A stretch of DNA of 33,871 nt. Source: a virus. The notes under the pieces were generated by a model, which ran no database searches, was not told the origin of the DNA, and saw only the letters and a program-made list of their open reading frames with translations. Each line of letters begins with the position of its first letter. Position 1 is the first letter of the stretch. Positions 1-33,871 of the stretch are shown here, in pieces. A program made the position numbers and the translations under genes. Where the stretch lies: the IMG/VR virus record IMGVR_UViG_3300046733_001593, positions 1-33,871 of that record, one strand, 5' to 3'.

Positions 1-2
1 TT

Positions 3-1103
3 GATTATAATGTAGAACGAAATTTTTGTCTTCGCTTCCCTGGACAATTTTCATCAGATCCTAAAGTATGTGTCATTCCTAGTGTTTATAAAAGTTCTAA
101 TAATGTTACTGATGAAAGTAAAGAAATTGAATGGAATATTCTTAAAGATTTAGAAAAAAACATTCCTTTTACTATAAAAGAAAATGATCAAATAGGAAGA
201 CTAATGAATATCATGGTTAATATAGATCAAACAGCTTCAGTATTAGATAAAAATATAGATAAAAATGGTAAAGTAAATCTTAATAAATTTTTAACTAGTT
301 TACTTAATGAAATAAATGATGCTTTAGGTAATGTTAATAAGCTAGAACCTACATTTAATACTGAGGAAAATACATTAACAATAATCGACGCTAATAATGT
401 CCCTGCAGCTGAAAGAACTTTCCCTGATAAAGAAAATAAAAAACGACAAAAAATGGGGGTATTTAATGTGTATGGTATTGGAAATGAAGCATCTCAAAAA
501 GGTAGCTTTGTTACTAATGTAGATTTCCAAGTCCAATTACCCCCTAATATGGCGGCTATGGCTACTATTTCTGCTCAAGCTAATGGTAATATTGTAGGAG
601 AAAATGCTACAGGATTATCAAAACTAAACACAGGTTTAGTTGATCGATTAATTACAGTTAAATTAGATGCTGATAGTATTGAAGGAGCTAAATCTGGTAA
701 AAATGATCCTACTGTAATATTTAATCAAACTTTAGAAACTGTAGAAAAAGAAGTTGAAATATTATATAATAAAAAAAAGTATGCTGAAGATAGTGTTAAA
801 TCTATGAGATCTAAAAATAGAGATATAGCAATGTATTTAACAGGTAATCCTTTATACCTAAAAAAGTCCCCAGCACCCTTCTTTATACCCTTTAATCTTA
901 AATTAGACATGCAAGGAATATCTGGGATAAGAAATTATGAAAGATTTTCTATTACTGAAGATGTATTACCATATAGCTATAGATCAGGTGATCAAGGAGG
1001 AGTAATTAACTTTTTAGTAAAAGGAATATCTCACAAAATAGATAATAATGAATGGACTACTAGTATTGATTCTCTTAGTGTAGGAGCAAAACCACAAGAA
1101 TAA
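3..1103 (+). CDS. Putative virion structural protein (5' end outside window)
   Basis: The reading frame is open from base 3 to the TAA at 1101-1103, so the gene starts upstream of the window. A methionine at 204 is internal, because about 67 sense codons precede it in frame. 366 residues are visible. I recognise no catalytic motif. The centre has a hydrophobic, Ala/Met-rich stretch with the words PPNMAAMATISAQANG. The C-terminus has beta-rich text (FSITEDVLPYSYR, then GISHKIDNNEWTTSIDSLSV) that resembles terminal beta domains of tail, baseplate or hub proteins of T4-like phages. The next gene starts on the stop codon (1-base overlap), so the two are probably translated together. Virion function is inferred from style and context, not from a named domain; a neck or connector protein is possible. 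Confidence 0.5.
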   Translation, partial: DYNVERNFCLRFPGQFSSDPKVCVIPSVYKSSNNVTDESKEIEWNILKDLEKNIPFTIKENDQIGRLMNIMVNIDQTASVLDKNIDKNGKVNLNKFLTSLLNEINDALGNVNKLEPTFNTEENTLTIIDANNVPAAERTFPDKENKKRQKMGVFNVYGIGNEASQKGSFVTNVDFQVQLPPNMAAMATISAQANGNIVGENATGLSKLNTGLVDRLITVKLDADSIEGAKSGKNDPTVIFNQTLETVEKEVEILYNKKKYAEDSVKSMRSKNRDIAMYLTGNPLYLKKSPAPFFIPFNLKLDMQGISGIRNYERFSITEDVLPYSYRSGDQGGVINFLVKGISHKIDNNEWTTSIDSLSVGAKPQE

Positions 1104-1879
1104 TGCCTTATTACCCTAAAAATAAAATCCAAACTAATTTATATTCTAATGGGGATAATCTTGTAAAATCATCCAATTTAGAATTATATACAGGTCCTTA
1201 TTATAAAATATCAAATGGAAAAATGTATGTAGGGGTAACTCCAAACTCTCAAAGATATCCTGAAGAATTAATACCTTTAATAGAAGATACAACTCCAAAT
1301 ACAACCAAAATTATAAATGAAATTACAATTAGTGATATTAACATAAATAATACTATAGTAAACAATTATATTGGGAATTTAGATGACTCCCCTAAAAACC
1401 AACAAATCCCAGTCCCCTTTTATCCAAATCCAAATGTAGAAGATTATAAACGAGGATATTTTACTAGGTATTTTGCTAAACAAATAAATAATTATTCTTT
1501 TATTGAAATAAACCAATTAGCTTATAAAAATTTAGACTCAAAAAATAGTGAATATCTTTGGCAATTATATTATGTAACTGAAATACCTTGGCAAATAAGA
1601 GGAAATGCTACTGATGTATATAAAACAAATGAAAGTGTAGTATTCATTCAAGAAAAAAATAATTTTAAAGGTTTATCTCAATTCCTAAGAAAAAATTACG
1701 TCAAATATTATATAGGTGAAGATTTTCATGTAATGCCTGATGGTAGAATAATGGAAGGAAAAACACATAAAGAATCTAAAAAACTAGATTCTGTAAAATT
1801 ATCTAAAAAACTATCTAAAACATTACCAACTTCAACCAATTCATCAACCTCAAATAATACAAATAGAGGAGGATATTAA
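1103..1879 (+). CDS. Hypothetical protein, possible virion component
   Basis: 258 residues. The start codon overlaps the stop of the preceding structural gene by one base. The N-terminus (MPYYPKNKIQTNLYSNG, then YTGPYYKISNGKMYVGVTPNS) is Tyr/Pro/Asn rich and reads like short structural proteins of T4-like marine phages. Residues about 135-225 form a hydrophobic/aromatic mixed region. The last 30 residues are low complexity (Ser/Thr/Asn/Lys) and probably disordered. There is no signal peptide, membrane segment or recognisable active site. Coupling to the upstream gene suggests assembly into the same structure. It is the last gene before a promoter and the switch to replication genes. Confidence 0.5.
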   Translation: MPYYPKNKIQTNLYSNGDNLVKSSNLELYTGPYYKISNGKMYVGVTPNSQRYPEELIPLIEDTTPNTTKIINEITISDININNTIVNNYIGNLDDSPKNQQIPVPFYPNPNVEDYKRGYFTRYFAKQINNYSFIEINQLAYKNLDSKNSEYLWQLYYVTEIPWQIRGNATDVYKTNESVVFIQEKNNFKGLSQFLRKNYVKYYIGEDFHVMPDGRIMEGKTHKESKKLDSVKLSKKLSKTLPTSTNSSTSNNTNRGGY

Positions 1880-1887
1880 AAACAAAG

Positions 1888-1916
1888 TTGGAAACCGTAA
1901 GTAAATTCATTATATT
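1888..1916 (+). promoter_or_regulatory. Promoter, TTGG-N19-TATATT
   Basis: TTGG at 1888-1891 and TATATT at 1911-1916 are separated by 19 bases, the arrangement found at ten places in the window. A GGTTATAA leader element follows at 1929-1936, directly before the ATG at 1937. It separates the structural genes from the replication genes. Confidence 0.6.
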
Positions 1917-1936
1917 GGATTCAAAATCGGTTATAA

Positions 1937-3205
1937 ATGTATTGGCTTGTAGAGACAGAAGAACAAATAAATTATTTAATTAGTAGGCAATTTAGAGATG
2001 CATTCATTGAAGTAATACCTTTAAGTGATAATGTTCATCCTGCTAATAATGATGTTTCTCTAGTTTATTTTAAACCGTTTGTTGAGCCAAAAGGTTTTAT
2101 GTTATGTATTACGCATAGCGAGTGTTTAGGTGTAAGTAAAACGTTAGTAAATGAATTATTAACACAAACTAAATCATTATGGACCCGAGATAAAAAATCA
2201 ACATTATTTTATTTTCAAATTCAAAGCTTGCTCGACGTATCCACAATTATTCCTCCGTATATACAAGATAAAACACAAGCTCATCATATATTATACCAAA
2301 GATATCCAAATAAAAAAGATATCAATACAATAATCCCTATAGTAAAACATTATGAGACTTGTCAATTGATATACAATAATGTAAAACATGGATTCGAGGA
2401 AGAAAGACCACCATATTTCGATTTTTATAATAAGTGGGCACCATTAGCTTTCCTTGGATTGGAAAAAAATGGAATTAAAATAAATAAAGATGAATTTGAA
2501 ACCCATTTTCACCCAGTTGACGACGAATTTGTATACACATCATATAACTACAATACACTAACGACTAGACCATCTAATAAATTTGGGGGAGTTAATTATG
2601 CCGCTCTTAATAAGGAAAATGGTTGTAGAAAAAGTTTTATACCTCGAAATGATGAATTTGTAGAATATGATATATCCGCTTATCACCCCACTTTAGCAGC
2701 TAAATTGGTAGATTATGATTTCGGTGAGGGAGACATCCATCAAGCGTTTGCCGAAATGTATGGTGTAGAATATAAGAAAGCAAAGGAATTAACCTTTAAG
2801 CAATTATACGGAGGAGTATTTGATAATTATAAAGACCTTCCATTCTTTAAGAAAACAAGTGTATATATTGAGGATAACTGGAAGAAATTCAATGAGGTGG
2901 GGTATATAGAAGTTCCAACCTCTGGGTATAGGTTTTATAAGTCAAAACTAGACAATATGAATCCTCAAAAGTTGTTTAATTATGTCCTCCAAAACTTGGA
3001 GACCGCAACTAACATTTGTATATTGATTGAGTTACATAAATTACTATGTGGTAAAAATACTAAATTAGTATTATATACTTACGATAGTTTTTTATTTGAT
3101 TTAGACAAAAGTGAACAATTAGAAATAGAAATAGAACAAATTTTTAAAAAATATCAAGTTAATATAAAAAACAGTTATGGAAGCACCTACGATTTTGCCC
3201 CCTAG
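1937..3205 (+). CDS. Short family A DNA polymerase-like protein
   Basis: 422 residues, whose C-terminal half carries the landmarks of a Pol I-type polymerase. These are TTRPSN at 209-214 (like the TGR-S motif), motif A DISAYHP with catalytic Asp245, fingers motif B with Lys283, Phe287 and Tyr291-Gly292 (KELTFKQLYGG), a later LQNLETATN resembling the Q-x-x-A-A-D motif, and motif C YDSF with Asp383. The Glu that follows the motif A Asp by five in Pol I, the steric gate for ribose, is His250 here, and motif C has Asp-Ser instead of Asp-Glu. The first 170 residues match no exonuclease motif I can name. The genome also encodes a full family B polymerase at 27908, so this is a second polymerase, perhaps for repair, priming or bypass. 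Family assignment is by motif reading; the role is unknown. Confidence 0.75.
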   Translation: MYWLVETEEQINYLISRQFRDAFIEVIPLSDNVHPANNDVSLVYFKPFVEPKGFMLCITHSECLGVSKTLVNELLTQTKSLWTRDKKSTLFYFQIQSLLDVSTIIPPYIQDKTQAHHILYQRYPNKKDINTIIPIVKHYETCQLIYNNVKHGFEEERPPYFDFYNKWAPLAFLGLEKNGIKINKDEFETHFHPVDDEFVYTSYNYNTLTTRPSNKFGGVNYAALNKENGCRKSFIPRNDEFVEYDISAYHPTLAAKLVDYDFGEGDIHQAFAEMYGVEYKKAKELTFKQLYGGVFDNYKDLPFFKKTSVYIEDNWKKFNEVGYIEVPTSGYRFYKSKLDNMNPQKLFNYVLQNLETATNICILIELHKLLCGKNTKLVLYTYDSFLFDLDKSEQLEIEIEQIFKKYQVNIKNSYGSTYDFAP

Positions 3206-3644
3206 TCAATATATGTATAAGGGATACGATTTTGAAAAATCCCTAAACACAATAGACGTGAATAATAAGTTATTTTGTACTTTTGTTGATGAAGAATTCA
3301 TTGACGAAAAGATATATTCTATATCTAACTCATACAGTATAATGTATAATAAAATGTTTGTCCTTTTTATTAAAAGTACAGGTGAATACGTTATAACATA
3401 TAATGTTGATCAAGGAAATGTTGATACTATTCCTGACAATACTATTCTAGTACATAGAAAAAAAGATACAAATACACTATATACAATCAATGCATTAAAT
3501 ACCCTAATCAAATCCCTCAACGGTGGAATAGTAGATACCAGATTTAGAGTTGATTGGAAGCATTATCGTAATTGTATTCTTCTTACCCAACAAAATGACA
3601 TTAGACAATTAAATACAAAAGTTCACAAAATTGTTGAACTGTAG
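3177..3644 (+). CDS. Hypothetical protein
   Basis: 155 residues, overlapping the end of the polymerase-like gene by 29 bases if the first ATG (3177) is used. An ATG at 3213 would remove the overlap and keep most of the protein (MYKGYDFEKS), so the start is uncertain. The sequence is beta-rich and mixed (VLFIKSTGEYVITYNV), with a basic C-terminal part containing DTRFRVDWKHYRNC. There is no signal peptide, membrane segment or recognisable catalytic motif. Tight coupling to the polymerase-like gene suggests a partner or accessory factor, which is inference only. Confidence 0.6.
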   Translation: MEAPTILPPSQYMYKGYDFEKSLNTIDVNNKLFCTFVDEEFIDEKIYSISNSYSIMYNKMFVLFIKSTGEYVITYNVDQGNVDTIPDNTILVHRKKDTNTLYTINALNTLIKSLNGGIVDTRFRVDWKHYRNCILLTQQNDIRQLNTKVHKIVEL

Positions 3645-3645
3645 T

Positions 3646-3674
3646 TTGGTTGCCCTAAATTAGTTTCGTATATT
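3646..3674 (+). promoter_or_regulatory. Promoter, TTGG-N19-TATATT
   Basis: TTGG at 3646-3649 and TATATT at 3669-3674, 19 bases apart, with TTCG directly before the TATATT. An AGTTATA leader element lies at 3694-3700, before the SSB ATG at 3705. It would give the abundant single-strand binding protein its own transcript start. Confidence 0.7.
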
Positions 3675-3704
3675 TAGTTTCATTAATAAAAATAGTTATA
3701 AAAC

Positions 3705-4520
3705 ATGGATTTAAAAGAAATCAAAAGCCGTTTGAATTCACTTCAAACAAAATCATCTCCAACAGGAGGCAAAAGAAATATCTTTTGGCGTCCTGAAGTT
3801 GGAAAACAAGTAGTACGTGTTGTACCTAATAAGTTCAACAAATCAAACCCATTTACTGAAGCATTTTTCTATTATGGTATTGGTCAACGAGTAATGATCT
3901 CACCAACTAATTTTGGCGAATCAGATCCGATTGCAGAATTTGCAAAACAACTGCGTCAAACTAGTGATCGAGATAACTGGCGTCTAGCTAAGAAACTTGA
4001 TGCTAAAATGCGTATCTTTGCACCTGTAATTGTTCGTGGGCAAGAAGATGAAGGTGTTAAATTATGGCAGTTTGGTAAAGAAATGTATATGGATTTCTTG
4101 AACCTAGCCGATAATGAAGATGTAGGTGATTTTACAGATGTAGCTACAGGTCGCGACATTACTATTAGTACAGTAGGTCCAGAGACAACAGGTACAGCTT
4201 ATAATAAATCATCTATTATGCCTAAAGTTACTCAAACACCATTGAGTGCAGATGCAGATCAAGTTCAAAAATGGTTAGATGATCAACCAAACCCTCTAGA
4301 GGTATTTAAGCGTTATTCATTTGATGAAATGAAAAAATCACTTCAAGAATGGTTAGCTCCTGAAGATGAAGCTCAAGAAGGTGATATCATTGATGATGAA
4401 AAGGAACCAGTAGCAGTTACTCCTTCTCCTCAACAAAATTACTCAGTTAAGACACCAACAAAACAGTCAAAAACTGAGAAATTTGATTCAATGTTTGAAG
4501 ATGACGATTTACCATTTTAA
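3705..4520 (+). CDS. 32: Single-stranded DNA-binding protein, T4 gp32-like
   Basis: 271 residues. The order matches gp32: a short basic N-terminus (about 1-25) for cooperative contacts, an OB-fold core with the entry motif IFWRPEVGKQVVRVVP (about 26-41), and an acidic tail ending FEDDDLPF, the typical SSB protein-contact tip. It coats single-stranded DNA at the fork and recruits replication and recombination partners. T4 gp32 holds a zinc in its core through three Cys and one His; here I see no cysteine in the whole protein, so a zinc site of that type is absent. UvsX follows 17 bases after the stop. Identification rests on tail, core motif and position beside uvsX. Confidence 0.85.
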   Translation: MDLKEIKSRLNSLQTKSSPTGGKRNIFWRPEVGKQVVRVVPNKFNKSNPFTEAFFYYGIGQRVMISPTNFGESDPIAEFAKQLRQTSDRDNWRLAKKLDAKMRIFAPVIVRGQEDEGVKLWQFGKEMYMDFLNLADNEDVGDFTDVATGRDITISTVGPETTGTAYNKSSIMPKVTQTPLSADADQVQKWLDDQPNPLEVFKRYSFDEMKKSLQEWLAPEDEAQEGDIIDDEKEPVAVTPSPQQNYSVKTPTKQSKTEKFDSMFEDDDLPF

Positions 4521-4537
4521 TTAAAAATTAACTTATT

Positions 4538-5620
4538 ATGCCAAGAAAGAAAAAGAGTGAATCTTTGACGGCTGCCGTCTCCAAAGAATTAAAAGCAAAC
4601 TTTGACTTAAATAAATTCAAGGAGAAAAAAATGCTTAACAATAGTGTTAAGTTTAAGCCGCAACAATGGATTCCCCTTTCTAAAGCATTTCAAGAAGTTA
4701 CAAGTGTGCCTGGTATTCCTACTGGGCATATTTGTCTACTTCGTGGACATTCAGATACTGGAAAAACTACAGCATTGATTGAAGCAGCAGTTTCAGCACA
4801 AAAAGTAGGTATACTTCCAGTATTTATTGTTACTGAGATGAAGTGGAATTGGGAACATGCTAAACAAATGGGTTTAGAATTTGATGAAGTAGTAGATGAA
4901 GAAACTGGAGAAATTATTAATTACGAAGGTAACTTTATTTATGTAGATAGAGAAAATCTAAATACAATTGAGGATGTAGCTGGATTTGTTTTAGATTTAA
5001 TGGATGAGCAGAAAAAAGGTAATTTACCTTATGACTTATGTTTCTTTTGGGATTCAATTGGTTCTATCCCTTGTGAAATGTCTATTAAATCAAACAAAAA
5101 TAATAATGAGTGGAATGCAGGAGCAATGTCCACCCAATTCAGTAATAATGTAAACCAAAAAGTAGTAATGTCTCGTAAAGAGTCATCACCATATACTAAT
5201 ACTTTAGTTTGCGTTAATAAAGTATGGGCAGCTAAAGCAGAAATGCCTATGGGTAAACCTAAAATGATGAATAAAGGTGGGTTTGCTATGTGGTATGACG
5301 CTACATTCGTAGTTACATTTGGTAATATAGCAAATGCTGGTACTAATAAAATTAAAGCTGTTAAAGACGGTAAACAAGTCGAATTTGCTAAACGTACTAA
5401 TCTCCAGATTGATAAAAATCATATTAATGGTATTACTACTAGAGGTAAAATTATTATGACACCTCATGGTTTTATTGAAGATAATGATAAAGCCCTTAAA
5501 GATTACAAATCTGATCAAGTAGAAGAGTGGAGTAGAATATTAGGAGGAACTGATTTTGATATTTTTGAAGAAGAATCATCAGAAGCGCCTACCAATATAT
5601 TTGCACAAGAACCTGAATAA
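4538..5620 (+). CDS. uvsX: UvsX recombinase (RecA-like)
   Basis: 360 residues. The RecA ATPase core shows Walker A GHSDTGKT at 70-77, followed by TALIEAAVSAQ, and Walker B in CFFWDSIGSIP with Asp172. A later segment (KGGFAMWYDATFVVTFG) is typical of the UvsX/RecA core where DNA-binding loops lie. A basic N-terminus precedes the core, as in T4 UvsX, and the C-terminus is acidic. It forms filaments on single-stranded DNA and drives strand invasion for recombination-dependent replication and repair, working with the gp32-like SSB just upstream. No uvsY is recognisable in the window. Confidence 0.88.
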   Translation: MPRKKKSESLTAAVSKELKANFDLNKFKEKKMLNNSVKFKPQQWIPLSKAFQEVTSVPGIPTGHICLLRGHSDTGKTTALIEAAVSAQKVGILPVFIVTEMKWNWEHAKQMGLEFDEVVDEETGEIINYEGNFIYVDRENLNTIEDVAGFVLDLMDEQKKGNLPYDLCFFWDSIGSIPCEMSIKSNKNNNEWNAGAMSTQFSNNVNQKVVMSRKESSPYTNTLVCVNKVWAAKAEMPMGKPKMMNKGGFAMWYDATFVVTFGNIANAGTNKIKAVKDGKQVEFAKRTNLQIDKNHINGITTRGKIIMTPHGFIEDNDKALKDYKSDQVEEWSRILGGTDFDIFEEESSEAPTNIFAQEPE

Positions 5621-5625
5621 ATGTA

Positions 5626-5656
5626 TATAGGGGGTTGGTTTAGCCATCTCCCTATA
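5626..5656 (+). terminator. Intergenic hairpin, probable terminator
   Basis: Arms 5626-5638 and 5644-5656 pair over 13 positions (TATAGGG with CCCTATA at the base, one G-T wobble, one T-T mismatch) around a 5-base loop. It sits just after the uvsX stop. TTGG at 5635-5638 and TATATT at 5653-5658 are present, but only 14 bases apart, so promoter activity here is less certain than at the other sites. The T-run is weak. Confidence 0.5.
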
Positions 5657-5681
5657 TTACATTCCCATCAAATAAAAAGTT

Positions 5682-6725
5682 ATGAAACAAAAAGATTACC
5701 TTAAACTCCTCAATAATATAAATGAGGAGAATGATACTGTTTCCTCAAATGAGCATGATCGTGTTCTATTAATAGATGGATTAAATCTATTTTTTAGAAA
5801 TTTTGCTATGATGAATATAGTAAATCAAGATGGGGTCCATATTGGGGGTCTAGGTGGATTTATACGTTCATTAGGATCATTGATTAATCAAATCCAACCA
5901 ACATCAGTTTATGTAGTATTTGATGGGGTAGGTTCCGCTAATAATAGAAAAAATGTAAATCCTGATTATAAAAAGGATAGACATACTTCTCGTATTACTA
6001 ATTGGGAAATATTTGATGATTTAGATGATGAACATAATTCTAAAATAGACCAAATTGTTCGTCTAGTTCATTATTTAAAATGTCTTCCTGTTAGAACAGT
6101 ATCAATAGATAAAGCAGAAGCAGATGATATTATTGCTCATTATGCTCAATACCTCCCTCAAGAATATAATTCAAAATGTATTATAGTATCTAGTGATAAA
6201 GATTTTTTACAATTAGTAAATGATAATGTTACTGTTTATAGACCAATGGAAAAGGTATTTTATCAACAAGACACTCTTGAAAATAAATTTGGTGTATTAT
6301 CAGAAAATTTCATTTTATATAAAACATTATTAGGTGATGCTTCGGATAAAATCAAAGGTATTAAAGGATTAGGTGAAAAAGGATTATTTAAAAAATTCCC
6401 TGAGTTAAATGAACGCCCATTAACTATGGATGATATCTATGATATTTCAGAAGAAAAATTAAAAGATCATGTAGTTTATGCTCGTATTATAAATGAATTT
6501 GACCGTTTAGAAAATAATTATAAATTAATGGACCTAGCAAATCCATTACTTGATGAACAAGATAAATCAGATCTTGAAGACTATACGAAGCTTTCAGCTC
6601 CAACTTTGAATCCCGAATCTTTTTTACGAATTTATAATGAAGACGGAATTGGCAAAATGATACGCAATGTAGATTTTTGGTTAAAAGACATTTTTAAAAT
6701 ATTAAATAGTTTTACAGAAAAATAA
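5682..6725 (+). CDS. rnh: 5'-3' exonuclease / RNase H of the FEN family
   Basis: 347 residues, slightly longer than T4 RNase H (about 305). The first metal-site Asp lies in LLIDGLNLFFRNF (Asp32). The acidic cluster follows in IDKAEADDIIAHYA and VSSDKDFLQLV, and a helix-hairpin-helix region reads GDASDKIKGIKGLGEKG, as expected for the FEN/5'-nuclease superfamily. Its role would be removing RNA primers and flaps from lagging-strand fragments. The start is set by the leader AGTTATG at 5678-5684. The helicase gene follows 3 bases after the stop. T4 RNase H is the closest named relative I can offer; the exact specificity (RNA versus flap) cannot be seen. Confidence 0.85.
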   Translation: MKQKDYLKLLNNINEENDTVSSNEHDRVLLIDGLNLFFRNFAMMNIVNQDGVHIGGLGGFIRSLGSLINQIQPTSVYVVFDGVGSANNRKNVNPDYKKDRHTSRITNWEIFDDLDDEHNSKIDQIVRLVHYLKCLPVRTVSIDKAEADDIIAHYAQYLPQEYNSKCIIVSSDKDFLQLVNDNVTVYRPMEKVFYQQDTLENKFGVLSENFILYKTLLGDASDKIKGIKGLGEKGLFKKFPELNERPLTMDDIYDISEEKLKDHVVYARIINEFDRLENNYKLMDLANPLLDEQDKSDLEDYTKLSAPTLNPESFLRIYNEDGIGKMIRNVDFWLKDIFKILNSFTEK

Positions 6726-6728
6726 GTT

Positions 6729-8108
6729 ATGACATTAGTTAATCTTTCACAATACGGTACTGCTTTTCAAATTAAAGTATTATCATCATTATTAACCCAT
6801 AAGGAATTCCTTGTAAATATCTATGATATTATAAGTGAAGATTATTGGGATAATCAAGCTCATAAATGGATCATTAAGGAGATAATGAAGAGTTATGATA
6901 AATATCATACTGTTCCTTCAATGGATGTTTTAAAAGTAGAACTTAAAAAAATCGATAATGAAGTACTTCAGGTATCTATTAAAGAACAACTTAGAGCAGC
7001 ATATGAAGCTTCTGAAGAAGATTTAGCTTATGTACAAGAAGAATTTTCAAATTTTTGTAAAAACCAACAATTAAAAAAAGCGTTGTTAACGAGTGTAGAT
7101 TTTCTTAACGCGGGAGATTATGACTCTATTAGACAAATGATTGACAACGCGTTAAAAGCGGGTAACGACAAAAATGTTGGTCATGAATATAGTAAAGATA
7201 TTGAATCAAGATATAGAGAAGATGATAGAGTTCCTATCCCCTCTCCTTGGGCTAAAATTAATGATTTACTTCAAGGTGGTCTTGGAGGAGGAGATTTTGG
7301 TCTCATATTTGGTAACCCAGGAGGTGGTAAATCTTGGTCATTAGTAGCTTTAGGTGGATATGCTGTAAAATTAGGTTACAATGTATTACATTATACTTTA
7401 GAATTAGGAGAAAATTATGTTGGTAAAAGATATGATGCTTTCTTTACTAATATTCCTGTAAATACTATCCATAAACATCAAGTTAAAGTAAGTGAAGCTA
7501 TTGAAACATTAGAAGGACAATTAATTATTAAAGAATTCCCACCAGGTCAAGCAACAATCCATACAGTAAAATCTCATATTCAAAAAGTAACTGATCAAGG
7601 AATGAAACCTGATTTAATTATTATTGATTATGTTGATCTCTTAGGAACAAAAAAGAAAACATCTGATCGTAAAGGAGAGATTGATGATATTTATATCAGC
7701 ACTAAAGGACTTGCCCGCGAACTAAATATACCAATTTGGTCCGTTTCTCAAGTAAATAGAGCTGGAGCTAAAGATAATATCGTAGAAGGAGATAAAGCAG
7801 CAGGATCATATGATAAAATTATGATTACTGATGTATGTATTTCCCTTTCTAGACAACGTAAAGATAAAGTTGATGGCACTGGTCGTTTTCATATCATGAA
7901 AAATAGATATGGAATGGATGGAATGACCTATAGTGTAAAGGCAGATACTTCAACAGGGCACTTCGAAGTTTCAGACCATATAGAAATGGATGAGGAGGGA
8001 TCAATGACCGAAACTCGCACAGTTACAGATTATGACAGTGATGTCAAAAAAGATCTATTTAAGAAGTTTAATGAATTAAAACCATTTGAATTAAAAACAC
8101 ATGAGTAA
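6729..8108 (+). CDS. 41: Replicative DNA helicase, DnaB/gp41 family
   Basis: 459 residues. The N-terminal alpha-helical domain (about 1-150) resembles the DnaB/gp41 collar. The RecA-type C-terminal domain has Walker A GNPGGGKS at 195-202 and Walker B LIIIDYVDLLG, beginning near residue 296. Further downstream is a Gln-containing sensor stretch, IPIWSVSQVNRAG. It would unwind DNA 5' to 3' ahead of the polymerase as a hexamer. The stop overlaps the nrdB start by 8 bases. Bases about 7075-7170 in the linker region use codons unlike the rest (GCG, AAC, GAC, ACG). No separate primase gene was recognised in the window. Confidence 0.88.
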   Translation: MTLVNLSQYGTAFQIKVLSSLLTHKEFLVNIYDIISEDYWDNQAHKWIIKEIMKSYDKYHTVPSMDVLKVELKKIDNEVLQVSIKEQLRAAYEASEEDLAYVQEEFSNFCKNQQLKKALLTSVDFLNAGDYDSIRQMIDNALKAGNDKNVGHEYSKDIESRYREDDRVPIPSPWAKINDLLQGGLGGGDFGLIFGNPGGGKSWSLVALGGYAVKLGYNVLHYTLELGENYVGKRYDAFFTNIPVNTIHKHQVKVSEAIETLEGQLIIKEFPPGQATIHTVKSHIQKVTDQGMKPDLIIIDYVDLLGTKKKTSDRKGEIDDIYISTKGLARELNIPIWSVSQVNRAGAKDNIVEGDKAAGSYDKIMITDVCISLSRQRKDKVDGTGRFHIMKNRYGMDGMTYSVKADTSTGHFEVSDHIEMDEEGSMTETRTVTDYDSDVKKDLFKKFNELKPFELKTHE

Positions 8109-9078
8109 TTTACTACAAGAAAGAGTTGTATATAAACCATTCGAATATCAAGAAGCAGCCGATTATTGGCTAAAACAACAACAAGCCCATTGGTTACATA
8201 CAGAAGTTCCAATGATGTCTGATTTAAACGATTGGAATTCTAATTTAACAGAAACAGAAAAAAATATTATAGGGTCAATTCTTAAAGGATTTGCTCAAAC
8301 AGAAACAGTTGTAAACGATTACTGGTCAGGACTAGTAACTAAATGGTTCCGAAAACCAGAAGTTATAATGATGGCTACAACCTTTGGTGCATTTGAAACT
8401 ATCCACGCTGAAGCTTATTCACTATTAAATGAAACACTTGGACTTGAAAATTTCGCTGAATTTATGGAAGATGAGGCTACGATGGCTAAAATTGAAAATC
8501 TTACTACTATTAGGGATAGTTTTAATGGTGAAAAAGATATTCATGAAATCGCTAAATCACTCGCTATATTCTCAGCATTTACCGAGGGAGTTAATTTATT
8601 CTCTTCCTTCGCCGTTCTCTTATCTTTTAAAATGCGAAATAAGCTTAAGGGAGTGGGTCAAATTGTTGAATGGAGTATTAGAGACGAATCACTTCATTCC
8701 GAAGCAGGATGCTGGTTATTTAGAACACTTATCAAAGAGAATCCTGAACTCAAAACTCCAGAACTTGAAGCAGCAATAAATGAAGCCGCTTTATTATCTT
8801 TACAACTTGAATTAGATTTTATTCGTAAATGTTATGAGTTAGGTGATTTAGAAGGTTGTTCACAATATGATTTAGAAAATTTTATTAAAAATAGAATTAA
8901 TACTAAATTAGGTGATCTTGGATACCCAGGAATTATTTCAGATATTGATGTAACAGCAGTTGAAAGAATGAAATGGTTTGATGCCCTATCAGCTGGAAAA
9001 CAACATACTGATTTCTTTGCAAATAGAGTTACAAATTATAGTAAAGGGAATATGAATTGGGATGAAAGTATATTTTAA
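8101..9078 (+). CDS. nrdB: Class I ribonucleotide reductase, small (beta) subunit
   Basis: 325 residues. The diiron ligands can be followed: Glu69 (QTETVVNDY), Glu99 and His102 (FETIHAEAY), Glu162 (FTEGVNLF), and Glu196 and His199 (RDESLHSEAG). Tyr106 lies four residues after His102, where the radical tyrosine of E. coli NrdB lies. The C-terminal tail NWDESIF would dock into the alpha subunit. The protein makes the radical used to reduce ribonucleotides for phage DNA synthesis. It starts inside the end of the helicase gene and ends 2 bases before nrdA, which reverses the usual A-B gene order. Bases about 8560-8720, which encode the second ligand helix pair, are richer in GC and use different codons from the rest. 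Confidence 0.93.
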   Translation: MSNLLQERVVYKPFEYQEAADYWLKQQQAHWLHTEVPMMSDLNDWNSNLTETEKNIIGSILKGFAQTETVVNDYWSGLVTKWFRKPEVIMMATTFGAFETIHAEAYSLLNETLGLENFAEFMEDEATMAKIENLTTIRDSFNGEKDIHEIAKSLAIFSAFTEGVNLFSSFAVLLSFKMRNKLKGVGQIVEWSIRDESLHSEAGCWLFRTLIKENPELKTPELEAAINEAALLSLQLELDFIRKCYELGDLEGCSQYDLENFIKNRINTKLGDLGYPGIISDIDVTAVERMKWFDALSAGKQHTDFFANRVTNYSKGNMNWDESIF

Positions 9079-9080
9079 TT

Positions 9081-10796
9081 ATGGATAATAACAGTTTAAT
9101 AGCAGATTACTCCCAATGGGAAAGAGGTAAAGATTATCCTGATTATATGGATGAAGTAGCTTTATCTACAATAAGTAAAGGGTATTTAATGCCTGGGGAA
9201 ACCCCCCGTAAAGCGTATAGACGCGTAGCTAATGCTGTAGCTGATAGATTAAACAGACCAGATTTAGCTAATAAATTTTTTAAATATATTTGGAATGGAT
9301 GGATTGGTCTCGCTAGCCCTGTTCTCAGCAATACCGGTACTGATCGGGGCTTGCCTATTAGTTGTTTTGGTATTGATACTCCGGATTCGATACGTGGTAT
9401 TGGCCTCACTAACGCGGAGCTTATGCGACTTACTTCCTATGGGGGAGGCGTGGGAATATCCCTTAGCAGAATTAGAGGAAGAGGAGAAAGCATAACTGGA
9501 AATGGAAAATCTGAGGGTATTGTACCTTGGGCTAAAATTTATGATTCAACAATTGTTGCCACTAACCAAGGTTCAGTTCGTAGAGGAGCAGCTTCAGTAA
9601 ATTTAGACATTAATCATAAAGATATTAATGAATATTTACAAATCCGAAGACCAAAAGGTGATCCAAATCGTCAATGTCTTAACTTACATCAAGCTGTAGT
9701 TGTAGATGATGCGTTTATGAAGCGCTTACAAGATCGTGATAGCGAAGCTATGTCATTATGGTTAGAAATATTAAAATCACGTGTAGAAACGGGTGAACCA
9801 TACATTATGTTTAAGGATAATGTTAATAAAGACAATCCTTTAGCTTATAGAATGAATAACCTAGATGTTAGTATGACTAATATTTGTTCAGAGATTACAT
9901 TACATACAGATGAAGAACATTCATTCATTTGTTGTTTATCATCTTTAAATTTAGCTAAATATGATGAATGGAAAAATACTGATGTAGTTGAAATTGCAAC
10001 ATATTTTCTAGATGGTGTAATGGAAGAATTTATTGTTAAAACTAATGGTAAAGATTCAATGGTTCGTTCTCACAGACATGCTAAAAAAGGAAGAGCATTA
10101 GGTTTAGGAGTAATGGGATGGCATACATTCTTACAACAAAAAGGTCTACCATTTAATTCATTAGCTTCTACAGCTTGGACTCATACTATTTTTAGTGATA
10201 TTAGACAAAAAGCAGAAGCTGCTTCTCGTCAAATGGCTTTAGAATATGGAGAACCACTTTGGTGTAGAGGAACAGGAATGAGAAATACTCATGTAATGGC
10301 AATTGCTCCTACAGTATCTAATTCACGTATTAATAGTTGTTCAGCAGGGATTGAACCACAACCAGCAAATGTTTATGTGTTTAATGGTGCTAAAGGAACA
10401 TTTATTGTTAGAAATCCTGAATTAGAAAAATTACTAATTGAAAAAGGTAAAAATCAAAGTAAAGTATGGGATCAAATTTTAGCAGATAATGGTTCTGTAG
10501 CTAATTTATCTCATGATATTTTAACAGATGATGAAAAAGAAATATTTCTAACATTCCCCGAAATTAATCAATTAGCATTAATTCAACAAGCAGCTGTACG
10601 TCAAAAATATATTGACCAAACACAATCATTGAATGTTGCTTTTGATCCTACTGATTCTCCTAGATGGATTAATCAGGTACATATGGAAGCTTGGAAGTTA
10701 GGAATTAAAACTTTATACTATCTTCGCACAGATTCAGTAATTAAAGGTGATTTAGGTTCTAGAACTACAGATGATTGTTTAGCTTGTGACGGTTAA
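9081..10796 (+). CDS. nrdA: Class I ribonucleotide reductase, large (alpha) subunit, compact form
   Basis: 571 residues, well short of the 750-760 of E. coli or T4 NrdA. The catalytic residues are present: Cys95 (PISCFGID), Asn267-Cys269-Glu271 (TNICSEI), Cys284/285 (ICCLSSLN), the radical-transfer pair Tyr546-Tyr547 (LYYLRTDS), and the C-terminal redox pair CLAC two residues from the end. The N-terminus begins close to the catalytic barrel, so the ATP-cone that normally gives dATP feedback inhibition is missing. It reduces NDPs to dNDPs with NrdB. The tail cysteines would be re-reduced by a thioredoxin, possibly the one at 21511. The bases around Cys95 (about 9290-9480) are near 49% GC with codons such as CGG, GCG, CTC and TCG, unlike the flanks. 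Confidence 0.92.
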   Translation: MDNNSLIADYSQWERGKDYPDYMDEVALSTISKGYLMPGETPRKAYRRVANAVADRLNRPDLANKFFKYIWNGWIGLASPVLSNTGTDRGLPISCFGIDTPDSIRGIGLTNAELMRLTSYGGGVGISLSRIRGRGESITGNGKSEGIVPWAKIYDSTIVATNQGSVRRGAASVNLDINHKDINEYLQIRRPKGDPNRQCLNLHQAVVVDDAFMKRLQDRDSEAMSLWLEILKSRVETGEPYIMFKDNVNKDNPLAYRMNNLDVSMTNICSEITLHTDEEHSFICCLSSLNLAKYDEWKNTDVVEIATYFLDGVMEEFIVKTNGKDSMVRSHRHAKKGRALGLGVMGWHTFLQQKGLPFNSLASTAWTHTIFSDIRQKAEAASRQMALEYGEPLWCRGTGMRNTHVMAIAPTVSNSRINSCSAGIEPQPANVYVFNGAKGTFIVRNPELEKLLIEKGKNQSKVWDQILADNGSVANLSHDILTDDEKEIFLTFPEINQLALIQQAAVRQKYIDQTQSLNVAFDPTDSPRWINQVHMEAWKLGIKTLYYLRTDSVIKGDLGSRTTDDCLACDG

Positions 10797-10829
10797 CTAT
10801 ATGTATAACCACATTAAAAATAAATTATT

Positions 10830-11042
10830 ATGAAAAAAGTATTAGATTTTATCAAAAAAATTATTTCAATCGTTAAAGGTTGGGTAGTAGCTAACGGAAT
10901 TGAAGGTGCATTGGGGCTTATAGCTGGTTTACTTTTATGGTCATTTGGTTATAAAGTATGGGCAGGATTTGCTTTTGGTGTTTTTGCAACTCGTAATTGG
11001 GATATTGTAAAAAATTGGTTACTTAAATTATTAAAAAAATAA
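10830..11042 (+). CDS. Small membrane protein
   Basis: 70 residues with basic ends and a hydrophobic centre: a lysine-rich amphipathic start (MKKVLDFIKKIISIVKGW), then about residues 24-50 able to form one or two membrane passes (GALGLIAGLLLWSFGYKVWAG), and a Lys-rich end. It is the first gene after nrdA and is followed at once by a terminator. A holin-like or host-membrane role would fit the lysis-related block that follows, but no family is recognisable. The start is preceded by an A-rich leader and no Shine-Dalgarno sequence. Confidence 0.65.
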   Translation: MKKVLDFIKKIISIVKGWVVANGIEGALGLIAGLLLWSFGYKVWAGFAFGVFATRNWDIVKNWLLKLLKK

Positions 11043-11069
11043 AAAAGTTTCTTAAAATATTTTAAAAGA

Positions 11070-11094
11070 GGGGTGCAATAGCATCCCTTTTTTT
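11070..11094 (+). terminator. Rho-independent terminator
   Basis: GGGGTGC (11070-11076), loop AATA, GCATCCC (11081-11087), then seven T (11088-11094). The stem is 7 bp with one G-T wobble. It lies 28 bases after the stop of the small membrane protein gene and closes the replication/RNR transcript. It is the clearest classical terminator in the window. Confidence 0.85.
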
Positions 11095-11136
11095 ATATTT
11101 ATAAGTATAAAATTTGTTACACTTAATTGTTATTAT

Positions 11137-11397
11137 ATGTTAAAAATTATAAAACAAAAATTAATGGCTTTTAGAGACATATTTAAAGATGAAAATGATG
11201 TAAATGAAAAAAGCGTTATTGGCTTTATGTCATTTGCTGTTATGGTTATTTTTGCTGTTGCTGATTTAGTAACAGGTTATTTTAGTAAAGATTTAGTAAT
11301 TAACGAATTCATTTATGAATCATTCTTGATTATTACTTTAGGTTGTTTTGGAATCGCAGGATTAGAAAAAATCTTTAGTAATAAAAAAGAAAAATGA
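11137..11397 (+). CDS. Two-pass small membrane protein, holin candidate
   Basis: 86 residues. A charged N-terminus (about 1-27) is followed by two hydrophobic segments at about 28-47 (VIGFMSFAVMVIFAVADLVTG) and about 60-78 (SFLIITLGCFGIAGLEKIF), and the protein ends in a lysine-rich tail. Size and topology fit a class II-type holin, and the gene lies about 1.9 kb upstream of an endolysin in the same block. No sequence family is recognised, so holin is inference. The stop overlaps the start of the outer-membrane-like gene. Confidence 0.65.
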   Translation: MLKIIKQKLMAFRDIFKDENDVNEKSVIGFMSFAVMVIFAVADLVTGYFSKDLVINEFIYESFLIITLGCFGIAGLEKIFSNKKEK

Positions 11398-12587
11398 TGA
11401 AAAAAATATTATTATGCTTACTATTATTAGTAAGTTCCCAAATTAAAGCTCAAAATAAGGCCCAAGACTTTGTTAATTCCCTTTATAAAGATTTCTTAAA
11501 ATATGGAACCCTATATGGAGCTGGTGAAGTTAGAAACTCAGTTGAAGCACCTTACCCTACTTATATTGTAAGAACTAATGAAAATGGTTCTTTATATGAT
11601 ATACCTAGAGTAGAAGATAATACAATAAAGTATCCATTTGATTACAGATATGGATTTGGTATTAGAAAATTAGCTAGATTTGATTATGAAAGAAAACCTA
11701 AAAACTATTATGATGGAACTGAAGATCAATTAGTATTTACAGCACCATCTTCTGCTATCCAGGGACTTGAATATCAATTCCACAAAGAATGGGAAAGATG
11801 GATGGGTAGAGAGTTTGATAATAGCAGATATTTCTTAAAACATACAGGTAAATACCACATTGTTAAAGCTGAAAGTAGAAAAGTTGATAGAATTAATTTA
11901 AAATACCAATCAGCTGAAACTAGAGCTAGGTTACCTATTGGGAAAAAGTTTTCTATATCTGCAGGTGCTATATTTAGAACTCATGATAGACCTTATGGTT
12001 ATAACCCTATTGAAATTTGGTTAAATGAAACTGATGATACAGGTAATGCAGTAAACCCTTGGTATACTTTAGGATACCAATATGGTTATAATGATGTATT
12101 TTACACTCAAACTACAGCAAACGGAGATACTACTCAAGATTGGTGTTGGGTAGATCCTGATGGTAATGAAGTAGCACATTCAGATCTAGCATTTAGAGAA
12201 AATGTATATCCTTTATTAATGAATCGTTATAATAATGAAATATGGTCTCAATTAAGTAGATTTGGTGAAATTGCCCCAATTATAGGTTTCGATTTTTATC
12301 ACTATGAATCTAAATTTTGGTTACATGCTTATGCTAACTGGATTTTACCATATCATCATTATGTAATGGGTGATGAAGATTTTTCATATTTACATAGAGA
12401 TAATTGGGGTAAAGGAGGACATAATAACTTGTTAGAAGGTAAACAATGGTCTGATTATAACTTTGGTGCTAATTTAGGTTGGAAAGTAGGTAAAAATTTA
12501 GGTATTTTTGTTGAAGGGGAGTATAGCAAAATGTGGGATAGTCAGTTATACCAAACTACATTTGGTTTAAATTATACATTTAGATAA
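11394..12587 (+). CDS. Secreted beta-barrel-like outer membrane protein
   Basis: 397 residues. The N-terminus (KKILLCLLLLVSSQIKAQ) is a clear Sec signal peptide with a Bacteroidota-like cleavage context. The mature part is rich in alternating aromatic and polar residues (HKEWERWMGREF, YQYGYNDVFYTQT, FDFYHYESKFWLHAYANW). It ends YTFR after a strand-like DSQLYQTTFGLNYTFR, resembling the C-terminal signal of outer-membrane barrels. The start is either ATG 11394 or ATG 11397. Four bases overlap the preceding membrane gene. A phage rarely encodes such a protein. It could remodel the host envelope, block superinfection by occupying or masking a receptor, or help lysis. No specific family is recognised. 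Confidence 0.7.
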   Translation: MMKKILLCLLLLVSSQIKAQNKAQDFVNSLYKDFLKYGTLYGAGEVRNSVEAPYPTYIVRTNENGSLYDIPRVEDNTIKYPFDYRYGFGIRKLARFDYERKPKNYYDGTEDQLVFTAPSSAIQGLEYQFHKEWERWMGREFDNSRYFLKHTGKYHIVKAESRKVDRINLKYQSAETRARLPIGKKFSISAGAIFRTHDRPYGYNPIEIWLNETDDTGNAVNPWYTLGYQYGYNDVFYTQTTANGDTTQDWCWVDPDGNEVAHSDLAFRENVYPLLMNRYNNEIWSQLSRFGEIAPIIGFDFYHYESKFWLHAYANWILPYHHYVMGDEDFSYLHRDNWGKGGHNNLLEGKQWSDYNFGANLGWKVGKNLGIFVEGEYSKMWDSQLYQTTFGLNYTFR

Positions 12588-12596
12588 TAAGATAAG

Positions 12597-12881
12597 ATGG
12601 CTAAACAAATAGGAGAAGATACTAAAGTTACACTAGACTTAAAAACTATAGGAATTGTTGTGTTTTTTATAGCAACAGTTATTGGTATGTGGTTTACATT
12701 ACAAGCAGATATAGAAAGGGCAAAAGCACTTCCTGAACCTGAGATTGAAAGAATGGAGTTTGATATGAAAGATGAACTTATTAGAACTACCATTATGGAC
12801 ACTCAGGATGATGTTGAAGATATAAAATCTCAATTAGAAAAAATTGATGAGAGATTATATGAGCTTCAAAAAAGAAAATAA
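12597..12881 (+). CDS. Single-pass membrane protein with coiled coil, spanin-like
   Basis: 94 residues. One transmembrane segment lies at about 17-36 (TIGIVVFFIATVIGMWFTLQ) after a short charged N-terminus. It is followed by a highly charged heptad-like helix to the end (DTQDDVEDIKSQLEKIDERLYELQKRK). This is the layout of an inner-membrane spanin (Rz type), which would bridge the envelope during lysis. It starts 9 bases after the outer-membrane protein gene and ends next to a secreted protein gene. There is no sequence-level match I can name; a scaffold or assembly role is also possible. Confidence 0.65.
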   Translation: MAKQIGEDTKVTLDLKTIGIVVFFIATVIGMWFTLQADIERAKALPEPEIERMEFDMKDELIRTTIMDTQDDVEDIKSQLEKIDERLYELQKRK

Positions 12882-12882
12882 T

Positions 12883-13287
12883 ATGAAAAATTTATTCTTA
12901 TTCTTCCTTTTAATTTTTAGTTTTAACTTACAAGCTCAAGATTGGATTGGTGATAAAGACTATAAAAAGAAAATCCATGAAAAATCTCCATTTGGGGATG
13001 ATGAAAGTTCAATTGTAATAATTGAATTTTGGGTTAAATTTAATGATGTTAATTCTTTTAAAGAATTTAATAAATTAAAAAATGTTACTCATTATTATAA
13101 ATGTAATTTAGCTTCTAATCCAGAACTAAAGAAAAAATATAAAGTAAGAATGGCTCCCACTATACTAATTTTTAAAGATGGTATACTAGAAGAATCTTTT
13201 AGAGCAGGATTAGATTTAGAGTGCCCTGTTACTTTAGAAGAGTTGCAAAAAACAATCAAAGAAACTCGATTATCTAATCAATTTTAA
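12883..13287 (+). CDS. Secreted thioredoxin-fold protein lacking the CxxC
   Basis: 134 residues from the ATG at 12883. An upstream in-frame ATG (12844) would bury the signal peptide behind 13 residues and overlap the previous gene, so 12883 is preferred. Residues 1-18 (KNLFLFFLLIFSFNLQAQ) form a signal peptide. The mature part has thioredoxin-like order: strand IVIIEFWVKF, where the active-site WCGPC would be, then KYKVRMAPTILIFKDG with the conserved Pro after Ala, then SFRAG. The cysteine pair is replaced by Val/Phe-region residues, so redox catalysis by a CxxC is not possible. Two cysteines occur elsewhere (YKCNLA, LECPVT). A periplasmic binding or folding-helper role is likely. Confidence 0.65.
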   Translation: MKNLFLFFLLIFSFNLQAQDWIGDKDYKKKIHEKSPFGDDESSIVIIEFWVKFNDVNSFKEFNKLKNVTHYYKCNLASNPELKKKYKVRMAPTILIFKDGILEESFRAGLDLECPVTLEELQKTIKETRLSNQF

Positions 13288-13298
13288 TATTTATTAAC

Positions 13299-14180
13299 AT
13301 GCTATTAAAAGTAGGTTCAAGAGGTAAAGAAGTAAAAGAACTCCAAGAATTCTTAGAAATTGGAGCTGATGGTATCTTCGGTAAAGGAACTGAATCATCT
13401 GTTAAAAAATGGCAATCTGAAAATGGTTTAGTAGCTGATGGTATTGTAGGCCCTGCAACATGGGACGCTATGGGATTAGCTACAACTGATTCTTCAGAAC
13501 AAATTTACACTACAGAAAATGGATTAGTTATTGAAAAATATTTTTTACCTAAAGGTGAATATAAAAATGGACCTACAAATAAAGAATATGTTTTTTTACA
13601 TCATACAGCAGGTTGGCACAACCCATTTAGAACAATTGATCATTGGGGTAGAGATAATAGAGGTGCAGTAGCAACCGAATTTGTATTAGGAGGTCCTTCA
13701 ATTAAAGGAAATGACAATAAATATGATGGAAAAATGGTTCAAGCCTTTCCTGAAGGTGCTTATGGTTGGCATTTAGGAAAAAATGGATCCCAACATATGC
13801 ATACTCATTCAGTTGGTATAGAAGTAAATAATTTTGGTTATATTGTTAATGGTAAAGCTTACCAAGGAACCCCAGTAGAAGAATCCCAAATTGTTACTTT
13901 AAAAGAACCATTTAGAGGTCATAAAACATGGCATCGCTACTCAGATGCTCAAATAGAAGCTTTACATAAATGGATTTTATTTATTGCTGAAAGGGATAAT
14001 ATTGATGTAAGAGTAGGCCTACCAGCTTTAATTAAAGAAAAAGGAGCAGAAGCTTTTGAATTTAATAGCGATGCCTATTATGGAAAAGTAAAAGGACTTT
14101 GGACACATACAAATACTAGAAAAGATAAATTTGATATGTTCCCACAGCAAGAATTACTGGATATGTTAACTTCCTTTTAA
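13299..14180 (+). CDS. Endolysin: peptidoglycan-binding domain plus N-acetylmuramoyl-L-alanine amidase
   Basis: 293 residues. Residues 2-58 are a PG_binding_1 domain (KVGSRGKEVKELQEFL, GADGIFGKGTESSVKKWQ, ADGIVGPATWDAMG). Residues about 95-235 are an Amidase_2-type domain, with FLHHTAGWH (His101/102), GWHLG, HTHSVGIEVNN and KTWHRYSDAQ supplying the expected zinc and catalytic positions. The enzyme would cut between MurNAc and L-Ala in the host wall. There is no signal peptide, so release depends on a holin or similar pore. It sits 11 bases after the secreted thioredoxin-like gene and is followed by a promoter for the next gene. Confidence 0.9.
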   Translation: MLLKVGSRGKEVKELQEFLEIGADGIFGKGTESSVKKWQSENGLVADGIVGPATWDAMGLATTDSSEQIYTTENGLVIEKYFLPKGEYKNGPTNKEYVFLHHTAGWHNPFRTIDHWGRDNRGAVATEFVLGGPSIKGNDNKYDGKMVQAFPEGAYGWHLGKNGSQHMHTHSVGIEVNNFGYIVNGKAYQGTPVEESQIVTLKEPFRGHKTWHRYSDAQIEALHKWILFIAERDNIDVRVGLPALIKEKGAEAFEFNSDAYYGKVKGLWTHTNTRKDKFDMFPQQELLDMLTSF

Positions 14181-14206
14181 TCGAAAATAATTGTTTAAAT
14201 TTTAAC

Positions 14207-14235
14207 TTGGTTTTCGTTTAAATATTTCTTATATT
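14207..14235 (+). promoter_or_regulatory. Promoter, TTGG-N19-TATATT
   Basis: TTGG at 14207-14210 and TATATT at 14230-14235, 19 bases apart. It is placed 27 bases after the endolysin stop and 26 bases before the ATG at 14262. It lacks the TTCG extension seen at other sites (TTTCT here). Confidence 0.65.
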
Positions 14236-14261
14236 TATATTCAACTAATATTAAGAATTCA

Positions 14262-15476
14262 ATGTGGAAAAAAATACAAGAAAGGATATTTCCTTTTCTA
14301 ATTGCTACCTCTGCCCTGTCAGTCTCTGCTTCGGCCGCTTTCTATTCAGTTAGTGGCCTTAGCAAACTATTCGCAGGAGCAGCATTTGCCGTTATAGTTA
14401 TGGCGGCTTCATTAGAAGTAGCAAAATTAGTTATTGCTTCTTTATTATACCAATATCGTAAATCTTTACCTTTTTTATTAAAATTTTATTTATCAGTAGC
14501 TTGTTTTGTATTAATACTAATTACTAGTATGGGTATTTATGGTTTTTTATCTGCAGCGTACCAAGAAACCTCAGCTAAAGCAGGAAGTATAGATTCCCAA
14601 ATTGCCTTAATTGAAACCAAACGAGATAATGTTAGGGACCAGTTAACGGTATATAACGCGGAAAAAAGCACTATTAACGGGGCAATATCTGATTTACGTA
14701 CTGGTTTATCTAACAATAAAATCCAATATACAAACGCTGAAGGTGTAGTAATAACTACAACATCTTCATCTACTCGTAAAGCTTTAGAAAAACAATTGGA
14801 TCAAGCTATTGAACGTCAAACCCAAATTAATTCTAAAGTAGATACTTTAAATCAAAGATTATTTGATTATGAAACTGAAATAGTAGAAGTGTCAACTAAT
14901 AATGATATAGCAGGAGAATTAGGCCCACTTAAATACCTATCAGGTTTAACTGGAATACCTATGGATAATATTATAAACTATCTCTTACTAATAATTATAT
15001 TTGTATTTGACCCATTAGCTATTTCCTTAGTGATTGCTGCTAATTTTGCCTTTGAACAATTAAATAAAAACAAAAAAGAAGAAGAAATGAAAATTTTTAG
15101 CTGGTTTAAAAAAAAGAAAAAAGATACATTTGAAGATTTAGATATTACTTTAAATGATGGTTTAGAAAATGAACCTGTATTTGAAGAAGAAACTATTGAA
15201 GAAGAAACTATTGAAGAAGTTGAATCGAAAGAAGAATCTGTTGAAGAAGAGATTGAAGAAGAAATTACTGAAGAAGAATCTATAGAACCTATAATCACTG
15301 AAGAACAAATGGATGTTGATAAAGATGGTGATATAGATGAAAAAGATGCTAGACGAATTGAAGATATATTATCTAATCCTAATCTTCCTAATTATAAACG
15401 TAACTACTGGAATGCTATTTTACTTCAAATAAAAAAAAGAATTAGAGATAAAGATAATAGTATTACTTATAATTAA
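14262..15476 (+). CDS. Four-pass membrane protein with coiled coil, Glu-rich repeat and EF-hand-like loop
   Basis: 404 residues. Membrane segments lie at about 9-30, 37-62, 72-98 and 237-264. Between the third and fourth is a long helical, coiled-coil-prone region (about 105-210). After the fourth pass comes a Lys-rich patch, then a Glu-rich stretch (about 303-348) with a repeated EEETIEE unit encoded by two exact 15-base copies at 15186-15200 and 15201-15215. A DxDxDG loop at 351-362 (DVDKDGDIDEKD) fits an EF-hand or dockerin-type calcium loop. The C-terminus is basic. I do not know the family. It could be an envelope-associated sensor or a host-membrane remodelling protein. Bases about 14300-14420 have unusual codons. 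Confidence 0.7.
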   Translation: MWKKIQERIFPFLIATSALSVSASAAFYSVSGLSKLFAGAAFAVIVMAASLEVAKLVIASLLYQYRKSLPFLLKFYLSVACFVLILITSMGIYGFLSAAYQETSAKAGSIDSQIALIETKRDNVRDQLTVYNAEKSTINGAISDLRTGLSNNKIQYTNAEGVVITTTSSSTRKALEKQLDQAIERQTQINSKVDTLNQRLFDYETEIVEVSTNNDIAGELGPLKYLSGLTGIPMDNIINYLLLIIIFVFDPLAISLVIAANFAFEQLNKNKKEEEMKIFSWFKKKKKDTFEDLDITLNDGLENEPVFEEETIEEETIEEVESKEESVEEEIEEEITEEESIEPIITEEQMDVDKDGDIDEKDARRIEDILSNPNLPNYKRNYWNAILLQIKKRIRDKDNSITYN

Positions 15477-15499
15477 TTTATAATATTTATTATTAAAAA

Positions 15500-15634
15500 A
15501 TGGCACGTCAAACAGTTTCTATGCACTCAGCATCTCCCACTAAAAAAAGACCGGGAATTCATTCAAAAAACAAATCTTCTAATTCAAAAAATTCAAAACA
15601 CTACCATAAAAAATACAAAGGACAAGGTAAATAA
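15500..15634 (+). CDS. Small basic protein
   Basis: 44 residues starting MARQTVSMHSASPTKKRPG, with the rest rich in Lys, Ser, Asn, His and Tyr and ending KGQGK. Eleven lysines and several histidines make it strongly basic. It is preceded by an A-rich leader (TATTAAAAAA before the ATG) and followed directly by the next promoter. The size and charge suggest nucleic-acid binding, for example DNA condensation or ribosome association, but no family is recognisable. The reading frame ends cleanly before the regulatory region, and its composition is unlike chance AT-rich sequence. Confidence 0.65.
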   Translation: MARQTVSMHSASPTKKRPGIHSKNKSSNSKNSKHYHKKYKGQGK

Positions 15635-15660
15635 CTTATTAAAGACTTCCGCGCAAGGAC

Positions 15661-15689
15661 TTGGAAGAGCCAAATAGCGTTCGTATATT
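15661..15689 (+). promoter_or_regulatory. Promoter, TTGG-N19-TATATT, with TTGG-N5-CCAA palindrome
   Basis: TTGG at 15661-15664, TATATT at 15684-15689, 19 bases apart, with TTCG just before the TATATT. The TTGG is part of an inverted repeat TTGG-AAGAG-CCAA (15661-15673), which is repeated almost exactly in the next promoter at 16086. Confidence 0.75.
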
Positions 15690-15715
15690 CATGGGGTAAT
15701 AAGGAAATAAAGGTT

Positions 15716-16081
15716 ATGAGTAAAGTTAGTATTAAAAATCAAGAAGAGAGAGAAGATGTAATGATGTGGGTTTCAGATCTATACAAAGATGTGTATGGTA
15801 TCCGTCCTCGTGGTTATAATTTCTCTGAGTGGTCTAATCAAGAATTAGAGGATTTTGTTAATGATTTGTGTGAGCAAAATGAAAAAGAAATAGCTGAAGA
15901 AAAAGCTATGGAAAACAAAGCCATTGCAGATGTAATGTCATTAGGTGCTGATAAAAAAACAGCATTAAGATGGTTAGATCAAGCCGATGCTCATTTTATG
16001 TATGGTGATGATGAGTTTTATACAGATAGTATTGAAAAATACGGTTGGGTTTCCCGACATTTTGATAAGATCTATGCTTAA
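15716..16081 (+). CDS. Hypothetical acidic helical protein
   Basis: 121 residues with a leader GGTTATG at the start codon, as in neighbouring genes. The sequence is helix-rich and acidic, with a Tyr/Arg/Gly turn (VYGIRPRGYNFSEWS) and a Trp/Tyr-rich C-terminal part (ALRWLDQADAHFMYGDDEFYTDSIEKYGW). There is no signal peptide, membrane segment or catalytic motif. It is expressed from its own promoter, and the next gene has a nearly identical promoter. This suggests a set of independently started early accessory genes. Function unknown. Confidence 0.65.
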   Translation: MSKVSIKNQEEREDVMMWVSDLYKDVYGIRPRGYNFSEWSNQELEDFVNDLCEQNEKEIAEEKAMENKAIADVMSLGADKKTALRWLDQADAHFMYGDDEFYTDSIEKYGWVSRHFDKIYA

Positions 16082-16085
16082 AAAT

Positions 16086-16114
16086 TTGGAAAAGCCAAAT
16101 ATCTTTCGTATATT
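16086..16114 (+). promoter_or_regulatory. Promoter, TTGG-N19-TATATT, with TTGG-N5-CCAA palindrome
   Basis: TTGG at 16086-16089 and TATATT at 16109-16114, 19 bases apart, with TTTCG before the TATATT. The inverted repeat TTTGG-AAAAG-CCAAA spans 16085-16099. The leader then leads to GGTTATG at 16145-16151. Confidence 0.75.
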
Positions 16115-16148
16115 TACACTGTAAATGATGATAAAACAAATAAAGGTT

Positions 16149-16379
16149 ATGACAGAACAAGATCAATATGATGCTCTCCAAGAGTACAATTATTTCGAAA
16201 TGTTAGTAAATACCAAAGAGTATGTTACTAAAGATGAATATAATTTCATCATTAATTATGATAAAACTGAAAAAAATAACTTCAGTTATGTTGATAGTTA
16301 CTTAGGTGATTATTTAAATTTTAACGTTTATAGTGAGTATGATCACGAAAAGCGTCAATTAAAAATGGAGCAGGGATAA
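16149..16379 (+). CDS. Hypothetical protein
   Basis: 76 residues from ATG 16149 (MTEQDQYDALQEYNYFEML). An in-frame ATG at 16125 lies within about 11 bases of the TATATT box and would leave almost no leader. The conserved GGTTATG context also sits at 16149, so the shorter form is preferred. The protein is acidic and Tyr/Asn rich with no recognisable motif. Its stop shares one base with the start of the esterase gene, so the two are probably co-translated. Confidence 0.6.
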   Translation: MTEQDQYDALQEYNYFEMLVNTKEYVTKDEYNFIINYDKTEKNNFSYVDSYLGDYLNFNVYSEYDHEKRQLKMEQG

Positions 16380-16864
16380 TGAAAAAGGTTTTATATTTAC
16401 ATGGTCTTGAAAGTAATCAAGGCGGTCCAAAGGTTGATTTTTTAGCAAACGAATTTATAGTTTATGCCCCAAAAATGGATTATAATGATCCTGAATTGAA
16501 TATTAAAATGTTCTTTACAATACAGGATCTAAAACCTGATCTTATTATTGGTAGTAGTATGGGTGGTTATGTTGCAGATATATTAGCTCAAAAATACGGA
16601 ATCCCAGCTATCCTATTTAATCCTGCTCTTCACAATCGTAGCTTTAATCCTTCTATTGAATACCCAATTGAGAGTGAGCAAGCTGATCTTCAAGAACGTA
16701 AAATTGTTGTATTAGGTATAAATGATAAAATAATTGATCCTGAAATCACTAAAATGATGCTTGAAAATAATCGTAAATACACAATTATTGAACAAGAAAT
16801 GTGTCATCAAACTCCTCTTAACATATTTATTGACATAATCAATAGATATAAAAATGAAATGTAA
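16379..16864 (+). CDS. Alpha/beta-hydrolase, YqiA-like esterase
   Basis: 161 residues. The start KKVLYLHGLES is the first strand and oxyanion region of small alpha/beta hydrolases. The nucleophile elbow is IIGSSMGGYVADILAQKYG, with GSSMG fitting G-x-S-x-G. Asp of LGINDKIID and His of MCHQTPLN complete a plausible Ser-Asp-His triad. The size and the order of motifs resemble the YqiA/UPF0227 esterases. It would be cytoplasmic, as no signal peptide is present. The substrate is unknown. It overlaps the upstream gene by one base, and a cysteine-rich micro-ORF starts inside its last codons. Confidence 0.8.
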   Translation: MKKVLYLHGLESNQGGPKVDFLANEFIVYAPKMDYNDPELNIKMFFTIQDLKPDLIIGSSMGGYVADILAQKYGIPAILFNPALHNRSFNPSIEYPIESEQADLQERKIVVLGINDKIIDPEITKMMLENNRKYTIIEQEMCHQTPLNIFIDIINRYKNEM

Positions 16865-16922
16865 TTGTATTATTTGTAACTGCGGTAAACCATGTGATTG
16901 CCCTTGTTGTAATTGTAAGTAA
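16854..16922 (+). CDS. Cysteine-rich microprotein, metallothionein-like
   Basis: 22 residues, nine of them cysteine, at positions 3, 5, 8, 10, 14, 16, 18, 19 and 21 (first part MKCNCIICNCGKPCDCP). The clusters CxCxxCxC and CxCxCCxC are the thiolate pattern of metallothioneins. The frame starts 11 bases inside the esterase gene and stops two bases before the next ATG, so it fills the gap exactly, with an A-rich start context (AAAAATG). It probably binds Zn, Cu or Cd ions if it is made. It is too short to match a family by eye, and expression is not proved. Confidence 0.6.
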   Translation: MKCNCIICNCGKPCDCPCCNCK

Positions 16923-16924
16923 AA

Positions 16925-17488
16925 ATGAACTTTGATTTAAAAAAATATTTAGCTGAGGGTAAATTATTCGAAGAGGAAGGGTTTAAGAAAAACTCTTGGG
17001 AATACCTTACAGATGAAGAAAAATCGAAGTTTTCAAAAGAAATATTTGACTTAATAGATAATGCCTATGCTCCTATAGGAGGAAACCCAAATTATCAATC
17101 CCCATCAGATGTAGATGGTAGTGAAGGTGATGCTAATTATCTAGTAATCGATTTTGATGATGACCCAGAATTTGATGCTGTTGTTGTTGATAAAATAAAA
17201 CCATCAGGAGTAAAAGGAGCAGCTATGGGTCATGATGGATCTAAAGAAGCAAGATCATTAGCTGTTAATTTCCTATCTATAATGCTTAAAAATAAAGGCC
17301 ATTATATTGAAGTCTCAGGTAAATTAAAAGATATTCTTATTGCTAAAGGTGTTCCAGTAGTTACAGATAAAAAAACTATTCGTACAGCTTTAAAAGGTAA
17401 AAAAATTGAAATGAATGATGATGGTACTTACCAACGTTATTTAGGTGGAGAAAAACATACAAAAACTATGATGGGAAACCCATTATAA
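16925..17488 (+). CDS. Hypothetical protein, possible acetyltransferase-like domain
   Basis: 187 residues. Residues 1-20 look like a helix (NFDLKKYLAEGKLFEEEG). The middle carries an acidic Asp-rich stretch around 60-80 (YLVIDFDDDPEFDAVVVDK), then GVKGAAMGHDGSKEARSLAVNFLSIML and a C-terminal basic part. The Gly/Ala turn before a helix recalls the acyl-CoA loop of GNAT enzymes in similar T4-like phage proteins, but the match is weak and no catalytic residue can be named. It is separated by 2 bases from the cysteine-rich peptide. A promoter follows its stop. Confidence 0.6.
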   Translation: MNFDLKKYLAEGKLFEEEGFKKNSWEYLTDEEKSKFSKEIFDLIDNAYAPIGGNPNYQSPSDVDGSEGDANYLVIDFDDDPEFDAVVVDKIKPSGVKGAAMGHDGSKEARSLAVNFLSIMLKNKGHYIEVSGKLKDILIAKGVPVVTDKKTIRTALKGKKIEMNDDGTYQRYLGGEKHTKTMMGNPL

Positions 17489-17490
17489 AT

Positions 17491-17519
17491 TTGGCTCCCT
17501 CAAAGGGAGTTTGTATATT
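17491..17519 (+). promoter_or_regulatory. Promoter, TTGG-N19-TATATT, overlapping a hairpin
   Basis: TTGG at 17491-17494 and TATATT at 17514-17519, 19 bases apart. Between them CTCCC (17495-17499) and GGGAG (17505-17509) form a hairpin that could end the upstream transcript. The leader ends in GAGTTATG at 17543. Confidence 0.7.
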
Positions 17520-17542
17520 TATGGTATAAAAAAATAAGAGTT

Positions 17543-17776
17543 ATGACAAATCAATTATCAACCCGAAATTTTATGTATTTCGGACACAATTACCCTAGTA
17601 ATTTTATTTCCCAAGTATGGGAGGAAGAAATGGCAAATCACCTTCAATCTAAATTTAAATCAATGTATGAGTATAGAGGAACATTGACTTTCTTTAGTTG
17701 GTTTATGGAATTAGATTCCGAAAATCAAGAAATTTTAATTGATTGGATTGAAAAAAATTACAAAGCATTTAGTTAA
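17543..17776 (+). CDS. Hypothetical protein
   Basis: 77 residues with the leader context AGTTATG at the start. The sequence is aromatic-rich (NFMYFGHNYPSNFISQVW, then TLTFFSWFMELDSENQEIL) and ends in a helix (IDWIEKNYKAF). No membrane segment, signal peptide or catalytic motif is visible. The stop shares one base with the next start. Function unknown. Own promoter, short length and small-gene neighbourhood fit an early host-interaction gene. Confidence 0.6.
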   Translation: MTNQLSTRNFMYFGHNYPSNFISQVWEEEMANHLQSKFKSMYEYRGTLTFFSWFMELDSENQEILIDWIEKNYKAFS

Positions 17777-18288
17777 TGAAAAGAAAAGTTTTTAATGTAA
17801 CTAATGAAGATTTTGTCCTTCAAGAAATTTCTAAACTTCGTCCATTAAACTACAACAGATTTATGTGGTGGCGTCGTTTTGATCAAAAGAAAAGACCATT
17901 AGATAAAAAATCACCCCTTTTAGATAAGATAAAAAATGGTGACTTAGAATTTTCTCATTATTACTGGCAAGCATTATACACTGAAATTGAAATGAATGAA
18001 AAACGTAATGAGTGTATTGATGATCAACATTGGATAGAACAAACCAGAGTGGATAAACAACGTCGTAGACGCTTATACGATGATTTTGAAAAAGATGAAG
18101 CTGAAAAATTAGCAACTCTTAGAAAACAATTTCCTAAGGAATTTAGAATGACTAAAGAAGATTATGATGATGAGATTCTTGAATTTGGAGGAACATTATT
18201 ACAGTTGTATCGTCATTGTGAAATAAAATACGGTAAAAAAATAAGAATTAAATCTAAAAGAGGAAGACCTAGAAAATATGGCAATTAA
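17776..18288 (+). CDS. Hypothetical protein with C-terminal AT-hook
   Basis: 170 residues, strongly charged. It has an aromatic/basic N-terminal third (NRFMWWRRFDQKKRPLDKK), a basic helix in the middle (VDKQRRRRLYDDFEKDEAEK), and a C-terminal tail KSKRGRPRKYGN that contains the AT-hook core GRP flanked by Arg and Lys. AT-hooks bind the minor groove of AT-rich DNA, which suits this genome. The rest of the protein matches no domain I know. The gene overlaps thyX by 11 bases and shares a base with the upstream gene. A DNA-binding regulator or nucleoid role is inference. Confidence 0.65.
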   Translation: MKRKVFNVTNEDFVLQEISKLRPLNYNRFMWWRRFDQKKRPLDKKSPLLDKIKNGDLEFSHYYWQALYTEIEMNEKRNECIDDQHWIEQTRVDKQRRRRLYDDFEKDEAEKLATLRKQFPKEFRMTKEDYDDEILEFGGTLLQLYRHCEIKYGKKIRIKSKRGRPRKYGN

Positions 18289-18916
18289 CGAAGGAATGAG
18301 TAACTCCGTAGAGTTACTGGGGCATTATGGAAGCGACACAGTACATGCTCAATCAGCTTGGACGTCAACATCACGTGATCTAACCGAAGATAAACTAGCA
18401 AGAGTAGATAAACTATTAAAAATGCTAGCTTCAGAAGGACACCACACCCCATTTGAAAAATCAGGATTACATTTTCTAGTAAATGTAGATCAAGCTACTC
18501 ATATTCACTTATTAAAACATAGAATTGGTGTTTCAATTAATGGCGAATCAGCTCGCTATAAAGAATTAAAGGAAGATAAAATGATGTGGCCTTCAGATTG
18601 GAGTGGTAGTTGGAAAGATAAATTATCTAGATATGCCGAAGAAGGAAACAAATTATACCATGAGGCAATTGAATATTTTACTCCTATTTTAGGACGTAAA
18701 CGTGCAAAAGAATCAGCTCGTTTCTTTAAAACATTTAATTCTCAAATCTCAATGGATATTATGTTTAATTGGAGAAGTTTTTATCACTTCCAAAAATTAC
18801 GTAATAGTCCTGATGCTCAAAAAGAAGTAAGAGAATTAGCTGAAGAAATGCTTAACCAAGTAAAAAATATTGAAGGTAACCCATTCGAAAAAACAATTAA
18901 AGCATTTGGATTATGA
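18278..18916 (+). CDS. thyX: Flavin-dependent thymidylate synthase
   Basis: 212 residues, the usual length for ThyX. The signature is present as KHRIGVSINGESARY, with His81, Arg82, Ser86, Ser91, Arg93 and Tyr94 at the expected positions and Lys80 in place of the usual first Arg. Other family features are STSRD near the start and HHTPFE at 55-60. It makes dTMP from dUMP using methylene-tetrahydrofolate and FAD, which complements the class I RNR. A start at ATG 18296 is possible but would lose conserved N-terminal residues little by little. The next small ORF overlaps its stop. Confidence 0.93.
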   Translation: MAINEGMSNSVELLGHYGSDTVHAQSAWTSTSRDLTEDKLARVDKLLKMLASEGHHTPFEKSGLHFLVNVDQATHIHLLKHRIGVSINGESARYKELKEDKMMWPSDWSGSWKDKLSRYAEEGNKLYHEAIEYFTPILGRKRAKESARFFKTFNSQISMDIMFNWRSFYHFQKLRNSPDAQKEVRELAEEMLNQVKNIEGNPFEKTIKAFGL

Positions 18917-19062
18917 TAGAATTTTTAAAACATGCATTAGGAATTTGTGGTGAACACTGGCATCCAAATATTTTCACTTTTCTTTTAGGAGGACTTGGAT
19001 TAACACCAGCTCTTAATTATATTTATTATAAATTCAAAAGTTATGATAAAAATCAGTCATGA
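18913..19062 (+). CDS. Small single-pass membrane protein
   Basis: 49 residues, starting in the last codons of thyX (ATG at 18913) and ending 20 bases inside the next gene. The sequence MIEFLKHALGICGEHWHPN is followed by a hydrophobic segment (about 20-38, IFTFLLGGLGLTPALNYIYY) and a short basic tail. The Cys/His/Trp cluster just before the membrane segment is noteworthy and could bind a metal. Similar short membrane ORFs occur in Bacteroidota phages in my general memory, but I cannot name a family. Overlaps on both sides argue for translational coupling. Confidence 0.55.
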   Translation: MIEFLKHALGICGEHWHPNIFTFLLGGLGLTPALNYIYYKFKSYDKNQS

Positions 19063-19831
19063 AACTCCTTTATGTCTTTTAGAAGACAGCAAACATTTTA
19101 ACGATTATGATTATTGCTTGCCTCATTTACTAGATGAGGAAAAAGGATATGAGGAATACTTTCGACAAGTTAAAAAAGAAGGTCGTTACATTATTATGGA
19201 TAATTCATTACATGAACTTGGAGAAGCTTATAATAATGATCGTTTAATGTATTGGATAAATGAATTAGAACCAGATGAGTTTATTGTTCCTGATGTATGG
19301 GAACAACGAAATGCTTCAGTAGTAAATGCTCGTAAATGGTCTCAAATTATACTTCCTAAAAATACTACTAAAGTAGCAGTAGTTCAAGCTCAAACAATTC
19401 ATGAGGCCGCTACTTGTTATCAAACATATAAAGATTTAGGATATGCTAAAATTGCTTTTTCATATGGTGCGAGTTATTATAATGATGTTATTCCTCATCC
19501 TAATCTCGATTTGGGTAAAGCCCTTGGACGACTCTCAGTAATATCAGCCCTATATAAAACTAAAGTGATTTCACAAAATGATAAAATTCACTTATTAGGA
19601 TGTGCTGTACCACAAGAATTTGGGTGGTATAAAGGATTTGATTGTATTGAATCAATTGATACATCAAACCCAGTAATGGCTGCTTTAGAAGGTACTAGAT
19701 ATAATTTATCTGGTTTAGATAAAAAACCTAAAGCAAATATGAATGATTATTTTTATATGCTTGATGAACAAGTAAATTGGGATTTATTAACAGATAACCT
19801 AAATAGGTTTAGAACAATTAATGATTTATAA
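19043..19831 (+). CDS. dpdA: DNA 7-deazaguanine transglycosylase, DpdA-like (TGT superfamily)
   Basis: 262 residues with the layout of a short tRNA-guanine transglycosylase TIM barrel. An early Asp occurs in IIMDNSLHELG (Asp53), in the role of the TGT base-pocket Asp; FIVPDVW follows, then VAVVQAQT, KIAFSYG and HLLGCAVPQEFGWY. A candidate nucleophile Asp206 lies in SIDTSNPV, like the archaeal-type D-S motif. It lacks the zinc cysteines and RNA-binding extensions of tRNA enzymes, as reported for phage DpdA. It would exchange guanine in DNA for a 7-deazaguanine. The linkage with queC, queD, queE and folE supports this strongly. A tRNA-acting role cannot be excluded from sequence alone. Confidence 0.78.
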   Translation: MIKISHETPLCLLEDSKHFNDYDYCLPHLLDEEKGYEEYFRQVKKEGRYIIMDNSLHELGEAYNNDRLMYWINELEPDEFIVPDVWEQRNASVVNARKWSQIILPKNTTKVAVVQAQTIHEAATCYQTYKDLGYAKIAFSYGASYYNDVIPHPNLDLGKALGRLSVISALYKTKVISQNDKIHLLGCAVPQEFGWYKGFDCIESIDTSNPVMAALEGTRYNLSGLDKKPKANMNDYFYMLDEQVNWDLLTDNLNRFRTINDL

Positions 19832-19832
19832 A

Positions 19833-20033
19833 ATGGCTAAATTAAGAAAAATGGTTACCTATACTGATTACAGATGGGAAGAAACCGAGGAGTTAACTCC
19901 TGAACAAGTAGAAAAATGGAAATCAGGTAAAGATGATCTACAAGAGGAAGTTTTAGACGAAGTTGAATTTGATTTAGCTCGTGATAAATGTCTTGAAGAT
20001 TCTGAATGGCCTGAATTAATAGAAGACGAATGA
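19833..20033 (+). CDS. Hypothetical acidic protein
   Basis: 66 residues from ATG 19833, one base after the dpdA stop. An in-frame ATG at 19821 lies inside dpdA and adds four residues. The sequence starts MAKLRKMVTYTDYRWEE and becomes strongly acidic (EEVLDEVEFDLARDKCLEDSEWPELIEDE). There is no membrane segment or motif. The next gene overlaps by 4 bases (ATGA). It may be an adaptor for the modification operon, but nothing shows that directly. Confidence 0.6.
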   Translation: MAKLRKMVTYTDYRWEETEELTPEQVEKWKSGKDDLQEEVLDEVEFDLARDKCLEDSEWPELIEDE

Positions 20034-20245
20034 CACTTAAAAAACAATCAATAAGAGGTTTAGAAAATATCCAATTAAATGGAGAACCTACCACCAAAGA
20101 AGAATTAATTACTTTAAGTGAGACTTGGAGTGAAAACGAAGAAATTACTGTAAGAAAAGTTTTAAAACAGGGTGGAAAATGTAAAATTGGTAACGATATT
20201 ATATCTGTAAAAAGAGAAGATCCACTTTATAGTTTAGTAAGATAA
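20030..20245 (+). CDS. Hypothetical protein
   Basis: 71 residues starting in the ATGA overlap with the previous gene. Mixed charge, with TTKEELITLSETWSEN as a likely helix and a Lys/Gly/Cys turn (RKVLKQGGKCKIGNDIISV). It carries no known motif. It lies directly before the hairpin that precedes queC. Its placement between dpdA and queC suggests an accessory part in the modification pathway, which is inference. Confidence 0.6.
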   Translation: MTLKKQSIRGLENIQLNGEPTTKEELITLSETWSENEEITVRKVLKQGGKCKIGNDIISVKREDPLYSLVR

Positions 20246-20265
20246 AAGGATTAGCCTATATCCTT
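20246..20265 (+). promoter_or_regulatory. Hairpin in the queC leader
   Basis: AAGGAT (20246-20251) pairs with ATCCTT (20260-20265) around loop TAGCCTAT. GCC in the loop (20254-20256) could pair with GGC at 20276-20278, giving a pseudoknot reminiscent of class I preQ1 riboswitches. The conserved loop and A-rich tail bases of that class are not matched. It may be a simple attenuator or processing site. Confidence 0.35.
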
Positions 20266-20299
20266 AAACATACCTGGCAAATAAAATTATATAAAAACA

Positions 20300-21205
20300 A
20301 TGCAATTAGAATTTGATTTTAACAAAGGAAAACACGTAGTAGTATCACTTTCAGGTGGTATGGATAGCTCAACGTTGTTGCTTAAGGCACTAAATGAGTA
20401 TGAAACAGTAACCGCTTTATCATTTGACTATGGTCAAAAACACAGAGCAGAGTTACAAAGAGCTCAATCATTAGTAGATTATTTGAATAATAATCCTATG
20501 AGAGTATATCATCATGATCATGCTCCTAATGGATTTGAAGAAGTATATTCTAAAATAAACTATAAACAAATTAAACTTGATGGTTTAGTTGATCTATTAG
20601 ATTCAGCTTTAGTAGAAGGTGGTGATGAAGTGCCTGAAGGACATTATGAACAAGATAATATGAAAGCGACGGTTGTACCTAATAGAAATAAAATCTTTGC
20701 TTCTATTACTCAGGCAGTTGCCTTATCTGTAGCAAATAAAACAGGAGAAAGAACAGATATTGCTTTAGGAATTCACGCAGGAGATCATGCAATTTATCCT
20801 GATTGTAGACAAGAATTTAGAGATGCAGATGATGCTGCCTTTAGAGAAGGTAATTGGGGAGCTGATATGGTAAGTTATTGGACACCTTATCTTGAAGGTG
20901 ATAAATTTACTATCTTACAAGATGGAGAAGTATTATGTGAAAAATTAGGTATTGATTTCGATGAAGTTTATAAAAGAACTATGACTTCTTATAAACCAAT
21001 CCTTATCCATTCAGGTGAAGGAGATAATTGGTATGCAGATTACAAATCAGCATCATCAGTAGAACGTATTGAAGCATTTATTACCTTAGGTAGACCAGAC
21101 CCTTCTCAATATGCAGATGAGACAGGTCCAGTTAGTTATGAAACAGCTAGGATTTATGTAGAACAAGTTCTCTCGGAATACGTAAAAGAACAGTTAGTAA
21201 AGTAA
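20300..21205 (+). CDS. queC: QueC-like 7-cyano-7-deazaguanine synthase without zinc cysteines
   Basis: 301 residues, against about 230 for typical QueC. The PP-loop SGGMDSST (18-25), FDYGQKHRAEL, VPNRN and the IYPDCRQEF motif are all conserved, so the ATP site and fold are QueC-like. QueC normally ends with four zinc-binding cysteines (TCY ... CGxCxxC). Here the aligned stretch reads TMTSYKPI ... GDNWYADYKSASSVERIEAF, with none of them. The extra length lies in an insertion around residues 70-110 and in the C-terminus. The family reaction turns CDG plus ammonia and ATP into preQ0 via the amide ADG. Loss of the zinc site may change stability or product. It follows dpdA and precedes queD and queE. 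Confidence 0.85.
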   Translation: MQLEFDFNKGKHVVVSLSGGMDSSTLLLKALNEYETVTALSFDYGQKHRAELQRAQSLVDYLNNNPMRVYHHDHAPNGFEEVYSKINYKQIKLDGLVDLLDSALVEGGDEVPEGHYEQDNMKATVVPNRNKIFASITQAVALSVANKTGERTDIALGIHAGDHAIYPDCRQEFRDADDAAFREGNWGADMVSYWTPYLEGDKFTILQDGEVLCEKLGIDFDEVYKRTMTSYKPILIHSGEGDNWYADYKSASSVERIEAFITLGRPDPSQYADETGPVSYETARIYVEQVLSEYVKEQLVK

Positions 21206-21206
21206 T

Positions 21207-21491
21207 ATGAGCGACGGAAAAACAGAAGCAATGAGAGGTACTTATTTTTTAAAAAATGAGATACAACATTCTAAAGAATATTATGATGTAAATCGAAATA
21301 GAGGTAGACGAGATAAAAATCTTATACCAGAAATTAATCACATGCCTAACCAAAAATGGCATAAAATTATATCATTTATTAAATCAGGGGTTAGAATATT
21401 AGGTTATGCTATTATTCCTTTTGATTTGGTTATTGCAACAGGAGTTCTTATATTGAGTGAAGTAATAGGAATAGTAGAAGAATTAGTGTAA
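21207..21491 (+). CDS. Hypothetical protein with C-terminal hydrophobic segment
   Basis: 94 residues beginning one base after the queC stop. The first 55 residues are polar and basic (RNRGRRDKNLIPEINH). Residues about 65-90 are hydrophobic enough for one or two membrane passes (SGVRILGYAIIPFDLVIATGVLILSEVIGIV). A tail-anchored membrane protein is plausible. There is no known motif. It sits between queC and the thioredoxin gene, so it is in the modification operon, though its role there is unknown. Confidence 0.6.
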   Translation: MSDGKTEAMRGTYFLKNEIQHSKEYYDVNRNRGRRDKNLIPEINHMPNQKWHKIISFIKSGVRILGYAIIPFDLVIATGVLILSEVIGIVEELV

Positions 21492-21510
21492 AAATAAAAA
21501 AATAAAAATT

Positions 21511-21759
21511 ATGAAAGAATTATGGTATTTTAGTGCTCCTTGGTGTGGACCTTGTAAAATGTTTGGTCCAACAATGGATAGAGTAGCATCCCAAGGTATT
21601 AATGTTAAAAAGATTAATATTGATTATGCAGCAGACGCAATAACCAAATATGGTGTTAGAAGTGTTCCTACTACTATTTTAGTAGAAAATGGACAAGAAG
21701 TAAGACGCTTTGTAGGTGCAAAATCAGAAAACCAAGTAATAGATTTTTATAATGGGTAA
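21511..21759 (+). CDS. trx: Thioredoxin
   Basis: 82 residues, shorter than the usual 105 of thioredoxins and similar to small phage thioredoxins or glutaredoxin-like forms. The active site WCGPCKMF is intact near residues 11-18, and the cis-proline motif VRSVPTT is conserved. It probably donates electrons to NrdA, whose C-terminal CLAC pair needs reduction; other phage or host targets are possible. The leader ends AAATTATG. The stop overlaps the queD start by 8 bases, tying it to the modification genes. Confidence 0.9.
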   Translation: MKELWYFSAPWCGPCKMFGPTMDRVASQGINVKKINIDYAADAITKYGVRSVPTTILVENGQEVRRFVGAKSENQVIDFYNG

Positions 21760-22216
21760 ATTTCAATCAAGTAAAGTATTTGATGGATTTAGTACAGTAT
21801 TCCGTCAATGGAAAGCAGAAGATACACATTGTAGATTTATACATGGATACGGTATTTCATTTAAAGTATATTTTGAAGGTGAATTAGACCATAGAAATTG
21901 GGTATGGGATTTTGGAGGTATGAAACGTGCCAGAACCTTAATTGATGGTATGCAACCTAAAGCTTGGATGGATTACATGTTTGATCATACAATGATTATT
22001 GCTGAAGATGATCCTTGGGTAGATGCTTTTAAACAAATGGAACAATCTGAAGTAGCTCAAGTAAGAATAATTCCTGCTACTGGAGCAGAAAAATTTGCAG
22101 AATATATTTTTAACAAATTAAATACATTTGTATTTGAAGAAACAGATGGTAGAGTTAGAGTAACAAAAGTTAAATTTATGGAGCATGGTAAAAACGCAGC
22201 TAGTTATGGAGAATAA
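21752..22216 (+). CDS. queD: QueD-like 6-carboxytetrahydropterin synthase with altered metal site
   Basis: 154 residues. The catalytic Cys27 in EDTHCRFIHGYG, the NWVWDF motif, the catalytic pair Asp78-His79 (MFDHT) and the Glu of KFMEHG are where QueD has them. Of the three zinc histidines in E. coli QueD (His16, His31, His33), the first aligns with Phe17 (STVFRQW) and the third with Tyr33 (HGYG); only His31 remains. The family reaction converts dihydroneopterin triphosphate to 6-carboxy-tetrahydropterin, the second step to preQ0. Whether this version keeps metal or uses another ligand set is unknown. It overlaps both neighbours. Confidence 0.8.
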   Translation: MGKFQSSKVFDGFSTVFRQWKAEDTHCRFIHGYGISFKVYFEGELDHRNWVWDFGGMKRARTLIDGMQPKAWMDYMFDHTMIIAEDDPWVDAFKQMEQSEVAQVRIIPATGAEKFAEYIFNKLNTFVFEETDGRVRVTKVKFMEHGKNAASYGE

Positions 22217-23012
22217 AAAATTATGGTATAAAAACGCTCCTTTAAAGCGTATTGAAGATTATAATAAAGTACTCCCAGTACTAGAAGTCTATCGTTGTGT
22301 ACAAAGTGAAGGTAGTAGATTTGGACGTCCTACAATTGCTGTTCGTACTACTGGTTGTACTCACCGTTGTTATTTTGGTGAGGGAGGATGGTGTGACTCT
22401 TGGTATACTTCAATCCATCCTGAAAAAGGTGAATTTACTTTTAATGATATTATTAAAATTTACGACGAGAATCCTCACGTCAAAGAAATGATGTTAACAG
22501 GAGGATCCCCAACAATGCATCCCGCATTAGTAAACGAACTAACACACTTTGCTCATGAAAGAGGAATCCTTATTACGATCGAAACTGAAGGAAGTCATTT
22601 CCTCGAAACCGATTATCCGATTGGTCTCCTTTCTATCTCACCTAAGTTTAGTAATAGTGTCCCTGTTATTGGTGCTACCACTCCCAATGGATCAGTTACA
22701 GATGAGAAGATGGTTAAAACGCACAATCGTCTTCGCCTTAATACTGAAGCCATTAGAACGAGTATTAATTATCATACTGACTATCATTATAAGCCTGTGT
22801 GGGATGGGACTGATGAAGGCCTCGCTGAAATTGAAGCTTATAGACAAGAGCTCAATATTCCTAAAGACAAAACCTTTGTCATGCCTGCAGGAGATACAAG
22901 AGAAACATTAATTGAAATGTATCCTAAAGTATTTGAAATGTGTGCAGAACATGGTTATAATATGACTGGTAGAGATCATATTATTGCTTATGATACTAAA
23001 CGCCAAGTATAA
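22206..23012 (+). CDS. queE: QueE-like 7-carboxy-7-deazaguanine synthase (radical SAM)
   Basis: 268 residues from ATG 22206, which has the GTTATG leader context; an earlier ATG (22185) lies deeper in queD and is less likely. The start region VYRCVQSEGSRFGRPTIAVRTTGC is typical of QueE. The iron-sulfur cysteines are Cys51, Cys55 and Cys63, a CX3CX7C spacing instead of the common CX3CX2C. The SAM-binding MMLTGGSPTMHP motif follows at about 95-106, and later ETEGSH and SISPKFS. It rearranges carboxy-tetrahydropterin to CDG. Bases about 22440-22740 are richer in GC (about 42%) than the flanks. The gene ends on the start of a micro-ORF. Confidence 0.87.
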   Translation: MENKKLWYKNAPLKRIEDYNKVLPVLEVYRCVQSEGSRFGRPTIAVRTTGCTHRCYFGEGGWCDSWYTSIHPEKGEFTFNDIIKIYDENPHVKEMMLTGGSPTMHPALVNELTHFAHERGILITIETEGSHFLETDYPIGLLSISPKFSNSVPVIGATTPNGSVTDEKMVKTHNRLRLNTEAIRTSINYHTDYHYKPVWDGTDEGLAEIEAYRQELNIPKDKTFVMPAGDTRETLIEMYPKVFEMCAEHGYNMTGRDHIIAYDTKRQV

Positions 23013-23140
23013 TGGATAGAGCACTTGAATTACTAGAACAAATAGAAGAAAATGTTTCAGTGTGTTGTGCCATTACTATGGAGCCAGACGAAGTTCTGGC
23101 TCTTATTGAAGAATTAAGAGAAATATTAGAAAACAAATAA
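23012..23140 (+). CDS. Small acidic helical protein
   Basis: 42 residues, starting on the queE stop (TAATG) and ending on the next start (TAATG). The sequence is helical and acidic (MDRALELLEQIEENV, then ALIEELREILENK) with a central Cys-Cys and a short Met-Glu-Pro turn. The DNA contains a perfect 8-bp inverted repeat, GAGCCAGA/TCTGGCTC, at 23081-23088 and 23095-23102. Clean overlaps with both neighbours argue that it is a real gene. Function unknown. Confidence 0.6.
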   Translation: MDRALELLEQIEENVSVCCAITMEPDEVLALIEELREILENK

Positions 23141-23514
23141 TGTATACATACCACGCCACATTAGATAGAGTAGTAGATGGAGATACAGTAGACGCCTTAG
23201 TAGATTTAGGATTCGATACTTGGAAAAAAGTTAGAATTAGAATGATGGGGATGGATGCTTGGGAATCTAGAACTCGAAATAAAGAAGAAAAGAAAAAAGG
23301 ATTAGCAGCTAAAGCTCGCTTAATTGAAATTCTGAATGAAAATGAAAATAAATTTATTTTAGTATCTCATGGAGTAGGAAAATATGGTCGTTGTTTAGGT
23401 GAAATTTATGTTGAAAACACCTATAATGACAACCCAAATCTACCAGAAATAAGTGTAAATAAAATTTTAATTAACGAAGGCCACGCTAAAGAATATTACG
23501 GAGGAAAACGATGA
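23140..23514 (+). CDS. Staphylococcal nuclease-like (SNase) protein
   Basis: 124 residues. The family order is clear: RVVDGDTVDALVDLGF, RIRMMGMDAWESR with the catalytic-region Arg, Asp and Glu, a Lys-rich helix (KEEKKKGLAAKARL), and GKYGRCLGEIY with the second Arg. It ends with NKILINEGHAKEYYGG, the usual terminal helix. There is no signal peptide, so it acts inside the host cell, perhaps degrading host nucleic acids while modified phage DNA is spared, which is inference. It overlaps both neighbours by 1 and 4 bases. Confidence 0.85.
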   Translation: MYTYHATLDRVVDGDTVDALVDLGFDTWKKVRIRMMGMDAWESRTRNKEEKKKGLAAKARLIEILNENENKFILVSHGVGKYGRCLGEIYVENTYNDNPNLPEISVNKILINEGHAKEYYGGKR

Positions 23515-25271
23515 CAAAAGACGGAAAACAAATTAGCTTAGGCTTTTCAGTAGGACATGATAAAGGAGCAGTTATTGTAATTGATGATAAAGTCCAAGTA
23601 GGAATTATGGAAGAAAGATTATCACGAGTAAAACGTGATCAACCTTTTAATACTGATATTCCATTATTATCAATTAATTATTGTTTAGAAACATTAAATC
23701 TTACATATGATGATGTAGATGTTTATTGTTATAATACAGCAGAAATGGACGATTTTGTTGAAGAACAATTTACTCAATATTTAGCTCAACCTTTAGATAA
23801 ACTTTTATTTGTACCTCATCACGTAGCTCATGCTTATTCTACATTTTTTGCTTCTGGATTTGATGAAGCAGCAGTAATTGTAGCTGATGCTATGGGTAAT
23901 GTTCATGATATTAATAGTAAAGCTCATGAATATTTTAAAGAAAAATATGGTGATTTACCTAAATTACCTAAGGGGTTAAAATGGGGGGAATCAATAACTT
24001 TATTTAGATTTGATAAAGGTAGTTATGATGAAGTACTTAAAAAGTGGATCAAATACCCAGAACCTTATACTTATAAAGATGAAGAACTTTCTATAGGCTG
24101 CATGTATGCTCAAGGAACAATGCAGTTAACTTATGATGAAAAAACATCTAATTGGCAAGCTGGTAAGTTAATGGGTTTAGCTTCATATGCAGATCCTAAA
24201 TGGTTAGCAAAACAAGAATTTATTGCTACTATTAAAGAAGATGAAAGTGGAGAAATTGTAGATTTTTTTATTCCTGGAACCCAAATATATCCTGGAGTAA
24301 CTTATAAAGCTGATTTTAAACGTAAATCAAATGTAGCAGGTATTTACCAACGTGAACAAGTCCGTTTAACTACTATGCTAGCTAAATATGTAAAACAACT
24401 TACAGGACTAGATAAAGTATGTTGTTCAGGAGGTTCTTTTCTTAATTGTAATGCTAATGAAGCAATTATTAAATCTGGGTTGTTTAAAGAATGTTATTTT
24501 ACTCCCCCAGCAGATGATAGTGGTATTCCTTTAGGTGCTGCTTTTTATGGTAAACATTTCCTTAATGAATGGAAACCTATTGAGAATAATCCTTTTATGA
24601 GTCCATATTTTGGAAAAACTTATACTAAAAATGATATTGTAAAAGACATCCAAACATACATTAAAGAAGAACAATCTGAGTTTTTTAAATATAATAATAT
24701 TATTTATTTTAATACTAGGGAAGAAAGAAACCGATATATTAGTGAATTACTTTTAGAAGATAAACCTATTGGTTTATTACAAGGAGGATCTGAAATTGGT
24801 CCTCGAGCATTAGGTAATAGAAGTATTATAGCAAATCCTTCCTCAATTTGGATGAAAGATTATATTAATCATGAAATCAAAAAACGTGAATGGTATCGAC
24901 CATTTGCTCCCTCAGTCTTATTTGAAAAACAAAGTGATGTATTTGATTTAGATATTTTTTCCCCATATATGCTAGTCACAGCATATTGTAAAAATGAATG
25001 GAAAGAAATAATCCCTTCAGTAGTTCATATTGATGGAACTTCAAGATATCAATCAGTGACTTCTGAAATGAACAAATCTTATTATGATTTAATTAATGCA
25101 TTTTATGAAGCAAGTAGTATTCCCTTAGTATTAAATACTTCATTTAATGGTCCTGGAGAACCAATAGTTGAAACTCCTTTAGATGCTATTAAAAGTTATG
25201 TAAAAAATGGATTACCTGTTTTAGTATTAGAAAATGTAGTTATTGAAAAAAAAGATTATAGAATTCACTAA
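23511..25271 (+). CDS. Carbamoyltransferase, NodU/CmcH/TobZ family
   Basis: 586 residues, the full two-domain length. The N-terminal Kae1-like domain starts SLGFSVGHDKGAVIVID, with VPHHVAHAYSTFF supplying metal-binding histidines and VCCSGGSFLNCNAN and DDSGIPLGAA completing the nucleotide site. The C-terminal YrdC-like part has GSEIGPRALGNRSI, REWYRPFAPS and VLNTSFNGPGEPIVETP. The family moves a carbamoyl group from carbamoyl phosphate, through carbamoyl-AMP, to a hydroxyl or amine of a small molecule or nucleoside. Phage homologues are known, mostly with unknown substrates. Its place among preQ0 genes makes a modified nucleobase a good candidate substrate, which is inference. Confidence 0.9.
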   Translation: MTKDGKQISLGFSVGHDKGAVIVIDDKVQVGIMEERLSRVKRDQPFNTDIPLLSINYCLETLNLTYDDVDVYCYNTAEMDDFVEEQFTQYLAQPLDKLLFVPHHVAHAYSTFFASGFDEAAVIVADAMGNVHDINSKAHEYFKEKYGDLPKLPKGLKWGESITLFRFDKGSYDEVLKKWIKYPEPYTYKDEELSIGCMYAQGTMQLTYDEKTSNWQAGKLMGLASYADPKWLAKQEFIATIKEDESGEIVDFFIPGTQIYPGVTYKADFKRKSNVAGIYQREQVRLTTMLAKYVKQLTGLDKVCCSGGSFLNCNANEAIIKSGLFKECYFTPPADDSGIPLGAAFYGKHFLNEWKPIENNPFMSPYFGKTYTKNDIVKDIQTYIKEEQSEFFKYNNIIYFNTREERNRYISELLLEDKPIGLLQGGSEIGPRALGNRSIIANPSSIWMKDYINHEIKKREWYRPFAPSVLFEKQSDVFDLDIFSPYMLVTAYCKNEWKEIIPSVVHIDGTSRYQSVTSEMNKSYYDLINAFYEASSIPLVLNTSFNGPGEPIVETPLDAIKSYVKNGLPVLVLENVVIEKKDYRIH

Positions 25272-25654
25272 TGCAATTAATATCAACTCACCCAATTAAG
25301 AAATCAGATTTAGGCTTCCATGCTAATTTATTTGGAGGAAAATTATTGGCTTGGTTAGATGCATCTGCCGCTGCCTTTGCTATGGAAGTATGTGATACTC
25401 CTCGAATGGTTACTGTAAAAATAGATGAATGTATTTTTAAAAAAGCAGCTAAAGAAGGACAAATGATTAAAATCTATGGAAAAGTAGATAAAATAGGAAC
25501 TACATCAATTAAAATGTATATGGAAGCACGTTCCCATAATGTATATTCAGGAAAACAAAGTATTATATTATCTACTAATATTAAATTTGTAAGAATAGAT
25601 GAAGATGGGGAACCAATTCCAATTGCTGAACGAGTTAAAAATAAATTTAAATGA
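25271..25654 (+). CDS. Hotdog-fold acyl-CoA thioesterase-like protein
   Basis: 127 residues. The motif DLGFHANLFGGKLLAWLDASAAAFA matches the start of YciA/ACOT-type hotdog thioesterases, where the Asp after the Leu-Trp-Leu turn is catalytic. It is followed by strands VTVKIDECIFKKAAKEGQ and IKIYGKVDKIGTTSIKMYMEA. It would hydrolyse acyl-CoA or a related thioester in the cytoplasm. The substrate cannot be read. It is unusual as a phage gene. It overlaps the carbamoyltransferase by 1 base and the phosphoribosyltransferase by 4 bases, so the three are likely made together. Confidence 0.8.
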   Translation: MQLISTHPIKKSDLGFHANLFGGKLLAWLDASAAAFAMEVCDTPRMVTVKIDECIFKKAAKEGQMIKIYGKVDKIGTTSIKMYMEARSHNVYSGKQSIILSTNIKFVRIDEDGEPIPIAERVKNKFK

Positions 25655-26154
25655 AAGAATTAATTACATCTAAGGATATAGATATCCAAACAAAAATTAT
25701 TGGTAAACAAATATCAGATGATCATAGAGGTGATAAAACACCCATTGTAATGGTTGGGTTACTTAACGGTTGTTTCGCGTTCTATAGTGATTTAGTACGA
25801 TCTATGCCAATTGACGTGGAATGTGATTTTATGCGCGTTAAATCGTATGTAAACCGCAAACAAGGCGACATACAGATCACTAAGGACTTAGAAACACGTA
25901 TTAAAGGTAAACATGTTTATATTGTAGATGACATTTATGATACTGGAAATACTATGAAAGCTGTTATTGAATATTTAGAAGTTAAAAAACCATCTTCAAT
26001 TTCTATAGTATCTTTAATAGCCAGAGATACTTCACCAATTCCAGAACAAAAATCATACCATGCTTTTACAATTGGTGATGAATGGATTGTTGGGATGGGG
26101 ATGGATTCAGAAAAAGGTCTACATAGAAATTTAAAATCAATTTGGGCTCTATAA
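25651..26154 (+). CDS. hpt: Purine phosphoribosyltransferase, HPRT-like
   Basis: 167 residues, a typical HPRT length. The PRPP-binding motif VDDIYDTGNT is at 92-101. Also present are VMVGLLNGCFAFYSDL near residue 34, the pyrophosphate-loop region, and a C-terminal WIVGMGMDSEKGLHRNL that corresponds to the purine-binding hood. It salvages hypoxanthine or guanine to the nucleotide, or perhaps handles a deazapurine, which is inference from location next to preQ0 genes. Bases about 25740-25890 use GCG, CGC, TCG and AAC codons unlike the rest. A promoter for folE overlaps its 3' end. Confidence 0.83.
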   Translation: MKELITSKDIDIQTKIIGKQISDDHRGDKTPIVMVGLLNGCFAFYSDLVRSMPIDVECDFMRVKSYVNRKQGDIQITKDLETRIKGKHVYIVDDIYDTGNTMKAVIEYLEVKKPSSISIVSLIARDTSPIPEQKSYHAFTIGDEWIVGMGMDSEKGLHRNLKSIWAL

Positions 26155-26170
26155 ATAGGGTTCGTATATT
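26142..26170 (+). promoter_or_regulatory. Promoter, TTGG-N19-TATATT, overlapping the HPRT gene end
   Basis: TTGG at 26142-26145, inside the last codons of the phosphoribosyltransferase, and TATATT at 26165-26170 are 19 bases apart, with GTTCG before the TATATT. AGTTATAA follows at 26182-26189, then ATG 26193. A T4-late-like TATAAATA also lies at 26150-26157 but could be chance. Confidence 0.7.
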
Positions 26171-26192
26171 AATATAAAATAAGTTATAATAC

Positions 26193-26888
26193 ATGGAAAA
26201 CAAACGTAGGAAAGTACACGAGGAATTAGAAGTAGTAAAAGTGGGGTTTGCTAATGGAGTAGCACCTGGTTTCCCTTTTACTGATAAGGAAAAGTTATCA
26301 ATGATTGATGAAGCAGAAGAAGCTTATGGTAAGTTTCTTGATGCTCTGAAATGTGATTGGCGTAATGATCCTAATTCAATGGAAACCCCAAGACGCGTAG
26401 CTAAAGCATATGTAAATGATTTATGGGCTGGTAGATATACAGCAATGTCTCCTATTACTTCATTCCCTTCAGATGGATATGATGGAGTAATTATTGAACG
26501 TAACATTCCTCTTACATCTATGTGTTCACACCACCACCAAACAATTGGGGGAGTAGTTCATATTGGTTATATTGCCGGTGAAGAAGGTCAAGTAATTGGT
26601 TTATCAAAACTAAATAGAATTGTAGAATTATTTGGACGTAGAGGTGCTATCCAAGAACAACTAACATCAGCTATTCATAATGCTGTAAGTAAAATTACTG
26701 AAGGTAATAAAGGTGTTATTGTTACAATTGTAGGTACTCATAACTGTGTATCTTGTAGAGGTGTAAAACATCAAGGTGCTGCTATGGTTACTACTAAAGC
26801 ATCAGGGGCGTTTAGAGATGATACAAATCAAGCAAGAAAAGAATTTTTTGATAGTTTAAAAATTAATAACGGAGGACATAATATATAA
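26193..26888 (+). CDS. folE: GTP cyclohydrolase I
   Basis: 231 residues. The zinc ligands are intact: Cys111 and His114 in TSMCSHHHQTIGG, and Cys185 in GTHNCVSCRGVKH. VIGLSKLNRIVELFGRR is the usual core helix, and TPRRVAKAY lies near the start. It turns GTP into dihydroneopterin triphosphate, the first step to both preQ0 and folate. In this operon it feeds QueD. It has its own promoter, which would let precursor supply be raised separately. In contrast to QueC and QueD, it keeps its canonical metal site. Confidence 0.94.
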   Translation: MENKRRKVHEELEVVKVGFANGVAPGFPFTDKEKLSMIDEAEEAYGKFLDALKCDWRNDPNSMETPRRVAKAYVNDLWAGRYTAMSPITSFPSDGYDGVIIERNIPLTSMCSHHHQTIGGVVHIGYIAGEEGQVIGLSKLNRIVELFGRRGAIQEQLTSAIHNAVSKITEGNKGVIVTIVGTHNCVSCRGVKHQGAAMVTTKASGAFRDDTNQARKEFFDSLKINNGGHNI

Positions 26889-26911
26889 TATTTATTACCA
26901 AAATTAATACT

Positions 26912-27211
26912 ATGCTTTATTTAAGATTAAACGAATCAAATCAAATTATTATCTGTGATCAATCAAATGGTCAAGTAGAAACCATGGATTGTGAATATAC
27001 AGTAGCATCAGTTGAAGGAAGTGAAATTAAACTATGGGGAGCTTCGGATGACTGTGGTTTCATTGATAGTACAAAATTCCATTTCCCTTCAGTTAGTCTT
27101 CCTAACTCTGAAGATATAGAGAATGATCAATTATCATCTCGTATTAACGATGCTGTAAGTTTTCTAGAAGGACAAGGTTGTAAAGTTTATAAAAACGATC
27201 AACAACTTTAA
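26912..27211 (+). CDS. Hypothetical protein
   Basis: 99 residues, 23 bases after folE. Beta-rich first part (MLYLRLNESNQIIICDQSNG, then EIKLWGASDDCGF) and a helical C-terminus (SSRINDAVSFLEGQGCKVY). Four cysteines are spread without a clear metal motif. No domain is recognised. A strong terminator hairpin follows 22 bases after the stop, so this gene ends the folE transcript. Role unknown. Confidence 0.6.
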   Translation: MLYLRLNESNQIIICDQSNGQVETMDCEYTVASVEGSEIKLWGASDDCGFIDSTKFHFPSVSLPNSEDIENDQLSSRINDAVSFLEGQGCKVYKNDQQL

Positions 27212-27233
27212 TAAAAGTTTTTAGTTATTTTAA

Positions 27234-27262
27234 AAAGGAGGTTGGTTTATCCAATCTCCTTT
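27234..27262 (+). terminator. Strong hairpin terminator that contains a promoter element
   Basis: Arms 27234-27245 and 27251-27262 form a 12-bp stem with one G-T wobble and a 5-base loop (AAAGGAG at the base with CTCCTTT). The TTGG at 27242-27245 in the upper stem is also the upstream element of the next promoter. It separates the folE and polymerase transcripts. Confidence 0.7.
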
Positions 27263-27270
27263 CTTATATT
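27242..27270 (+). promoter_or_regulatory. Promoter, TTGG-N19-TATATT, inside hairpin, with TTGG-N5-CCAA
   Basis: TTGG at 27242-27245 and TATATT at 27265-27270, 19 bases apart. TTGG-TTTAT-CCAA is the hairpin tip. The leader ends AAAAAGTTATG at the ATG 27294. Confidence 0.65.
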
Positions 27271-27293
27271 GTATCAAAATAAAATAAAAAGTT

Positions 27294-27908
27294 ATGACAA
27301 AATTTGAAGAAGAAATAGAAGTAATTCTATTAAATAGTTTAGGTACTCTAAATTCATTTAGAGATAGGGATCAACTTAGTATGATACCAGAAAGTGAATG
27401 GGCTCAAATTACTGCTAAAAAAATAGCAGAACAATTTAAGGGTAATTATGTCCCATTTGTAAGTGAAGTAGAAACATTTAACGCCACAATGGGTAAACCT
27501 AATAACTATGAGCCGATTATACCAGAGAAAAAAGAATGGATGTTTGTTTATGATTTCATCCTTGAAGAACTTGAAGAGTACAAACACGCTTGTGAAACAG
27601 GAGACATTGTTGAGATTCTTGATGCTTTATGTGACATTGCCTACGTCTCGATTGGTAACGGAGCTATGTTACATGGTCTTAAGGATAAGTTATGGGACGC
27701 CTATCAAGAAGTACAAGCGTCGAATATGTCGAAGGCTTGTATTAGTGAAGAGGAAGCACAACAAACAGTGGAAAGACGTTCCCAGGAACAAAATGAACCG
27801 TGTCACTATGAAAAGGTTGGAGAATATTATATTGTCTATAGAACACGTGACAAAAAAGTTATGAAAAACATCAATTATTTTAGACCGGACCTTAAAAAAT
27901 TCTTTTAA
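27294..27908 (+). CDS. MazG-like nucleotide pyrophosphohydrolase
   Basis: 204 residues. The all-alpha pyrophosphatase signature appears as ILEELEEYKHACETGD, followed by EILDALCDIAYVSIG, giving the ExxE and DxxxD metal-binding pairs. SNMSKACISEEEAQQT matches the end of the fold. A further C-terminal part (about 165-204) has a YEKVGEYYIVYRTRDKKV beta hairpin common in phage members. It would cleave an NTP or (p)ppGpp-like substrate to a monophosphate. Bases about 27480-27800 are richer in GC with unusual codons. The stop shares one base with the polymerase start. Confidence 0.82.
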   Translation: MTKFEEEIEVILLNSLGTLNSFRDRDQLSMIPESEWAQITAKKIAEQFKGNYVPFVSEVETFNATMGKPNNYEPIIPEKKEWMFVYDFILEELEEYKHACETGDIVEILDALCDIAYVSIGNGAMLHGLKDKLWDAYQEVQASNMSKACISEEEAQQTVERRSQEQNEPCHYEKVGEYYIVYRTRDKKVMKNINYFRPDLKKFF

Positions 27909-30589
27909 TGTATCAATCAATTTTCTATGATAGAAGCGACTATGTCTATTATCTTAGGGATGACAAACATGGTTGGAAGAAAAATTTCAAATATGATCCT
28001 ACTAGATATCAATTAGACCCTGATGGAGATTTAAAAACAATATTCGGCCAATCAGTTTCTGTGGCTCCAAGAGCAAAATTTAGAGATCCTAACTTCTTTG
28101 AAAATGACGTAGACAGAGATACCCGTTTACTAGTCGATTTATATTACGAATCAGATGATACTCCTTCATTTCATAATATAGTTTATTTTGATATTGAGTG
28201 TGAAATTGTTGGTGCATTAACCCCTGAAAATATTAAAGACCCTAAAGGTAAAATAACCTCAGTTGCTGTGTATGATAATAATAGTAAAAAGTACTATTGT
28301 TTGATATTGGATGAAAGTAAGAGATTAAATAAAATTAGTGGAGAAACTGAAATTGTTAGATATGATAATGAAAAAGACTTACTAAATGGTTTTCTAGATC
28401 TATGGATAAAATTAGACCCAACCATAATATCAGGATGGAACAGTCAATACTTTGATGTTCCTTACCTTTATTATAGAATGGAAAAAATTATAGGTAAAAC
28501 CCAAGCAAGCTATTTTTCACCTCTTAATAAAATAAATCCATTACAAAGAAAAGATAGGAAAACAGGTAATATTATTAATACAGTTCAATTAGGAGGTATT
28601 AATCATTTAGATTATATGCTCCTATTCCAGAAATTTATTACTAAACAAGAACCTTCTTATAGATTAGATGACATTGGTCAAAAATATGCTAAATTATCTA
28701 AAATTGAGTATGATGGAAATTTAGATCAATTATTTGAAACTGATGTTGAAAAATTTATAGAATATAATATTAGGGATGTTGAGATTTTAGTTGAATTAGA
28801 ACGTTCTCTTAAATTTATTGAATTAACAGTTAATATTTGTCACTTATGTCATACACCTTATGAGACTATATATTATTCAACTGTATTAAATGATGGGGCT
28901 ATTTTAACTTATCTAAAACGAAAAGGAATTGTATCTCCTAATAAACCTACTACTTACAATCCTAATTTAAATATAGGTAATGTAATTAAAGGGATAAAAA
29001 CAAATCCATCACTCCGCCAAAGTGAAATAGATGAGAAAATTGAAGAAGTTAAACGAACCCAAGAATATGCAGGTGGTTATCTCAAAGAACCAGTCCCTGG
29101 TTTATATGAATGGGTTATTGATCTTGATTTTACTTCATTATATCCTTCAATCATTCGTTCTCTTAATATTGGTGTTGAAACTTTAGTAGGTCGTATTGTA
29201 AATAAAAATAAATATGATAATCAATGGTCATTGAAAGAGTTAAAGGAAATGGATCCTATGACTAAAGTAACCATTGAACGATTAAATAAAGATTATACAA
29301 TCAATGCTACTGAAAATGTGCCTGTAGGATTAATAGTAAAACAAATAGAACAAGATGACCTTTTAATTTCAGCCCCTGGAGTTATTTTTCGTAAGGATAA
29401 ATCAAGTGTTGTTTGTGAAATATTAGCTGATTGGTTTGCTAAACGTGTTGAATATAAAAATAAAATGAAAAAAGCATACAAAGCAGGTGATGCTGTGCAA
29501 GGTGAATTTTATAATAAACGTCAACACGCGTATAAAATTAAACTAAATGATGTTTATGGTGTATTCGCCCAAAATGGATGGAGATACACAGATGGACATA
29601 AAATGATAAGTAAGGCTATTACATTAACTGGTCAACGATTAACCCAAGATTCTATTATTTTTGTAAATAACTGGATTAATAAACAAATGGGAACTGATAA
29701 AGATTATATTATTACATCAGATACTGATTCATTATTTGCCCAAGTAAAAGATCTTATTGTTTATAGAAACCCAGAACTAGCTAATGCTGATAGGGAAACC
29801 ATTGTAGAGGAAACATTAAAAGTTGCTGAAGAAATTCAAGAATTAGCTAATAAGCATCTTCATGAAATGGCTCAAGAATTATTCAATATCAAATATCCAG
29901 ATGAACCTCATTATTTTGAGTTAAAACAAGAAGTTGTACTTGAAAGGGGATATTTCTCAGGCAAACGTAGATATGCTCAATTTATTGTAAATAAAGAAGG
30001 AATTCCAACTGAAGAGTTAGATATGAAAGGTTTAGATCTAATGAAGTCTAACTTCCCTCCATTATTTAAAAAGTTTGGAGAACATATCCTTACTGAAATT
30101 ATGTTTGGTAAAGAAAAAGCTGATATTGATAGACAAGTTCTTGATTTTAGAGAATCACTTAGAACAGTAGGTTGGAAAGAAATACTAAAACCCACAGGAC
30201 TAAAGAAAATGAGGGAGTATATTGCTTCCCCTCCCAAATCAGGTGAAATATTTTCTCGTTTAGGATTAAAATGTCCTATTAATACCAAATCAGCAATTTT
30301 TTATAATGATATCCTTAAATTTAAAGGATTAGATAAAAAGTTCCCTATATTTCAAGTTGGAGATAAAATGTATATTGCGTATCTTAAAGAGAATCCATAT
30401 AGAATAGATACTATTGGATTTAATGGATATAATGATCCTCCTGAAATTATGGATTTTATTGAAAAATATATTGATAGAGATGGAATATTTGACTCAGTAA
30501 TTAAGAATAAATTAGAAAACGTATACCAAGACATTAATTGGGGAATGCCAGTATTTAATAGAAAGATAAATAATATTTTTAAGTTTTAA
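27908..30589 (+). CDS. 43: Family B DNA polymerase, T4 gp43-like
   Basis: 893 residues, against 898 in T4 gp43. The exonuclease motif I is FDIECE (Asp95, Glu97), and exo III-like text YNIRDVEILVELE lies near 285. Polymerase motif A is DLDFTSLYPSI (Asp407), motif B is KLNDVYGVFAQNGW, with Asn-Asp-Val where T4 has Asn-Ser-Leu, and motif C is SDTDS at 604-608 (Asp605, Asp607). It copies the phage genome, with proofreading. The C-terminus (MPVFNRKINNIFKF) would hold the clamp-binding tip, which fits the clamp gene that follows one base later. Confidence 0.94.
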   Translation: MYQSIFYDRSDYVYYLRDDKHGWKKNFKYDPTRYQLDPDGDLKTIFGQSVSVAPRAKFRDPNFFENDVDRDTRLLVDLYYESDDTPSFHNIVYFDIECEIVGALTPENIKDPKGKITSVAVYDNNSKKYYCLILDESKRLNKISGETEIVRYDNEKDLLNGFLDLWIKLDPTIISGWNSQYFDVPYLYYRMEKIIGKTQASYFSPLNKINPLQRKDRKTGNIINTVQLGGINHLDYMLLFQKFITKQEPSYRLDDIGQKYAKLSKIEYDGNLDQLFETDVEKFIEYNIRDVEILVELERSLKFIELTVNICHLCHTPYETIYYSTVLNDGAILTYLKRKGIVSPNKPTTYNPNLNIGNVIKGIKTNPSLRQSEIDEKIEEVKRTQEYAGGYLKEPVPGLYEWVIDLDFTSLYPSIIRSLNIGVETLVGRIVNKNKYDNQWSLKELKEMDPMTKVTIERLNKDYTINATENVPVGLIVKQIEQDDLLISAPGVIFRKDKSSVVCEILADWFAKRVEYKNKMKKAYKAGDAVQGEFYNKRQHAYKIKLNDVYGVFAQNGWRYTDGHKMISKAITLTGQRLTQDSIIFVNNWINKQMGTDKDYIITSDTDSLFAQVKDLIVYRNPELANADRETIVEETLKVAEEIQELANKHLHEMAQELFNIKYPDEPHYFELKQEVVLERGYFSGKRRYAQFIVNKEGIPTEELDMKGLDLMKSNFPPLFKKFGEHILTEIMFGKEKADIDRQVLDFRESLRTVGWKEILKPTGLKKMREYIASPPKSGEIFSRLGLKCPINTKSAIFYNDILKFKGLDKKFPIFQVGDKMYIAYLKENPYRIDTIGFNGYNDPPEIMDFIEKYIDRDGIFDSVIKNKLENVYQDINWGMPVFNRKINNIFKF

Positions 30590-30590
30590 T

Positions 30591-31334
30591 ATGATAGATA
30601 AATTAGATTTAGTATCAATAATTTCAAAGTATCACTTAAATGGTACTGTTGAGCAAGTACGATGGGATATAAAAAATAATACTTTAGGTATTGGTTTTAA
30701 TTCCCCCTCAAAAGATTTATTAGGAAGAATAGATTATAAAGAATTTCCTGTTGAGGATTCAGTTATAGCTATTGGTAATACTAGTCAATTAGTAAAATTA
30801 ATAGGAATTACAAATGGTTATTTAAATTTAGAATATAATAAAAAACATAAGTTAATTACCCAATTAATTATTGCTGATAATCAATATACTCTTAATTATG
30901 CTTTAGCTGATACTAATCATATCCCTGCATCTGGAGAATTAGCAGGAGAATTTGAATATACAGCAACAGCAGAAATAGATAATGAGAGTATTTCAGCTAT
31001 TGTTAAAGCAAAACAAGCACTAACTGATGCTAATACAGTTGTAATCAAATACAGCCCAAATGAAGATAATGAAGATAGAATAGAATTATGTTTTGGGGGA
31101 AATGTTCAATATTCTAATAAAGTATCATTTTACTTACAAGATGTTAATTTAGAAGACACAAATATAGATGAACATTATGATTCAAGTAGAATTAAAGAAA
31201 TAATGTATTGCAATAAAGATATGACATCAGGAAAATTAAGTTTATGTTTACAAGAAAATAAAGAACATATAAAACTTGAATTTGAAAATGATAAATTAAA
31301 AAGCACTTATTATCTTGTTTCAAAAGAAAAATAA
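30591..31334 (+). CDS. 45: Sliding clamp, T4 gp45-like
   Basis: 247 residues, against 228 for T4 gp45. No catalytic motif is expected. The pattern is clamp-like: KEFPVEDSVIAIGNTSQLVKLIG near 50-75, a central linker with IPASGELAGEF, a second domain from ISAIVKAKQAL, and a last section of beta strands (GKLSLCLQENKEHIKLEFEN, ending STYYLVSKEK) resembling the gp45 C-terminus. It directly follows the polymerase gene and would tether it to DNA as a trimeric ring. Sequence identity to T4 is low by eye. The identification rests on length, layout and neighbour. Confidence 0.7.
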   Translation: MIDKLDLVSIISKYHLNGTVEQVRWDIKNNTLGIGFNSPSKDLLGRIDYKEFPVEDSVIAIGNTSQLVKLIGITNGYLNLEYNKKHKLITQLIIADNQYTLNYALADTNHIPASGELAGEFEYTATAEIDNESISAIVKAKQALTDANTVVIKYSPNEDNEDRIELCFGGNVQYSNKVSFYLQDVNLEDTNIDEHYDSSRIKEIMYCNKDMTSGKLSLCLQENKEHIKLEFENDKLKSTYYLVSKEK

Positions 31335-31343
31335 TTATATATT
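31315..31343 (+). promoter_or_regulatory. Promoter, TTGT-N19-TATATT
   Basis: TTGT at 31315-31318, inside the clamp gene, and TATATT at 31338-31343, 19 bases apart. Transcription would begin close to the inverted-repeat arm at 31350-31369, so that arm would be at the 5' end of the hsp20 mRNA. Confidence 0.55.
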
Positions 31344-31349
31344 TATAAT

Positions 31350-31369
31350 AAACGACCTTAGGGCACAAT
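31350..31369 (+). repeat. 5' arm of a long-range inverted repeat flanking hsp20
   Basis: The 20 bases pair completely with 31839-31859 when one base (T31849) is bulged and one G-T wobble (31354 with 31855) is allowed. The core GGGCACAAT / ATTGTGCCC is perfect. The arm lies between the promoter and the hsp20 gene. Confidence 0.75.
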
Positions 31370-31383
31370 TTATAGTTTAACCC

Positions 31384-31400
31384 GCTGATCTTCGGACAGC
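31384..31400 (+). promoter_or_regulatory. UUCG tetraloop hairpin in the hsp20 leader
   Basis: GCTG-A-TC pairs with GA-CAGC around a TTCG loop (C-TTCG-G), one bulged A, six base pairs. The C(UUCG)G loop is exceptionally stable in RNA. It lies 19 bases before the hsp20 ATG and could regulate translation or protect the leader. Confidence 0.55.
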
Positions 31401-31418
31401 ATAAATTTAAAAAATGAT

Positions 31419-31835
31419 ATGAGTACATTAAACATTAATGAACGTAATCCGTTCGACATTCTATTTAGAAACTTCTTTAATGCAGAAGACCAATTCGCAC
31501 CAGCATTAAATTCAAAACAACCCCATCCCTTAGACATTTATTATGATGATGAAGGACTTCATTTTGAAGTAGCCTGTACAGGACTTACTAAAGATGACCT
31601 TGACATTAGTGTAGAAGGAGATTTATTAAAAATTAGTTATAAAAAACCTAAAAGTGAAATCGACTTCTCAGGTTATATCTATCATGGTTTATCTAGAAAA
31701 TCATTTGATTTAGGATATAAAATATCTCCAAAATTTAATCTAAATAAGATTGGAGCTGAAATGGAAAATGGTTTATTAAAACTTCATATTCCAATTTCAG
31801 AAGAGTCAAAACCAAAAACAGTAAAAATTAAGTAA
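31419..31835 (+). CDS. hsp20: Small heat-shock protein, Hsp20 family
   Basis: 138 residues. The start is MSTLNINERNPFDILFRNFF, and an alpha-crystallin domain runs from about 38 to 128: PLDIYYDDEGLHFEVACTGL, KDDLDISVEGDLLKISYKK, then GLSRKSFDLGYKISPKFN, and the NGLLKLHIPI strand. It ends with a polar tail ESKPKTVKIK rather than a clear I-x-I motif. It would hold unfolded proteins and pass them to other chaperones. groES and groEL follow downstream. The gene sits inside a 20-bp inverted repeat, and its leader is long and structured. T4-like cyanophages also carry hsp20. Confidence 0.9.
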   Translation: MSTLNINERNPFDILFRNFFNAEDQFAPALNSKQPHPLDIYYDDEGLHFEVACTGLTKDDLDISVEGDLLKISYKKPKSEIDFSGYIYHGLSRKSFDLGYKISPKFNLNKIGAEMENGLLKLHIPISEESKPKTVKIK

Positions 31836-31838
31836 CCT

Positions 31839-31859
31839 ATTGTGCCCTTAAGGTTGTTT
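31839..31859 (+). repeat. 3' arm of the long-range inverted repeat flanking hsp20
   Basis: Begins four bases after the hsp20 stop and pairs with 31350-31369. It overlaps the TTGT element of the next promoter and ends in a short T-run, so it might also serve in transcript ending. Confidence 0.75.
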
Positions 31860-31882
31860 TATTAATATACTGTTCGTATATT
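31854..31882 (+). promoter_or_regulatory. Promoter, TTGT-N19-TATATT
   Basis: TTGT at 31854-31857, in the 3' arm of the inverted repeat, and TATATT at 31877-31882, 19 bases apart, with GTTCG before the TATATT. The leader has AAAAAGTTATATG at the next start codon. TATAAATA at 31888-31895 resembles a T4 late promoter but is not at a second independent site. Confidence 0.62.
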
Positions 31883-31909
31883 CACGTTATAAATAAATAA
31901 AAAAGTTAT

Positions 31910-32223
31910 ATGGCAAACACAATTATTAAAGATCCAGTATTACTCCCGTATTACATTTCTAAAGATCAGTATTGTTATACTGTAATCGAAATCATTACTC
32001 CTGATGAAAAAAATCTTGGAAGATTTGGCAATAAAGGAAACGAAAATGAAGGTAAAGATTATGAAAAACCTTTAGGTCATTATGGGACTCTAGCTAATGC
32101 ATTAAAGAAAATAGCAAAAGCAAAATTAGATACAAAACCTGAATATAATAGTATTTTAGAATATATTAAAACTTGGGAATCAGAAAAAGCAGAAATGGAA
32201 AAATTATTAAATAAAATCGGAAT

Positions 32224-32227
<4 letters not shown>
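31910..32227 (+). CDS. Hypothetical protein
   Basis: 105 residues starting with the AGTTAT leader context. The first half is beta-rich (VLLPYYISKDQYCYTVIEII); a Gly/Asn/Lys loop and a GHYGTLANALKKIAKAKL helix follow, and the end is a charged helix. The short sequence before the helix resembles small T4-like phage proteins with a YGxLxxALK pattern, but I cannot name the family. It shares a promoter with groES and overlaps it by 4 bases, so a link with the chaperonin is possible. Confidence 0.6.

Positions 32228-33871
<1,644 letters not shown>

Follow-up and report, generated by a model that had tools for sequence, protein, structure and literature searches.

Animals, plants, fungi and some bacteria are known to make metallothioneins. 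The β domain of the mammalian protein is about 30 residues long and makes up half of a two-domain protein, and the bacterial metal binders SmtA, BmtA and PmtA are larger than the peptides described here, use His ligands and have a zinc-finger-like fold. The nine cysteines of the mammalian β domain hold a Zn3Cys9 cluster (PMC10243857), and Zn3Cys9 has also been described in the CXC domain of MSL2 (PMC3447885). The very short fungal proteins of family 8 follow the pattern X2-[CXC]-X5-[CXC]-X3-[CXC]-X2-C-X3 (PMC4755600). No report of a phage metallothionein was found in the open-access full-text literature.

The DNA analyzed here is a 33.9-kb IMG/VR virus fragment, and the whole of this stretch is called the window. 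The virus is a T4-like phage. Phage-family matches in the window include a DNA polymerase, a DnaB-like helicase and the large subunit of a ribonucleotide reductase. The best-listed cultured phages for the polymerase, T4-like cyanophages plus a Microcystis phage, share no more than about 34% identity with it. The phage also carries an auxiliary gene for a Nol-like carbamoyltransferase at 23511-25271 (PHROG 1601, E 5e-101).

A first-pass annotation had pointed to a 22-residue, nine-cysteine open reading frame (ORF) set exactly between two genes, and had argued that a chance ORF would not be cysteine-rich in so ordered a way. Translation of the window bears out the frame and its placement. The ATG lies at 16854 and the last base of the TAA at 16922, and 9 of the 22 residues are Cys (41%), laid out as C3-x-C5-xx-C8-x-C10-xxx-C14-x-C16-x-C18-C19-x-C21. 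The frame shares 11 bases with the 3' end of the 161-codon esterase ORF (16379-16864), and a gap of 2 bases separates its stop from the next ATG at 16925. The argument against chance also holds, as none of 100 second-order Markov shuffles of the window yielded an ATG ORF of 15-45 residues with at least 6 Cys and at least 25% Cys, and the unshuffled window contains exactly one by the same measure, 16854-16922; stronger evidence comes from the family found elsewhere. The features of the locus are collected in Table 1.

Table 1. Features of the peptide locus, with window coordinates
Feature	Position	Strand	Basis or remark
Promoter-like site TTGG-N19-TATATT, 5' of four-gene unit	16086..16114	+	motif scan
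First gene of predicted four-gene unit, 84 aa, unknown function	16125..16379	+	no family match
Upstream gene, UPF0227/YqiA-like hydrolase (the esterase ORF)	16379..16864	+	Pfam PF05728, E 8.5e-13
A-rich start context, no Shine-Dalgarno motif, CATAATCAATAGATATAAAA	16834..16853	+	A enrichment in family; window sequence
Nine-Cys peptide gene, MKCNCIICNCGKPCDCPCCNCK	16854..16922	+	translation; 22 codons; 164-locus family
Downstream gene, 187 aa, unknown function	16925..17488	+	no PHROGs or significant Pfam match
Hairpin and next promoter-like site, closing the unit	17491..17519	+	fold z-score -2.6; motif
TTGG-N19-TATATT starts	1888, 2996, 3646, 14207, 15661, 16086, 17491, 18995, 21426, 26142, 26545, 27242	+	motif
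Peptide MKCNCKVCNCGTSCDCTCCNC, paired with the window 22-mer as synthesis candidate			

Among relatives of both flanking genes, the peptide is present in only one further contig, L003. The peptide there is identical, with 3 differences in 69 bases, all 3 synonymous and none non-synonymous, and DNA identity to the window is about 84% in the upstream gene and about 70% in the downstream gene (the latter only an approximate value). In the remaining relatives nothing separates the hydrolase gene from the downstream gene, and in most of them the downstream start overlaps the esterase stop. The empty junction in the closest relatives is AAAAATGAGCTTTGATTT, and the peptide gene in the window is a clean 71-bp insertion flanked by AAAAATGA. 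Gain in the window rather than loss elsewhere is inferred because the filled state is rare, and the absence of the peptide from most relatives makes it dispensable at this locus. A conserved frame with synonymous changes in relatives had been proposed at the outset as a check on the peptide, and a broken frame in close relatives as grounds for dropping it. L003 meets the first with its purely synonymous changes, as do the more than 160 virus loci that share the frame; no broken frame was seen, the close relatives lacking the gene cleanly.

A search of IMG/VR for the nine-Cys spacing, followed by filtering, gave at least 164 loci; their peptides, of which at least 117 are distinct, share the core CxCxxCxCxxxCxCxCCxC. 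This sample comes from pattern scans and is non-random, and the true family is larger than counted. Members are 20-23 residues long, with one exception of 36 among the matches listed, and the family consensus is M-K-C-N-C-K-x-C-N-C-G-T-S-C-x-C-x-C-C-N-C. The 36-residue form is a minus-strand ORF (L141) with an extra Cys-rich N-terminal half, MRNRQNCNCENCKCQKACNCMKCNCSKSCDCACCDC, as if two-domain. All nine Cys are identically spaced across the 115 distinct cores listed; the residues between them differ greatly from member to member, apart from Gly9 and Ser11 of the core, which lie in the central turn. The C-terminal end falls exactly at Cys9 in 160 of the 164 loci listed and one residue later in 3. 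Mean Cys content is 43%, net charge is near zero and the mass is about 2.3 kDa. F, W, Y and H are absent from 116 of the 117 distinct peptides, and there is almost no His and almost no hydrophobic residue. The gene is single-copy per record wherever long records were searchable whole. Several searches added no members: the pattern CxCGKPCxC returned, apart from L003, unrelated frames only; a peptide BLAST against cultured phages gave no match, which carries no weight with the low-complexity filter active, and no pattern scan of cultured phages was made; and a DNA consensus search gave chance-level matches only (best E 0.5), among them one in STSV1 that was rejected as antisense within a large annotated gene.

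It could still be argued that such frames are chance ORFs or non-coding DNA. The loose nine-Cys pattern also matches many unrelated poly-Cys frames, which made up most of its matches and were filtered out, and pattern matches alone are no evidence. Half-motif baits were used, as the full pattern itself demands nine Cys. With the first half as bait, 90 of 90 frames carried the CxCCxC second half and stopped at once or one residue later, and with the second half as bait, 144 frames had a complete first half and 23 were unrelated. In the 57 distinct second halves that had not been selected for, the Cys codons were 146 TGT and 82 TGC with 0 replacements, and third codon positions were the most variable (1.06 bits vs 0.52 and 0.44). 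A further set of 78 loci was picked by c1, an oxidoreductase-like gene described below, independently of the Cys pattern. The complete nine-Cys peptide was present in 16 of these and absent from 54; 5 had too little upstream sequence and 3 had a different small Cys-containing peptide. Some of the 78 are near-identical to one another or repeats of earlier contigs. No decayed nine-Cys copies were seen among them, the peptide being intact or absent. Judged from the sequences, all nine Cys are under purifying selection. The bait, codon and c1-locus tests already contradict chance, as do the fixed start and stop positions, the third-position variation, the TGT/TGC exchange, the start signal and the all-or-none presence, so that a chance origin can be set aside almost entirely. 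The ORF at 16854-16922 is, on these comparative data, a real phage gene.

The start signal itself is distinctive. In 135 ATG-upstream cases from the family, A is found at -3 in 83%, at -6 in 75% and at -11 to -13 in 78-85%. At these positions the long ORFs that share the loci have 58%, 43% and 59-62%, and internal Met codons 31-38%. Few family ATGs follow a Shine-Dalgarno-like motif (2/133). The A-rich initiation signal of the peptide genes is thus stronger than in the neighboring long genes. A-rich starts without a Shine-Dalgarno motif are typical of Bacteroidota. In the window, four genes at 16125-17488, peptide gene included, sit between the promoter-like sites at 16086-16114 and 17491-17519. 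This TTGG-N19-TATATT motif occurs in 12 copies in the window, all on the + (coding) strand, vs 0.36 expected. It resembles the -33/-7 promoter of Bacteroidota and is likely the main promoter of the phage, of Bacteroidota type. Several copies overlap a hairpin, so that terminator and promoter seem fused at those sites. Among 84,980 bacterial and archaeal species, one genome each, a single real member of the family was found, on a contig (L341) binned as an uncultured Flavobacteriaceae MAG, where it is adjoined downstream by the same c1/c2 genes as in phage loci. The A-rich starts, the promoter-like motif and this contig are the grounds on which the hosts are inferred to be probably Bacteroidota.

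The neighborhoods of the gene are varied. The peptide gene stands in 63 different neighbor pairs among 114 loci, next to genes for capsid (gp23-like), tail and helicase proteins and to others of unknown function. This diversity speaks for a stand-alone function and for frequent transfer of the peptide gene. No metal-related genes were present among the identified neighbors. It is possible that the peptide instead acts against the host, taking Zn (or Cu) from, or docking onto, one host metalloprotein such as a Zn-dependent defense nuclease, RNA polymerase or a metal sensor. Such a role would suit the accessory-gene behavior seen in the many neighbor pairs, the all-or-none presence and the clean insertion in the window. 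We regard it as unlikely, as only Gly9 and Ser11 are fixed besides Cys, leaving little surface for a specific contact, and no clustering with defense genes was seen among identifiable neighbors.

The most frequent downstream protein is c1 (e.g., L237:6060-7355, minus strand). It is highly conserved and widespread in phages (at least 587 IMG/VR stretches), and Campylobacter phages encode distantly related proteins, 27% identical to it, that are annotated as NAD(FAD)-utilizing dehydrogenase. In many loci the genes that follow c1 are a small conserved one and one of the NadR-like AAA_28 type. The position of many members upstream of c1, together with the high thiol content and the ribonucleotide reductase large subunit encoded in the window, would be in keeping with a thiol redox sink, in which the Cys scavenge oxidants or keep phage enzymes such as ribonucleotide reductase reduced without forming a defined metal cluster. 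A pure sink would need no fixed spacing, however, and the nine-Cys spacing is fixed in the 115 distinct cores listed, as the half-motif baits bear out; c1 also has a promoter-like site to itself and is mostly found in loci that lack the peptide. We therefore give this explanation little credence, less than the counter-host role. Roughly 100 nt upstream of c1 (L237, L101, L274 and many others) lies a short hairpin whose loop, ATTCATAGC, is constant and whose 5-bp stem covaries (GACTG/CAGTC, GTCCG/CGGAC, GTTCG/CGAAC, GACAG/CTGTC, GATAG/CTATC), followed by a terminator-like hairpin and then TTGG-N19-TATATT. The conserved hairpin has no Rfam match and is possibly an unknown RNA element. A link between it and the peptide was rejected, as it accompanies c1 and occurs without the peptide in 40 loci. 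Just upstream of c1, the place of the nine-Cys peptide is taken by other small Cys-containing peptides in L465, L466 (34 aa) and L477 (27 aa), with the sequences MKRFICDLVYALSFRNICFGWCGSKIKCDCNCNC and MKDLICRAVCKLTFNKVCFGWCSPKCC, so this position may be one where small accessory genes tend to collect.

A small, Cys-rich accessory product might also be a disulfide-rich secreted or modified peptide, either antimicrobial or a RiPP-like precursor. Only 1-4 residues precede Cys1 in all but one of the members listed, leaving no signal or leader segment; the CxC and CC pairs, the 43% Cys and the near-absence of hydrophobics are ill-suited to a disulfide fold; and the identified neighbors include no modifying enzyme. 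This makes such a product very improbable.

The reading that we prefer, and consider likely, is that the ORF is a genuine phage gene and that its product, a minimal metallothionein-like peptide, buffers or chelates metal in the infected cell. What the sequence data show is the coding frame, the selection on Cys, the initiation context and the spread through many neighborhoods of uncultured phages; translation, metal binding, stoichiometry and benefit are inferred. The peptide would be made during infection from the A-rich start signal, inside a small operon, and would wrap its nine thiolates round a thiophilic metal in the cytosol. The load might be three Zn(II) or Cd(II) ions arranged as an M3Cys9-type cluster, or else several ions of Cu(I). 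By buffering or chelating metal, the peptide may keep free Zn or Cu from phage replication and assembly, or hold Zn for phage enzymes. A metal-thiolate role is favored because a peptide with 43% Cys, without aromatics, with hardly any His and with a net charge close to zero has little else to offer, and general buffering is preferred over a specific target because the inter-Cys residues vary, except Gly and Ser. If this is true, metal control is an unexplored side of the phage-host interaction. Gene callers with ordinary length limits are expected to overlook such very short accessory genes.

The peptide had also been called metallothionein-like. As a description of composition and Cys spacing this fits, as the peptides are small and very high in Cys in CxC and CC motifs with few or no aromatics, but the tests place it in no known metallothionein family. 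Pfam-A metallothionein models gave no match at the curated cut-off (1 of 20 members reached PF01439 at E 2.6, the window peptide none), and by hmmscan none of the 20 members matched NCBIfam, bacterial metallothionein models included, at E up to 10, or PHROGs at E up to 1. The 20-23-residue nine-Cys phage peptides are an unannotated family, in no Pfam, PHROGs or NCBIfam entry, and are here called metallothionein-like in working only. Nothing supports descent from fungal, mammalian or plant metallothioneins.

SmtA, BmtA and PmtA are likewise prokaryotic, cytosolic, Cys-rich metal binders, but the phage peptides have no Pfam or NCBIfam match to them. A domain of the wheat Ec metallothionein (PDB 2kak) was the sole PDB profile match, a CGCGEHCGCNPCAC-like stretch against CNCGTSCDCSCCDC, although at E 7.4 this is not significant, and the plant protein has a longer domain. 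The MSL2 CXC domain shares the nine Cys, which hold three Zn in MSL2, but is part of a DNA-binding protein, whereas the phage peptides, a mere 20-23 residues long, carry almost no net charge. The mammalian β domain likewise has nine Cys, a ligand set for three divalent metals, and several CxC pairs; the phage core, with 19 residues and a CC pair, is free-standing. The Neurospora crassa and Agaricus bisporus Cu-metallothioneins (Binz and Kagi family 8) are also very short and leaderless, with three CxC pairs and the same x3 spacer between pairs two and three (PMC4755600). They differ in having 26 residues and 7 Cys (phage 20-23 and 9), a first spacer of 5 rather than 2, fungal hosts and no detectable homology with the phage peptides, which end in C-C-x-C; the family 8 pattern is unmet, the phage arrangement being [CXC]-X2-[CXC]-X3-[CXC]-X-C-[CXC] in all 115 cores listed. 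The phage peptide is probably a tiny metal-binding protein, and it is smaller than these fungal proteins, which were formerly regarded as the shortest metallothioneins. A bolder proposal, which we can neither favor nor discount, is that the shortest known metallothionein-type protein (nine Cys, 19-residue core) is a stand-alone M3Cys9 micro-protein invented by phages, apparently those of Bacteroidota, and traded between genomes to control metal in the infected cell. If that is true, we would know of no natural peptide with a metal-thiolate cluster that is more compact than the 20-22-residue form, which is easily synthesized and directly testable.
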